A stretch of DNA of 64,000 bases from Actinomyces sp. Marseille-P3109. Lineage in GTDB: Bacteria > Actinomycetota > Actinomycetes > Actinomycetales > Actinomycetaceae. Location of the stretch: assembly GCF_900323545.1 (NCBI RefSeq), contig NZ_OOHN01000008.1, forward strand, positions 1,231,144 through 1,295,143, given 5' to 3'. The notes under the pieces were generated by a model. The model did not search any database, had not been told where the DNA came from, and saw nothing but the letters and a program-made list of their open reading frames with translations. Shown piece by piece: positions 1-64,000 of this stretch (its first letter is position 1; every line of letters begins with the position of its first letter). A program made the translations under genes and the position numbers.

Positions 1-245
1 GCGTAGAACATTCGAACGCAGAATTCATTCAACTATTTCGATCACTGCAACAGCCAGTTAAATCGTGGCGCCAGGCAGGGGAAGACAGCGAGGGATCAGG
101 ATCTGCGACCGGGGAGCTGCCACTCCTGATTCACGTAAACAGTGCGTGATCTGCGATGATTGCGAATGGAGGCCCGGGCGGCGAGCCACCGATGGTTCCC
201 GCCAAGAGGCCCCTGTACCCTCACTGATCCTCGTAGGATTCACTC
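1..245. other. Intergenic region upstream of the LacI-type gene
   Basis: No gene can be supported here; the open frames on both strands lack recognisable protein features. The right end carries the probable promoter of the LacI gene: TAGGAT at 234-239 lies exactly 6 nt before the ATG at 246. I found no convincing -35 or LacI-type palindromic operator. Confidence 0.5.
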
Positions 246-1259
246 ATGCCACAGCGACTCACCCTCACCGACATCGCCGATCAGGCCGGTGTCTCCACCG
301 CCACCGTCTCGCGTGTGCTCAACGGAAAGTCCAATGTGGCCGACTCGACTCGTCGGCAGGTGCTGGCAGCGCTCGACATCCTGGGCTATGAACGGCCCGA
401 GTCCGTGCACCAGGCCTCCCGGGGACTCATGGGACTCATCGTGCCCGAGCTGAGCAACCCGATCTTTCCTTTGTTCGCCCAACAGATCGAGCAGCTCCTG
501 GCCCCCTCCGGGCACACTCCCCTGCTGTGCACGCAGACGCCCGGTGGGATCAGCGAGGACGAGTACATCGAGATGCTGGTGGACCGCGGCGTCGCGGGAA
601 TCATCTTCGTCTCCGGGCGTCACGCGGACACCACCGGTGACGTCACCCGCTACCAGCGTCTGCGCGAGCGCGGCGTCCCCCTGGTGACGGTCAACGGCAA
701 CGCCCCGACCATCAAGGCCCCGGGCTTCGCCACCGACGACCGTCGAGCCACCCACATCGCGGTGGACCATCTCATCGCCCTAGGACATCGACGTATCGGA
801 CTGGCCATGGGGCCGATGCGCATGGTGCCGGCTCAGCGCAAGCGCTCCGGATACGAGGACGCCATGAGCAAGGCCCTGCCCGACGAGCCGCTGCGGATCG
901 TGGAGACGCTCTATACCTACGAGGGAGGCGTCAGTGCGGCGCTGCACCTGCTCGAGCAGGGGTGCACCGGCATCGTGTGCTCCTCGGACGTCATGGCACT
1001 TGGCGCCGTTGAGGGCGTGCGCCAGACCGGCAGGTCCGTGCCGCAGGACGTCTCCGTCATCGGCTACGACGACTCGCCGCTCATCCCGATGACCGACCCA
1101 CCGCTGACGACGGTGCGTCAGCCCGTGGACGCCATCTGCCGGGCCGCCGTGTCCACGCTGCTCACGCAGCTCGACGGTGAACGGCCGGCCGACACTGAGA
1201 TGCTGTTCGCCCCCGACCTCATCATGCGCGACTCGACCGCCACGGCTCCGACCGTCTGA
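246..1259 (+). CDS. LacI-family transcriptional regulator
   Basis: A 337-aa sugar-responsive DNA-binding regulator. The N-terminus carries the family helix-turn-helix (residues about 5-26, LTDIADQAGVSTATVSRVLN), followed by the hinge helix and a periplasmic-binding-protein-like effector domain (about 62-330) with the typical YDD...PLTTVRQP segment near the end. Length is normal for the family. The ATG is chosen because it opens directly on the HTH and because TAGGAT lies 6 nt upstream, as in other apparently leaderless genes of this window. No sugar-transport or catabolic operon is adjacent on the same strand; the next gene, glycerate kinase, is convergent. The ligand cannot be inferred. Family assignment is firm. 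Confidence 0.93.
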   Translation: MPQRLTLTDIADQAGVSTATVSRVLNGKSNVADSTRRQVLAALDILGYERPESVHQASRGLMGLIVPELSNPIFPLFAQQIEQLLAPSGHTPLLCTQTPGGISEDEYIEMLVDRGVAGIIFVSGRHADTTGDVTRYQRLRERGVPLVTVNGNAPTIKAPGFATDDRRATHIAVDHLIALGHRRIGLAMGPMRMVPAQRKRSGYEDAMSKALPDEPLRIVETLYTYEGGVSAALHLLEQGCTGIVCSSDVMALGAVEGVRQTGRSVPQDVSVIGYDDSPLIPMTDPPLTTVRQPVDAICRAAVSTLLTQLDGERPADTEMLFAPDLIMRDSTATAPTV

Positions 1260-1264
1260 CCCGT

Positions 1265-1291
1265 CCTGCGCTCCACGGGGGGCAGCGCAGG
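1265..1291. terminator. Possible terminator between convergent genes
   Basis: An 8-bp inverted repeat, CCTGCGCT (1265-1272) and AGCGCAGG (1284-1291), sits in the 53-bp gap between the convergent LacI and glycerate kinase genes. There is no T-run, so function is uncertain. Confidence 0.3.
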
Positions 1292-1312
1292 GGCAGCGAC
1301 GGGCTTGTTGGT

Positions 1313-2563
1313 TCAACGCGACCATGTGCGAGCCAGTCGCGCCCCCAAGTCCGTCAGCCTCGTCTCCAGCGCATCCGGGCCATCGCAGTCCCAGGGCTCG
1401 ACGGCGTGGGGCTCCTGCAGGCTGTAGGCGTTGGTGACGCCGGCACCGGCCAGCTCGCCGCGGGTGGTGGCGCTCCGTCCGCACACGAGGACGCAGGGCA
1501 GCGCCTGCGAGGCGGCGTGCTGCCCGACGACTCCCACGATGCTGTCGGCCAGGACGTCGTAGAGCTCGCCCGAGGCGGTGACCACCAGGTCCTGGTCGCG
1601 CACCGACCCCGACAGATCGAGGATCTCCGCCATGACGCGGGCTCCGGGCCGAGCCCACGCTCCTAGGGACCGCAGCACCATGGCGCTGCCCCCTGCCGCG
1701 CCGGTCCCCCAGGTTGAGGCGCTCATCCGGGCCGCCCCTTCGAGCTCCAGGTTCCCAGGAACCGACGACGTCCGGGGGTCGTCGAGTGCAGAGACGACCG
1801 GAAGCATCCCCTGCCCTCCGGAGGAGCTGCGACGGATGGTGTCGGCCCCGTTCACGGCTTCCATGGCGACGGCGCAGGCACGGCGGTCCAGCTCCTGGGC
1901 CTGCTCGGGACTCAAGGAGGTAACCTCCGCCAGGGACGCCCCGGCACCGTTCATGCCTCCCAGTGCGACGTCGTCGGCCAGGACCAGCCCGAGGCTGCGA
2001 CCGGCCAGGAGGTCCATGGCCGCAGTGGCGTCACCGAGGGCGTCGAGCGCTCCGGCCCCGCCGTCGTGGACGGCCGATCGCGACAGCCCGACCAGAAGCG
2101 TGTCGGAGGGACGGGTGCGCCGCAGAGCGGTGCCGATGACCTGTCCCAGACCGTAGGTGCTGCCCTGAAGAGCCTCCTGGGCCCCCTCGCCGGAGTCGGT
2201 GGGAAGCGCCAGGAGGCGGGCGGCGTCGAGGAACCAGGTTCTGCCCTCCCCGGGGCGCCGGCTTGCGGCCCGCCGCGGGCCGCGAGCCAGTCGTACCAGG
2301 TCGACTTCCCGGACCTGTCCGAGCGGCCCCTGCCCCTGGATGACCTCGCGGGAGACGATGCGCTCCGGAGCAATCACCTGAGCCGAGCCCGGACCGCCAT
2401 CGGCCATGGGTGTCAGCGTCAGAGAATCGTCGGGACGCACCGTGTGCCAGCCGCGCGCCAGGCAGGCGGCGACGCGGCCAGCTGGAAGACCGCGGCCCGA
2501 GCCGGCCAGAGGCACTCCGGCCGGCTCGGGCCACAGACCGCCGGGGGCGAGGAGGGCCCTCAC
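1313..2563 (-). CDS. Glycerate kinase (GckA/GlxK family)
   Basis: A 416-aa protein expected to phosphorylate D-glycerate with ATP. The N-terminus matches the family start (VRALLAP..., then PMADGG at about 52-57, the conserved ADGG substrate/nucleotide motif), and the middle holds a Gly-rich segment (GGMNGAGASLAE) and GGSAMVLRSLG. It is somewhat longer than the usual 370-380 aa and its N-terminal loop (residues 9-30) is divergent. The GTG at 2563 is preferred over an ATG at 2698, which lies inside the upstream peptidase gene, because GGAG stands just upstream and the protein then starts where relatives do. It follows the M20 peptidase by 40 nt, so the two are probably cotranscribed. Confidence 0.82.
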   Translation of the reverse strand: MRALLAPGGLWPEPAGVPLAGSGRGLPAGRVAACLARGWHTVRPDDSLTLTPMADGGPGSAQVIAPERIVSREVIQGQGPLGQVREVDLVRLARGPRRAASRRPGEGRTWFLDAARLLALPTDSGEGAQEALQGSTYGLGQVIGTALRRTRPSDTLLVGLSRSAVHDGGAGALDALGDATAAMDLLAGRSLGLVLADDVALGGMNGAGASLAEVTSLSPEQAQELDRRACAVAMEAVNGADTIRRSSSGGQGMLPVVSALDDPRTSSVPGNLELEGAARMSASTWGTGAAGGSAMVLRSLGAWARPGARVMAEILDLSGSVRDQDLVVTASGELYDVLADSIVGVVGQHAASQALPCVLVCGRSATTRGELAGAGVTNAYSLQEPHAVEPWDCDGPDALETRLTDLGARLARTWSR

Positions 2564-2603
2564 GTGATCATTCTCCGGCGGCGGAGTCGGTACGCGGTTG
2601 CCA

Positions 2604-3992
2604 TCACGAGGCGATGGCGCCGCCGAGACGGGCCAGGAGGAGGACCTCGGCGACCACGATGTGCTCGAGCTCGCCCAGGTGCATGGACTCGTTCTCACTG
2701 TGGGCGCGGGTGTCGGGGTCCTCGATCCCGGTGACGAGCACCTGGGCCTCGGGGAAGGTCTCCTTGAGGGTGGCGATGAAGGGGATGGAACCGCCCTGGC
2801 CGATGTTGACGGTCTCGGTGCCCCAGGCGGTGGACAGCGCCCAGTGGGCGGCCTCGGACGCGGGGGTGGCCTCGGATCCGTCGAAGGCCGGCCCCGCCTC
2901 GCGGCCGATGACGGTCAGCCGCCCCCCGAAGGGCACGTGCTTCTCCAGGTGGGCGACCAGCGCATCCTGGGCCTTGGCGGGGTCCTGCCCGGGAGCGATG
3001 CGCAGCGAGAGCCGGGCCGTGCACGAGGGGGCCAGGACGTTACCGGCCAGGTCCAGGGGAGTGACATCCATGCCGATGAGGGTCAGCGAGGGCTTGGTCC
3101 ACAACCGGGCGGTGAGGTCGCCGGTGCCGACGAGCTCGACGCCGTCGAGGACCCCGGCGTCAGCGCGGAAGTCGGCCTCCGGATAGTCCGGGAAGTCGGC
3201 CTCGGCCTGGGACTGGCTGACCAGTCCGGCAACGGCGACGTCACCGGCCTCATCGTGGCAGGAGGCGATGAGGCGGCACATGGCCGTGGCGGCGTCCAGG
3301 ATGGGACCGCCGTACTGGCCGGAGTGAAGCGCGTGGTCGAGCATGTCGAGACGAACATCGACCTGGACGACGCCGCGCAGCAGGGTGGTCAGGGCGGGGG
3401 TGCCGACCTTCCAGTTGGAGGAGTCGGCCACGACGATGACATCGGAGGCGAGCCGGTCCCGGTAGGTGCTCAGGAAGCTCTCGAAGGAGGGGCTGCCGAC
3501 CTCCTCCTCGCCCTCGATGAAGACCGTCACCGAGCAGGGCAACTCGCCGTCGGCCAGGGACGCCAGGGTGCGCAGGGCGTGGGCGTGGGTGATGACGCCG
3601 GCCTTGTCGTCGGAGGTACCGCGCCCGTAGAGCCGCTCACCGCGGCGCTCGGCGGTGAAGGGATCGGCCTGGTCCCAACCGGCCGGGTCGCCGACGGGCT
3701 GGACGTCGTGGTGGGAGTAGAGCAGGACGTGCGGGCTGCCCTGGGGTCCCTTCTTGTGGGCCAGAACGGCCGGCCGGCCGGGGGCGCCGTCGGGGGCGGG
3801 TACGGAGAGGATCTCGGCGTCCAGACCGCTGTCGCGCAGGAGCGCGGCCACGGCCTTGGCGGAACGCTGGACCTGGGACTGGTCGTGGCTGGAGGCGGAG
3901 ACCGAGGGGATCGCGACCAGGTCGGTCAGGTCGGAGACGATGACGGGCATGGAGGTGTGCACGGCGGTGCGCACGGCATCAACAGTGATCAT
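2604..3992 (-). CDS. M20-family dipeptidase/deacylase
   Basis: A 462-aa zinc-dependent cytosolic hydrolase of the M20 family. Visible metal and catalytic motifs are HHDVQP (94-99), GRGTSDDKAG (about 123-132) and EGEEEVGS (about 160). The pattern is closest to the dipeptidase/CNDP-like branch (Rv2522c type) rather than dedicated ArgE or DapE; no arginine or lysine gene is adjacent and the arg genes lie 45 kb away. The ATG is supported by a -10-like TACCCT 7 nt upstream (4000-4005 on the complement). It is divergent from the DUF3043 gene, with only 41 bp shared between the two promoters. The exact substrate is unknown. Confidence 0.85.
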   Translation of the reverse strand: MITVDAVRTAVHTSMPVIVSDLTDLVAIPSVSASSHDQSQVQRSAKAVAALLRDSGLDAEILSVPAPDGAPGRPAVLAHKKGPQGSPHVLLYSHHDVQPVGDPAGWDQADPFTAERRGERLYGRGTSDDKAGVITHAHALRTLASLADGELPCSVTVFIEGEEEVGSPSFESFLSTYRDRLASDVIVVADSSNWKVGTPALTTLLRGVVQVDVRLDMLDHALHSGQYGGPILDAATAMCRLIASCHDEAGDVAVAGLVSQSQAEADFPDYPEADFRADAGVLDGVELVGTGDLTARLWTKPSLTLIGMDVTPLDLAGNVLAPSCTARLSLRIAPGQDPAKAQDALVAHLEKHVPFGGRLTVIGREAGPAFDGSEATPASEAAHWALSTAWGTETVNIGQGGSIPFIATLKETFPEAQVLVTGIEDPDTRAHSENESMHLGELEHIVVAEVLLLARLGGAIAS

Positions 3993-4033
3993 GGTTTTCA
4001 GGGTATCGCGCCGCTACCGCTAGTCTGTGCACC

Positions 4034-4642
4034 GTGAGCCTGTTCAAGAAGCGCAGCCAGACCCCTGAGCCGGAGCCCGTGGCCGAGCCGGCCTCCAAGC
4101 CCGTCGGCAAGGGGCGCCCCACCCCCAGGCGCAAGGACCAGCAGGCCAAGAACCTGCACCCCGTCGTTCCCAAGGATCGTCAGGCCGCCAAGCGGGAGGC
4201 GCGCGCGGCCCGGGACGCCGCCTGGAAGCGGCAGAGCGAGGCCATGGTCACCGGTGAGGAGAAGTACCTTCCGGCTCGGGAGAAGGGGCCGGTCAAGCGC
4301 TACATCCGCGACTACGTTGACGCGCGCTTCAACCTGGGTGAGTTCTTCATGCCCCTCATCTTCGTTCTGCTCATCGCCTCCTTCGGCTTCGGCCGCATTC
4401 TGCCGCAGTACCCGCTGGTGAGCTTCTACACCGTGCTGGCGATGAACGGCTACCTGCTGCTGGCGATCGCCGACTCGGTCTGGTGCTGGACCCGGCTGCG
4501 CCGCCGGCTCAATGAGAAGTTCGGGGCCGACCGGGTCAAGGACGAGGGAACGATCTTCTTCTACATCATGTCGCGCTGCTTCATGCTGCGGCGCTGGCGT
4601 CGTCCCGCCACTCTGGTGAAGCGGGGCCAGTACCCCTCCTGA
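4034..4642 (+). CDS. DUF3043 membrane protein
   Basis: A 202-aa protein of an actinobacterial family of unknown function. The N-terminal 90 residues are highly charged and Pro/Lys-rich (likely cytosolic and disordered), followed by the conserved KGPVKRYIRDYVDARFN segment (85-100) and two membrane helices (about 104-122 and 128-148), then a basic C-terminus. The GTG start is supported by TAGTCT at 4021-4026, 7 nt upstream. This protein is usually single-copy in actinobacteria. No enzymatic motif is visible. Confidence 0.85.
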   Translation: MSLFKKRSQTPEPEPVAEPASKPVGKGRPTPRRKDQQAKNLHPVVPKDRQAAKREARAARDAAWKRQSEAMVTGEEKYLPAREKGPVKRYIRDYVDARFNLGEFFMPLIFVLLIASFGFGRILPQYPLVSFYTVLAMNGYLLLAIADSVWCWTRLRRRLNEKFGADRVKDEGTIFFYIMSRCFMLRRWRRPATLVKRGQYPS

Positions 4643-4719
4643 GCCCCGGCTCGTTCCGCCCCGTTCCACCCGGTCCCACGACGGTTCCGCATCGTGGGAC
4701 CGCGTCGTAGGGTGGTGGT

Positions 4720-5736
4720 ATGGAACATACGGTTGGATACAGGCGCTTGGGCGCTTCAGGACTGAAAATCACCGAGATCACCTACGGCAACTGGCTCACT
4801 CACGGCTCCCAGGTGGAGGCGGATACCGCCATCGAGTGCGTTCACACGGCCCTGGACCTGGGAATCACGAGCTTCGACACCGCGGACGTCTACGCCAACA
4901 CGGCCGCCGAGGAGGTTCTGGGGCGGGCACTGGCCGGCCGGCGCCGCGAGTCCCTGGAGGTCTTCACCAAGGTCTACTGGCCCGTCGGCCCGAAGGGCCC
5001 CAACGACGTGGGCCTGTCGCGCAAGCACATCATGGAGGGCATCAACGGTTCCCTCACGCGCCTGGGCATGGACTACGTGGACCTCTACCAGGCCCACCGC
5101 TACGACCATGAGACCCCGCTGGAGGAGACCATGCAGGCCTTCGCCGACGTCGTGCGGGCCGGTAAGGCCCTCTACATCGGTGTCTCGGAGTGGACGGCCG
5201 AGCAGATCCGGGCCGGTCAGGAGCTGGCCGCGCAGATGGGGCTCCGACTGGTGTCCAACCAGCCCCAGTACTCGGCGCTGTGGCGGGTCATCGAGGGTGA
5301 GGTGGTCCCCACCAGCCAGGAGCTGGGGCTGGGACAGATCGTGTGGTCACCCATGGCCCAAGGGGTCCTGTCGGGCAAGTACCTGCCAGGGCAGGAGCCA
5401 CCCGCCGGGTCACGCGCCACCGACGACAAGGGCGGTCGGCAGATGATCTCGCGGTGGATGCGCGACGATGTGCTCACCGCGGTCCAGGCCCTGCGTCCCA
5501 TCGCCCAGGACCTCGGGCTGACGATGCCTCAGCTGGCGATCGCCTGGGTGCTGCGCAACCCGGCAGTCTCCTCGGCGATCGTGGGTGCCTCGCGCCCCGA
5601 GCAGCTGGTGGACACGGTCAAGGCGTCGGGCGTGAGCCTGGACGACGACGTCATGGCCGCAGTCGACGCCGCCCTGGGCGACGTCGTCGAGCGGGATCCG
5701 TCGTTGACCTCCTCCCCGGACAAGCGCCCCGCCTGA
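4720..5736 (+). CDS. Aldo/keto reductase (KCNAB-beta-like)
   Basis: A 338-aa NADPH-dependent oxidoreductase with a TIM-barrel fold. The catalytic tetrad region is clear: FDTADVY (52-58, Asp53 and Tyr58), a Lys in EVFTKVYW (about 84), and a His in DLYQAHRYD. The C-terminal cofactor segment (AIVGASRPEQL) is the hallmark of the potassium-channel-beta/YghZ-like AKR branch. Physiological substrate unknown; such enzymes reduce diverse aldehydes. TAGGGT (4708-4713) lies 6 nt before the ATG. The gene is convergent with pyrD, only 12 nt away. Confidence 0.92.
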   Translation: MEHTVGYRRLGASGLKITEITYGNWLTHGSQVEADTAIECVHTALDLGITSFDTADVYANTAAEEVLGRALAGRRRESLEVFTKVYWPVGPKGPNDVGLSRKHIMEGINGSLTRLGMDYVDLYQAHRYDHETPLEETMQAFADVVRAGKALYIGVSEWTAEQIRAGQELAAQMGLRLVSNQPQYSALWRVIEGEVVPTSQELGLGQIVWSPMAQGVLSGKYLPGQEPPAGSRATDDKGGRQMISRWMRDDVLTAVQALRPIAQDLGLTMPQLAIAWVLRNPAVSSAIVGASRPEQLVDTVKASGVSLDDDVMAAVDAALGDVVERDPSLTSSPDKRPA

Positions 5737-5748
5737 CGGAAGCGGGGA

Positions 5749-6813
5749 TCAGCGCGATGCGCGGCTCATTGAAGCGGCCGATGCGGTGGCCAGGGCGCGG
5801 TTGATCCGCCCTGGCCAGGCCGGCCCGTTGTAGATGAAGGCCGTGTAGGCCTGGAGCAGGTCCGCTCCGGCGTCGAGCATGAGCTCGGCGTCCATGATGG
5901 AGGAGATGCCGCCGACGCCGATGATGGTGGGCTTCTCCCCCAGCCTGCTGCGCAGGCGGCGCACGACCTCCAGGGAGCGAGGCAGGAGCGGTGCACCGGA
6001 CAGACCGCCCTCCCCCAGGTCGTGGTCGATGGTCGTGTTGGTGGCCACCACTCCGTCCAGCCCCATGTCGAGGACCAGGTCGGCAACGGCGTCGAGGTCC
6101 TCGTCGGCCAGATCAGGGGCGATCTTGACCAGGAGCGGGACCTGCCTTCTCGCGGCGTGGTCCGCGGCCTCGCGCACCGCCTCCAGGATCGGGCGCAGCG
6201 CCTCAACGCTCTGCAGGCTGCGCAGCCCTGGGGTGTTGGGGCTGGAGACGTTGACGACGAGGTAGTCGACCCAGCGAGCCACTGCCGCGGCCGAGTAGCG
6301 GTAGTCCTCAACCGCGTCCTCCAGCGGCGTCACCTTGGTCTTGCCGATGTTCGCGCCGACGACGATGGAGCGTCCCCGCGGCGTGCGTCGCAGGGCGCTC
6401 AGCCGCTTGGCGGCCTCGTCTGCTCCGGAGTTGTTGAAGCCCATGCGGTTGCGCACGGCCCGCATCTGCGGATAGCGCCACATGCGGGGCTTGTCATTGC
6501 CGTTCTGAGCGTGGGCGGTGAAGGTGCCGACCTCGATGAAGCCGAAGCCGAGCATGTCCAGGCCCTCGACGGCCTGCCCCTCCTTGTCCATCCCGGCGGC
6601 GAGCCCCAGGACGCCGGGGACGGGCCGGGCGAAGGGACCACCCTGATTGGCGGAGGGGACCGGGAAGGCCGGCCGGCGCCCCCACATCTGGCGCACCACG
6701 TCCCTGACGAAGGGGACCTTGCCGGTCACCTCGATCGCGTCCAGGCACACGTCGTGGATCAGCTCGGGGTCGATGCGGGTCAGGACGGTCTTGTACAGCA
6801 GGTCGTAGAGCAC
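5749..6813 (-). CDS. pyrD: Dihydroorotate dehydrogenase, quinone-type (class 2)
   Basis: A 354-aa membrane-associated FMN enzyme that oxidises dihydroorotate to orotate in pyrimidine synthesis, passing electrons to quinone. Class-2 features are the N-terminal extension (residues 1-50, membrane-docking helices), NRMGFNNSGAD (122-132), the FMN/substrate loop NVSSPNTPGLR (188-198, catalytic Ser) and the IGVGGISS phosphate-binding loop near the C-terminus. Length is normal. The GTG start is supported by TAGCCT 6 nt upstream (complement of 6820-6825). No other pyr gene is nearby. Confidence 0.96.
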   Translation of the reverse strand: MLYDLLYKTVLTRIDPELIHDVCLDAIEVTGKVPFVRDVVRQMWGRRPAFPVPSANQGGPFARPVPGVLGLAAGMDKEGQAVEGLDMLGFGFIEVGTFTAHAQNGNDKPRMWRYPQMRAVRNRMGFNNSGADEAAKRLSALRRTPRGRSIVVGANIGKTKVTPLEDAVEDYRYSAAAVARWVDYLVVNVSSPNTPGLRSLQSVEALRPILEAVREAADHAARRQVPLLVKIAPDLADEDLDAVADLVLDMGLDGVVATNTTIDHDLGEGGLSGAPLLPRSLEVVRRLRSRLGEKPTIIGVGGISSIMDAELMLDAGADLLQAYTAFIYNGPAWPGRINRALATASAASMSRASR

Positions 6814-6946
6814 GGTGTCAGGCTACCCCGGTACGGTTGGTGCGGGCGCTGAGGCCCGCCCGGCCCGCCGGCGGCGCTCCTGCTTCGCGCTTCCGGCAGT
6901 CGCCCGGTAGCGTGGAGTCGTTCAGGCGTGTTCTCAGAGGTGGCCC

Positions 6947-7855
6947 GTGTCCTTCAACCGTGATATTCAGACCGATCCCAATCGGGTTCAGACCCGTTCC
7001 GGCGGCGGCCGGGGCGCGATGATCGGCGGTGGCTCGATCCTGACCGTCATCGCCGTCGTCCTCATCTCCCAGCTCACCGGCGTGGACCTGTCCTCCTTGC
7101 TGGGGGCGCAGCAGCAGGCGGGGACGACGCAGTCGACGGCCTCGTCGATCGACACCTCCGTGTGCACCAGCGGGGAGAGTGCCAACAAGTACACCCAGTG
7201 CCGCATGGTGGCCACCGCCGAGTCCCTCGACGCGGTATGGACGGACCAGCTGCCCGCCCAGGCAGGGATCACCTATGCCAAACCCGAGTTCGTCCTGTGG
7301 GACGGGACCCAGATCTCCTCGGCCTGCGGCAACGCATCCTCGGCAGTGGGACCGTTCTACTGCTCAGGGGACCAGACGGTGTACCTGGACATGAGTTTCT
7401 TCTCCGAGATGGAGAGGTCCTTGGGGGCCACGGACACGCCCCTGGCGGAGGAGTACATCGTGGCCCACGAGTTCGGGCACCACATCCAGCACCTGACCGG
7501 TCAGATGGCGGCGGCCGACCGCTCGGGCAGCGGCGCGACCTCGGACTCGGTGCGATTGGAGCTCCAGGCGGACTGCTACGCAGGGATCTGGGTCAACCAC
7601 GCTTCCTCCACCCCCGACCCGGAGACCGGTCAGCCCTTCCTCGACCGCCCGACCAGCGAGGAGATCAGCGGTGCGCTGGGAGCGGCGGAGGCCGTGGGCG
7701 ACGACCACATCCAGGAGCGGGCCAAGGGGCACGTCGACTCCGACACCTGGACCCATGGCTCCTCCGAGCAGCGCGTGCGCTGGTTCACCACCGGGATGAA
7801 TTCCGGTTCGGTGCAGGCCTGCAACACCTTCGCCGTCGACGCCTCCCAGCTCTGA
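6947..7855 (+). CDS. Membrane-anchored neutral zinc metallopeptidase (YpfJ family)
   Basis: A 302-aa protein with a short cytosolic N-terminus, one signal-anchor helix (about 25-45) and an extracellular peptidase-like domain. The zinc motif HEFGHHIQHL (174-183) is intact and is followed by LELQADCYAGIW, which carries the further acidic residues of the family (neutral zinc metallopeptidase, YpfJ/KPN_02809). Four Cys residues outside the membrane could form disulphides. The GTG start at 6947 has AGAGGTGG just upstream. Substrate unknown. A strong hairpin terminator follows at 7924-7958. Confidence 0.88.
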   Translation: MSFNRDIQTDPNRVQTRSGGGRGAMIGGGSILTVIAVVLISQLTGVDLSSLLGAQQQAGTTQSTASSIDTSVCTSGESANKYTQCRMVATAESLDAVWTDQLPAQAGITYAKPEFVLWDGTQISSACGNASSAVGPFYCSGDQTVYLDMSFFSEMERSLGATDTPLAEEYIVAHEFGHHIQHLTGQMAAADRSGSGATSDSVRLELQADCYAGIWVNHASSTPDPETGQPFLDRPTSEEISGALGAAEAVGDDHIQERAKGHVDSDTWTHGSSEQRVRWFTTGMNSGSVQACNTFAVDASQL

Positions 7856-7923
7856 GGCAGCCGCGGCGACGCCGATCACCGCCATATCACTCATCTCCCC
7901 TCCCCACCGATCTCCGCGGTCTG

Positions 7924-7958
7924 ACGGGGCCCGCCGCCTTCTGAGCGGCGGGCCCCGT
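7924..7958 (+). terminator. Hairpin terminator after the metallopeptidase gene
   Basis: A perfect 14-bp stem (7924-7937 with 7945-7958) and a 7-nt loop, then a short T-run. It separates the metallopeptidase from the flavodoxin gene. Confidence 0.8.
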
Positions 7959-8048
7959 TTGCGTGCGACGTGGCGTCACACCCAACAGTGGGTTCATGAC
8001 GCACACGTCAACAGCAACACCGCCGGTACCGGCCCTCAGGAGGACACC

Positions 8049-8558
8049 ATGACCAGGGCACTCATCATTGTTGAGTCCTACTTCGGCAATACCCGGGCCA
8101 TCGCCGAGGCCGTCGCCACCGGACTGCTTGACGGCGGGGCCGAGGCTCAGGTCGTCGAGGTCGATCAGGCTCCGAGCACTCTGCCCGCAGACCTGGATCT
8201 GCTCGTGCTGGGAGCCCCCACCCACAACCGGGGACTGCCGACTGCGACCTCGCGGACCAAGGCATGTGAGCAGAAGGGGACGAGAGGGTCCTCCCACGGT
8301 ATCGGCGAGTGGCTGGGAAGCACAGCGCTTCCAGCATCCCTCAACGTATCCGCCTTCGACACAGTCGTCTCCAGGGGCTGGCTCAGCGGTTCAGCGGCCA
8401 AGGCGATTGCCAAGGCGCTGCAGCGTCATCAGGGTCGGCGGACGGCATCGGTCAGGAGCTTCGTGGTCACAGCGAACAAGGGACCGCTGGCCGGTGGCGA
8501 GGAGACCGACGCCCGCAGCTGGGGATGCGAGCTCGCGGATTCGGCAAACGACGGATAG
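8049..8558 (+). CDS. Flavodoxin-family protein
   Basis: A 169-aa protein with the flavodoxin fold. The FMN phosphate loop is ESYFGNTRAIAEAVA (9-23), and LLVLGAPTHNRGLP (about 54-67) is the second flavin-contact loop. It probably binds FMN and acts in electron transfer or redox defence; the partner is not evident. The ATG at 8049 is chosen over upstream in-frame starts because a perfect AGGAGG (8038-8043) stands 5 nt before it. A small membrane-protein gene follows 55 nt later on the same strand. Confidence 0.85.
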   Translation: MTRALIIVESYFGNTRAIAEAVATGLLDGGAEAQVVEVDQAPSTLPADLDLLVLGAPTHNRGLPTATSRTKACEQKGTRGSSHGIGEWLGSTALPASLNVSAFDTVVSRGWLSGSAAKAIAKALQRHQGRRTASVRSFVVTANKGPLAGGEETDARSWGCELADSANDG

Positions 8559-8613
8559 CGACAGACGCCCTGGCGACAACCGCGCATCGCATCATCGAAA
8601 GGAAAGCAGCAAT

Positions 8614-8973
8614 ATGACAACAACGAACCATGACAAGTCTCCCCGGCTACAACTGAGCGGACGAAACATCGCCGGAGCCTGCCTGGTTGTCTGCGGCCTC
8701 CTCATCATCATCTGGGGAGGGACGCTCGAGCCCTTCAACGTCACTGACCCCGACTTCATGTCCCTCGCCGTCAGCGGGCTGGTGCTGATCGCCGCCGGGG
8801 CATACCTGGCGACGGCGCTTCCTCCTGCTGCTCGTGTCGCGCTCATCTGGCTGGCCACGCTGACGTCGATGCTCTATCTGTTCATCCTCGGCATGGCGGT
8901 CATCGTGTCCCTGATGAGCTGTGTGATGATCGCCGGGATCGCCGCCTGGCTGACCATCAGAATCCTGAGATGA
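8614..8973 (+). CDS. Small four-helix membrane protein, unknown function
   Basis: A 119-aa protein I do not recognise. After a polar N-terminus (1-18) it has about four hydrophobic helices: roughly 20-38, 48-70, 74-92 and 94-115. There is no catalytic motif, and charged residues are nearly absent inside the membrane segments. The ATG at 8614 has GAAAGGAAAG just upstream and follows the flavodoxin gene by 55 nt, so cotranscription is likely. A membrane anchor or partner for the flavodoxin is possible but speculative. Confidence 0.7.
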   Translation: MTTTNHDKSPRLQLSGRNIAGACLVVCGLLIIIWGGTLEPFNVTDPDFMSLAVSGLVLIAAGAYLATALPPAARVALIWLATLTSMLYLFILGMAVIVSLMSCVMIAGIAAWLTIRILR

Positions 8974-8983
8974 GGTAAGGCGG

Positions 8984-9016
8984 CCGACTCGGTGCGGTAA
9001 CCGACTCGGTGCGGTA
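8984..9016. repeat. Tandem 16-bp direct repeat
   Basis: CCGACTCGGTGCGGTA occurs at 8984-8999 and again at 9001-9016 (17-bp period) in the gap between the small membrane-protein gene and the convergent spermidine-synthase-like gene. Function unknown. Confidence 0.6.
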
Positions 9017-9025
9017 TCAGGGTGA

Positions 9026-9070
9026 CGGCGAAGTCGCTTCGGAATGATTCGGACCGAACCGACTTCGCCG
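9026..9070. terminator. Bidirectional hairpin terminator
   Basis: An 11-bp perfect stem (9026-9036 with 9060-9070) is extended inward by TTCGG/CCGAA after one mismatch. It lies between two convergent genes and probably ends both transcripts, including the polyamine-type operon on the minus strand. Confidence 0.7.
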
Positions 9071-9082
9071 CCTCGTCCTGGT

Positions 9083-10609
9083 TCAGTAGTAGCGCCACTG
9101 CCGCATGTCTCGGTTGTAGACCTCGACGATCCGAGGATGCAGGAGCGTGGAGGGCTCCATGGTCTCAGTACGGGCAGGTTTGGTCCGCATGATGAACTCC
9201 AGGGTCTCTCGGTCCTGATAGGTCAGTCCCTCGGGCAGTGGCTGGCTGATGAGATTCTGCGGCGTCTTAGTGGACAGTACGAAGCCCCACTCCCCGAAGG
9301 ACGGGATGTTGGTCGAGAAGGGCAGGACCTGGCGATCCGGCTGGGCGGCGGCAACGGTACTGGCCACGGTGGAGAAGGCATGGGGCGAGAAGAAGGTGGA
9401 GGTGGCCTGGGTGACCATGACGCCCCCGGGTGCCAGCCGCGCCTCAACATGCCGGTAGAACTCGGTGGCGTAGAGCTTGGCGAGCTTCTCGTTGGAGGGG
9501 TCGACCAGGTCGATGAGGACGACGTCGTAGGCGGCGTCGGAGTCCCGGACGTAGGTGAAGGCGTCGTCGTTGACCACACGCACCCGGGGATCGGACAAGG
9601 AGGCCTTGTTGAGATCCTTGAGCAGGCGGTTGCTCCGCGCCAACTCGGTGACGTCGGGATCGATGTCCACGATGGTGACGTCCTTGACGCTGGGGTAGCG
9701 CAGGATCTCTCGCGCCAGCAGACCGTCACCGCCCCCGAGCACGAGGACGTGGGCGGGGTCCTTCACCGAGGTCATGGCGCTGGCGGACAGGGTCTCGTGG
9801 TAGCGGGCCTCGTCCAGGCTGGAGAACTGGAGCTGGCCGTTGAGGTACATGCGCAGGTCGTTCTGGTAGTCGGTGAGGACCACCTTCTGGTAGGCGGTCT
9901 GCTCGTAGTAGACGACCGGGTCGTTGTAGGTCAGCGCCTCCACACTGCGCTCGATGCGGTTGGCGGCCGCGAACATGCCGACCAGTGCTACGACGGCAGC
10001 GGTGGCCGCCCACAGGATCCTACGAGGTGTGCGCACCTGGAGCAGGACGAGCACCGCGACCAGGACGTTGAGCGCCCCGACCAGGTAGGCCCCGCGCATG
10101 AGGCCGAGCTGCGGGAGGAGTACCAGGGGGAAGACCAGGGAGGCCACCAGTGAGCCGAAGTAGTCGATCGCCATGACCTTGCCGAGCAGCTCACTGGTCG
10201 AGCGGCGCCCGAAGGCGGCGAAGGTCCGCACCAGCAGCGGGATCTCCAGGCCGATGAGGATGCCGATGGTCAGGCTGATGCCGCCGAAGACGACCCAGTG
10301 CAGGTGGGTGCGTCCGAAGGCCAGGTACAGCAGAAGGACGGAGTTGCCGCCGATGAGGCCGAGGAGCACCTCGCTGACGCCGAAGACGACCGCTGGTGCG
10401 GAGCGGAAGCGGTTGACCAGCAGCGAGCCGATCCCCATGCCGAACAGGGTGATGCCGGTGGCGAGGCTGAAGCTGAGGACGGAGTCACCCAGGAGGTAGG
10501 AGGCCGCCGTACCCAGGATGAGCTCATAGATGAGCCCACCGATCGCGGCCAGCAGGGCCGCGGTGAACAGGGCGACGTTCTCCCGCCGCCCGATTCGGCC
10601 ATGGGTCAT
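9083..10609 (-). CDS. Membrane-fused spermidine-synthase-like aminopropyltransferase
   Basis: A 508-aa two-part protein. Residues 11-215 form about seven transmembrane helices; residues about 225-480 form a SpeE-type methyltransferase-fold domain with GGGDG (292-296), the acidic DIDPD (315-319) and DLVDPS (367-372), plus a YLNGQLQFSSLDEARYHE substrate segment. The catalytic-type residues are present, so transfer of an aminopropyl group from decarboxylated AdoMet is plausible. The acceptor is unknown: family members with this membrane part are not necessarily ordinary spermidine synthases. It is last in the row speD-DUF4178-DUF350-this gene, which supplies the decarboxylated AdoMet source. Its start is 10 nt after the DUF350 gene. 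Confidence 0.88.
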   Translation of the reverse strand: MTHGRIGRRENVALFTAALLAAIGGLIYELILGTAASYLLGDSVLSFSLATGITLFGMGIGSLLVNRFRSAPAVVFGVSEVLLGLIGGNSVLLLYLAFGRTHLHWVVFGGISLTIGILIGLEIPLLVRTFAAFGRRSTSELLGKVMAIDYFGSLVASLVFPLVLLPQLGLMRGAYLVGALNVLVAVLVLLQVRTPRRILWAATAAVVALVGMFAAANRIERSVEALTYNDPVVYYEQTAYQKVVLTDYQNDLRMYLNGQLQFSSLDEARYHETLSASAMTSVKDPAHVLVLGGGDGLLAREILRYPSVKDVTIVDIDPDVTELARSNRLLKDLNKASLSDPRVRVVNDDAFTYVRDSDAAYDVVLIDLVDPSNEKLAKLYATEFYRHVEARLAPGGVMVTQATSTFFSPHAFSTVASTVAAAQPDRQVLPFSTNIPSFGEWGFVLSTKTPQNLISQPLPEGLTYQDRETLEFIMRTKPARTETMEPSTLLHPRIVEVYNRDMRQWRYY

Positions 10610-10619
10610 GGTGAGCCGC

Positions 10620-10865
10620 TCAGCTCAGGATAGTGGCCGCGATGATGATGGCGATGGCCACCGCCGTGCCGGCGAAGGCGAGCCCCAGGCCGATGTTCTG
10701 GTCCTCGATGAGCTCGCGCCTGAGATCAAGACGGAAGATGCGGTTGACGAGCAGTGCGAACACCATGAGCAGAACGACTCCGAGCACCGCGTAGACGATG
10801 GTGCTGAGCAGGGACTGCCAGTTGAGGTCGACCGTTGAGTGGTGAGCGATGGTCATGAGCGACAT
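10620..10865 (-). CDS. DUF350 membrane protein (YjfL-like)
   Basis: An 81-aa protein with two hydrophobic helices (about 19-42 and 60-80) joined by a charged loop (NRIFRLDLRRELIEDQNIGLG) that matches the DUF350 repeat. Relatives usually carry two or more such units; this is a single short unit. Function is not established; it is often found near AdoMet decarboxylase, spermidine-synthase-like and DUF4178 genes, as here. The ATG at 10865 has GAAGGAGAAG upstream. It lies 51 nt after the DUF4178 gene and 10 nt before the aminopropyltransferase gene, so it belongs to the same operon. Confidence 0.82.
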   Translation of the reverse strand: MSLMTIAHHSTVDLNWQSLLSTIVYAVLGVVLLMVFALLVNRIFRLDLRRELIEDQNIGLGLAFAGTAVAIAIIIAATILS

Positions 10866-10916
10866 GTCTTCTCCTTCATGTATGACCGGTGAGAGGATGA
10901 GGATCCGAGTTCTTCA

Positions 10917-11684
10917 CTATTTTCCGACACCGCCGCCCCCGCCTCCGTAGACTGAGCGGTTCCGGAAGAATGAGCCGCCTTCCGATGGAATGAGACCGTC
11001 ATCATCAATCCACTCGATAAGCACCATGACACCGAAGAGCAGGACGAACCAGAAAAGAGGGGTCAACCAGCTTCCGCTCTCCCCGGAGATCGCCGCTGGG
11101 AACCACCGGCAGAACCTTCGCACGAAGCCGGGAACCCACCATGGCCGCGACACGGTCCTGCCGAAGACCTTGGACTGCTGCGAGGGCGACAGGACCGTTC
11201 TGCTGTAGGCCTCATGCTCCCGGCTTCGATGCTCATCGATCACTATGCTGGAGAGCGACTTCCTCGCACCCTTGACATGAAGCTCGACGCAGGTCGTCGC
11301 GGCGATAGCTCCCCTCAGATGCGTGATGGATCCGGTCTCATGGTCAATATCGGCTCCGTATATGTCCTTGACCTCAACGGTATAAGGTTGACCATTGACC
11401 TTCAGCTGCCGGGTCTGACCGACCTCGAGCGCGAGCGGATCAATCGTCGGCTGAATAGGAACCGGCTCGTGAAGTATGACCTCATTGGCGTCACGATTGA
11501 TCTCAAGCCAGAGCTGCTTGCTGTTGTCGTCGATCAGGCGCCATTGCTCCCACCGAGTGAGGCGCCGACTTCTTTTATCCCGACTTTTCAGGAGAATTCG
11601 ACCCATGACGGTGTAGGAGTGACTCTTCTTCCTCAAGGAACCCCGAAGCGTCTCGCCAACTCTCAGGTCGCCTCTGATGCTCAC
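10917..11684 (-). CDS. DUF4178 protein with TM helix and Gly-rich C-terminal tail (paralogue 1)
   Basis: A 255-aa protein: a soluble beta-rich DUF4178 domain (about 7-165, with WEQWRLIDD at 45-53), one membrane helix (about 206-225), and a short tail ending YGGGGGGVGK (246-255). The tail is identical to that of the second DUF4178 protein encoded at 12141-12890. Biochemical function unknown. The GTG start overlaps the speD stop as GTGA, so translation is coupled to speD. Overall similarity to paralogue 2 is modest outside the N-terminus and tail, so the duplication is old. Confidence 0.82.
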   Translation of the reverse strand: MSIRGDLRVGETLRGSLRKKSHSYTVMGRILLKSRDKRSRRLTRWEQWRLIDDNSKQLWLEINRDANEVILHEPVPIQPTIDPLALEVGQTRQLKVNGQPYTVEVKDIYGADIDHETGSITHLRGAIAATTCVELHVKGARKSLSSIVIDEHRSREHEAYSRTVLSPSQQSKVFGRTVSRPWWVPGFVRRFCRWFPAAISGESGSWLTPLFWFVLLFGVMVLIEWIDDDGLIPSEGGSFFRNRSVYGGGGGGVGK

Positions 11685-12028
11685 AGCGTGGTCCCGGAGC
11701 TGGTCACTTGCCGGGCTCGCAGGCGCCGACGCACTATCTCCCCCACGGCCTCGATCTGCACGGGTGTCAATGTGCGGCAGCTGGTGAGGGTCACGTAGCC
11801 GGTGCCGGACTCGGGCCAGGTGTGGGCGGCGATATGCGACTCGGAGAGGATGACGACGGCGCTCAGTCCCTGGGGCTCGAACCGGTGGTGCGCACTGGAT
11901 ACGGCAGTCAGTCCCGCTTCCCGGGCGGCGTCGAGGAGAATCGACTCAACGGTAGAGAGATCATTGAGCGCGTGTGGCTCAGCATCACTGATCTTGTAGC
12001 TGACAGAACACAGGCTCATCGCACTCAC
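11681..12028 (-). CDS. speD: S-adenosylmethionine decarboxylase proenzyme homologue
   Basis: A 115-aa pyruvoyl-enzyme precursor expected to make decarboxylated AdoMet, the aminopropyl donor. The self-cleavage site is visible: LSESHIAAHTWPE (61-73), with cleavage expected before Ser64, His69 for processing, and a Cys at 84. Around that Cys the usual CG pair is CR, and the TWPESGTGY loop is slightly longer than in Thermotoga-type SpeD, so this is a divergent branch. The GTG at 12028 is preferred because TACCGT lies 6 nt upstream (leaderless pattern); an ATG at 12019 gives 112 aa. First gene of the speD-DUF4178-DUF350-aminopropyltransferase operon. Confidence 0.85.
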   Translation of the reverse strand: MSAMSLCSVSYKISDAEPHALNDLSTVESILLDAAREAGLTAVSSAHHRFEPQGLSAVVILSESHIAAHTWPESGTGYVTLTSCRTLTPVQIEAVGEIVRRRLRARQVTSSGTTL

Positions 12029-12034
12029 GCGAGC

Positions 12035-12064
12035 ACGGTAGCAACGTGGCCGGTACCCGACAAA
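12035..12064 (-). promoter_or_regulatory. Promoter of the speD operon
   Basis: On the minus strand, TTTGTC (12059-12064), an 18-nt spacer and TACCGT (12035-12040) stand 6 nt before the GTG of speD. The spacer and flanks are strongly similar to the promoter at 12971-13000, which suggests coordinate control. Confidence 0.6.
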
Positions 12065-12140
12065 CGGGGCGAAGTCCCCATTCATGCTCACCCGGTACCG
12101 GGAGCGCATGGCGGGCACGCCGTCGCTGACGGGTGCGGGC

Positions 12141-12890
12141 CTACTTGCCAACTCCGCCTCCGCCGCCTCCGTAGACCGGGCGGTGACGATAGGTCCGTGA
12201 GGAGCTCGAGTCCGAGGTGCTGGTGGAGTCGGCTCCACCGCTGGAACGACTGCTGCTGGAGCAAGCGGAGAACAGCCCGACGGCGAGCACGATGCTGACG
12301 ATGGCAGCGACGATGGCGCATCCGATGTTCCGGCCCGTTCCGCCGCCGACGGGTCGGCTGCTGCACAGGACGCGCCCGAAGAGCTGCTTCTGCTGGGCGC
12401 TGGACAGGGTGGTCTTGCGGTAAGCCAGGAGATCACGGAAACGGTGGCTGTCAATGGTCAGCCGGCTGGTTACACCGGCCGGGTCCGTCAGCCGCAGCTC
12501 GACGTAGGTCATGGTTTCGCCGATGTTCAGGGGGCACACCGGAGAGCCGATGACGCTTTCGAGCGTGCCGGTAGTGACTTCCTCAACGAGAGCCTGGTGC
12601 GGGGCACCATTGATCGTCAGCTGCAGTCTCTGACCAACGGCCAGGGCCCACGGCTCAATCGTCTCCTGGAGACGAACGGGTTCGTAGAAGAGGATCTCAC
12701 CGGGGTCGTGGTCAAGCTCGACCCAGGTATCGGCGTTGCTGCCACCGATGAGCTGCCACTCCTCCCAGTAGTAGAAGCAGCGATCCTGGGTATCCCACTC
12801 CTTGAACAGCAGGCAGCCTCTGACCGACAGGTTGCCCGCACTTCCCTGAAGCATCTCGCCAACCTGAAGATTGGCCCGCGTACCGCTCAC
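12141..12890 (-). CDS. DUF4178 protein with TM helix and Gly-rich C-terminal tail (paralogue 2)
   Basis: A 249-aa protein with the same plan as its neighbour: a DUF4178 domain (about 8-165, YWEEWQLIGG at 41-50), one membrane helix (about 188-207), a Ser-rich linker (210-232) and a terminal YGGGGGGVGK (240-249). The GTG at 12890 aligns residue by residue with the start of paralogue 1 (VGEMLQGS versus VGETLRGS), has GGGAGGGG just upstream, and overlaps the stop of a 25-codon ORF as GTGA. An upstream in-frame start at 12980 would add 30 unrelated residues. Function unknown. A 112-bp gap with its own promoter separates it from speD. Confidence 0.8.
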   Translation of the reverse strand: MSGTRANLQVGEMLQGSAGNLSVRGCLLFKEWDTQDRCFYYWEEWQLIGGSNADTWVELDHDPGEILFYEPVRLQETIEPWALAVGQRLQLTINGAPHQALVEEVTTGTLESVIGSPVCPLNIGETMTYVELRLTDPAGVTSRLTIDSHRFRDLLAYRKTTLSSAQQKQLFGRVLCSSRPVGGGTGRNIGCAIVAAIVSIVLAVGLFSACSSSSRSSGGADSTSTSDSSSSRTYRHRPVYGGGGGGVGK

Positions 12891-12964
12891 CAGACCCCTC
12901 CCATCTGCGACGGGCGAGACGGTGCAGCCCTGCCACCGTCGAAGTCTGATTCGCCTGTCATCAC
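12887..12964 (-). CDS. 25-codon leader ORF coupled to the DUF4178 gene
   Basis: A short ORF starting GTG-ATG at 12964 and ending TGA at 12887, encoding VMTGESDFDGG and then a Pro/Arg/Ser-containing stretch ending MGGVW. Two things support it: TACTGT lies exactly 6 nt before the GTG (the leaderless pattern used elsewhere here), and its stop overlaps the DUF4178 start as GTGA. It could be a coupling or regulatory leader peptide, or simply mark a longer 5' region. It resembles no family I know. Confidence 0.5.
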   Translation of the reverse strand: MMTGESDFDGGRAAPSRPSQMGGVW

Positions 12965-12970
12965 GCGGGC

Positions 12971-13000
12971 ACAGTAGCAACGTCGGTGGGGCCCGGCAAA
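12971..13000 (-). promoter_or_regulatory. Promoter of the leader ORF and DUF4178 paralogue 2
   Basis: On the minus strand, TTTGCC, an 18-nt spacer and TACTGT (12971-12976) lie 6 nt before the GTG at 12964. The block CCGTTTG.CGGG...ACGTTGCTAC.GTGC.CGCGTG is shared with the speD promoter. Confidence 0.55.
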
Positions 13001-13117
13001 CGGTTCGCGCTCCCCATGGTCTGACCCCGCCAAGCGGAACCCAGCGGATCAGAATCCGGCCCGCCCCATGGGGGCGGTACGAGAATCAGGATCCAGGTGC
13101 CGTGTGAGACTGTCCCC

Positions 13118-13954
13118 ATGCGCGTTGCAGAGATCGCCGGGCTGACCGGGACGACGGTGCGCACGGTGCGCTACTACCACTCGCTGGGGCTGCTGCCGGT
13201 TCCCGGTGAACGTGGCGGCTGGCGCGACTACGACCTGGGTCACGTGGCCCGGCTCTCCCGGATCCGTTGGCTGGTCCAGGCCGGTGTGTCCCTGGAGACC
13301 ATCAAACGCGTCCTCGACGAGCCCGAGGCGACCGGCGTCGAGCAGACCGACGACGCACCCACGGCCGGAGCGGCTGGAGCGCGTCCAGCGACCGGTTCCG
13401 TTGTCGAGGACCTCGCCGAGGCACTGATTGCCGTCGAGGAGCATCTGGCTGAGGTCACCGGACAGAGAGACATGCTCGCCGGTCTGCTGGAGCGAGCCAG
13501 GACTGGGGCGACGGTCTCACCGATGTCCCCGCGTATGGCGGCCTTCTTCGACCGGCTGGAGCAGGCCGCTCCCGATGAGGCCACCCGCTGCGCTGTGCGC
13601 AAGGAGCGGGACCTGACCGACCTGGCCTGCTACCGCGGTCAGATGCCGCCGGAGGCAGAGTTCCTCTTCGTCGATCCGGATCCTCGCTACGACGCCGAGT
13701 CGCTAGCGCTCTACTCGCAAGATCCTGCCAAGCTGTCGGACACGCAGATTGAGCAGCGCGCACAGGTCATGGTCTCCCGTATGGAGGCCCAGCTGACGCC
13801 TGCCCGCCTTGCGGCCCTGGCGGCCAGCGTCGACACCGAGGCGGTGCATTCACTCTTCCGCCTCATTGCCACTACCGGATACCCCGATGCACGACTCGCC
13901 CGGGCCCTGAAACGGGAGTTCCTCGCGGCGGTCGTTCGATGGCGCAAGGATTGA
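13118..13954 (+). CDS. MerR-family regulator with long effector domain
   Basis: A 278-aa regulator. The N-terminal winged HTH (1-70: AEIAGLTGTTVRTVRYYHSLGLLP, then RDYDLGHVARLSRIRWL) is typical of MerR proteins; a coiled linker and an unassigned alpha-helical C-terminal domain (about 120-275) follow. No metal-binding Cys pattern is visible, so an organic ligand is likelier. The ATG at 13118 starts at the HTH; a GTG at 13097 would add seven residues. It resembles the MerR regulator at 60658 in length and architecture but has no transporter beside it. It is divergent from the DUF4178 leader ORF and may regulate in either direction. Confidence 0.85.
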   Translation: MRVAEIAGLTGTTVRTVRYYHSLGLLPVPGERGGWRDYDLGHVARLSRIRWLVQAGVSLETIKRVLDEPEATGVEQTDDAPTAGAAGARPATGSVVEDLAEALIAVEEHLAEVTGQRDMLAGLLERARTGATVSPMSPRMAAFFDRLEQAAPDEATRCAVRKERDLTDLACYRGQMPPEAEFLFVDPDPRYDAESLALYSQDPAKLSDTQIEQRAQVMVSRMEAQLTPARLAALAASVDTEAVHSLFRLIATTGYPDARLARALKREFLAAVVRWRKD

Positions 13955-14012
13955 CGGCTGGTGGTCGCTCTGCGATCAGCCGCGCTCTGATCAGCATTCA
14001 GCAACTCGGCGT

Positions 14013-14417
14013 TCACTGCATATACCGCTCCCAGTAGCCGGCCTCCGGCTCGATCTGCTCAACGACGTCGATCCACAACCCACAGGGGTCGGCAAACCCG
14101 AACCGGCGCTGGCCAAAGGGCTCGTCACTCAGCGGATACGTCACCGATGCCCCTTTGCCAGTCAGCTCCGCGTGGGCCTTGTCGACGTCGTCGACCTCCA
14201 GCTCGAAGCACACACCGCGCCCGGTGAAGGTCTTCGATCCGGGCGGGGCGGACGGGTGGTCAGGCGTCATGAAGGCGATCGACGCGCCGTCGTGCGCCAT
14301 CAGGGTGAACCAGGAGCTGTCGAAGACGGTACGAAAACCTAGGTAACGCTGCCAGAAGTCTCGCGACTCCTCCTTCTGCGCGGTGACGACGATCGGGTAA
14401 TGGTCTCGCAAACGCAT
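14013..14417 (-). CDS. Glyoxalase/bleomycin-resistance-fold (VOC) protein
   Basis: A 134-aa protein with the two beta-alpha-beta-beta-beta repeats of the vicinal-oxygen-chelate superfamily. The second half shows FELEVDDVDKAHAEL, FGQRRFGFADPCGLWIDVVEQ, typical of VOC dioxygenase/resistance proteins. The substrate is unknown. The ATG at 14417 is chosen over an upstream one because a perfect AGGAGG (complement of 14424-14429) lies 6 nt before it. The gene is divergent from the TetR-DUF488 gene and the 93-bp gap holds an inverted repeat, so TetR control of this gene is likely. Confidence 0.85.
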   Translation of the reverse strand: MRLRDHYPIVVTAQKEESRDFWQRYLGFRTVFDSSWFTLMAHDGASIAFMTPDHPSAPPGSKTFTGRGVCFELEVDDVDKAHAELTGKGASVTYPLSDEPFGQRRFGFADPCGLWIDVVEQIEPEAGYWERYMQ

Positions 14418-14445
14418 ATCTGACCTCCTGAGCGTCAGCGAATGA

Positions 14446-14492
14446 TTCACATACTATGGGTACGCCCAAGCATTTCACATACTCTCAGTATG
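14446..14492. promoter_or_regulatory. Candidate TetR operator between divergent genes
   Basis: A perfect 6-bp inverted repeat CATACT-CTC-AGTATG lies at 14478-14492. The decamer TTCACATACT occurs at 14446-14455 and again at 14474-14483. The position between a TetR gene and a divergent enzyme gene suits an autoregulatory operator. Confidence 0.55.
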
Positions 14493-14510
14493 TCAATGAT
14501 CGGAGGATGC

Positions 14511-15530
14511 ATGCCCGGAACTCGTCGGGCTCAGCGCGAGGCGACCGAGACGGCGCTCATCGCCGAGGCTCGGCAGCGCTTCGCCGCTGAGGGCTACGCC
14601 TCGGTGCGCTTGAGTGACGTCGTGGATGCTCTGGGACTGACCAAGGGCGCGCTCTACCATCAGTTCGCCGGCAAGAAGGATCTCTTCCTCGCAGTCCTTC
14701 GGCAGGTGCAGCAGGAGGTCGCTGACCGGGTTCAGGCCGCGGCCCAGCCATGCGCGGATCCATGGAAGGAGCTCGTCGCAGGCTGCGAGGCGTTTCTTGC
14801 CTCCTACAGCCATCCCGAGATCCGGCAGATCATGCTCATTGACGCGCCGACGGTGCTGGGGTGGCGCGAGTGGAAGAAGATGGACGGGGCATGCTCCGAG
14901 AGGCTCCTGACGGAGGTGCTGACCAGCCTCATGGAGGATGGCATCCTCGTCTCCCGGCCGGTGGAACCCGTCGTTCATCTGCTGTCCGGTGCAATGAACG
15001 AGGCCGCGTTGTGGCTTGCTGAGACCGACTCGCCAACGGCGCTGAAAGACACCATGGATGCATTGCAGTGCATGCTCGGTCCACTGCGGGCCGATGGGAT
15101 CGCACCGGCAGCGGAGGCGGGTAGCGTGGAAGGCATGAGCGGGCGGCTTCCTTCTTCAGACGACGTGGTCCTCAAAGGCATCCGCGAGGAGCCCAACCCC
15201 GAGGACGGAGCACGGGTCCTGGTGGACCGGCTCTGGCCCCGGGGCATCTCCAAGGATCGCGCAGACCTGGATGAGTGGGCCAAGGACGCCACCCCCACCA
15301 CCGAGCTGCGCCGTGCCTTCCACCACGGGGAGATGCCCTGGCCCCAGTTCGTCGACGCCTACCGGGCAGAGCTCACCGAGCGGCCCGAGGCGGCTGCCGC
15401 CGTCGAGCACCTGCGCGACAAGGCCCTCAAGGGACGGGTGACGCTCCTGTTCGCCGGTCACGACCACGTCCACAGCCACGCGCGCGTCCTGCGCGAGGCC
15501 GTCCTCGGCGTCGAGGAGGACCTGTCCTGA
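14511..15530 (+). CDS. TetR regulator fused to a DUF488 (YeaO-like) domain
   Basis: A single 339-aa open frame with two parts. Residues 1-205 are a TetR-family regulator: HTH with FAAEGYASVRLSDVVDALGLTKGALYHQFAGKKDLF (about 18-55), then a helical ligand domain ending PLRADG. Residues about 215-335 are a complete DUF488/YeaO domain (VDRLWPRGISK, HHGEMPWPQF, VTLLFAGHD). There is no stop codon between them. An internal ATG at 15135 could start DUF488 separately, but GGAAGG is only 1 nt from it, a poor RBS spacing. The ATG at 14511 is set by GGAGG at 14502-14506. DUF488 function is unknown. Confidence 0.82.
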   Translation: MPGTRRAQREATETALIAEARQRFAAEGYASVRLSDVVDALGLTKGALYHQFAGKKDLFLAVLRQVQQEVADRVQAAAQPCADPWKELVAGCEAFLASYSHPEIRQIMLIDAPTVLGWREWKKMDGACSERLLTEVLTSLMEDGILVSRPVEPVVHLLSGAMNEAALWLAETDSPTALKDTMDALQCMLGPLRADGIAPAAEAGSVEGMSGRLPSSDDVVLKGIREEPNPEDGARVLVDRLWPRGISKDRADLDEWAKDATPTTELRRAFHHGEMPWPQFVDAYRAELTERPEAAAAVEHLRDKALKGRVTLLFAGHDHVHSHARVLREAVLGVEEDLS

Positions 15531-15563
15531 CTTCCGTCGTAACTCTGTCCCTCTAACGATGTG

Positions 15564-15598
15564 GTGGCCCGTGCACCGATCTCCGGTGCACGGGCCAC
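15564..15598. terminator. Bidirectional terminator between tetR-DUF488 and the suf operon
   Basis: A perfect 15-bp stem (15564-15578 with 15584-15598) with a 5-nt loop lies in the gap between convergent transcripts. Confidence 0.8.
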
Positions 15599-15634
15599 TC
15601 AGGAACAGGCCAGCAGTTGTCTCTCAGCCCGACC

Positions 15635-16030
15635 TCAGACGTTGAAGCCCAGGGCGCGCAGCTGCTCGCGGCCCTCGGGGGTGATCTTGTCCGGCCCCCA
15701 CGGCGGCAGCCACACCCACTGGATGCGGACCTTGTCAGCGATGAGGGACAGGGCCTGCTGGGCCTGCTCCTCAATGACATCGGTCAGCGGGCAGGCAGCG
15801 GTCGTCAGGGTCATGTCGAGCACGACGGTCCCGTCGGGCTCGATCGACACCCCGTAGAGCAGGCCGAGGTCAACGACGTTGATACCGAGCTCGGGGTCGA
15901 TGACGTCGCGCAGCGCCTCCTCGACGGCGGCGACGTCGACGCCCTCGGTGCCGGCAACGACGGCCGGTGTGTGCTGGGCGGCCATGGGGTTGTCGGCGGC
16001 GGCCGGCACCCCCCTGGGGTTCTCGCTCAT
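15635..16030 (-). CDS. sufT: SufT-like Fe-S maturation factor (MIP18/DUF59)
   Basis: A 131-aa protein with a short variable N-terminus (1-32) and a DUF59 domain carrying DVIDPELGINVVDLGLLYG (about 42-60) and the conserved Cys in TTAACPLTD. Members assist Fe-S cluster delivery to target proteins in the cytosol. Last gene of the suf operon, 55 nt after sufU. The ATG at 16030 is preceded by a GAAGGAGAAGCC ribosome site, so the longer upstream frame is discarded. Confidence 0.88.
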   Translation of the reverse strand: MSENPRGVPAAADNPMAAQHTPAVVAGTEGVDVAAVEEALRDVIDPELGINVVDLGLLYGVSIEPDGTVVLDMTLTTAACPLTDVIEEQAQQALSLIADKVRIQWVWLPPWGPDKITPEGREQLRALGFNV

Positions 16031-16085
16031 GGCTTCTCCTTCTTCCTCGGAGGTCAGACGGTGGTCAGGCAGTGGGACGGCCGGG

Positions 16086-16562
16086 TTACTCGGGGTCTGT
16101 CCGCTCGACAGCGGGTAAGGCGACACCGGACTTGGCCAGTGCATCCTTGAGAGCCATCCAGCCCAGCAGGGCGCACTTGACGCGGTTGGGGTACTTCGAG
16201 ACCCCCTCGAAGGCGGCACCGTCCTCGAGATCGTCCAGGACGGCGTCGTCGACACCCTTGCCGCGTGAGTGCATGAGGGTGTCGAAGTCGGCCTCGAGTC
16301 GGGCGACAGTGGCCAGGTCGGCGCCGTCGACGAGGTCGTGCATCACCGAGATGGAGGCCTGGGAGATCGAGCATCCGTCCCCCTCCCAGCCGACAGCCTC
16401 GATCCTGCCGTCCTTGACGCGCACACCCAGGGTCACCTCGTCACCGCAGGTGGGGTTCACCTGGTGGCTGGTGGCGTCCGGGGCGTCGAGGGCACCGGAG
16501 CCGTGACGCTCACGGGAGTGGTCGAGGATGACTTGCTGGTAGAGCTGGTCGAGTTCGTTCAT
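16086..16562 (-). CDS. sufU: SufU zinc-dependent sulfurtransferase
   Basis: A 158-aa IscU-fold protein that accepts persulfide sulfur from SufS. The zinc ligands are seen as Cys39 and Asp41 (PTCGDE), Cys64 (GDGCSIS) and Cys130 (RVKCALL). SufU proteins of Gram-positives have an insertion between the second and third Cys, present here (about 75-125). It starts 2 nt after the sufS stop, so the two are translated together. Confidence 0.95.
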   Translation of the reverse strand: MNELDQLYQQVILDHSRERHGSGALDAPDATSHQVNPTCGDEVTLGVRVKDGRIEAVGWEGDGCSISQASISVMHDLVDGADLATVARLEADFDTLMHSRGKGVDDAVLDDLEDGAAFEGVSKYPNRVKCALLGWMALKDALAKSGVALPAVERTDPE

Positions 16563-16564
16563 GC

Positions 16565-17917
16565 TCACCTCTGGAAGTAGCGTCGGACGTCGGCGATGGC
16601 GGACAGGAAGCGGTCCACCTCCTCGGGCGTGGAGCACGCGCCGAAGGACAGGCGTGAGGAGGCGTGGACGCCGAAGTGCTGATGGATCGGCTGGGCGCAG
16701 TGGTGCCCGGTGCGTACGGCGACACCGGCAGCGTCGAGAACCTGCCCGACGTCGTGCGGGTGGACCCCCTCGATGGAGAAGGCGACCACTCCGAGCCGGT
16801 CGGTGGTATCGGCGGGGCCCACCGGGTGCAGGCCGGGAACCTGGGCAAGGCCGTCAAGAACCTGCCGGGTCAGGACCTGCTCGGTGGCGTGGAGCCGGTC
16901 CAGGCCGATGCTCGCCAGGTAGTCCACGGCCGTGTGCCACCCGGCGGCCTGCGCCAGAGGCTGGCTGCCGGCCTCGAAGCGGGGCGAGCCGCTCATATAG
17001 GTCGACGACTCCATGGTGACGACCTCGATCATCGAGCCTCCGGTGAGCACCGGCGGCATCGCCGCCAGTAGCTCCTCGGTGGCCACGAGCGCGCCGATAC
17101 CGGTGGGGCCGAGCATCTTGTGGCTGGAGAGCACCATGGCGTCCACGCCGGCGGCCTTCAGTGCGCGGAAGTCCAGCGGGAGGTGGGCCGCCGACTGGCA
17201 GGTGTCCAGGACGACGAGCGCACCGGCTTGCTGGGCGCGCGGCAGGATGAGGTCGAGTGGGCTGATCGCACCGGTGACGTTGGAGGCGTGGGTCAGGGCC
17301 AGGACGCGGGTGCGCTCGGAGATGACGTCCAGCGTTGCGATGTCGATGCGCCCGTCCTCGGTCAGGTCCAGCCATCGCATGGTGGCGCCGGTACGGGCGC
17401 ACAGCTCCTGCCAGGGCACCAGGTTGGCGTGGTGCTCGGCCCGGGTGACGACGACCTCATCGCCTTCACCGATGACCAGGCGCCTGGCCACGTCGTCGGC
17501 CGCAGCCGGTCCGCCGCCGCGGGCGGCCGACCGGCCCAGGCTGGCGTGCCCGATGGCCAGGGCGACGAGGTTGATGGCCTCGGTGGCGTTCTTCGTGAAG
17601 ACGAGCTCGCTGCCACGGGCGCCGACGAAGGCGGCCACGGCGTCGCGAGCGTCCTCGAAGGTGGCCGTGGCCTCGTCGGCGAGCTGGTAGGTCGAGCGCC
17701 CCGCCGCGCCGTTGGAGGTGCGGTGGAAGTCAGCTTCGGCGGCAATGACGCCGGCCGGTTTCTGGCTCGTGGCGGCCCAGTCCAGGTAGGCCAGTGGCTC
17801 ACCGTTACGGGCGGGCCGCTCAAGGTAGGGGAAGCCGGCGCGGATCGCGGCGACCTCCTCGGCACTGAGCGCGATGGTGGAAGGCGCCCAGGTGGACGGG
17901 GCGGTGGACTGGGTCAT
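16565..17917 (-). CDS. sufS: SufS cysteine desulfurase
   Basis: A 450-aa PLP enzyme that removes sulfur from cysteine as an enzyme-bound persulfide for Fe-S assembly. The PLP lysine is Lys267 (LSSHKMLGPTG) and the persulfide cysteine is Cys407 (RTGHHCAQP). At about 415 aa relatives are shorter; the extra length is a polar, Ala/Gly-rich insertion around residues 124-150 and an N-terminal extension. The ATG at 17917 has GGAAAGG upstream. It is paired with sufU 2 nt downstream; sufC is 162 nt upstream. Confidence 0.95.
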   Translation of the reverse strand: MTQSTAPSTWAPSTIALSAEEVAAIRAGFPYLERPARNGEPLAYLDWAATSQKPAGVIAAEADFHRTSNGAAGRSTYQLADEATATFEDARDAVAAFVGARGSELVFTKNATEAINLVALAIGHASLGRSAARGGGPAAADDVARRLVIGEGDEVVVTRAEHHANLVPWQELCARTGATMRWLDLTEDGRIDIATLDVISERTRVLALTHASNVTGAISPLDLILPRAQQAGALVVLDTCQSAAHLPLDFRALKAAGVDAMVLSSHKMLGPTGIGALVATEELLAAMPPVLTGGSMIEVVTMESSTYMSGSPRFEAGSQPLAQAAGWHTAVDYLASIGLDRLHATEQVLTRQVLDGLAQVPGLHPVGPADTTDRLGVVAFSIEGVHPHDVGQVLDAAGVAVRTGHHCAQPIHQHFGVHASSRLSFGACSTPEEVDRFLSAIADVRRYFQR

Positions 17918-18079
17918 GACGTGCCTTTCCGATTCGATGCGAGCGTTGCGCGATGTGCTCGGGGGCGGCTGGACTCCGAGGTCATGTGGAACCTTAGTCC
18001 CACTTCTTCAGTGCCGGGGGCGACGACGACGGGATCATGCGCGGCGCGCCGTCGTCGGCCCCGGCACGGGTGAGACCGG

Positions 18080-18829
18080 TCAGGCGAGGTAGCGGTCGTA
18101 GCCCTCTTCCTCCAGACGGTCGGCCAGGTCGGGGCCGCCGGCCTCGGCCACGCGGCCGTCGACGAAGACGTGGACGTAGTCGGGCTTGATGTAGCGCAGG
18201 ATGCGCGTGTAGTGGGTGATGAGCAGGAAGCCGGCGTCGGACTCGTCGTGGAGACGGTTGACGCCCTCGGAGACGATACGCAGGGCGTCGACGTCCAGGC
18301 CGGAGTCGGTCTCGTCCAGGACGGCGAAGCGAGGGCGGAACAGCTCCATCTGGAGGATCTCGAATCGCTTCTTCTCGCCGCCGGAGAAGCCTGTGTTGAC
18401 GTCGCGCTGGGAGAAGGAGGGGTCCATGCGCAGGTTCTTCATGGCCTGGTTGACCTCGCCGACCCACTGGCGCACCTTGGGGGCCTGGCCGTCGATGGCG
18501 GTCTTGGCGGTGCGCAGGAAGTTGGCCACGGAGACGCCGGGGACCTCGACGGGGTACTGCATGGCCAGGAAGAGGCCGGCGCGGGCCCGCTCGTCCACGC
18601 TCATCTCAAGCAGGTCGACGCCGTCGAGCAGAACCTCGCCGTCGGTGACCTCGTAATCGGGGTGGCCGGCGATGGAGTAGGCCAGGGTGGACTTGCCCGA
18701 GCCGTTGGGCCCCATGATGGCGTGCACCTGGTTGGAGTCGATGGTCAGGTCGACTCCCTTGAGGATGGGCTTGGGGCCGTCGTTGGTGGCCACGTGGACG
18801 TGGAGGTTCTTGATCTGCAGAGTGCTCAT
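18080..18829 (-). CDS. sufC: SufC Fe-S assembly ATPase
   Basis: A 249-aa ABC-type ATPase of the SufBCD scaffold complex. Walker A is GPNGSGKST (40-48), the signature is SGGEKKR (149-155) and Walker B/D-loop is LDETDSGLD (171-179), the last being the SufC-typical variant. Soluble and cytosolic. It lies 68 nt after sufD on the same strand. Confidence 0.97.
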   Translation of the reverse strand: MSTLQIKNLHVHVATNDGPKPILKGVDLTIDSNQVHAIMGPNGSGKSTLAYSIAGHPDYEVTDGEVLLDGVDLLEMSVDERARAGLFLAMQYPVEVPGVSVANFLRTAKTAIDGQAPKVRQWVGEVNQAMKNLRMDPSFSQRDVNTGFSGGEKKRFEILQMELFRPRFAVLDETDSGLDVDALRIVSEGVNRLHDESDAGFLLITHYTRILRYIKPDYVHVFVDGRVAEAGGPDLADRLEEEGYDRYLA

Positions 18830-18897
18830 GCGACGTTTCTTTCAGCTGGTGATGGGTCTGGTGACGAGTGGGTGGACCGCTGTGAGGGTCCGGCCTG

Positions 18898-20169
18898 TCA
18901 CTCGGCTGCCGGTGCGGCGGCGGGGTCCTGGTCGGTGCGGGCGGCGATGAGGCCGGTGAGCTCGAGCTCCTTCTCGATGGCGGCCATGAGGCGATCCTCG
19001 ACCTCGCCGACACCGATCTCGGCGACGATCTCGTTGAAGAAGCCCAGGACCACGAGGCGACGGGCCTCGGCCTCGGGGATGCCGCGGGCCCGCAGGTAGA
19101 ACAGCTGTAGGTCGTCGAAGCGGCCGGTGGCGCTGGCGTGGCCGGCACCCTCGATGTTGCCGTTCTCGATCTCCAGGTTCGGCACGGAGTCGGCCTTGGC
19201 CCCCTCGGTCAGGACGAGGTTGCGGTTGAGCTCGTAGGTGTCGGTGCCGCGGGCGGCCGCGCCGATGAGGCAGTCCCCCACCCACACGGCGTGCGCGCCC
19301 TCGCCCTGCAGCGCTCCCTTGTAGGTGACGCGGGAGTAGCAGTGGGGCTCGGTGTGGGCGACGTAGGGACGGTGCTCCTGGTGCTGGCCGGCGTCGGTGA
19401 AATAGACGCCGTAGGCGTCGATGTGCCCGCCCTCGCCGGCGAAGCCCAGGTCGGGGCAGATGCGCACGTCTCCGCCGAGACTGACGACGACGTGCTTGAG
19501 GACGCCCCGGCCGGTGACCCGCACCCGGTGGTTGGAGGCGTGGACGGCGGCGTCCTCCCAGTCCTGAACGGTCACCAGGGTGAGCTCGGCGCCGTCGGCG
19601 ACCGTCACCTCGACACCCTGGGTCAGGGCGGCGGTGCCGGTGTGGTCGAGGACGACGGTTCCCTTCGCACCGGGCTCGGCGGCGACGAGGATGTGCTGGG
19701 CGGTGGGGCGGGCGAGCTCCGGGTCCTGGCCGATGATGGCCAGCCGGGCGGCCCTGTCCAGCTCAGCGCCGGCCTTGAGCGTCAGCACGGTGGCGGTCTC
19801 GGCGGCGTTCCAGGCGGTGACCCCGGTGCGGTCGACCGGGGCGCCCACGGTGCCGATGCGGGCGTCGCTGCGCGGGACGGTCTCAAGGCGTGCGCCCTCG
19901 GGCAGGTCGGCCTCAACACGTACGGCACCGGCATCGATGTCAGCCGTGCCGGCGGCGGTGGCCGCGCGGACGGCGTCCAGGTCGAACAGTGGGGCGAAGC
20001 GCTTCATGGGCGTGAAGCGCCACTCCTCCTCGCGTCCGCGCGGCACCGGGATGTCGGCGGGGTCGAAGGAGGTGGGGCGGTCGGCACGTGAGGAGACGTA
20101 GCGCGGCCCGCCGTGGGAGTGGGCGCCCTCGAGCGTGGCGCTCGAGTGATCGGTGGAGAGGTCAGGCAT
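18898..20169 (-). CDS. sufD: SufD scaffold subunit
   Basis: A 423-aa protein of the SufBCD complex. The parallel beta-helix core is recognisable (LKHVVVSLGGD, DAYGVYFTDAGQHQEHRPYVAH, YKGALQGEGAHAVWVGD), as is the C-terminal helical part with LVVLGFFNEIV. SufD binds SufC and SufB and helps iron entry. The ATG at 20169 is selected because AAGGAG precedes it and the longer frame reads into spacer. Confidence 0.95.
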   Translation of the reverse strand: MPDLSTDHSSATLEGAHSHGGPRYVSSRADRPTSFDPADIPVPRGREEEWRFTPMKRFAPLFDLDAVRAATAAGTADIDAGAVRVEADLPEGARLETVPRSDARIGTVGAPVDRTGVTAWNAAETATVLTLKAGAELDRAARLAIIGQDPELARPTAQHILVAAEPGAKGTVVLDHTGTAALTQGVEVTVADGAELTLVTVQDWEDAAVHASNHRVRVTGRGVLKHVVVSLGGDVRICPDLGFAGEGGHIDAYGVYFTDAGQHQEHRPYVAHTEPHCYSRVTYKGALQGEGAHAVWVGDCLIGAAARGTDTYELNRNLVLTEGAKADSVPNLEIENGNIEGAGHASATGRFDDLQLFYLRARGIPEAEARRLVVLGFFNEIVAEIGVGEVEDRLMAAIEKELELTGLIAARTDQDPAAAPAAE

Positions 20170-20255
20170 GTGGGGGTGCTCCTTGGCCGGTATCCGGCCG
20201 GTGGTGTCAGATATGGGTCGAAGGCTTGAGTGGACGATTCGGCGCATCGGGCTGT

Positions 20256-21695
20256 TCAGCCCACCGAGTTCTCCATCTGCAGCTCGATGAGCCGGTTGAG
20301 CTCGAGGGCGTACTCCATGGGTAGCTCGCGGGCGATGGGCTCGACGAAGCCGCGCACGATCGTGGCCATGGCCTCGGTCTCGGTCAGGCCCCGTTGCATG
20401 AGGTAGAAGAGCTGGTCGGCGCTCACCTTGGAGACGGTGGCCTCGTGTCCCATCTCGACGTCGTCGGTGCGCACGTCGACGTAGGGGTAGGTGTCCGAGC
20501 GGGAGATCTCGTCAACCAGGAGCGCGTCGCACAGCACATTGGACTTGGAGTGGCGGGCGTTCTTCATGATCTGCACCAGGCCGCGGTAGGCGCTGCGTCC
20601 TCCATGGCGGGCGATCGACTTGGAGACGATGTGGCTGGAGGTGTGAGGCGCCATGTGCACCATCTTGGCACCGGTGTCCTGGTGCTGGTCCGCACCGGCG
20701 AAGGCGATGGACAGGGCCTCGCCGCGGGCGTGGGGACCCATGAGGAAGACGGCCGGGTACTTCATGTTCCGCTTGGAGCCGATGTTGCCGTCGACCCACT
20801 CCATGGTGGCGCCCTCCTCGCAGGTGGCGCGCTGGGTCACGAGGTTGTAGACGTTGTTGGACCAGTTCTGGATGGTCGTGTAGCGCACGCGGGCGTTCTT
20901 CTTGACCACGATCTCCACGATCGCCGAGTGCAGGGAGTCGGTGGAGTAGATGGGGGCCGTGCAGCCCTCGACGTAGTGGACGTAGGAGTCCTCGTCGGCG
21001 ATGATGAGCGTGCGCTCGAACTGGCCCATGTTCTCGGTGTTGATGCGGAAGTAGGCCTGGAGCGGGATCTCGACGTGGACGCCCTTGGGGACGTAGATGA
21101 AGGAGCCTCCGGACCACACGGCGGTGTTGAGGGCGGCGAACTTGTTGTCACCGGCGGGCACCACGGTACCGAAGTACTCCTTGACGAGCTCGGGGTACTC
21201 GCGCACGGCGGTGTCGGTGTCGACGAAGATGACCCCCTGCTCCTCCAGGTCACCGCGGATCTGGTGGTAGACGACCTCCGACTCGTACTGGGCGGCGACT
21301 CCCGCCACAAGGCGCTCGCGCTCGGCCTCGGGGATGCCGATGCGGTCGTAGGTGTTCTTGATGTCCTCGGGCAGGTCCTCCCAGGAGTTGGCCGGCCGAT
21401 CCGTGGAGCGCACGTAGTACTTGACGGCGTCCATGTCGAGCTGGGACAGGTCCACGCCCCAGGTGGGCATGGGCTTGCGCTCGAAGGTGGAGTAGGCCTT
21501 GAGCCGCTTGGCGAGCATCCACTCGGGCTCCTCCTTGATGGCGGAGATCTCGCGGACCACCTGCTCATCAAGGCCTCGCTTGGCGTTCTCACCGGCCTCG
21601 TCGGAGTCGTGCCAGCCGAAGTCGTAGCTCGTTGAGATCGAGTCGATGATCTCGTCGTCGGTGCTACGCGCAGTCTCGGTTGTTGGCAGTGTCAT
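20256..21695 (-). CDS. sufB: SufB scaffold subunit
   Basis: A 479-aa core scaffold on which clusters are assembled. Highly conserved blocks are visible: [21 protein letters not shown] (about 194-214), [12 protein letters not shown], the Cys in RATCEEGA, and [21 protein letters not shown] (about 420-440). Length is normal. Its ATG overlaps the sufR stop as ATGA. Confidence 0.97.
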
Positions 21696-22426
21696 CGGGT
21701 TCCTTCCATTCGCTTGGTCTCAAGGCCTCGCGTCTTAGCCGCCGCCCGCACCGCGCGCTTGCGCAGCGCGGGCATGGCGATGGGAATGTGGGTGGTACAG
21801 ACGTGCTCGCCTCCGGCCAGGGTGGCCAGACGCTGGACGGGGACGCCGACGAGACGGGAGATCGCCTGCGTCTCGGCGTCGCACAGCTCGTGGAACTCCC
21901 CAGCGACGTCACGCACCGGGCAGTTGCCCTGGCACAGCTGGACGGCGAAGGAGCCGTCACCGACGTCGCGCACGGAGGCCGCGTACCCGTCGAGAGTCAG
22001 GGCGTCGGCCAGGGCACGGGCCCGCTCGGAGGGGTCCTTGCCGGCCGACTCGACGACGGCGGCGTAGCGGCGCTCCAGGTCGCGACCGCGGGCAGCGGCG
22101 AAGGAGTCGACAGCCTTGTCACCGGCGACCTGGGACAGGTAGTGCAGGGCACGGTTGGCCAGGTCGGAGTACCCCTCCGCGAAGGACGTACGGGCCTTGG
22201 GCGTGAGGACGTAGTGCCGAGCGGGGCGGCCGCGGCCGCGCTTCCCCGTGAGGGCCGGTGTATGGACCTCGATCTGCTCGGCGTCCTCCAATGCGGTGAT
22301 GTGCCTGCGTACCGCGGCAGGCGTCAGGCTCAGGACCTTGGCGAGCTGGGCCGCCGAAACCGGCCCCTTTTCAGCGATGAGGTCGAGAACGCGCGCCCGG
22401 GTAGAGTCATCGTCGCTCTGTGTCAT
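21692..22426 (-). CDS. sufR: SufR, Fe-S-sensing repressor of the suf operon
   Basis: A 244-aa regulator. Residues 8-60 are a winged HTH ([23 protein letters not shown]); Cys165, Cys169, Cys182 and Cys210 in the C-terminal half are the probable ligands of the sensory Fe-S cluster. The family represses suf when its cluster is intact. The ATG at 22426 has GGGGAGGAGC upstream. First gene of the operon, translationally coupled to sufB. A promoter overlapping an inverted repeat lies about 165 nt upstream. Confidence 0.93.
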
Positions 22427-22590
22427 GACTGCTCCTCCCCTAGTCGCTGACGACGCCTCACGGTCTGACCACATCGCGGTCGGTTCGACCACGTCCTTGC
22501 TGGCCGATGGAGTCCGCGAACCAGCCCGAGGGCTGGCTTCAGGATCGGCTGCGGGGCGTCGCTGGTCGTCGTGCCACGAGTTTAACCAAG

Positions 22591-22620
22591 ATCATGCTTG
22601 CCGAATTCAACGCTGGCAAG
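22591..22620 (-). promoter_or_regulatory. suf operon promoter with overlapping inverted repeat
   Basis: On the minus strand, TTGCCA (22614-22619), 17 nt, CATGAT (22591-22596). A perfect 6-bp inverted repeat CTTGCC-N12-GGCAAG (22597-22602 and 22615-22620) overlaps the -35 and spacer, a plausible SufR operator. Confidence 0.5.
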
Positions 22621-22668
22621 TTCGTGACGGGGCGTCGCGAGGTGGGATTGAACACGCCACCTAATCAA

Positions 22669-22683
22669 AGGTAACCCTTACCT
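22669..22683. promoter_or_regulatory. DtxR/IdeR-like iron box upstream of suf
   Basis: AGGTAACCCTTACCT is a perfect 6-bp inverted repeat with a 3-bp centre and fits the AGGTTAGSCTAACCT core of DtxR/IdeR sites. A second, weaker half-site arrangement (CCTAGGAATACCTAA) adjoins it at 22681-22695. It lies about 50 bp upstream of the suggested suf -35. Confidence 0.55.
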
Positions 22684-22716
22684 AGGAATACCTAACTAGT
22701 TGGTCGTCGTAGACCT

Positions 22717-23430
22717 CTACCCTGCCTCAAGGCTCTCGGGGCTGCGCAGCCAGGGGGCGTCGGCAGGGCGCAGCTCGGCCCAGCCGCGAGCGCGGGCCTG
22801 GGCCGTGGCCAGGACTCCGAGCACGGTGGAGGGATTGTGCAGGCGTCCGTCCATGACGGCGTCGACGGCCTCATCCAGGCGCACCCAGGTGGGTACGAAC
22901 TCGGCCTCCTCGGCCTCACGAGGAGTGCACTGGTCCTCGGGCAGCAGGCTCAGGTCCTGGGCGAGGAAGATCCGGGCCCCCTCGGTGGTGAAGCCGGGTG
23001 AGGCGTAGAACTCCGCCAGGGTGTTCCAGGTGGCCGCGGTGTAGTCGGTCTCCTCGGCGAGCTCGCGGGCGGCGGCGATCACCGGGGCCTCGCCGGGGAC
23101 GTCGAGCAGGCCGGCGGGGATCTCCCACAGGCAGGCGCGCACGGGATGGCGGTACTGGCGGACCATGAGAATCTCCGGGGCGTCGTCGGCCTGGGAGGAT
23201 TCGGCCCCTTCGCGCAGGGCGACGACGGCGACGGCGTCGTGGTGGACGACGACCTGGCGGGCGACCGGCTCCTGACCGGGGCCCAGGCGCACGTGGTCGG
23301 CGTCGACCGCGAAGATCGGGCCGTTCCAGACCCGCTCGCTGGAGATCAGCTCCCGGTCCGGTTCGCGCTCGTCGGCGAGGCCGTTCTCGTAGCCGTTGCT
23401 CCCGCGGGTCCCTGTCACCGGGTCGTCCAC
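22717..23430 (-). CDS. Nudix hydrolase, ADP-ribose pyrophosphatase type
   Basis: A 237-aa protein. The Nudix region is at about 106-130 (PAGLLDVPGEAPVIAAAREL then AEETDY), with the EIPAG lead-in and following SPGFTTE typical of ADP-ribose pyrophosphatases (Rv1700 type). It would hydrolyse ADP-ribose or similar nucleotide sugars with Mg2+. The GTG at 23430 has GAGGAGCC upstream. In Mycobacterium a Nudix gene also ends the tyrS-recN-mctB gene string, which supports orthology. An 82-bp gap separates it from the glycosyltransferase gene. Confidence 0.88.
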   Translation of the reverse strand: MDDPVTGTRGSNGYENGLADEREPDRELISSERVWNGPIFAVDADHVRLGPGQEPVARQVVVHHDAVAVVALREGAESSQADDAPEILMVRQYRHPVRACLWEIPAGLLDVPGEAPVIAAARELAEETDYTAATWNTLAEFYASPGFTTEGARIFLAQDLSLLPEDQCTPREAEEAEFVPTWVRLDEAVDAVMDGRLHNPSTVLGVLATAQARARGWAELRPADAPWLRSPESLEAG

Positions 23431-23512
23431 GATTGGCTCCTCTTCTCGCTGCTGGCACGGTGGTTGATAGGCGCCTTGGCACCAACGATGCTACCGCTCG
23501 GGGCTGCCCGGC

Positions 23513-24676
23513 TCAGTGCTGGGCAAGAACCGCCTGACGCAGCTGGGCCGACAGATCCTCGGATCCGGGTAGGAGCCCGGCCGCCTGGCGTGCGCTCTGC
23601 GCAGCTCGGGTGCGGGCCCTCGGATCGGTCAGGATCGCGGCGAGGGCCTCGGCGATGGCGTGAGCCTCAGGGGCGACGAGGACGGCTCCTCCTCTGGCGC
23701 TGACAGCGGTGCCGCCGACGTCGGTGGCCACGATCGCGACGCCGGCGCGCAGGGCCTCCTGGATGGTGAGGGGCTGGCCCTCCCACAGGCTGGTCTGGAC
23801 GACGACGTCGGCATCTTCCATGAGACCGGTTGCGTCGGTGCGCCGGCCCAGGAGGCTCACTGGAAGGCGCTCGGCGGCGATACGTTCTGCGGCCTCGGCC
23901 TTGCCGGGCCCGTCTCCGGCGACGGCCCAGGTGAAGGCGGGCAGGTGGCCGGCCTCGACGTCGCGGGCCAGGATCGAGGCGGCGTCGAGCAGCAGAGGCA
24001 GACCCTTTTGCGGGGCCAGGCGGGCGACGGTCAGGACGCGGGCACTGTCCTGCGGCCAGACGTCCTCCAGTGCTGCCGGGGCAGGGGACGCCGGTTCGGA
24101 ACGCGACTGCGGGGCCGCCGCGGGGATGACGGCGAGCTCGACGCGTGGGGCGCCGAGATCTCTCGCACGCTCGGCCAGGTCGGGGCTGACGGCTAGGACG
24201 AGGTCGGCGCGCGAGGCGATGAGCCGTTCGAGCCTCTCCCCTACCAGGGTGGTCAGGCGGCCTCCGACGGTGAGGTTGTGGAGGGTCACGACCAGCCGGG
24301 TGCGGCCGCGCCTGCGTCGGCCCAGGGCGAGGGCGGCCAGGGCACCGGCGCGCAGGCCGTGGGCGTGGACGGCGTGGGCGCGGCGTCCCAGTCGTCGCAG
24401 CCTGGCCACGGCCAGGGTGTCGCCGAGGCTGGGGCGGGGGCCGATCTCGAGCGGCTCGGCGCGGGCGGGAGCAACATCCAGCCCGTCCAGGACAGAGGCC
24501 GGGGCCTCGACGATGACATCGTGGCCGTCAGACGCCAGGATCCGGGCGCAGTCGGCCAGGTGGGCGCGGACCCCTCCGGCGGCCGATCCGCTGACCTGGA
24601 GGATCCGCAGGCGCCCGGTGCCCGGGACCAGCGGGGCACCGACCTCGTTCGAGCCGCTGACGGCGCTGGTGCTCAT
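23513..24676 (-). CDS. Glycosyltransferase family 4
   Basis: A 387-aa cytosolic GT-B glycosyltransferase. The N-terminal domain has VSGSAAGGVRAHLADCARIL (acceptor loop) and the C-terminal domain shows VARLAPQKGLPLLLDA, WAVAGDGPGKAEAE and DVVVQTSLWEGQPLTIQEALRAGVAIVATDVGG, the E-x7-E signature of GT4. Donor and acceptor unknown. Its ATG overlaps the murJ stop (ATGA), so it is part of the cell-envelope gene run and probably modifies an envelope glycan or lipid. Confidence 0.88.
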   Translation of the reverse strand: MSTSAVSGSNEVGAPLVPGTGRLRILQVSGSAAGGVRAHLADCARILASDGHDVIVEAPASVLDGLDVAPARAEPLEIGPRPSLGDTLAVARLRRLGRRAHAVHAHGLRAGALAALALGRRRRGRTRLVVTLHNLTVGGRLTTLVGERLERLIASRADLVLAVSPDLAERARDLGAPRVELAVIPAAAPQSRSEPASPAPAALEDVWPQDSARVLTVARLAPQKGLPLLLDAASILARDVEAGHLPAFTWAVAGDGPGKAEAAERIAAERLPVSLLGRRTDATGLMEDADVVVQTSLWEGQPLTIQEALRAGVAIVATDVGGTAVSARGGAVLVAPEAHAIAEALAAILTDPRARTRAAQSARQAAGLLPGSEDLSAQLRQAVLAQH

Positions 24677-26349
24677 GTGCTCTCCTTGTCGTCCTCGTCC
24701 TTCTTGGCGCCCTTCTCAGGGTCCTTCTCAGTATTCGTTGCCGTCCTCTGGGCGCCGCGCACGGTCCTCAGCAGGCTGCGGTCGGCCAGGTGGATCGCCG
24801 CCAGGACGGTGACGGCAGCCGCGGTGGCTCCCAGCACGGCGGTCAGAACCGCCAGGGTCAGGGAGGCCACGTGGGTGGTTGCCACCCGGACGGCCAGGCC
24901 GGTGGCAAGGGCCACCGGGAGCCCCGTGACGAGGGTCGTCAGAACCGGGCGCAGGACCCGGCCTCCCATGACGCGGGCCAGGACGGCCAGCAGGCTCACC
25001 CCGGCCACCGTCATCCCGACGGTCGTGCCCGCTCCGAGTGCGACGAGGGTGGCTCTGCCGTCCCCGCCCGACGGCGCCATGAGACGCACGCAGGCGGCGG
25101 AGGCCAGCGCCACGGTCAACCAGCCGGCCGCGGTGGCGTGGGCGGCCGGCCGCGAGCGGTCGGCGGCGAAGAGGACCCGGGTGACCTGGTAGATGAGGGC
25201 GTAGCCGATCAGTCCCGGGGCCAGGACGGCCAGGGCCTGTCCCATCCCGTCGACCTGCTTGAAGGAGAAGAAGCGCTCGGCGGCGTCGCTGGCGGCCAGG
25301 AGTATGGCTGTGCCGGCCACGGCGACGGCGGTGACCAGAGCCGTGGAGGTGGCGACCAGAGCGTTGACGACCTCGTCCGCGCTGGAGCTCTTCTGCTGGC
25401 GTGCGTGGGCGTCGAAGGCGGCGGTCAGGCGGGGGTAGAGGACGGTGGCCACGGGGACGGCGAGCACCGCGTAGGGAAGGACGTAGACGGCCTGCGTGTA
25501 CTGGTAGACGGCTGCCGTGCCGGTCTGCCCGCCCCAGCGGGCCAGGGCGAGGACCACCAGGACACTCAGCTGCTGAGCCAGGATCGTCCATACTCCGGCC
25601 CCGCCCAGGCGCAGCGCCCGCCGGGCCTGGGCGCCTCCCAGCCTGAGGGTGGGGCGCAGCCCCAGTCCCAGCTGGTGGACCGGCCACAGCAGCGGCAGGC
25701 TGAGCGCCGCCACCCCGAGGGTGGTCCCCCATCCGAGGACCTGCAGGGCGGGGCCGGAGGCGGTCGCGTCGGCGCCGTCGGCCAGGACTCCGTAGAGGCC
25801 GTAGGTCGCCATGACCACGAGGCTGGAGAGCATGGGGGTCAGGGCGGGCCAGGTGAAGCGGTTGTGGGCCTGGAGGACGCCGGTGAGGACGACCGCCACC
25901 CCGTACATGGGCACCTGGAGGGCGAACATGCGCAGGAAAGACGCGACGAGCTCATGCTGGAGCGCCGGGTCCACGCCCTGGGAGGTGGGGAGGAAGGCGG
26001 CGATCGGGGCGGCGAAGACGATGAGGATCAGGGACAGCGGGGTCAGAACGGCCAGGACCAGGCCGAGCAGCCCGGAGGCGGTGACGGTGACCTCCTCGCG
26101 CCTGCCCGCGGCGATCGGGGCGGCCAGGAGGGGGACAACGGTGGCGGCCAGGACCCCGCCGACGACGACCTCGTAGAGGGTGTTCGGAAGCTGGTTGGCT
26201 GTGGTGTAGGCACCGGCCACCGTGCCGGTGCCGACGGTGGCGGCCTGAACGAGCCAGCGCAGGAAGCCCAGGACACGGGAGACCAGGGTCAGGCCGGCGA
26301 CTCCCCCGGCCACCGAGAGCAGACCGCCGCGGCGTTGCTGCAACGCCAT
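24673..26349 (-). CDS. murJ: MurJ-like lipid II flippase (MviN family)
   Basis: A 558-aa polytopic membrane protein with about 13-14 helices, beginning GLTLVSRVLGFLRWLVQAATVGTG, the MurJ N-terminal signature with its conserved Arg. It belongs to the MOP exporter superfamily and would move lipid-linked peptidoglycan precursor across the membrane. It ends in a charged tail (EKDPEKGAKKDEDDK). It lacks the long kinase-like C-terminus of mycobacterial MviN. Actinobacteria often have more than one homologue, so this may be a paralogue with another lipid-linked cargo. Its start overlaps the upstream gene by 1 nt (TGATG). Confidence 0.82.
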   Translation of the reverse strand: MALQQRRGGLLSVAGGVAGLTLVSRVLGFLRWLVQAATVGTGTVAGAYTTANQLPNTLYEVVVGGVLAATVVPLLAAPIAAGRREEVTVTASGLLGLVLAVLTPLSLILIVFAAPIAAFLPTSQGVDPALQHELVASFLRMFALQVPMYGVAVVLTGVLQAHNRFTWPALTPMLSSLVVMATYGLYGVLADGADATASGPALQVLGWGTTLGVAALSLPLLWPVHQLGLGLRPTLRLGGAQARRALRLGGAGVWTILAQQLSVLVVLALARWGGQTGTAAVYQYTQAVYVLPYAVLAVPVATVLYPRLTAAFDAHARQQKSSSADEVVNALVATSTALVTAVAVAGTAILLAASDAAERFFSFKQVDGMGQALAVLAPGLIGYALIYQVTRVLFAADRSRPAAHATAAGWLTVALASAACVRLMAPSGGDGRATLVALGAGTTVGMTVAGVSLLAVLARVMGGRVLRPVLTTLVTGLPVALATGLAVRVATTHVASLTLAVLTAVLGATAAAVTVLAAIHLADRSLLRTVRGAQRTATNTEKDPEKGAKKDEDDKEST

Positions 26350-27287
26350 CAGGGCCGGCGTCCCAGCCCGTCGAGTGCGGCCAGCACCGGGGTGTCTGCG
26401 ATGACGCGGGAGAAGGAGACCTTCTCACTGATCAGGATGAGGCCCACGCCGCCCAGGGCGGCTCCGGCACGCACCACCGGCCTGGGGTGGCAGGCCAGGG
26501 AGGTTCCCAGCAGGGCGCCGACGGCGTTGGCCCCGGTATCACCCAGCATCGTGTTCTCCAGAAGGTCCTCCGGCAGGGCCGTGAGGCTGACTCCCAGCGT
26601 GCCCGCGGCCAGCAGCCGGGTGGGCTCGCCGTCGGCGCCGGGGGTGGCCAGCAGCGGGGCGCTCACGATGGAGGCGGCCTTGAGGGCCCGGCCGGGTCGC
26701 AGGTCGAGGAGGTTGAGGAGGTTGGCCCAGGAGGCGATGACGACGGCGCTCGAGACGGCGTCGGCGGCGCTCGCGGCCAGGGGGCGCCCGCCGGCGCCTG
26801 CGCTGCGGTGGCGGGCCAGCAGGACGCCGCCGATGAGGGCTCCCGAGCCGATGACGGCGATCTTGAGGACTCCGGTGGTGACACGCCCCTGGGCGAGGGC
26901 GCTCAGGTGACCCTTGAGTCCCTTGGCGGGGGCGTCACCGTCGTGGGCCCCGGCGTCGAGGTCGTCGACCAGTCCGGCGCACCCTCCGGCCGCCGTCGCG
27001 AGGGTGGCGGCGAGCCCCACGCGTGCGCCGCGGCGCGGGGCCGATAAGGCGGGTGCAGACGCGTCGCGCGTGAGCCGACCGACCTCGATCGCAGCCATGA
27101 CGGCCCCGGCCGCGGCCCCGACGCCTCCGCGCAGGCTCACGGTGCGGCCGTGGAAGTTGGTGCGCTCGAGTCCTTGGGCGATGGGCGCCAGGGAGGTGGA
27201 CCAGGACAGGGTGACGCCCGCAGCCTTGATCCCCACCTGCGCCAGGCGTCGGGCGCAGGTGCCTACTCGCGTGATCGTGCCAGCCAT
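26349..27287 (-). CDS. MraY/WecA-like membrane protein, divergent
   Basis: A 312-aa membrane protein with roughly 8-9 helices. Short blocks recall the prenyl-phosphate phosphosugar transferase family: NFHGRTVSL (about 44-52), a DDLDAGAHDGD loop, KGLKGHL, NLLNLLDLRPGRALKA and ENTMLGDTGANAVGALLG, the last being the GD.GA motif. Several catalytic Asp/His positions of true MraY cannot all be matched, so activity is uncertain. It stands directly before murJ, implying a role with lipid-linked glycans. TAGGCT 6 nt before the ATG suggests a leaderless promoter heading MraY-like-murJ-GT. Confidence 0.7.
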   Translation of the reverse strand: MAGTITRVGTCARRLAQVGIKAAGVTLSWSTSLAPIAQGLERTNFHGRTVSLRGGVGAAAGAVMAAIEVGRLTRDASAPALSAPRRGARVGLAATLATAAGGCAGLVDDLDAGAHDGDAPAKGLKGHLSALAQGRVTTGVLKIAVIGSGALIGGVLLARHRSAGAGGRPLAASAADAVSSAVVIASWANLLNLLDLRPGRALKAASIVSAPLLATPGADGEPTRLLAAGTLGVSLTALPEDLLENTMLGDTGANAVGALLGTSLACHPRPVVRAGAALGGVGLILISEKVSFSRVIADTPVLAALDGLGRRP

Positions 27288-27293
27288 GGTCTC

Positions 27294-27299
27294 AGCCTA
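27294..27299 (-). promoter_or_regulatory. -10 element for the MraY-like/murJ transcript
   Basis: TAGGCT on the minus strand ends 6 nt before the ATG at 27287, matching the leaderless spacing seen at other genes in the window. Confidence 0.5.
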
Positions 27300-27394
27300 A
27301 GGCAGACAGTGAGTCGATCGCCGCGGCGGCGCCCCTTGACGAGGCCGAATCCTCTGATCCGCTGGAGCCTCCGCGGCGAGCGGGGCCGCCGGCG

Positions 27395-28324
27395 CTACTT
27401 GGTCACTGGCGGCATGGCGGCGTCGGCGCCCTTGTCGAAGCCGTAGTGGGCGATGGTTCCTGCCTGGGTGGAGGCCAGGGCCAGGGGCGCGGAGACCGAG
27501 GCGGCGACCTGTCCGACGGAGTCGACGGTGGTGACCTTCGCGTCCTCGGAGCGGATGACGGACACGACGTTGTCATCGCCGTCGGCGGATCCGACGACGA
27601 CCGTGGTCGCCCGCGATGCCGTGCCGGCCAGGGCGTTGGCCCAGGCCTTGGGGTCCTGCCCCGGGGAGGCCTCGACCGTGGCCCCCTTGGCGGAGGCGGC
27701 CTGGGGGCGAGGACCGACGACGACGATCATCTCCGCCGGCCCGGTGGGTGTGGAGTCCACGGTGACGAACGGAGTGCCGGAGGTGTCGACGGTCAGCAGG
27801 TCCATGAGGGCGCGGGAGGAGTCGTCGTTGCCGGTGAGCGCCTTGGCGAGCCCCTCCCCCAGGATCCCGTTGGCGTCCTTGGAGCCGGCAGTGCCCAGGT
27901 TGCCCTGGATCTGGCCGGAGAAGGTGGATCGGTAGCTCTCGCGGGACAGGTCCACCCAGGTGGTGGTCAGGCTGACCCGACCGGTGACGGTGGCGCCGGC
28001 GGTCTTGAGCTGGGTGGCGACGGCATCGGCGTCCTCGGCCTTGGCCTCGGGCAGGAGCACCAGGGCGACGTTCTTGGAGGCCAGGGTTCCGGGCAGGAGG
28101 CTGCTAGCGGCCTGGGTGATGTAGGAGTCGCGCTCGTTGACGGCCGTCTCGGTCTGCTCAAGCTTGGTCTGGGTGGCGTTGCGGTCCTCGCGCAGGGCGG
28201 TGACCTGGTCGTTGAGCGCGGTCCCCAGCGAGTTCTGCAGGGGGCCGGCACCCAGCACCACGCCGACGGCGAGGGCCAGGAACACGGAGATGAGCGATAC
28301 CAGGTGATAGCGGAAGTCGATCAT
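27395..28324 (-). CDS. steB: SteB/MctB-like cell-envelope protein
   Basis: A 309-aa protein with an N-terminal signal-anchor (MIDFRYHLVSLISVFLALAVG, 1-25), a coiled coil (about 35-75, rich in Thr, Leu and Glu) and an extracellular alpha/beta domain. This is the MctB/Rv1698 family, called a copper transport protein in mycobacteria; in Corynebacterium the homologue SteB works with SteA at the division site. The adjacent steA upstream (57-nt gap) favours the division-related role. No Cys- or Met-rich copper motif is evident. Confidence 0.85.
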   Translation of the reverse strand: MIDFRYHLVSLISVFLALAVGVVLGAGPLQNSLGTALNDQVTALREDRNATQTKLEQTETAVNERDSYITQAASSLLPGTLASKNVALVLLPEAKAEDADAVATQLKTAGATVTGRVSLTTTWVDLSRESYRSTFSGQIQGNLGTAGSKDANGILGEGLAKALTGNDDSSRALMDLLTVDTSGTPFVTVDSTPTGPAEMIVVVGPRPQAASAKGATVEASPGQDPKAWANALAGTASRATTVVVGSADGDDNVVSVIRSEDAKVTTVDSVGQVAASVSAPLALASTQAGTIAHYGFDKGADAAMPPVTK

Positions 28325-28381
28325 GGTTGAGACCTTGGAGATGACCGTGAGAGGGGCTGCCTCTCGGATGGGCGGGAGTCG

Positions 28382-29587
28382 TTAGACGGTGGGTGAGTTC
28401 GGGGCCAGGCCCACCAGTGAGCGGAAGAAGTTGACGATGTCGTCCCACACGGCGCCGGACAGTCCCAGGAAGGTCTGTCCGCCCGGGGTGGCCATGAGGG
28501 CGATGGCCAGGGCGAAGGTGCCCGACAAAGCCAGGAGCAGCAGCCACCAGCCGGAGATGCGGGTGCGGTAGAGCTGGGAGACACCCTTGGCGTCGATGAG
28601 GCGGCCACCGACCTTGAGCCGGGTCAGGAAGGTCGAGGACATGCCGGCGCGCCCCTTGTCGAGGAACTCCAGCAGGGTGGCGTGCGTCCCCAGGGCGACG
28701 ATGATCTCGGCACCGGCCTCGTCGGCCATGAGCATGGCGATGTCCTCGCTGGTGCCGGTGGCGGCGAAGACGTGGTGGTCAACCTCGAGCTCCTCGACGC
28801 GGGCCAGCCCCGGGGCCCGCCCGTCGCGGTAGGCGTGGACAACGATCTCGGCGCCGCAGGTGAGCGCCTTGTCCGACACGGAGTCCATGTCGCCCACGAT
28901 CATGGCCGGCTTGAATCCGGCCTCCAGGACGGCATCGGCACCACCGTCGACGCCGATGATGACGGGCTTGTACTCGCGGATGTAGGGCTTGAGCGCCTGA
29001 AGGTCCTCCTTGTAGGAGTAGCCGCGCACGACGACCAGGACGTGCTTGCCGCTCATCTGCGTGGACAGCGTGGGCATGCCGACGCCGTTGAGGAGCAGGT
29101 CCCACTCGCCGCGCATGTACTCCATGGTGTTGGCGGCGAAGGCCTCGAGCTGGACGGCCAGCCCCTTCTGGGCCGCCTCCATGGCGTCTGAGACGGTCTC
29201 CTTGGTCTGGACCGAGCCCTCGGCGACGACCTGCTCCTTGCCCTCGATGCGCACGGTGCCGTCCTCGATGGCGATGCGCTGACCGTCGTGCAGACGCATA
29301 ACGTCGGGGCCCAGGTCGTCCACGAGCAGGATGCCGGCGTCGAGGAGGATTTCCGGCCCGAGGTTCGGGTATCGTCCGGAGATCGACGGGGAGGCGTTGA
29401 GAACCGCGGAGGGACCGCACTCGACCAGCGCCTCAGCGGCCACCCGGTCGATGTCGGTGTGGTCGATGATCGCGATCTCACCGGGCTGGAGGCGCTTGGT
29501 GAGCCTCTTGGTGCGCGCGTCAACACGGACGACGCCGCTGGGCTGCTCGGAGACGGACGCAGGCTTCCTGCGGAAGGGATTCCTCAC
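28382..29587 (-). CDS. steA: SteA, cytokinesis-associated thiamin-pyrophosphokinase-fold protein
   Basis: A 401-aa protein. The central domain has the pyrophosphokinase-like IGVDGGADAVLEAGFKP (about 216-232) and IVGDMDSVSD motifs; the C-terminus has one membrane helix (about 346-368) and an extracellular tail. It matches SteA of Corynebacterium (Rv1697 type), a division-septum protein rather than a vitamin enzyme. A GACAAT 7 nt before the GTG suggests that a leaderless promoter may also exist here; its start overlaps the recN stop by 4 nt. Confidence 0.87.
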   Translation of the reverse strand: MRNPFRRKPASVSEQPSGVVRVDARTKRLTKRLQPGEIAIIDHTDIDRVAAEALVECGPSAVLNASPSISGRYPNLGPEILLDAGILLVDDLGPDVMRLHDGQRIAIEDGTVRIEGKEQVVAEGSVQTKETVSDAMEAAQKGLAVQLEAFAANTMEYMRGEWDLLLNGVGMPTLSTQMSGKHVLVVVRGYSYKEDLQALKPYIREYKPVIIGVDGGADAVLEAGFKPAMIVGDMDSVSDKALTCGAEIVVHAYRDGRAPGLARVEELEVDHHVFAATGTSEDIAMLMADEAGAEIIVALGTHATLLEFLDKGRAGMSSTFLTRLKVGGRLIDAKGVSQLYRTRISGWWLLLLALSGTFALAIALMATPGGQTFLGLSGAVWDDIVNFFRSLVGLAPNSPTV

Positions 29588-31290
29588 GGCCCGGATTGTC
29601 CCACGACTGCTTCCTGGAGAAGCTCAGCGGCGTGCCGGACCGCGGCGTGAGAGTCCTCGTGGCCTGACAGCATTCTGGCCAGCTCGCGTTCTCTCTCCTG
29701 GCCTTCGACGACGAAGACCTGCGTGCGGGTGCGTCCCGACTCGAACTTTCTCACATCCTCCCGGGGCTCCTCAGGGGCCTCCCAGAGAGTGGGGTCGGGT
29801 GTGGAGCCGGCGGGGGCCTCCGTCTGGGGACCCGGGTCAGCGACCGTCTCCTTGCGCACCACGAGGTGGGTGTCCGCCCAGGCGGCCACCTGGGCCAGGT
29901 GCGTGACCACGACGACCTGGTGGTGACGCGCCAGGCGCGCCAGGCGCCGGCCGATCTCCCTGGCGGCGCGGCCGCCTCCGCACGCCCGTCGACCCACACC
30001 CGCACCCTCGTCTTCGATGAGATCGACGCCGGTGGGCCCGGGCTCGTTGAGCCGGTTCAGCGCGACGACGAGCCGCGCCCCCTTCATCTCCAGGCCCTCC
30101 AGCTCGGCGGTAACAGCCTGCTCCAGGTGCTCGGCGAGCAGCCGGCGCGCCCGGCTCAGCTCGTCGCCGGCGTCGGCCAGCTCCTCCTCCGCCGTGGCCA
30201 GCCGCTCGGCCAGGACGGTGGCGGTGTCCTGGGGGCCATCGAGCTCGGCCAGGCGCGCGGCGGCGCGCTCGCTCCAGGCCAGGAGGGCGTCGACGTCGTC
30301 GATCTGCTCCTGGGGCCCACCGATCTCCCGGCAGGCACGCGCCAGCTCGCCACGGCGGTCCTGGACGTGGGCGAGGCGGGCCGGGTCGGCGCTCAAGGAG
30401 GACAGGTACTCGCTCAACTCGGCGGCGATGTCGGCTGCGTCGATGCCCAGGCGCTGGGTGCGCGCGGCCAGCTCGGCCAGGGCGGGGTCGCGCTCGGACT
30501 CGGCCATGAGGCTGCGCTGCGCGTAGGCGATGAGTGAGACGACGTCGGGTGTCTGGCCGGTGGCGGACTCCTCGCCGCTCAGGGCGGTGCTGGCCCCGGT
30601 GGCGGCCCTGCGCAGGTCCTCGGCGTGGTCGAGCCGTTCGGCCTCTGCTGTCAGGTCCCGGTCCTCGCCGCTGCGGGGGTCGAGCTCTGCTAGGGCCTCG
30701 AGCCAGGTGCGCAGCTGCGCGACCTCGGCGTCCCGGGCCTGGGCCGAGGCCTGCCACTCCTCGAGCGCCTGGGCGGCCTGCCTGCGCGCCTGGTAGGCCT
30801 GGGAGTAGCGACGGCACAGGGCGGCATGCTCGGCCCCGCCCAGGGAGTCCAGGGCGGCGCGTTGGGCGGCGGCCGAACGCAGCCGCAGCTGGTCGGCCTG
30901 GCCGTGGACGGAGACCAGTCGGCCTCCCACCTCGCTGAGAACCGAGGCCGGAACGGATCGTCCTCCCAGGTAGGCGCGGGAGCGGCCGGTGGAGGGGACG
31001 GTGCGCGAGGCCAGGAGGAGGTCGTCGTCGAGGTCGGCCCCGGCCTCGAGGGCGCGGGCGGCGGCGCGCGAGTCGGGGTCGACGAGGAAGGCGCCCTCGA
31101 CCAGGCTGCGCTCGGAGCCCGTGCGCACGATGGTGGTCTCGGCGCGCTGGCCCAGCAGCAGCCCCAGGGAGGTCAGCACCATCGTCTTACCGGCGCCGGT
31201 CTCACCGGTCAGGGCGGTCAGGCCGCGGCTGAGGGGGAGATCGGCCTCCTCAATGACACCGAGGTCCTCGATGTGCAGGGACTCGATCAC
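29584..31290 (-). CDS. recN: RecN-like DNA repair ATPase, internally rearranged
   Basis: A 568-aa SMC-like protein with intact N-terminal Walker A (GETGAGKT, about 30-37), long coiled-coil arms and C-terminal VVVVTHLAQVAAWAD. The part that should hold the ABC signature (SGGELSR-like) is absent, and in its place the minus strand reads GVDLIEDEGAGVGRRACGGG. The opposite strand at 30005-30034 reads LVFDEIDAG, which is the RecN Walker B/D-loop. So a segment of about 65 bp (29968-30034) is inverted and the preceding part is lost, in frame. If real, the ATPase should be inactive. The GTG at 31290 overlaps the nadK stop (GTGA). Confidence 0.8.
   Translation of the reverse strand: MIESLHIEDLGVIEEADLPLSRGLTALTGETGAGKTMVLTSLGLLLGQRAETTIVRTGSERSLVEGAFLVDPDSRAAARALEAGADLDDDLLLASRTVPSTGRSRAYLGGRSVPASVLSEVGGRLVSVHGQADQLRLRSAAAQRAALDSLGGAEHAALCRRYSQAYQARRQAAQALEEWQASAQARDAEVAQLRTWLEALAELDPRSGEDRDLTAEAERLDHAEDLRRAATGASTALSGEESATGQTPDVVSLIAYAQRSLMAESERDPALAELAARTQRLGIDAADIAAELSEYLSSLSADPARLAHVQDRRGELARACREIGGPQEQIDDVDALLAWSERAAARLAELDGPQDTATVLAERLATAEEELADAGDELSRARRLLAEHLEQAVTAELEGLEMKGARLVVALNRLNEPGPTGVDLIEDEGAGVGRRACGGGRAAREIGRRLARLARHHQVVVVTHLAQVAAWADTHLVVRKETVADPGPQTEAPAGSTPDPTLWEAPEEPREDVRKFESGRTRTQVFVVEGQERERELARMLSGHEDSHAAVRHAAELLQEAVVGQSGP
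29968..30034 (+). other. Inverted recN Walker B segment
   Basis: Read on the plus strand, this segment encodes ASARPSTHTRTLVFDEIDAGG, i.e. the region of RecN that should be encoded on the minus strand. At its edges, the minus strand shows CACCGGCGTCGA (continuing from PTGVD) and GGCGGCCGC (continuing into GGRAAREIG); both are inverted homologies that could have joined the ends. Confidence 0.65.
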
Positions 31291-32357
31291 GTCATCCCTC
31301 CCGAGAGGGCCTGCTGGGCAGCTGCCTCGGCCGGATGGTCGGCAGGCCCGTCCGTGGTCCCATCCGCAGGGGTGTCCGCGACCGGCTCGCTTTCGTCGGC
31401 GGAGGATGAGGCCCTCCAACCCTCCACGGGCAGGTCGAACTTGCGCACCAGGCGGCTGGCGAAGGGGGCCTCGTTGAACCGGGCCAGGCGTACCGGGCGC
31501 TCCGCCCGGCTGACGCGGATCCTGGCGCCGACGGGCACGTCCAGGCTGCGCCTGCCATCGCACCAGATCTCGGCGCCTCCGAAGCCCGCTCTCTGGACGA
31601 CGACCTCCATGCACGAGTCGGGCCCCAGGACCAAGGGGCGGGTGAACAGGGCGTGCGCGGCCACCGGCACCAGGAGGAGGGCCTCGACCTCGGGCCAGAT
31701 GACGGGGCCGCCGCAGGAGAAGGCGTAGGCGGTCGAGCCGGTGGGCGTGGACATGATGAGGCCGTCGCAGCCGAAGGAGGAGACGGCCTGGCCGTCCACA
31801 CCGATGGCGACCTCCAGCATGCGGGCGCGGTCCCGCTTCTCCAGGGCCGCCTCGTTGAGGGCCCACTCGCGGGTGACCGTCCCGTCCGGGGAGACGACCT
31901 CCACGTTCAGGGTAGTGCGGGTCTCGACCGTGTAGCGGCCCGCGACGAGGTCGGCAACGACCTGCTCGATGCCGTCGGGGTCGGCCTCGGCCAGGAAGCC
32001 GACATGCCCGGTGTTGATGCCCACCAGGGGGATGTCGCGTTCGCGGGCGATCTCGAAGGCACGCAGGATCGTGCCGTCACCACCGAGCACGAGTACAAGG
32101 TCGACGTGGTCGGTGCACTCCGGTCCGACGGGCTCGACGCCGTGGGCGCGCAGCGCGGCCGAGGCCCGGGCCACGGCTGAGGCCGTGGGGGCGCTGGGCC
32201 GAGGGACGGGCACCGGCTTGTCATTGAGGTCGCGCTGCAGGAGCATGACGCGCGAGATCCTCCGGTGGTGCGGTTCCGTCGCCGGCTGCTCCGGGGGCTC
32301 GGGGCAGCCGGCGGGCTTGACGCTGCTCACGGCGCCTGTGGGGCTCAGCTTGCTCAT
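31287..32357 (-). CDS. nadK: NAD kinase
   Basis: A 356-aa enzyme that phosphorylates NAD to NADP. GGDGT (92-96) is the catalytic motif, with TPTGSTAYAFSCGGP (NAD-binding) and the C-terminal PVGARIRVSRAERPVRLARF. An N-terminal extension of about 35 residues and a C-terminal acidic tail (about 318-356) exceed the usual core. The ATG overlaps the tlyA stop (ATGA) and supports the long N-terminus. Corresponds to Rv1695 in the mycobacterial gene order. Confidence 0.95.
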   Translation of the reverse strand: MSKLSPTGAVSSVKPAGCPEPPEQPATEPHHRRISRVMLLQRDLNDKPVPVPRPSAPTASAVARASAALRAHGVEPVGPECTDHVDLVLVLGGDGTILRAFEIARERDIPLVGINTGHVGFLAEADPDGIEQVVADLVAGRYTVETRTTLNVEVVSPDGTVTREWALNEAALEKRDRARMLEVAIGVDGQAVSSFGCDGLIMSTPTGSTAYAFSCGGPVIWPEVEALLLVPVAAHALFTRPLVLGPDSCMEVVVQRAGFGGAEIWCDGRRSLDVPVGARIRVSRAERPVRLARFNEAPFASRLVRKFDLPVEGWRASSSADESEPVADTPADGTTDGPADHPAEAAAQQALSGGMT

Positions 32358-33226
32358 GGTTGGGTCCTTGCTCTGCTTCGTCGGGAGCTGTTTGCAGCGG
32401 GGCCTTCGGCGACGGCGCGCTCGACCTGGGCGCGCAGCTCACCGCCGCGCAGGTCCTCAGGGCTCCCGGCGCGGGAGGCGTGCATGTTCAGGAAGTACTC
32501 GACGTTACCAGCGGGACCGGGCAACGGTGAGGCGGCGACGGCGTCGACACCCACTCCCAGCGTGTGCGCGTGCTCGGCCACGGCCAGGACGGTCTCCACG
32601 TGGAGCTGCGGGTCGCGCACCACTCCCCCGTGCCCGATCCGGTCCTTGCCCACCTCGAACTGGGGCTTGACCATGAGCAGGAGGTCGGCGTCGTCGGCCG
32701 CGGCGCGCAGCAGTGGCTCGAGGACCAGGGTGAGGGAGATGAAGGACAGGTCACCCACCACCAGGTCGGGGGCCGGGGCAACGGCGGCCGGGTCGAGGGT
32801 TCGGATGTTGGTGCGGTCCAGGGCGGTGACACGTGGGTCGGAGCGCAGGGACCAGGCCAACTGGCCGTAGCCGACGTCGACGGCGACGACGTGCTCGGCA
32901 CCGCGGCGCAGGAGGACGTCGGTGAAGCCTCCTGTGGAGGCTCCCGCATCCAGGCAGCGGCGGCCGTCGATACGAGGCGCCAGGCCGCGTTCCCCCAAGA
33001 CGTCCAGGGCGCCTGCGAGCTTGTGGGCGCCACGTGAGACATAGTCGTCTCCGCAAGGAGTGAGGACCTCGATGGCATGGGCGGGGTTGACCTGGCGGGC
33101 CGGCTTGGTGACCACCACGCCGTCAAGAGTGACGTGGCCGTCGGTGATGAGCGCGGCGGCGTGGGTGCGGGAGCGTGCCAGTCCACGGCGTACGAGCTCG
33201 GAGTCGATGCGGATGAGGCGGGCCAT
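32354..33226 (-). CDS. tlyA: TlyA-family rRNA 2'-O-methyltransferase
   Basis: A 290-aa protein: an N-terminal S4 RNA-binding domain (1-60, RIDSELVRRGLARSRTHAAALI) followed by an FtsJ-like methyltransferase domain with CLDAGASTGGFTDVLL (about 91-106). TlyA of mycobacteria methylates a cytidine in 16S and one in 23S rRNA and its loss causes capreomycin resistance. The ATG at 33226 begins at the S4 domain, 1 nt after the upstream small gene; the longer frame overlaps that gene. Confidence 0.93.
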   Translation of the reverse strand: MARLIRIDSELVRRGLARSRTHAAALITDGHVTLDGVVVTKPARQVNPAHAIEVLTPCGDDYVSRGAHKLAGALDVLGERGLAPRIDGRRCLDAGASTGGFTDVLLRRGAEHVVAVDVGYGQLAWSLRSDPRVTALDRTNIRTLDPAAVAPAPDLVVGDLSFISLTLVLEPLLRAAADDADLLLMVKPQFEVGKDRIGHGGVVRDPQLHVETVLAVAEHAHTLGVGVDAVAASPLPGPAGNVEYFLNMHASRAGSPEDLRGGELRAQVERAVAEGPAANSSRRSRARTQP

Positions 33227-33227
33227 G

Positions 33228-33479
33228 TCAGCCTTCCGCCTTGTGGAGAACGGCGGTGAGCTCCTCGTGGATGGCGGACAGCGCGGCGGCGCGCTCCTCC
33301 AGAGGCATCCGCCCGATCTCGGCGAGCTCGTCGGCGTGGTCGGTGAGGTGGTGGGAGGCGGACATCGCGGCATCGGCGCGCGGGGGCGCGGGGACCGGCG
33401 GCCTGGGAGCCGCCGGTCGCTCAGGAGCCCCTGAAGGCGGGGCCTGCTGTCCGGTGGCTTCCGGTTCGTTGCGGCTCAT
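33228..33479 (-). CDS. Small conserved protein between tlyA and HAD phosphatase genes
   Basis: An 83-aa protein: a Pro/Ala-rich polar N-terminus (1-42) and a short helical segment (LTDHADELAEIGRMPLEERAAALSA...HEELTAVL). It occupies the position of Rv1693 in mycobacteria, a small protein of unknown role. The ATG at 33479 has a weak AGGTGAG...AGGA site upstream; the stop is 1 nt before tlyA, so the two are coupled. The longer open frame upstream is a shadow of the HAD gene. Confidence 0.7.
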   Translation of the reverse strand: MSRNEPEATGQQAPPSGAPERPAAPRPPVPAPPRADAAMSASHHLTDHADELAEIGRMPLEERAAALSAIHEELTAVLHKAEG

Positions 33480-33541
33480 TCCTGACTCACCTCGACGTCG
33501 TTCTGTCCTTTCCGCGGACTGTTCCTGAGACCGGATCGGTC

Positions 33542-34642
33542 TCAGGGCTCGATGACCTCGATCTCGGGAAGGTCCAGCGCGGCGGCCTCTGCCCGGGCGT
33601 CCTGCGCGTCGGACCAGTCCCAGGCGGCTACGGCCAGGGCCCGGTAGGAGTCCAGGTCGATGCGCACGGGGGCGCCGTCCTGGGCGGTCACGGCTCCCCC
33701 GTGCTGCAGCTCGAGCCTCGAGCCGACGACGCGGGCGCGTCGGTCGCCGACCTGCCACCACTCCTGACCGTCCTGCACGACTCGGACGGGCTCGGGATGC
33801 GGCTCGGTCAGGCCGCGCAGGTCGGTGTGGAGGAAGCAGGGACGCTCAGCGGCCGGTGCTGCGACGACGTCTCGGGCATCTGAGACACCGGTGAGGACGT
33901 GGAGCCCGGGGATTCCGGCGGCCCGGGCACCGACGTGGTCGGTGTCGAGCCGGTCGCCGACGGCCAGCGGCCTGGTGCCACCGGCGCGCTTGAGAGCTCG
34001 TGTGTAGATCCCGGGGAAGGGTTTGCCCCCCGCCAGGGGCTCCTTGCCGGAGGCGTTGACGACGGCGGCCACGAGGCTGCCATTGCCCAGGGCGAAGCCC
34101 CGCTCGGTCGGCAGGGTGGCGTCGAGGTTGGTGGCGACGTGGAGGGCACCGGCGTTGACGGCGTAGAGCCCCTCGGACAGCAGGGCCCAGTCGACTGCGG
34201 GGTCCCATCCCTGGACGACGGCGACCGGCTCGTCCTGCGCGCTGCTGGTCACTCGGAAGCCCTCGTCGAGGAGGGCCTGTCGTACGCCATCGCCGCCGAC
34301 GACGAGGACCATGGAGCCGGGTTCGACATGCTCGGTGAGCATGGCGGCCGCATCCATGGCGGCACTGAAGACCTCTGCGGGCTCGGCGACGATGTCATTG
34401 GCCTTGAGCTTGTCCACGACCGTCTGAGGCGCCCGGGAGGCGTTGTTGGTGACGAAGGACAGGCGCATCCCGGCTGCGCGGGCGGCGTTGACGTTGTCGG
34501 CGGCGTAGGGCACCCGGGCCTCGCCTGCGAAGCAGACGCCGTCGAGGTCCAGCAGCGCGACGTCGTAGGCGGCGCACAGGGGCTGCTCGCTGACCAGGAG
34601 GGTCGCGGAAGTGTCGAGAGGAGTCTGTTCGGGCAGGGTCAT
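33542..34642 (-). CDS. HAD-IIA phosphatase (NagD-like; Rv1692 position)
   Basis: A 366-aa protein. HAD motif I is LLDLDGVCF (30-38, nucleophile Asp32), motif II is FVTNNASR, and the DRLDTDHVGA segment carries the distal acidic residues. The family-IIA cap lies between, and a separate C-terminal domain of about 90 residues follows (WWQVGDRRARVVGSRL...). By position and architecture it matches Rv1692, reported as a glycerol-3-phosphate phosphatase; the substrate here is inferred. The start overlaps the TPR gene stop as ATGA. Confidence 0.88.
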   Translation of the reverse strand: MTLPEQTPLDTSATLLVSEQPLCAAYDVALLDLDGVCFAGEARVPYAADNVNAARAAGMRLSFVTNNASRAPQTVVDKLKANDIVAEPAEVFSAAMDAAAMLTEHVEPGSMVLVVGGDGVRQALLDEGFRVTSSAQDEPVAVVQGWDPAVDWALLSEGLYAVNAGALHVATNLDATLPTERGFALGNGSLVAAVVNASGKEPLAGGKPFPGIYTRALKRAGGTRPLAVGDRLDTDHVGARAAGIPGLHVLTGVSDARDVVAAPAAERPCFLHTDLRGLTEPHPEPVRVVQDGQEWWQVGDRRARVVGSRLELQHGGAVTAQDGAPVRIDLDSYRALAVAAWDWSDAQDARAEAAALDLPEIEVIEP

Positions 34643-36015
34643 CGGGACTCCTCTGGGGCGTCGTCGGTCGGGGTTGTTGTCGGGGTTGTGGTTCCGTCCG
34701 CGTCAGCCGGGGAAGACTGTTCTTCTGCCTCGTCTGCCGACGGGGACGCCGACGTCTCCTCAGCCGCCTCCAGCAGCTCTGCCATCTCGGCCTCGACGCG
34801 CTCAGCGAAGGACTGCGTCCACTCGGTGTCATCCTGGTCGGCCGCATCGAGGTCCGAGGCATCGCTCTCAGCGGGCGTCTCCGTGGTGGCAGAGGCCTCC
34901 GTAGCCTCGTGACGATCGTCCGCCTTGTGAGCAGCCTTTTCTGGAGAGCCCTGCTCCTGGGCCTCTAAGTCGTAGTCGTCCTCGATGTCGAAGACCTCGA
35001 CCTCGTCCTCCTCGGTCGGCTCGGGGCCGATGCGGTCTCGGATCGCTGCGGCCTCCTGGTGACGCCCGAGCTCCTCGAGCCTGTCGGCGCGCACGGAGTG
35101 CAGGCGCCTGAGGGTGTCGCTGTCAGAGGGACGCGCCCGGATGGCGTCCTCGATGACGATGAGACCGAGATCGGTCTGCCCCATCTCGTGGCGGAGGCTG
35201 GAGATGACCATGGCCAGCTCAGCGCGCTCAACCTCGTCGAGCTGGAGGGGGTCGGCCGCCTTGGCGGCCTGGAGGGCCTTGTCGGTGTGTCCCAGTGCGC
35301 GTTCGCAGTCGACCTCGATGGCTCGGTGAAGGTCGAGACCGGACAGTCGCCTAGCGGCTCGGATCTCTCGAAGCGCCTCACTGTAGTGACCGGCGAGGTA
35401 CGCGGCGATGCCTGCGGTCTCGCGTACGACCGCAACACGCCCGGCATGGGAGGCGGCGTAGCGAGCGTGTTCGTAGGCGGTGTGAGGGTCGTTGTCCAGC
35501 AGCCGCTGAGTCATGACGAGGTGGCGGGCGACGTTCTCGGCATTGGCGCGTCCTAGGGCACGCAGCTCGACCCTTGCGCTCCGCTCGAGGTCGCCGGGTT
35601 CGACGTCGTCAGGGACAGCGGGTTCTGGAATGCGCTGGCGCTGCGGAGGGCGACCTCGGCGATCGTCCTTCCTGTCCTTGGGGCCTCCCCGTCCAGAGCG
35701 GTCGGTGAAACGCCCCGACTTCCTGTCTCCGTGGAAAGGTCGCCGCTCATCGGCTCCGGCGTCGCGACGACGATCGCCGCGCCAGTCGTCCCGCTGCCGG
35801 CGCTGACCACGAGACTCACCCTCGTCACGGTTTGGGGAACGCCTCTGTCCATCGTGGGTGCCATTGTTGTTCCAGCCGGAGTGACGGCTATGACGAGAGC
35901 GGTCATCATCCCCGTCGAAGCGCTTGCGTCGGCCGAAGCCGTGACGGTCGCCGTCCCGGCGACGCCTGGATGAGTCGCCGTGGTCCGCGCCGTGCCGACG
36001 GTCCTGATACGCCAT
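34639..36015 (-). CDS. Highly charged TPR-like protein
   Basis: A 458-aa protein in three parts: an Arg/Asp/Gly/His-rich disordered N-terminus (1-125), a helical repeat region (about 135-310: NVARHLVMTQRLL, HARYAASHAGRVAVVRE, YSEALREIRAARRLSG, TDKALQAAKAADPLQ) resembling tetratricopeptide units, and an acidic Glu/Asp/Thr/Ser-rich C-terminus. The order matches Rv1691 next to the HAD phosphatase. The role is unknown; the repeats suggest protein-protein binding, the basic N-terminus nucleic-acid contact. AAGGACC precedes the ATG. Confidence 0.75.
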   Translation of the reverse strand: MAYQDRRHGADHGDSSRRRRDGDRHGFGRRKRFDGDDDRSRHSRHSGWNNNGTHDGQRRSPNRDEGESRGQRRQRDDWRGDRRRDAGADERRPFHGDRKSGRFTDRSGRGGPKDRKDDRRGRPPQRQRIPEPAVPDDVEPGDLERSARVELRALGRANAENVARHLVMTQRLLDNDPHTAYEHARYAASHAGRVAVVRETAGIAAYLAGHYSEALREIRAARRLSGLDLHRAIEVDCERALGHTDKALQAAKAADPLQLDEVERAELAMVISSLRHEMGQTDLGLIVIEDAIRARPSDSDTLRRLHSVRADRLEELGRHQEAAAIRDRIGPEPTEEDEVEVFDIEDDYDLEAQEQGSPEKAAHKADDRHEATEASATTETPAESDASDLDAADQDDTEWTQSFAERVEAEMAELLEAAEETSASPSADEAEEQSSPADADGTTTPTTTPTDDAPEESR

Positions 36016-36174
36016 GGTCCTTCTTTCGCTCCGGGACTGCCGTCAGTTCCCTCATGTCCTGATTGCCTGGGAGGAGCCTACCCGGCCCACCGCCGGATGG
36101 CGTAGCTGCACCCGGGGCAACAGGTGTGGTGCGTGGCGCGCGTGGGTGGACAGATTTGTCGGGCCCGGTACGCG

Positions 36175-36219
36175 GCGTAGGGCCTTTGAGGTCCGGGGTG
36201 GATCTCAAAGGCCCTACGC
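36175..36219 (-). terminator. rRNA operon terminator hairpin
   Basis: A perfect 16-bp stem (36175-36190 with 36204-36219) and 13-nt loop lie just downstream of 5S on the minus strand. No T-run follows, as is common in actinobacteria. Confidence 0.75.
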
Positions 36220-36229
36220 GGTGGTGTGT

Positions 36230-36347
36230 GCTCGGTGGTGTCCTACTCTCCCGCACCCTGGCGGGTGCAGTACCATCGGCGCTGTCAGGCTTAGCTTCCG
36301 GGTTCGGGATGGGTCCGGGCGTGTCCCTGTCGCTGTGACCACCGAGA
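36230..36347 (-). rRNA. rrf: 5S ribosomal RNA
   Basis: The minus strand shows the conserved 5S blocks: an initial CTCGGTGGTCACAGCG, CCCATCCCGAACCCGG, AAGCTAAGCCTGACAGCGCC and GGGAGAGTAGGACACCACCG, with complementary ends forming helix I. About 118 nt; the ends are estimates within a few bases. Confidence 0.95.
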
Positions 36348-36545
36348 CGTCTGGGTGGGTAGTGCGGTGCGTTGATTCACTTGTGTGGTGGTTGCCCCCG
36401 CACCCCACACGCTCACGCTCACGCGCGTGCGTGTGTGTGTGGTTGGTGGTGGGTTGGGTGTGGACCGTATAGTGGACGCTTTCGTGCTTACCGTTGTTCC
36501 CCTCGTCCCACGCACCGTGTTGTGGCGGGTGGGGGGTGTTGTTTG
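36348..36545 (-). other. 23S-5S spacer with 23S processing-stem arm
   Basis: About 200 nt, GT/CA-rich, with a run of alternating purine-pyrimidine at 36421-36442. The minus-strand sequence GCGTCCACTATAC (complement of about 36467-36479) is exactly complementary to GTATAGTGGACGC ahead of 23S, so the two form the base of the 23S processing stem. No tRNA is seen. Confidence 0.7.
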
Positions 36546-41726
<5,181 letters not shown>

Positions 41727-41978
41727 ACCAACAAAACCACAAAGGTTCCAATCAGAAAAAGCCCAGAAAACCAGACCACATGGCCCCACCCAACCCCCAC
41801 AACAGAAGCCAGGCAAACCAAAACAAAACAAGCCCCAAAAAACCACACAAAACGCGCAGCCCCCCAGGACCCATGGCATAAAAAACATGACACACTATCG
41901 AGTTCTCAAACAACACACCCACTGAAAAATCTTCGAAAGACTTTCGTCTTCCGCTTCCTTCTCAGAAGCGCCTGAGAT

Positions 41979-42007
41979 ACTTTACCGAACCATTCTGTCT
42001 GAGTCAA
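41979..42007 (-). promoter_or_regulatory. rRNA promoter P2
   Basis: On the minus strand TTGACT (42002-42007), a 17-nt spacer and TAAAGT (41979-41984): near-consensus for the major sigma factor, closest to 16S. Confidence 0.7.
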
Positions 42008-42105
42008 ACGATTGGTCGGTGACCCTCGTCTCTCATTCGGTTCTCTTCAGTTCTCAGTTCCCGGTCGGTCTGAGGACTTGTCCTCCCCGTTTCGGGCCGG
42101 AGAGA

Positions 42106-42134
42106 ACATTACGCACACGGCCCCAGGTCGTCAA
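42106..42134 (-). promoter_or_regulatory. rRNA promoter P1
   Basis: On the minus strand TTGACG (42129-42134), a 17-nt spacer and TAATGT (42106-42111), directly downstream of the tyrS terminator hairpin. Confidence 0.7.
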
Positions 42135-42141
42135 ACTGTAG

Positions 42142-42176
42142 CGCGGTGACGGTGCCCACAAGACACCGTCACCGCG
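42142..42176 (-). terminator. tyrS terminator hairpin
   Basis: A perfect 13-bp stem (42142-42154 with 42164-42176), 9-nt loop, 38 nt after the tyrS stop. It would separate tyrS from the rRNA operon transcript. Confidence 0.7.
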
Positions 42177-42214
42177 TCAATTCGGTCGAGACCGGGACGA
42201 TTCTCGAAAAGGAT

Positions 42215-43477
42215 CTACGCCGAGTGCCCAATGGCCAGGTTACGCCGTCCCTTGCGCACCAGGACCACTCCTCCGGCCAGCAGATGCTCGGAGCCGATCA
42301 CCTTGGTCTCATCCTCTACCTTGACGTTGTTGAGGTAGGCGCCTCCGCCGGCAATGGTCTTCCGAGCCGCGTTACGGCCCCGCTCCAGCCCCGTGCTGAC
42401 AAGCAGGTCCACGATCGTGGTCTCGCCGATCGTCACGTCTCCAGAGGCAAGGTCGGCCGTGGCAGCCAGGATCGTCGCCTCGTCAATGTCGGCGAGATCG
42501 CCACGCCCCCACAGGGCGGCTGTTGCCGCCTCAGCCTGGGCTGTGGCCTCGGCCCCGTGGACCCAGGTGGTCACTTCGTGAGCCAGGGCGCGCTGCGCCT
42601 CTCGGGCCTTCGGGTTCTTGACGGTCGCAACCTCGAGACGCTCGATCTCGTCCCGCTCCAGGAAGGTGAAGACCTTGAGGAAGCGCACCACGTCGGCGTC
42701 GTCGACCTGTAGCCAGAACTGGTAGAAGGCGTAGGGGCTGAGCATCTCGGGGTTGAGCCAGATCGCCCCGCCCTCGGACTTGCCGAACTTGGTGCCGTCG
42801 GCCTTGGTGATGAGCGGGTTGGTCATGACGTGGACCGAGGCGCCCTCAACCTTGTGGATGAGGTCCATCCCGCCCACGAGATTGCCCCACTGGTCGTTGC
42901 CACCCACCTCCAGGGTGCAGCCGTAGCGCCGGTAGAGCTCGAGGTAGTCGTTGGCCTGGAGGACCTGGTAGCTGAACTCGGTGTAGGAGATGCCCTCCTC
43001 GCTGGCCAGGCGGCGCGCGACGATGTCCTTGGACAGCATTGTGCCCATGCGGAAGTGCTTGCCCAGGTCCCGCAGGAAGTCGATGGCACTCATCGCCTGG
43101 GTCCAGTCCAGGTTGTTAACGATGCGAGCCGGGTTGTCCCCGCTGAAGTCGAGAAGGTTCTCGAGCTGCTCCTGCAGGCTCGCCGCCCAGCCGGCGACGA
43201 CATCCTTCGTGTTGAGGCTGCGCTCGCCCTTGGCGCGTGGGTCGCCGATGAGCCCGGTTGCGCCCCCCACCAGTGCGAGGGGGTGGTGTCCGGCGAGCTG
43301 CAGATGACGCATGACCTTGACGGCCACGAGGTGACCGTGGTGAAGACTGGGAGCCGTGGGGTCGAATCCGCAATAGAAGGTGACGGTCCCGTCGGTCAAC
43401 GCCGCGCGCAGCGCGTCGATGTCGGTGTGCTGGGCGATGAGCCCGCGCCACTGCAGTTCGTCCAGGATGTCCGTCAC
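42215..43477 (-). CDS. tyrS: Tyrosyl-tRNA synthetase
   Basis: A 420-aa class I synthetase. The HIGH-like motif is HHGH (46-49) in [17 protein letters not shown], and the KMSKS-equivalent is KFGKS within [16 protein letters not shown]. The C-terminal S4 domain (about 350-415, [20 protein letters not shown]) binds tRNA. The GTG at 43477 is chosen since the protein then begins at the conserved [18 protein letters not shown] lies 11 nt upstream. No T-box structure was recognised in the upstream gap. Confidence 0.97.
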
Positions 43478-43667
43478 TGTCCAGTCGCCTTCCGTGAGTC
43501 GTCGCGCGTCCTGCACGCGTTGTCCCGGCGCGTCGCGCTCGGGGCCGGCCGATACCTCCGGCGCGGATAGTCTGCCATGCCCCGGCCCGGCTTCCACGAT
43601 ACGGTCGCGTCAGACCGGCACCGTTGTCACACGGGCCGTCTGCTCTTCGCCTACAGCACATGCACGG
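43478..43667. other. Gap between tyrS and the HhH-GPD gene
   Basis: 190 nt upstream of tyrS. I see no gene, tRNA or riboswitch; a weak -10 (GACTAT on the minus strand near 43570) may serve tyrS. Confidence 0.4.
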
Positions 43668-44354
43668 TTACCGGTTCATGGACCCCACGCCGATCGTGGG
43701 ACCGTAGACCGCCCACCCACCCGCTGCACGAGCGCGTTGGCCGGCGGTGATGATCAGTCCGTGGAAGTCCTTGAGCTGGTCGACGTCGAGCCCGCTGGCG
43801 ACCACTGCCTCCTCGTGGGCGCGCCGAGACGTCTCGTATCCGCGCCCCACGTCATGTCCGGCTTGGCGGAGCAGGCGCCTGGCGTAGGTGTCGAAGATGA
43901 ACCGGGGCCGGTCGTGGACCATGAGGGCGACGACGTCGGTCGTCTCCGGGCCGAACCCGGGGAGCTTCATCAGCTCTGCGCGCAGGGCGTCATCACCGAG
44001 AGCAGGTGCCACTCGTCCTTCCGGGCCCGTGAGCCAGGTCGCGTAGGCGCGCAGCGCGCGAGCCTTGGCCTTCATGAATCCGCTGGGGCGGATCAGGTCG
44101 ATGAGGCACGCCTCGTCAAGCGAGAGCATCCGGTCAGCGTCGAAGGCCGTGGCGTCTCTCAGCGCATCCAGGGAGCGCAGAGCACTGCCCCATGTGGTGT
44201 TCTGGACGAGGACGGCCCCGCAGACGTACTCGAGGTCGGACTCGGCGGGCCAGGGATCGATCTCACCGAGCTCGGCCCGCAGCAGCTCGTACAGAGTGCG
44301 CAGAGGGATCGGCATGCCCGCGGAGTCGGGGGCCGGATGCGGGGAATCGTTCAC
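43668..44354 (-). CDS. HhH-GPD DNA glycosylase, MagIII-like
   Basis: A 228-aa member of the endonuclease III superfamily. The helix-hairpin-helix is LPGFGPETTDVVAL (131-144) and the catalytic Asp is Asp155 (FIFDTYARRLL). The lyase Lys of endonuclease III is Glu137 here and no Cys cluster follows, so it should be a monofunctional glycosylase without Fe-S, as in the 3-methyladenine glycosylase III (MagIII) group; DFHGLIITAGQ fits that group. The GTG start overlaps the methyltransferase stop (GTGA). Confidence 0.82.
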   Translation of the reverse strand: MNDSPHPAPDSAGMPIPLRTLYELLRAELGEIDPWPAESDLEYVCGAVLVQNTTWGSALRSLDALRDATAFDADRMLSLDEACLIDLIRPSGFMKAKARALRAYATWLTGPEGRVAPALGDDALRAELMKLPGFGPETTDVVALMVHDRPRFIFDTYARRLLRQAGHDVGRGYETSRRAHEEAVVASGLDVDQLKDFHGLIITAGQRARAAGGWAVYGPTIGVGSMNR

Positions 44355-44965
44355 AAGGCCTCCATCGGGCGGTCCCAGATGAGGGTGTAACGGTAGTAGA
44401 AGCGCCGTCGAGCCCTGGCCGTGGGAAGGATCCGGGATGCCGCCGCACGGATCTCGGTGAACGATTCTCGTGGAGAACGCGTGACCACACCGATGTCGCG
44501 CGTCTCCCGGCGCAGGGAACCGACCACGCGCAGAGGTAGAACAGCCAGTGCGGACAGCAACCAGTCCCACAGGCTCTTGTTGGCGGCCAGGCCGACGACG
44601 ATGAGTCGCCCGCCAGGTGCCACCAGCTCTCTCAGCCTCACCAGGGCAGGTTCCAGCGGGAGGTGGTGCAGCGTGGCCACGCAGCTGACCGTCTCGAAGG
44701 TGCCGATGCGCTGAGGCAGGTCGGGATCCATGACGTCGTCGAGGAGGACCTCGGCCTGCGGGATCTGCTTCAGACGACCACGCGCTCGAGCAACCGCCTG
44801 CTCGTCGGGTTCAAGTCCGACGACGCAGCGGCACACTGTCGCCAGGCGCTCGAGCAGGAGCCCGTCACCGCATCCGACATCGAGCGCGCTCCCACCACGC
44901 AGCGCCGCGTCCCTCACGACGCGGCGGTGGAAGGCGACGTTGTGGTTCCAATAGTCATTGGTCAC
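44351..44965 (-). CDS. Class I SAM-dependent methyltransferase
   Basis: A 204-aa protein with motif I ALDVGCGDGLLLERL (27-41), an acidic motif II (GLEPDEQA), and the post-motif TLHHLPLEPALVRLRELVAPGGRLIVVGL. The first residues (NDYWNHNVAFHRRVV) are typical of a subgroup of actinobacterial methyltransferases; the C-terminus has a membrane-proximal hydrophobic stretch (LWDWLLSALAVLPLRVVG). Substrate unknown. The GTG at 44965 is 10 nt after the MarR stop. Confidence 0.85.
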   Translation of the reverse strand: MTNDYWNHNVAFHRRVVRDAALRGGSALDVGCGDGLLLERLATVCRCVVGLEPDEQAVARARGRLKQIPQAEVLLDDVMDPDLPQRIGTFETVSCVATLHHLPLEPALVRLRELVAPGGRLIVVGLAANKSLWDWLLSALAVLPLRVVGSLRRETRDIGVVTRSPRESFTEIRAAASRILPTARARRRFYYRYTLIWDRPMEAL

Positions 44966-44975
44966 TGAGTCATCC

Positions 44976-45515
44976 TCACGGAGCAGCCACCATGGTCGGA
45001 CCGGCCGTGTCACCGGGGGTCTTGGGACTCGCGCTCTGGCCGACGGATGCATCGGTTGCCTCGCCGTGGTGCGCTGCTGGTCTGCGCACCACGGCACCGG
45101 CGTCGCGCAGCAGCGCGTCGCGCAGGTGGGGCATGGTGGCGAAGTACACCTCATCGGCGTCCTCCACAAGACGCGTTGCCCGGGCCCCGACATCTCGCCC
45201 TGCCGCCGTCGTTGTCACGATCCGGGCGCGGGCGTCCTTGGGATCCTGCTGGCGCGAGACAAGGCCGGCCTGCTCCAGCCTGCGCAGCACCTGACTGGCG
45301 GTTTTCACATCCATTCCCGCCTGGGCCGCAATCATGACCTGGCTGGCACCGTCTCCCTGCTCCTCGAGCCACTGCGTGCAGGACAGGAGGACGAACTGCG
45401 AGTGCGTCAGCGCGACGGGCTCCAGAGCAGCCGCGATGTCGCGCTGCCAGGCCAGCGCGGTCCTCCACATGAGGAAACCGGGACTCGCCTCCGGCCCCTG
45501 GAACCGTGTCTTCAC
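44976..45515 (-). CDS. MarR-family regulator
   Basis: A 179-aa winged-helix regulator. The core (TSHQFVLL-like LTHSQFVLLSCTQWL, then AAQAGMDVKTASQVLRRLEQAGLVSRQQDPKDARARIVTTTAAG, about 36-110) includes the wing with DPKDARA. The C-terminal 40 residues are low-complexity. It lies between an SRPBCC gene (4-nt overlap) and a methyltransferase gene, so it may control this small operon. Confidence 0.88.
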   Translation of the reverse strand: MKTRFQGPEASPGFLMWRTALAWQRDIAAALEPVALTHSQFVLLSCTQWLEEQGDGASQVMIAAQAGMDVKTASQVLRRLEQAGLVSRQQDPKDARARIVTTTAAGRDVGARATRLVEDADEVYFATMPHLRDALLRDAGAVVRRPAAHHGEATDASVGQSASPKTPGDTAGPTMVAAP

Positions 45516-45937
45516 ATATCGACCCTAGCAGCCTCGATGAGTGAGTCGATGGCCTGCGGAAAGTCCTCGGCGATTCTCGGACCGATCGCCGGGCCGGCAT
45601 CGTCGGCACCGGGGCCGTCGATGTCGAGGCGGGTGACAACGACGCTCTTCCCCTGTGTCTCTGTGGGCATGAAGGAGTGTGTGAAGGTCAGTTCCACTCC
45701 CCCATAGGAGACCCGGTCCGCCTGGACATGAGGCGGCTCCCATCGCGTCACCACGATCTCAACGCTGTCCTGCCCGGCCGGTGTCATCGTGATCGATGCA
45801 CCGGGCCCCACTGGCTCGCGTGGCTCGTAGCGGTCTCCCTGCGGGAGCTCGATCTCACCGGAGAGCACCTTGATCCAGGTCTCCCACAGGACTTCCACCG
45901 GGAGATCCGCCGTCCGTTCACACTTGGTCGACCACAT
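45512..45937 (-). CDS. SRPBCC (START-like) ligand-binding protein
   Basis: A 141-aa protein with the helix-grip fold: CERTADLPVEVLWETWIKV at the start and GVELTFTHSFMPTETQGKSVVVTRLDIDGPGADDAGPAIGPRIAEDFPQAIDSL near the end. Ligand unknown; it is a probable hydrophobic-ligand carrier or co-regulator. The ATG at 45937 has GAGGAAGGGC upstream. It is the first gene of SRPBCC-marR-methyltransferase-HhH. Confidence 0.8.
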   Translation of the reverse strand: MWSTKCERTADLPVEVLWETWIKVLSGEIELPQGDRYEPREPVGPGASITMTPAGQDSVEIVVTRWEPPHVQADRVSYGGVELTFTHSFMPTETQGKSVVVTRLDIDGPGADDAGPAIGPRIAEDFPQAIDSLIEAARVDM

Positions 45938-46063
45938 TGCTTGCCCTTCCTCAGCGATCCCGCGATCACAATAGTCTCTACGACGATTATCTGCGCACCT
46001 ATTATTAACTGGTGCGAGGGCCCCAGGCAAGCGGACACCCGTCAGCAAGAGGTTCTGCGAGGT
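45938..46063 (-). promoter_or_regulatory. Promoter region of the SRPBCC-marR operon
   Basis: 126 nt, unusually AT-rich for this genome (AATAATAGGTGC, GATAATCG, GACTATTGTG on the minus strand). GATAAT and ACTATTGT could form -10 elements; I found no unambiguous operator palindrome. Confidence 0.4.
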
Positions 46064-46726
46064 TCAGCCCTGAGGACGTCGCCTGGTGACAGCGGGCCTG
46101 TAGGGCGAGACAGTGGGGTCGCCGTCGAGCCAGAAGCGCCATGGAAAGGCCTTACCGTCTCCCCCGGGGCCGGCGACACCGGTGCGCGGCCCACTGCGAA
46201 TGCGTGCTGGATCCGGCGCCCGCCGCGGCTCCGGCAGGGTCAGGCTGATACGTGAGCCGGGACCGCCCAGCAGTGCGCCGTCGTCGGAGCGGTCCAGCCC
46301 GAGCGCCGAGCACAATCGTGCCGGACCGCGGGCCAGGTCGCGGTCAGTGCGCGCGGCGGGGCGACGCTCTCTGGCCAGTTCGGTCCCGTTCACCACCTCT
46401 CCCGCGCGCAGGAGCACGGCGCGTGAGACTCCCGCCGGTCCACTGACGATGTTGAGGCAGTGATGCATGCCGTAGGTGAAGTAGACGTAGATGCACCCGC
46501 CGGCCTCGAACATGGAGGCGTTGCGGGCCGTTCGGCCCCGGAAGGCGTGGGAGCCCGGGTCCTCCTCGCCTCGGTAGGCCTCCACCTCGGTCAGCCGGAT
46601 CGCAACACGTCCTTGCGAGCCGGCGACGGAGATGACGGCACCCAGCAGGGCCGGGGCCACCTCCAGGCTGTCACGGCTCAGGAGCAAGGCGGCCTCGGGG
46701 CTCAGTTCCGTCGCGGGATCCCCCAT
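46064..46726 (-). CDS. 3-methyladenine DNA glycosylase (Mpg/AAG family)
   Basis: A 220-aa base-excision enzyme. The AAG-type motifs are clear: [20 protein letters not shown] (about 43-62, catalytic Glu), [29 protein letters not shown] (about 66-94) and VLLRAGE. It removes alkylated purines. The ATG at 46726 has GAGGGC upstream; an earlier start would overlap argH. It is 22 nt after the argH stop. Confidence 0.92.
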
Positions 46727-46748
46727 GACATCGCCCTCGCGAGCAGGC

Positions 46749-48359
<1,611 letters not shown>

Positions 48360-48510
48360 TCAGTCCGGAAGGGCCCCGTGGCGGATCGCAGGCAACAACA
48401 CCCCACGCTTCCGAAGGAAGGCACAGGAGCGGGAGCGGGCCGGAGGACACCAACCGACGGGAAGGAAGAAGGGCCTGCCCTGGGGCTCGCCCGCCATGCC
48501 ATGATGAGCC

Positions 48511-49389
48511 ATGCCCGCCGAACAAGACGCCCTTTTCCCAGGCAAACAGTTCATCTCCACCGTACTCGAGGCGCTGGAGACCAAGACCAGGATGACCGGG
48601 GCGATCGCCCACCGCTATCTCATGCGCGCGGCGATGGCCGGCATGATCGTGGCGGTCTTCTACATCGTGAACTACGCCATCGTCGGCATCTTCGACGGTC
48701 TTCACGTCGGGGAGGCCTCCTTGGCAGGGGTCGGAAAGATCCTCGGGGCCCTGGCCTTCGGCCCAGCCCTCGTCTTCATCTACTACACGAAGTCCGAGCT
48801 GCTCACCAGCAACATGATGGTGGTGGTCATCGGCTACTACTACAAGCGCATCACGGCGTGGAGAACCCTGAGAGTGCTGGTCATGTGCCTGTCCGGCAAT
48901 TTCGTGGGCGGGCTCGTCTTCGCCGTCATGTACCACTTCTCCACCCTCGTGGAAGGACCCACCGGAGAGCAGGCCCTGCACTCGGTGGAGGCCAAGCTTG
49001 GTTATCTGTCATCGGCCTCGGGGGTTGCGGATCTCTTCGTGCGGGCGATCCTGTGCAACTTCATGATCAACCTGGCGATGCTCCTCATCTACAACGGTTT
49101 CATCCATGAGGACTGGTCCAAGATCTTCTCGATGATCATCGCCGTGTTCGTCTTCGCCCTCCTCGGCTTCGAGCACTCGGTGGCCAACACGGTCCTGTTC
49201 ACCGTCGTCGGCCTGACGCACGGGATCGACGTCCTGCCGGCGCTGGGCAACGTGGCCGTGGCGCTGCTGGGCAACTTCGTGGGTGGCGGTCTGCTTATCG
49301 GCGGCTACTACGCCTACGCCAACGACGACTCCCGCTGGCTGCGCCGCCAGCCCCGGAGGGACAAGAACGAGGCACAGGAGGCCGAGTAA
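48511..49389 (+). CDS. Formate/nitrite transporter (FNT) family channel
   Basis: A 292-aa inner-membrane protein with six helices. Family motifs: KSELLTSNMMVVVIGYY (loop around the conserved helix break), CLSGNFVGGLVFA, and AILCNFMINLAMLLIYNG. The substrate may be formate, nitrite, hydrosulfide or a similar small anion; the nearest genes do not tell. It is divergent from argH across a 193-bp gap. CATGAT 5 nt before the ATG may be a -10. Confidence 0.88.
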   Translation: MPAEQDALFPGKQFISTVLEALETKTRMTGAIAHRYLMRAAMAGMIVAVFYIVNYAIVGIFDGLHVGEASLAGVGKILGALAFGPALVFIYYTKSELLTSNMMVVVIGYYYKRITAWRTLRVLVMCLSGNFVGGLVFAVMYHFSTLVEGPTGEQALHSVEAKLGYLSSASGVADLFVRAILCNFMINLAMLLIYNGFIHEDWSKIFSMIIAVFVFALLGFEHSVANTVLFTVVGLTHGIDVLPALGNVAVALLGNFVGGGLLIGGYYAYANDDSRWLRRQPRRDKNEAQEAE

Positions 49390-49480
49390 CCGACTACACC
49401 CGGAACGCCGGGAGCACCGAGGTGGGCGCCTCCCGGCCAGCAACCGAACAAGTCCATCGGCTCAGCAGGGCCGGCGCGAA

Positions 49481-49524
49481 CGAGCCGGTCGCCTCCGCTC
49501 TCAATCGCGGAGGCAACCGGCTCG
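49481..49524. terminator. Bidirectional terminator between FNT and argG
   Basis: An 18-bp stem with one mismatch (49481-49498 with 49507-49524) and an 8-nt loop lies between convergent genes. Confidence 0.8.
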
Positions 49525-49600
49525 TCGCGGTTCGTCAGGCCGCAGTGGGCGCTACCCGGGCGACCGATGACGGGGCGGTGGGCCCTTGGCCGCAACTCGG

Positions 49601-50824
49601 TCAGAATCCCTGGCCGTTGCCGACGCGCACGTCGCGGGCGGCGGCGAGCTTGGACTGCATGCCGTAGATCTCGATGAATCCTCGCGAGGAGGACTGGTCG
49701 AAGGTGTCTCCGCTGTCGTAGGTGGCCAGGTTGAAGTCGTACAGGCTGGTCTCGGAGCGGCGCCCCGTGACAGTCGCCCGGCCGCCGTGCAGGACCATGC
49801 GGATGTCGCCGCTGACGTAGCGCTGGGTGTCCTCGATGAAGGCATCCATGGAGCGCTTGAGCGGGGAGTACCACTGCGCCTCGTAGACGAGCTCGGCCCA
49901 GGTCTGCTCCATACTCCGCTTGTAGCGGCGCTGCATGCGCTCCAGGGTGACGGCCTCGAGCGCCTGATGCGCCTCGATGAGGGTCACTGCCCCAGGGGCC
50001 TCGTAGATCTCGCGGGACTTGATGCCCACGAGCCGGTCCTCCACCGTGTCGATGCGTCCCACGCCCTGCGCCCCGGCCCTGCGGTTGAGCTCCTGGATGG
50101 CCTCCAGCGGGGTGACATCACGGCCGTCGATAGCCACCGGGATACCCTCCTTGAAGGTGATGGTCACCTCATCAGGCAGGGGTGGGTAGGCGGGGTCATC
50201 GGTGTAGACGTAGACGTCCTTGGTGGGGGCGTTCCACAGATCCTCCAGGAAGCCGGTCTCGATGGCACGCCCCCAGACGTTCTGGTCGATGGAGAACGGG
50301 TTGTGCTTGGTGGTCTCGATCGGCAGGTTGTGCTTCTCGGCGTAGTCGATGGCGACGTCGCGGGTCAGCGCCAGGTCGCGCACCGGGGAGATGCAGTCCA
50401 TGTCAGGGGCCATCGAGGTGATCGAGACCTCAAAGCGGACCTGGTCATTGCCCTTGCCGGTGCAGCCGTGCGCCACAGTGCGGGCGCCGAACTCGCGGGC
50501 GGCCTTGACCAGGTGGCGGGCGATGACGGGGCGGGAGAGCGCGGAGACGAGCGGATAGGTTCCCTCGTAGAGGGCATTGGCCTTGAGGGCGGGCATGCAG
50601 TAGTCGTTGGCGAACTCATCTCGTGCGTCGGCCACATAGGCCTCGACGGCACCGCAGTCGAGAGCTCGCTGACGGATCACCTCAAGGTCCTCGCCGCCCT
50701 GGCCGACATTGACGGCGACGGCAACGACCTCTCGGCCGGTGGCCTCGCCGATCCAGCCGATGGCGACAGACGTGTCCAGGCCTCCGGAGTAAGCCAGGAC
50801 GACACGGTCCTTGTGGGTGCTCAT
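49601..50824 (-). CDS. argG: Argininosuccinate synthase
   Basis: A 407-aa ATP-dependent ligase joining citrulline and aspartate. The PPi-loop AYSGGLDTS (11-19) is intact, with [13 protein letters not shown] (about 120-132) and the SRGFIEIYG segment at the C-terminus. Start ATG 50824 has AGAGAGATC upstream. It lies 79 nt after argR, the last of the argC-J-B-D-R-G row. Confidence 0.97.
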
Positions 50825-50903
50825 GGGATCTCTCTTCTCTTCGTGGTGACACTGGCGAGCCAGTGCCGAGGTGACTTGAGGTGCCAAAGGTTGTGGGGAG
50901 AAG

Positions 50904-51488
50904 TCAGGTTCGGGCTGAGGGATCGGCCAGCGCGAGTAGATGCCCGGCCACATCCGCGGCGACCTGGCCGCTGCGGGTGATGACCAGGACGGTGTCGTCC
51001 CCGGCGATGCAGCCCAGGACCCCGGGCATCATCGCGTCGTCGACGGCTCCGGCGAGCAGCTGAGCGGCTCCGGCCGGGGTACGCAGGACCACCTGGGGGC
51101 CGGCCCACTCGGCGGTGACGAGCAGCTCGGCGCACCAGCGGGCCAGGCGCGGGGTCGTATGGGCGCGCAGGGAGTCGTCCGTCTCCTCCGCCCCGGTGAA
51201 GGCTGCACGGACCTGTCCGGGTGCCCCGGCCTCAGGCATCGAGTAGATGAGCTCTCCGCCCGGGGCTCGGATCTTCGTGGCCCGCAGCTCCACCAGGTCC
51301 CGTGAGAGCGTGGCCTGGGTGGTGCTGATGCCGCGTTGAGCCAGGGCCTTGCGCAGCTGGGCCTGGGAGCGGATGCGCTCACGGGAGAGGATCTGGATGA
51401 TGCTGGCGTGCCTGGCGGTCTTGGTCCCGGGGGTCAGTGGGGACGCGGCCGCACGGTCGCGTTGGGAGGCCTCGATGGTGGCACTCAT
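50904..51488 (-). CDS. argR: Arginine repressor
   Basis: A 194-aa regulator. The N-terminal winged HTH (about 28-85: [36 protein letters not shown]) binds ARG boxes; the C-terminal oligomerisation domain has [14 protein letters not shown] (about 160-173), the arginine-binding GDDT motif. An N-terminal extension of about 25 residues is present. The start overlaps the argD stop by 4 nt. Confidence 0.96.
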
Positions 51489-52780
51489 GAGCTCACTTCC
51501 TCGGACAGTGCTCGGGAGAGGGCCTCGGACAAGGCGGTGGTGAAGGCCCGGGCGTCGTCGTCGGACAGGATGAAGGGCGGTGCCAGACGGATCGTGTCGG
51601 GACGCGGCGCGTTGACGATGAAACCGCGTTCAGCCAAGGCGGCGGCGATCTCGCCGGCGGGTGGGAGGCCCTCGGCCAGCCCGACGCCGATCAGCAGGCC
51701 TCGACCACGCACCTGGTCGACTCCGTCGACGGCCGCCAGCTCCTGGGCCCAGGCCGAGCCGAGCCGCTCGACCCGCGCGAGCAGGTCCTGACCGCGGATC
51801 GTGTCGATGACGGCCAGGGCGGCGGCGCAGGCCACCGGGTTGCCGCCGAAGGTGGTGCCGTGCTGACCGGGTCCCAGGGCGGCCGCTGCCTCACCGGTGG
51901 CGACGACTGCGCCGATGGGAATGCCGCCGCCCAGTCCCTTGGCGAGGGTGACGACGTCGGGGACGACCCCGGGGGCCAGCAGGTGGTGGGCCATCCAGGC
52001 GCCTGAACGTCCCATGCCGGACTGGACCTCATCGATGATGAGCAGGGCGCCGACGGCCTCGGTCAGCTCGCGGGCGGCCTCCAGGTACCCGGCGGGCAGC
52101 TCGCGGACCCCGGCCTCACCCTGGATGGGCTCAACAATGAGTGCCGCCACGTCGGGCCCCAGCGCACTGCGCAGTGCGTCGACGTCGCCGGCCGGGATGA
52201 ACTCGACCCCACCGGGCAGCGGCTCGAAGGGCTCGCGGTAGGCGGCCTTGTGGGTCAGGGCCAGGGCGCCCATGGTCCGCCCGTGGAAGGCGTCCTGGAG
52301 AGCCAGCACCCGAGGGCGGCTGCCGCCGCCGTGCCGGCGGGCGATCTTGAAAGCGGCCTCATTGGCCTCGGTCCCGGAGTTGGCCAGGAAGACGCGGGAG
52401 CCACCGGCGTTCCGGCCGGGGAAGGCGAGGGCGATGAGCTCCTCGGCGAGGCGGACCTGGGCGGGGGTGGTGAAGAAGTTCGAGACGTGGCCGAGGGTGC
52501 CGAGCTGGTCGGTGACGGCTTCGACGATCGCGGGGTGGGCGTGGCCCAGGCAGTTGACAGCGATCCCGGCCAGGAGGTCGGTGTACTCCTTGCCGTCGGC
52601 GTCCCAGACCTGGGCGCCCTGGCCACGGACCAGGACCCGGCTGGGGGTGCCGAAGGTGTTCATGACGGCCTCGGTGTAACGGGCCAACCAGCCGGCATTG
52701 GCTGTGCTACCAGTGCTGCCGGCGCTGTCGGTGGTGGTAGGAGCCTGCGCTCCCGAGGAGGATCCTGCCAGGGTGGTCAT
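51485..52780 (-). CDS. argD: Acetylornithine aminotransferase
   Basis: A 431-aa class III PLP aminotransferase. [15 protein letters not shown] (about 244-258) and the lysine in [15 protein letters not shown] (about 274-288) mark the cofactor site. It converts N-acetylglutamate semialdehyde to N-acetylornithine. The first 30 residues are Ser/Thr/Gly-rich. The ATG overlaps the argB stop by 4 nt and the stop overlaps argR by 4 nt. Confidence 0.96.
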
Positions 52781-53703
52781 AGGCTCTTGCCTCCGTTCAG
52801 TGGTGGTATCGGGGCGTCGCCGGGGTGAATGACGGTGCCGACGCCCTGGTCGGTGACGATCTCCAGGAGCATGCTGTGGGCCTGACGTCCGTCGACGACG
52901 TGGGCCTGCGCGACTCCCCCGTAGACGGCCCGCAGGCAGGCCTCCATCTTGGGGATCATCCCGGACTCGAGCGTGGGCAGGAGCTCCTCGAGCGCGGCTG
53001 CGCTGATGAAGGGCACCAGCGAGCCGCGGTCGGGCCAGGCGGCGTAGAGCCCCTCGACGTCGGTGAGCACGAGTAGGGTGCGGGCTTTGAGCGCCACGGC
53101 GATCGCGGCGGCGGCTGTGTCGGCGTTGACGTTCAGGACGGTCTCGGAGTCCGTCACCAGCGGGGCGACCGAGGAGATGACGGGGATGCGGCCCTGGTCG
53201 AGCAGGTCGATGATGGGCTGCGGACTGACGTCGACGACGTCACCGACCAGGCCCACGTCGACGCTTTGCCCGTCCACTGTGGCCAGGCGCTGACGGGCCC
53301 GCAGGAGTCCGCCGTCCTCACCGCTGATACCGACGGCGGCGGAGCCGTCGGTGTTGAGCAGGGAGACGAGCTCGCGCTGCACGGAGCCGGTGAGGACCAT
53401 GCGGACCACGTCCATGACCTCGGGCGTCGTCACGCGCAGGCCGCCGCGGAACTCCGAGCTGATGCCCAGTCGTTTGAGCATGGCGTTGATCTGGGGACCA
53501 CCGCCGTGGACGACGACGGGGCGCACCCCGACCTGGTGGAGGAAGAGGATGTCCTGGGCGAAGGCGCGTTTGAGGTCGTCGTTCTCCATGGCGTTGCCGC
53601 CGTACTTGATGACCATGGTGGCGCCCTTGTAGGTGCGCAGCCACGGCACGGCCTCCAGCAGGACGGATGCCTTGGTCTGTGGGTCGAGAGGTGTCCGGTT
53701 CAT
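52777..53703 (-). CDS. argB: Acetylglutamate kinase
   Basis: A 308-aa amino-acid kinase. VIKYGGNAM (about 31-39) and [10 protein letters not shown] (about 63-72) are the phosphate- and substrate-binding loops; [17 protein letters not shown] and [15 protein letters not shown] follow. The ATG at 53703 overlaps the argJ stop (ATGA); a much longer open frame upstream is a shadow of argJ and argC. Confidence 0.97.
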
Positions 53704-54896
53704 GTCGTGTAGTCCGCGTTGATGGTGACGTATCCGTGGGTGAGGTCGTTGGTCCACACGGTGGCCTCGGCCTGGCCCGCTGACAGGGCGATATCGATGC
53801 GGGTCTCGCGCGGACTCATGTCCACGGTGTCCCGGTCCTGGTCGGGGGCGCCGTGGCGGAAGATCGTGACGCCGTTGATGGTCACGTCGACCTCGTCGGG
53901 GTTGAAGGGGCAGACCTCCTCGGAGACGGTTCCCAGCTGGGACAGGACGCGTCCCCAGTTGGGGTCGGCTCCGGCGACGGCGCACTTGAGGAGGTTGGAG
54001 GAGCTCACCGTGCGGGCCGCGGCCTCGGCGGCAGCCTCGCTGACGGCGCCGGAGACGGTGATGGCGATGTCGTGGGTGGCGCCCTCGGCATCGGCCACGA
54101 GGCGCCGTCCGAGCCTGCCCATCACCTCGTTCAGAGCCTCGTCGAACTCGGCTCGGGAGGGTGTGACGCCGGAGGCTCCGGAGGCCAGCAGGAGAACCGT
54201 GTCGTTGGTGGACATGCAGCCGTCGGAGTTGATCCGGTTGACGGTTCGTGCCGCGACAGATGCCAGGGCGTCCTGCGCCTCCCGAGGGGTGAGGACGGCG
54301 TCGGTGGTGACGACGGCGAGCATGGTGGCCATGCTGGGGGCCAGCATGCCCACGCCCTTGATCATGCCGCCGATGGTCCAGCTCTTCTCGCCAGTACCGA
54401 CCGTGAGGACGTCCTCCTTGGAGACGGTGTCGGTCGTCATGATGGCGGTGGCTGCGTCGGCCCCGGCCCGGGGCGTGCCGGCCAGGGCGAGGACTGCGAC
54501 GTCGATCCCCTCCAGGAGGACGGGCATGTCGATGCGCTCCCCGATGACCCCGGTGGAGCAGACCAGGACCTGGCCCGGCTCGGTCCCCAGCAGCCCCGCG
54601 GCACGGGCTGCGGTGGCCTCGGTGTCGCGCATGCCTTGGTCTCCAGTGCAGGCGTTGGCGCTGCCGGAGTTGAGGACGACGGCGCGGGCGTGGCCCGGCT
54701 GGCCACCCTCCTGACCGGCCAGGAGCCGGCGTGACCAGACGACCGGTGCGGCGACGACGCGATTGGAGGTGAACACTCCGGCGGCGGTATCGAGCGGGCC
54801 GTCGTTGACGACGAGGGCGAGGTCGGGCTTGCCGGAGGCCTTGAGGCCGGCGCGTACGCCGGAGGCCCGGAAGCCTCGGGCTGCGGTCACGCTCAC
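53700..54896 (-). CDS. argJ: Glutamate N-acetyltransferase / amino-acid acetyltransferase
   Basis: A 398-aa autocatalytically processed enzyme. The self-cleavage Thr lies in [14 protein letters not shown] sequence [21 protein letters not shown] (about 178-198, cleavage before the Thr of ATML). It recycles the acetyl group from acetylornithine and may also start the pathway. The GTG at 54896 overlaps the argC stop (GTGA). Confidence 0.95.
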
Positions 54897-56002
54897 GGTG
54901 CGACTCCTTGGGTGGTGATGGCGGTGTTCTCCTCCAGGCCGAGGGCCAGGTTGAGGGACTGCACGGCGGCGCTGGCGGTGCCTTTGCCGAGGTTGTCGAT
55001 GGCGCACATGGCGACCACGGCATCCGCACCACGGTCGATGGCGACCTGGACGGTGGCGGTCCCGCTGCCCAGGACGGCGCCCGTCGTGGGCCATGTGCCT
55101 TCCGGTAGGAGGTGGATGAGGCTCTCCCCGCGACCGGCTGCCCCGTAGGCGTCCTCCCAGGCGGCCCGCAACATGGCATCCGGGTCCACGGCCTCGCGCA
55201 GGGCCGAGGTCATGGGGGCGGTGACGGTGGCGAGAATGCCGCGGCTCATGGGGACCAGGACCGGGGTGAAGGACAGGCGCGTCGACCCGGCGGCGGCACC
55301 GGCCATCTCCAGGTTCTGGATGATCTCGGGGATGTGGCGGTGGGTGCCGCCGACCGCGTAGGGCTGGGCCGACCCCAGCGCCTCAGCGGCGGTGAGATGG
55401 GGCTTGAGCGCCTTGCCTGCCCCGGAGTAGCCGACCGCCAGGACCGCGGTCAACCGGGAGGCGGCGATGAGTCCTGCTGCGATCCCGGGCTGGAGGGCCA
55501 GGGTGACGGCGGTGACGTTGCAGCCGGGGACGGCGATACGCCTGGTGGCGGCGAGCTCGGTGCGCTGAGCACGCGCGCACGTCTCACCGGCGTGCAGGAG
55601 CTCGGGCATTCCGTAGGTCCAGGCTCCGGCGTAGTCGGATCTGTAGAAGGTCTCCCAGGCCTGCTGGCTGGTCAGGCGGTGGTCGGCCCCACAGTCGATG
55701 AGGACAGGCGTGGGGCCGTCAGCGGATCCGAGCTTCTCGAGGGCCGCCGTGATGGCGCCGGATGCTCCATGCGGCAGGGCCAGGACGACGACGTCGTGCT
55801 CGGCGAGGACCTCCGCCTCGGTCGGTTGGACGATTCGGTCGGCCAGGGACAGCAGATGCGGGTGGTGGTCACCCAGACGGCTTCCGGCGGACGAGGCGGC
55901 GGTGAGCGCGCCGATCCGCAGCTCGGGATGGGCGGCGAGCAGGCGCAGGACCTCGCCGCCCGCATATCCGGTGGCTCCAGCAACAGCAACTGTCCAGGTC
56001 AT
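54893..56002 (-). CDS. argC: N-acetyl-gamma-glutamyl-phosphate reductase
   Basis: A 369-aa NADPH enzyme. The Rossmann [14 protein letters not shown] (about 9-22) starts the protein and the catalytic Cys is in [13 protein letters not shown] (about 160). The ATG at 56002 is selected because TATGGT stands 6 nt upstream and relatives start here. It heads the coupled argC-J-B-D-R row. Confidence 0.96.
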
Positions 56003-56008
56003 GCAGCA

Positions 56009-56037
56009 ACCATACATCCAACTGCATAGAAATACAG
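56009..56037 (-). promoter_or_regulatory. argC promoter with ARG box
   Basis: TATGGT on the minus strand (56009-56014) is 6 nt before the argC ATG. CTGCAT-AGAA-ATACAG at 56022-56037 is an imperfect palindrome fitting an ArgR site and covers the -35/spacer region; a weaker second half-site pair shares its left arm (56012-56027). Confidence 0.6.
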
Positions 56038-56094
56038 TCACCAGTGGTTGCTGTGATTTTTCTCCTCCGCCGTTCCCCTTCTCCTCTGCGGCGG

Positions 56095-56613
56095 TTAGCC
56101 GTGCTCCCGGCGCGCGGTGAGCGTGTCGTCGTAGAGGGATGTGGCAATGGCATCGGCCCACTGACGCACCTCGTCCCAGTCACGGTAGTCGCCTTCGGTG
56201 GCGCCCCCCAGCTTGGCGATGGAACGCTCGCGCAGGCTGAGCCTGGAGGGGTCGAAGCGGCCCGCGAAGGTCATGTGGTCCTCCGGGTCTATCGCCAGCA
56301 GGACCGGACCGATGCGCATCGGGTCGGCGACCTTTCCTTGCGGCAGGCCGGAGAGCCCCACGGAGAAGGCCCACACGGGCCTGGCCTTGAGGGCGTCGTG
56401 GAAGCGCTTGGTGAAGTCGACCGCCTCCGGAGTCCACTTGGTCATGTAGACGGCACTGCCCAGGATGAAGGCGTCATAGCCGTCAACGCTATCGACATCC
56501 TCGGGGCGCCTGGTCTCAACATCGATCTGCGCGGCTTGGAGCCGCTCAGCGATGACCGCGGCCACCTCGTCGGTGGACCCGTGCCGGGAGGAAGAGGTAA
56601 GCAGGATCTTCAT
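56095..56613 (-). CDS. Flavodoxin-domain protein (HemG-like)
   Basis: A 172-aa flavodoxin-fold protein. The FMN loop is [15 protein letters not shown] (4-18), and [22 protein letters not shown] (about 46-67) is the second loop. This pattern resembles the flavodoxin-type domain of menaquinone-dependent protoporphyrinogen oxidase (HemG) and related proteins, but no haem gene is close. The ATG is preceded at 7 nt by AATACT, a possible -10. A perfect 17-bp inverted repeat lies 71 nt upstream. Confidence 0.82.
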
Positions 56614-56683
56614 AGCGACTAGTATTGCGGAGACCACACCCGCTGTCTGGGAGCCGGTGCCCGACAAAGGTACCGAAGAGACA

Positions 56684-56720
56684 CCGATAGCCATGGTGTG
56701 CGTCACACCATGGCTATCGG
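56684..56720 (-). terminator. Perfect 17-bp hairpin after pheT
   Basis: 56684-56700 and 56704-56720 are exact inverted repeats with a 3-nt loop, 17 nt after the pheT stop. A terminator for pheST is likeliest; its position upstream of the flavodoxin gene also allows an operator. Confidence 0.65.
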
Positions 56721-56736
56721 CAGACCTTGAGAGCGG

Positions 56737-59394
56737 TCAGCTGCGCAGCTCGGCCCCCAGGACCTTGGCGGCCCGCTTGACCACGCGTTTGCGCACGCCT
56801 GCGGTCTCCTCGGCGGTCAGCGTGCGATCGGGGGCTCGCAGCACCAGGGAGACGGCCAGTGACTTCTTGCCCTCGCCGAGCTGAGAGCCGCGGAAGACGT
56901 CGAAGAGGCGGACCTCCTCGGCCAGGTCCCCCGCCGCCTGCCTGACCAGGTCCTCGACCTGGGCGGCGGTGACGGTCTCGTCGACGACGAGGGCGATGTC
57001 CTCCTTGGCGGCGGGGAAGGTGGAGACGGCCTTGACCTGGAACGCTCCAATGTTGCGTGCGGCCTCCAGCAACGGGTCGAGGTCGATCTCGACGGCGCAG
57101 GCGCGCTCGGGCAGTCCGAGCGCGCGCGCCACTCGCGGGTGGAGCTCACCGGCGTGGGCGACGAGCGTCCCGGGCTCGACCTCCTTGCCCCGGCGACGTC
57201 CGGGCAGGCGGATCTCCGCGGTGCGACCGGGGTGCCAGGGGGCGTAGGGCTGCTCGGGGGCGGAGACCACGACCTCTACCCCGAGCGCGGCGGCCACCGT
57301 GCGGACCACCTCGATAGCGTCAGCCCAGTCCCAGGGGCGGCCGGCCCCGAGGACCCCGGTGCGCTCGTGCTCACCGGCCATGACAGCGCCGACGTGAGTG
57401 GGCTGGGCGGGAATGCCGGCCCGGAGGGCAGCTTGCTCGGCGTCGGTGGGGCGCTGATCGGTTCCGGGGATCGGCGCGGGGACGGTGCCTGCCGGATGGG
57501 TGACCGACCCGACCTCGAAGACGGCCACGTCGGTCAGGCCGCGGGAGATGTTGCGCCGGGCGACCTCCACCAGGGAGTCCAGGACACTGGTGCGCAGGTA
57601 GGGGGCGTCCTCGGCCAGCGGGTTGGCCAGGCGGACCTTCTGGCGGCGGGGGTCGGCATCGGGGATCTCGAGCAGGTCGTGGACATCACCGATGAAGGGG
57701 TAGGACAGGACCTGGGTGAGTCCGGCGTCGGCCAGGGCGCGCACGACGTCGCGGCGGGCCCTCTGGTCGGCGCTCAGCCCCGTTCCGGCGGGGGCCGTGG
57801 GCACGATGACCGGGATGGCGTCGTAGCCGTCGAGGCGGGCGATCTCCTCGACCAGATGGGCGGGCCCGGTGAGGTCCGGCCGCCAGGTCGGCGGCGTGAC
57901 GGTCAGAAGCGGGGTCCCGTCCTCGGCGGAGCCGCTGCGTTCCACGGCGCAGCCGATGGTGGTGAGAAGCTCGGTGACGCGGTCGGTGCCGTAGGCGACA
58001 CCGGTGAGGCGCTCGGCAGCGTCCGAGCGCATGATGATGGGCTCAGGGGGCCTGGTGCGATTGACGTCGGTGGCCACGGGCTCGGCGGTACCACCGCCGT
58101 ACTCGACGAGCAGGTCGACGGCGCGCTGGGCGGCGATGGGCGCCAGCTCGGTGTCCACGCCGCGCTCGTTGCGCTTGGATGACTCGGTGGGCAGCTTGTG
58201 GCGCCGGGAGGAGCGGGCCACGGAGACGGGGTCGAAGTGGGCGGCCTCGATGAGGACGTCGCGGGTGTCGACGTCAACCTCGCTGAGGGCGCCGCCGAAG
58301 ACTCCCGCCAGGACCAGCGCTCGCGAGCCCTCTCCCTCCGGGGAGTCGGAGATGACCAGGTCCTCGGGGTCGAGGGTGCGAGTGACGTCGTCGAGGAAGG
58401 TGAGACGCTCGCCCTCCTGAGCGCGTCGCACGACGATGGGGGCGGCGAGCTTGCCGGCGTCGAAGGCGTGCAGCGGCTGGCCCAGGTCGAGCATGACGTA
58501 GTTGGTGACGTCGACGGCCAGGGAGATGGGCCGCATGCCGGCGGCGGTGAGACGGTCCTGCATCCAGGTCGGGGACGGGGCGGACGGGTCGATGCCGCGC
58601 ACGAGGCGGGCGACGTAGCGGTCGCAGCCGGGGCGCCCGTGGATGGGGCGGGGGTCCTCGGGGACAACGACGTCGAAGCCGCCGTCACCGGCGGGCGCCA
58701 ACCCGTTGGGGTAGAGCCCCGTGTCGGTGGCGTCGGCGGGGTCGGTGAAACGGGCGCCGGTGGAGTGGGAGTACTCGCGGGCAACGCCGCGCATGGAGAA
58801 GCAGTAGCCGCGGTCCGGGGTCACGTTGATCTCCAGGACCTCCTCCCCCAGACCGAGGATGCCGATGGCATCGGTTCCGGGGGCGGGAGGCTCCTCGCCG
58901 TCATGGCCGTGCTCGGCCAGCCACTGCTCGAGCACGATGATGCCGGAGTGATCCTCGCCGATGCCCAGCTCGCGGGCGGAGCAGATCATGCCGTCGGAGA
59001 CGTGGCCGTAGGTCTTGCGCGCTGCGATGCGGAAGTCGCCGGGCAGGACGGCGCCGGGCAGGCAGACCACAACGGAGTCACCGACGTCGAAGTTGTGGGC
59101 GCCGCAGACGATGCCGCGGCTGGGCAGCTCGGAGGGCTCCTTGCCGGTGCCGGGGGCGTCGTTGTGCTCGGGGCCGACGTCGACGCGGCAGTAGTTGATG
59201 ACCTTGCCGTTGGTCTGCTCCTTGGCCTCACGGGTGAGGACCTTGCCGACAACGAGCGGGCCGGTGACGGCCGGGGGAACGATGCGCTCCTCCTCCAGCC
59301 CCACCCGGACGAGGTCGGCGGCGAGCTGCTCGGCGCTCAGACCGGCGGGGACGTCGACGTGCTCGCGCAGCCATTCGATGGGGACGTAGGGCAT
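56737..59394 (-). CDS. pheT: Phenylalanyl-tRNA synthetase beta subunit
   Basis: An 885-aa subunit with the expected domain order: tRNA-binding B1 part (MPYVPIEWLREHVDVP at the start, a GDSVVVCLPGAVLPG OB-fold), B3/B4 editing domain (about 230-440), B5 domain and C-terminal anticodon-binding FDX-ACB domain (STFPAAKEDIALVVDETV). Slightly longer than the usual 800-830 aa owing to polar insertions. It starts 1 nt after the pheS stop. Confidence 0.97.
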   Translation of the reverse strand: MPYVPIEWLREHVDVPAGLSAEQLAADLVRVGLEEERIVPPAVTGPLVVGKVLTREAKEQTNGKVINYCRVDVGPEHNDAPGTGKEPSELPSRGIVCGAHNFDVGDSVVVCLPGAVLPGDFRIAARKTYGHVSDGMICSARELGIGEDHSGIIVLEQWLAEHGHDGEEPPAPGTDAIGILGLGEEVLEINVTPDRGYCFSMRGVAREYSHSTGARFTDPADATDTGLYPNGLAPAGDGGFDVVVPEDPRPIHGRPGCDRYVARLVRGIDPSAPSPTWMQDRLTAAGMRPISLAVDVTNYVMLDLGQPLHAFDAGKLAAPIVVRRAQEGERLTFLDDVTRTLDPEDLVISDSPEGEGSRALVLAGVFGGALSEVDVDTRDVLIEAAHFDPVSVARSSRRHKLPTESSKRNERGVDTELAPIAAQRAVDLLVEYGGGTAEPVATDVNRTRPPEPIIMRSDAAERLTGVAYGTDRVTELLTTIGCAVERSGSAEDGTPLLTVTPPTWRPDLTGPAHLVEEIARLDGYDAIPVIVPTAPAGTGLSADQRARRDVVRALADAGLTQVLSYPFIGDVHDLLEIPDADPRRQKVRLANPLAEDAPYLRTSVLDSLVEVARRNISRGLTDVAVFEVGSVTHPAGTVPAPIPGTDQRPTDAEQAALRAGIPAQPTHVGAVMAGEHERTGVLGAGRPWDWADAIEVVRTVAAALGVEVVVSAPEQPYAPWHPGRTAEIRLPGRRRGKEVEPGTLVAHAGELHPRVARALGLPERACAVEIDLDPLLEAARNIGAFQVKAVSTFPAAKEDIALVVDETVTAAQVEDLVRQAAGDLAEEVRLFDVFRGSQLGEGKKSLAVSLVLRAPDRTLTAEETAGVRKRVVKRAAKVLGAELRS

Positions 59395-59395
59395 G

Positions 59396-60481
59396 TCAGT
59401 TTCCCTTTCCGGTGGTGCCGAACTGCTGGGAGAAGCGGATGTCGCCCTCGACGATGTCGTGCATGTCGGCGATTCCGTGGCGCAGCATGAGGGTGCGCTC
59501 CAGTCCCATGCCGAAGGCGAAGCCCGTGTAGACCTCGGGGTCGATGCCGCAGGCGGTGAGCACGTTGGGGTTGACCATGCCGCAGCCTCCCCACTCGATC
59601 CAGCCGGCGCCGCCCTTCTTGAAGGGGAACCACAGGTCCATCTCGGCGCTGGGCTCGGTGAAGGGGAAGAAGGAGGGGCGCAGGCGGGTGCGCGCCTCAG
59701 GGCCGAACATGGCCTTGGCGAAGTGGTCGAGGACGCCCTTGAGGTGCGCCATGGTCAGGCCCTTGTCCACGGCCAGGCCCTCGACCTGGTGGAAGACGGG
59801 GGTGTGGGTGGCGTCGAGCTCGTCGGAGCGGAAGACCTTGCCGGGGCAGGCCACGTAGATCGGTGGCTGCCGATCGAGCATGACGCGGGCCTGGACCGGG
59901 GAGGTGTGGGTGCGCAGCACGAGATTGGCCGTCTGCCCCTCGGCGGCCCCGACGCTGGCGCCGTCGACGTAGAAGGTGTCCTGCATCTGGCGGGCGGGGT
60001 GGTCTGCGTCGAAGTTGAGGGCGTCGAAGTCGAACCACTCGTGCTCCACCTCCGGCCCCTCGGCGATGGTCCAGCCCATGGAGGTGAAGAAGTCGCTGAC
60101 CTCGTCAACGAGGACATCCAGGGGGTGGCGCGCGCCGGATACGGCCCGCGAGGTGGGGACGGTGACGTCGACGGCCTCGGTGCGCAGCATCTCCTCCTCG
60201 GCGGCGGCCTCGAGGGCCTCCTGCCTGGCGGCCAGGGCATTGTTGATGCGCCCACGAGCGCCGCCCAGGAGCCTGCCGGCGGTGGGCTTGTCCGCCTTGT
60301 CCAGGGTGCCGATGAGCCGGTTGGCCAGAGTCAGGGGCGAGGCGTCGCCGGTGTGGGCCAGGCGGGCCTCCTTGAGCTCGGCGAGGCTGCCGGCTGCGGC
60401 GAAGGCGGCCAGGGCCTCCTCGACGGCGGTGCTGATGCCGGCCTCGTCCAGGGGCGAGAGCGCGCCGGGAGCGTCAGTCAT
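59396..60481 (-). CDS. pheS: Phenylalanyl-tRNA synthetase alpha subunit
   Basis: A 361-aa catalytic subunit. Class II motifs 1-3 are seen ([41 protein letters not shown]), with an N-terminal coiled coil (about 15-95). GGAAGGCACC precedes the ATG at 60481, and the longer frame upstream is discarded. No Phe-rich leader peptide or T-box was found ahead of it. Confidence 0.97.
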
Positions 60482-60620
60482 ATGCGGTGCCTTCCACCAG
60501 GTGTGTCCGTGGTTCTCCGTCCTCAAGGGTAGTCTGCGCCGTCGCAAGGGCGTAAATCGTCTCGCCGCCGGGTGGCGAGATGCCGGCTCCCCCAACCGAT
60601 CCGGTTGTTGACGACGGGGC

Positions 60621-60651
60621 TTGACGGTGACGTTACGTCACCTGCTGAGAT
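60621..60651 (+). promoter_or_regulatory. MerR-type promoter with 19-bp spacer and dyad
   Basis: TTGACG (60621-60626), a 19-nt spacer and TGAGAT (60646-60651), 6 nt before the ATG at 60658. The spacer contains GGTGACG-TTA-CGTCACC (60626-60642), a perfect 7-bp inverted repeat. A 19-bp spacer with an internal dyad is the standard MerR-activated promoter design. Confidence 0.65.
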
Positions 60652-60657
60652 GGGTTC

Positions 60658-61521
60658 ATGCACGTCAAAGAACTCGCCCGGATCGCCGGAACCACGCCGA
60701 GGGCGGTGCGTCACTACCATCACCTGGGTCTGCTGGAGATTCCGCCCACGGTGCGCGGTCGGCGCGAGTACGGCGTCGAGCACGTGGCCCGTCTGATGCG
60801 TATCCGGTGGCTGGCTGACGGCGGCCTGTCGCTGACACAGGTGGCCGACATGCTCGCCTCGGACACGATCGGCACCGATCAGGACTCCCGCCGCGAGGCG
60901 GTGCTGCGCGACCTGCGGGCGACCCGGGGCACGATCGAGGCGCAGCGGCGCAGCCTGGCCGAGCAGGCATCCCGAGTCGATGAGCTCATCGCCCGGGTGG
61001 AGCGCGGCGAGGGTCTGTCTCCCGCTCCCAACGCCCTGACGCGTTTCTATGACGACATCGAGACCAGGATCACCCGGCTGGGCGGCAGCGTGCGCGGCCT
61101 GCGGGCTGAGCGCCAGATGATGGTGGTGCTCGCTTCGCTGGGCATGGTGCCCGACAGTGCGATCCCCTTCATCGAGGGGCTGGATGAGGACGATCGGGAA
61201 CTGTCCGCCCAGCAGGTCGCGGACTTCACCCGTCTTGCCACCTTGCCCGAGAGCGAGGGTCTCGCCGAGGCCCACCGGCTAGCACAGAACAGCTGGGGGC
61301 TCGCGTGCCGCCACAAGGAGCATGCCCTGGCTGTCCTGAACGACCTGCCCTCTGGTGCCCTGGGGCGCGCCATGTGGCGGCTCACCCACGTGCTGGCCAC
61401 CTCCAGCTACCCCCATCCGGCTCAGCAGGCCTTTGTGGCTGAGCTCATGGAGCTCATGCTCGCCGATCCGGACTTCGCCGCAACCATCCGTCGCTCGGCG
61501 GGAGAGGAGCCAGTGCTATGA
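60658..61521 (+). CDS. MerR-family regulator of the adjacent ABC exporter
   Basis: A 287-aa regulator. The HTH region (1-70: VKELARIAGTTPRAVRHYHHLGLLE, then REYGVEHVARLMRIRWLADGGLSLTQVADML) is followed by a dimerisation helix (about 80-125) and a helical effector domain. No metal-ligand Cys is evident. Its stop overlaps the ABC ATPase start (ATGA) and the upstream promoter has a MerR-type dyad, so it should activate its own operon in response to an exported compound. Confidence 0.9.
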   Translation: MHVKELARIAGTTPRAVRHYHHLGLLEIPPTVRGRREYGVEHVARLMRIRWLADGGLSLTQVADMLASDTIGTDQDSRREAVLRDLRATRGTIEAQRRSLAEQASRVDELIARVERGEGLSPAPNALTRFYDDIETRITRLGGSVRGLRAERQMMVVLASLGMVPDSAIPFIEGLDEDDRELSAQQVADFTRLATLPESEGLAEAHRLAQNSWGLACRHKEHALAVLNDLPSGALGRAMWRLTHVLATSSYPHPAQQAFVAELMELMLADPDFAATIRRSAGEEPVL

Positions 61522-62465
61522 CATCCACTACCGAATCCGCGTCCATCAAGGCCCTCGATATCGAAGCCGGTTCTCATCCGCCGGTGCGTGTTCGGGGCCT
61601 GGTCAAGCACTTCGGACGCTTCAGGGCGCTCGATCACCTGGACCTGGAGGTGGAGGCGGGCAGCGTCCATGGCTTCCTCGGCCCCAATGGAGCGGGCAAG
61701 TCCACGACGATCCGCACCCTGCTGGGGCTCTACAGGCCCGATGGCGGAAACGTGAGCGTCCTGGGCCGCGATCCGTGGCAGGAGGCCTCAGTCATCAACC
61801 GGCAGATCTCCTACGTCCCCGGTGACGTGGCACTGTGGCCGGGGCTGACCGGCGGACAAGTGCTCGACGCCCTGGCGGGACTGCGTGGATTGCGCGATAC
61901 CACACGGGAGGCCGATCTCATCGAGCGGTTCGATCTCGATCCCAGCAAGCGGGTACGGACCTACTCCAAGGGGAACCGTCAGAAGGTGGCGCTCGTGGCG
62001 GCCCTGGCCGCACCGACGCGCCTGCTCGTGCTCGATGAGCCCACCAGTGGCCTGGACCCGCTCATGGAGAGGGTCTTCACCGAGGAGATCGCCCGGGTGG
62101 CTGGAGAGGGGCGCACGGTTCTGCTCTCCAGCCACATCCTGGCCGAGGTCCAGAGCCTGTGCAGCGCGGTGACGATCATCAAGGACGGCCGCGTCGTCGA
62201 GCACGGCGACCTGGGAACTCTGCGAAGGCTGTCACGCACCCGTATCGAGCTGGGCGGGGCCTCCGAGGCGATGGGTGAGATCTCGCGGGTGCTGAGGACC
62301 ATGGATCTCGACGTCGTCGAGGACGGCGGGCGTATGAGCCTTGAGGTCGCAGCAGAGCAGGTGCCGGCGGTGCTGGGCCTGGTCGGTGAGCACCGGGTCC
62401 GAGACGTCACCTGCGAGCCGGCCAGCCTGGAGGACCTCTTCCTGCGTCACTACGAGGAGGCCTGA
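61518..62465 (+). CDS. ABC transporter ATP-binding protein
   Basis: A 315-aa ATPase of the ABC-2 (drug-exporter, CcmA/DrrA-like) type. Walker A is GPNGAGKSTT (about 55-64), the signature is YSKGNRQKVALVAAL (about 149-163, a common K/N variant), and Walker B is LLVLDEPTSGLDP (about 169-181). The C-terminus has the DrrA-like regulatory part. It overlaps both the regulator and permease genes by 1-4 nt. Confidence 0.95.
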   Translation: MTSTTESASIKALDIEAGSHPPVRVRGLVKHFGRFRALDHLDLEVEAGSVHGFLGPNGAGKSTTIRTLLGLYRPDGGNVSVLGRDPWQEASVINRQISYVPGDVALWPGLTGGQVLDALAGLRGLRDTTREADLIERFDLDPSKRVRTYSKGNRQKVALVAALAAPTRLLVLDEPTSGLDPLMERVFTEEIARVAGEGRTVLLSSHILAEVQSLCSAVTIIKDGRVVEHGDLGTLRRLSRTRIELGGASEAMGEISRVLRTMDLDVVEDGGRMSLEVAAEQVPAVLGLVGEHRVRDVTCEPASLEDLFLRHYEEA

Positions 62466-64000
62466 TGAACGGCGCACCGAGCACAGCAGCGGGCGCGATG
62501 CTGCCGGTTACGAGAACCGGTATCGCCGCCTTGGCCGGCTGGGGCACCTACCTGCGGATCCTGCTCATGCGTTTCCGGGTTCAGATCGTGGCCTGGGTCC
62601 TGCCTTTGTGGCTGCTGACCAGTGTCACCGCGCCGAGCTACGAGAGCGTCTACCCCTCGCTGGAGACCCGGACTGTGCTCATCGAGCAGATGCGGAAGTC
62701 TCCGGGAACACGCCTGCTCTACGGCTATGTCCCCACTCCTGGCCGGCTCGGTCAGCTCCTGCAGTGGGAGACGGGCACCTTCCTGCTGGTGTGCACCGCT
62801 CTCATGGCGATCCTGCTGACGTGCCGGGTGCTGCGAGGCGACGAGGACGAGGGACTCATCGAGGTTCTGCGCTCCACGGGTGCTGGCCGGGCGGTCCCTT
62901 TTCTTGTGCCGATGATGGTGGTGTGGGCGGTTGTCGGCGGCCTGTCTGCGGGAGTCGGAGGCATTCTGACCTGGCAGACCAGGGGTGTTGAGGAGCTGAC
63001 CGTCCCCGGCGCCTGGGCACTGGCCGGGACGATCTGCGTGACCGGATGGGCGTTCTCCGCCCTTGCGGCGGTGGCCTCCCAGCTGGGACGGCAGGTCGGC
63101 CAAGCTCGGAGCCTGTCCATGATCGTGCTCGCACTCGCCTTCGGTGTGCGGGTGGCCGCCGACCAGGTCGCCGAGGGCAGCAGTTCCGACTGGCTGAGGT
63201 GGCTCTCCCCCCTGGGGTGGCGCGACCTCGTGCGGCCCTACTCCGATGACCGATTCGCGGTGCTGGCGGTGTGCGGCGTCATTGCCCTCGTCCTGGCCAT
63301 CGTGGCGGCGGCGTTGGCCGCGCACCGCGAGTACCTGGACAGCTACCTGCCCGACCGCAGCTCCTCTCGACGCAGGTGGAGGCTGCTCGGTCACATGGAT
63401 CTGCTCGCTCGCCTCTCCCGGCGCGGCGTCCTGGGCTGGGCTCTGGCCTCGACGGGGCTTGCGGCCCTGTACGGCTCGGTGTCGGGAAGCGTCAACGATC
63501 TCCTCGCCCCGGACTCTCCGACGGCGTCCTATGTCGGCAAGATGGCCTCGGGGTCCGCAGTGGAGCAGTTCATGTCCCTGCTGACGGTGGTAACGGTGCT
63601 GCTTGTGGCCGTGGCGGCAGTGCACAGGATGAATCGGTTGGCGGGCCTGGAGCACGCGGGCCTGGTGGAGGTCGAGCTTGCTACCGGAGTCAGCCGCAGC
63701 CGTTTGTTCCTCTCACAGGTTCTCGGCGCGATGATCGAGTCGGCCATCCTGCTGCTCGTCTCGGCGGCAGTTCTGGCGGCGACAACAGCCGTCCAGCTCA
63801 CGGACGACCACGCCGTGGCGCGGGCCTTCGTGTTCACGGTGAGCCAGATGCCGGGCATGGTGGCGGCCGTCGGGATAGCGGCGGCTCTCGTGGGCCTGGC
63901 GCCACGACTGGTCGGCTTGTCCTGGGTTGTGGTGACGTGGAGCGCCTTCGCCCAGTTCTTCGGAGGGCTCGTCGAGCTCAAGGACTGGGCCAAGGACCTC
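62465..64000 (+). CDS. ABC-2 exporter permease, partial (3' end beyond window)
   Basis: At least 512 residues from ATG 62465 (overlapping the ATPase stop as TGATG) with no stop before the window end. Roughly ten hydrophobic helices are visible in two similar halves: WGTYLRILLMRFRVQIVAWVLPLW at the N-terminus, LTCRVLRGDEDEGLIEVLRSTGAGR in the first half, and AAVHRMNRLAGLEHAGLVEVELATGVSRSRL in the second. The duplicated [R/H]-x-DE/EHAGL-x-E pattern is typical of large exporters annotated as polyketide-antibiotic exporters. Real cargo unknown. Confidence 0.88.
   Translation, partial: MNGAPSTAAGAMLPVTRTGIAALAGWGTYLRILLMRFRVQIVAWVLPLWLLTSVTAPSYESVYPSLETRTVLIEQMRKSPGTRLLYGYVPTPGRLGQLLQWETGTFLLVCTALMAILLTCRVLRGDEDEGLIEVLRSTGAGRAVPFLVPMMVVWAVVGGLSAGVGGILTWQTRGVEELTVPGAWALAGTICVTGWAFSALAAVASQLGRQVGQARSLSMIVLALAFGVRVAADQVAEGSSSDWLRWLSPLGWRDLVRPYSDDRFAVLAVCGVIALVLAIVAAALAAHREYLDSYLPDRSSSRRRWRLLGHMDLLARLSRRGVLGWALASTGLAALYGSVSGSVNDLLAPDSPTASYVGKMASGSAVEQFMSLLTVVTVLLVAVAAVHRMNRLAGLEHAGLVEVELATGVSRSRLFLSQVLGAMIESAILLLVSAAVLAATTAVQLTDDHAVARAFVFTVSQMPGMVAAVGIAAALVGLAPRLVGLSWVVVTWSAFAQFFGGLVELKDWAKDL

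Follow-up and report, generated by a model that had tools for sequence, protein, structure and literature searches.

An in-frame inversion with deletion in the recN frame of an Actinomyces assembly and its possible origins

The recN frame, its motifs and its neighbours

The window, i.e., the whole 64,000-nucleotide stretch analyzed from Actinomyces sp. Marseille-P3109, contains a recN frame on the minus strand (29584..31290). From the GTG start that we chose, which overlaps the NAD kinase stop, it encodes 568 amino acids that include neither the ABC signature nor Walker B. NAD kinase (NF002892) lies on one side and steA (NF040608) on the other, presumably the usual place of recN. Four-base overlaps occur with both neighbours, at 31287–31290 between the NAD kinase stop and the recN start and at 29584–29587 between the recN stop and the steA start. 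They suggest translational coupling of recN with NAD kinase and steA.

Read directly in the frame, the Walker A motif TGETGAGKT is intact at 31183..31209 (minus strand). Reading through the frame translation, we found no SGGELSR, the ABC signature, in agreement with a preliminary description of this locus that had noted the absence of any such motif. At recN, VFDEIDAG (Walker B) is encoded by the plus strand only: the minus-strand frame reads GVDLIEDEGAGVGRRACGGG, and LVFDEIDAGG appears in a plus-strand frame at this position, both as given in that description. In a whole-protein profile search, the frame scored 365.8 bits against TIGR00634, under the curated cut-off of 407.85, and the match halted at profile position 422 and restarted at 476. 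What the focal frame shares with this RecN family is Walker A, the middle part as far as profile position 422 and, from position 476 on, the C-terminal part, which retains VVTHLAQVAA; the signature motif and Walker B are lost and the score falls below the family cut-off. With the D. radiodurans RecN chain 4AD8, matching broke off at residue 377 and restarted at 430, and the matched stretches next to the gap were weak alone. Judged by the missing motifs, and as for ABC/SMC ATPases, the focal RecN would be predicted to lack ATP hydrolysis. We found no second recN in the genome, where the other profile matches reached 38.3, 23.8, and 19.6 bits.

Across the family, 200 of 213 genomes had a recN match above the TIGR00634 cut-off. 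We rechecked 15 low scorers, some of them from fragmented or incomplete assemblies; five passed with same-frame pieces summed and ten failed. In G035, the recN pieces (L131/L141) lie in different frames, and in G142 they are about 4 kb apart (L139/L134). The recN of G189 (L129, 2600–3150) has a break that resembles one-base insertions and, going by its sequence, looks like a sequencing error, perhaps a systematic one.

Anatomy, junctions and age of the lesion

We searched the genus with the protein and found recN in 49 of 49 genomes. Nucleotide loci were returned for 29 of the 48 other genomes, and all 29 were aligned with minus strand 30150–29901; the remaining 19 genomes were compared via the protein search only. 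The left flank of the lesion was collinear in 29/29 loci, and collinearity with relatives holds to about 30023. The right flank was collinear from about 29976 in 28/29 loci, the exception being L041, which gave no right-flank match at E 1e-3. For the middle piece (window 30034–29964), the reverse-complement alignment proposed in the preliminary description yielded an opposite-strand match in all 29 loci. The unambiguous inverted core of 46 bp (29977..30022, minus strand) reverse-complements codons whose translation in relatives ends with TLVFDEIDA (Walker B), and an overlap of about 12 bp on each side of the core is also reverse complement of Walker B codons. When compared with 2953–2883 of L015, the closest relative, the inverted piece was identical at 65 of 71 bases.

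L015 bases 2769–2955 (187 bp) correspond to 46 bp in the focal recN. The net loss is therefore 141 bp or 47 codons, and for this reason the reading frame survives. About 114 bp of unique sequence is lost, i.e., the region that holds SGGELSR in relatives (seen in 15/29 loci by a one-strand scan, the other 14 loci being stored reversed). An in-frame deletion plus an inversion of about 65 bp had been read from the focal DNA alone; the relatives uphold this anatomy and refine it to the core, the lost segment and the net loss given here. In a gap scan, the recN patch had an inverse score of 50 compared with a shuffle maximum of 13, and we therefore conclude that the inverse match is not due to chance.

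The protein search matched the focal RecN in separate pieces in 48/48 other genus genomes, with the second piece beginning at query residue 438–440 in 47 of them and at 415 in G039. Some first pieces extend past the lesion, hence the protein search alone cannot map it. A scan of genome contigs gave named relatives that include Actinomyces oris S64C. The same minus-strand sequence in close relatives, named beforehand as the observation that would speak against a lesion, occurs in none of the 29 aligned loci. Given this absence and the matching in pieces throughout the genus, we rejected a lesion common to relatives. We also rejected a relocation of the lost segment: a search of the focal genome with the segment as it stands in L015 gave short edges only, of at most about 19 bases among the matches listed.

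At junction 1 (30023..30034, minus strand), the 12 bp CACCGGCGTCGA belong both to the inverted piece and to the left flank that is collinear with relatives. The corresponding arms of L015 have 9 bp in common (CACCGGCGT) and mismatch thereafter; the event itself may have produced part of the 12-bp identity seen today. Among 200,000 inverse junctions drawn at random from G045, a fraction of 7.5e-5 had a homology of at least 9 bp, so the homology at junction 1 exceeds chance, although 9-bp inverted pairs at this distance are frequent in G045 DNA (348/1950 windows). At junction 2, placed at 29964..29976 (minus strand) by alignment with relatives, the inverted piece overlaps the collinear right flank around GGCGGCCGC. 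The homology there amounts to 3 to about 10 bp, a range set by the ancestral bases, and at least 3 bp of homology was found at 7% of random inverse junctions; taken alone, it proves little. The 12-bp inverted homology quoted in the preliminary description is the present state of junction 1. We displayed the junction comparison for 9 of the 11 closest relatives, a motif search having missed two. The intact region of a relative has a strong single-strand fold (z −2.56; 1/200 shuffles as good).

To date the lesion, we computed dN/dS of recN with the altered codons masked for the focal genome and 11 relatives. Values were 0.14–0.20 in focal pairs and 0.10–0.19 in 16 listed pairs without the focal genome. 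The corresponding ranges were 0.12–0.21 and 0.09–0.17 for nadK, and 0.07–0.16 and 0.06–0.13 for steA. The slightly raised focal recN values are matched by nadK and slightly by steA, and nothing points to prolonged decay. A long-standing pseudogene was rejected on these grounds. Because the remainder of recN is undecayed, the lesion is recent or unreal; the absent decay is equally compatible with an artefact and with a recent mutation.

A proposed template switch and known systems

The lesion consists of three ordered fragments with a deletion and with homology at junction 1, from which we infer the copying order of a template switch. In this two-step, microhomology-guided switch within recN, synthesis would pass CACCGGCGT(CGA) and then jump to the inverted copy of that word at Walker B, some 185 bp downstream. 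Backward copying of about 46–70 bp would follow, until a return jump at a GGCGGC-like word let synthesis resume in the original direction. The outcome would be an inversion with an intervening deletion, in the order 1-3-2-4 of the four-point description, with net minus 141 bp and a reading frame kept by a one-in-three chance.

The recN lesion is a known kind of event. Short-range template-switch mutation is described by the four-point model of Loytynoja and Goldman (PMC7954356). Such mutations, like recN, show three ordered fragments of which the middle one is reverse-complemented, and they are local; recN has in addition microhomology at junction 1. In the great apes, according to the passage cited, the majority patterns 1-4-3-2 and 3-2-1-4 yield inverted repeats, whereas 1-3-2-4 as in recN yields an inversion with a deletion (PMC7954356). 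Unlike the great-ape template switches, the recN case is bacterial, lies in a repair gene and is known from an assembly only. Template-switch mutations are also known from quasipalindromes of E. coli (PMC7202029), and yeast genes are known to undergo inversion between short inverted repeats (PMC8604942).

Chimeras formed in phi29 multiple displacement amplification also have an inverted piece, an intervening deletion and short junction homology, as found in recN, and in the cited part of the report more than 85% of these chimeras were inverted sequences with intervening deletions (PMC1855051). As described there, they join two segments, whereas recN has a second switch back to the original strand and lies within an assembled contig (PMC1855051). 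Nothing indicates amplification of the focal genome. By title, and among the matches listed, the literature on recN in Actinomyces held no account of such a lesion.

Artefact or mutation, and what the lesion would mean

Two further anomalies of the same assembly, both outside the window, bear on the origin of the lesion. At C8:1415064, an exact tandem duplication of 41 bp splits proS, encoding type II prolyl-tRNA synthetase, into two frames (L242/L243, G000:C8:1414561–1416368); it is absent from the three relatives compared. We found no other type II prolyl-tRNA synthetase, and the first proS piece alone still scored above the family cut-off. The type I model matched the same two pieces and, weakly, a pair in a 705-aa frame (best 35.4 bits) that is probably another synthetase. 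Prolyl-tRNA synthetase is an essential enzyme, and the proS duplication is probably an assembly error. The other anomaly is a second inversion-deletion, found in the focal sequence only, at C8:1611987 within L294/L295 (G000:C8:1611738–1612336). Here, 49 bp, of which about 39 bp are inverted, stand in place of 201 bp, and the site is uninterrupted in G023 and in 10/10 other relatives searched.

Both anomalies were sought in part of the genome; the second patch emerged from a scan of 800 kb compared with G023, which left out 73 chain gaps. At C8:1463159, the same scan marked a patch that proved to be intergenic and self-complementary. It also gave a score of 18, a borderline value, at 1736426, and at 1638453 a tandem difference of 50 bp, from either an extra copy in G023 or a loss in the focal sequence. 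In the gap scan of 400 kb around recN, the recN patch was the sole local inversion among 67, 111, and 123 gaps relative to three relatives; of the three control pairs, two lacked any, and the third had a single weak case with a forward score above its inverse score. A cruder scan gave one short inverted match in the control pair G023/G021 (1944091) that is not in the gap-scan list.

The focal assembly does not look poor, and gene breakage is not clearly above the controls. Its 800 kb contained no N, and completeness was 99.98%. Broken genes, in counts that include spurious frames, numbered 8/186 and 7/171 in the focal genome compared with 9/178 in G021 and 0/167 in G023. Frameshift sites, again with spurious frames included and with the proS duplication not listed, numbered 6 in the focal genome and 11, 13, and 8 in G023, G021, and G045, respectively. 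Over 800 kb, 9/337 focal genes were flagged compared with 11/347 in the reverse test (spurious frames included). Exact tandem duplications gave 13 rows in the focal sequence and 11 in G023 and are, as such, not peculiar to the former.

The preliminary description had left the choice between template switching and an artefact. The anatomy fits, and between the two origins we lean slightly to the artefact, because a frameshifted proS is hardly tolerable for a cell and because the same assembly contains a second inversion-deletion patch. We thus give a slightly better than even chance to a switch that arose outside the living strain, in amplification, sequencing or assembly. The same switch may, at somewhat less than even chances, have occurred in vivo and recently, so that the sequenced strain would be a genuine recN null. 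Mutants in recN are viable in other bacteria. Junction homology and anatomy agree with known template switching, the pattern is rare in the focal genome by the 400-kb gap scan, gene-break counts are mostly as in other genomes, and G035 and G142 of the family also have a split or frame-changed recN. An origin in vivo has against it that proS of this assembly carries a break hardly compatible with cell survival, and that the rest of recN is without decay, though a recent event would leave none. It is unlikely, although the two focal-only patches in 800 kb point this way, that the lesion is real in a lineage prone to inversion-deletion template switches, in which recN loss and mutational pattern could be linked.

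A working RecN variant under selection, e.g., a DNA-bridging protein without ATPase, appears very improbable to us. Its frame is open over all 568 residues with pairwise dN/dS of 0.14–0.20 in the remainder, values that a recent origin explains. According to the cited parts of two studies, a Walker A mutant of D. radiodurans RecN lacks measurable ATPase yet retains DNA binding and bridging (PMC5442325), and E. coli RecN does not need ATP hydrolysis to bind DNA (PMC6856136). However, the lesion occurs in no aligned relative, a whole block rather than one residue is replaced (cf. the 4AD8 gap 377 to 430 with its weak stretches), and recN Walker A mutants mimic the null in cells according to the part of the D. 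radiodurans study cited (PMC5442325). Least credible of all is an invertible, regulated recN switch with both orientations in the population. Inverted homologies at the segment ends would suit it, but the arms lack conservation in the 9 relatives displayed; moreover, about 114 bp with the signature are gone and not found elsewhere in the assembly, hence flipping back cannot restore recN.

Automatic annotation may label this gene recN, but in the present sequence it is very probably dead. Since the proS lesion is hardly tolerable in a living cell, gene losses in this one assembly need checking against the reads. If the recN lesion is real, it would be a clean natural example, from a bacterium, of a repair gene destroyed through template switching, by an inversion-deletion that keeps the frame.
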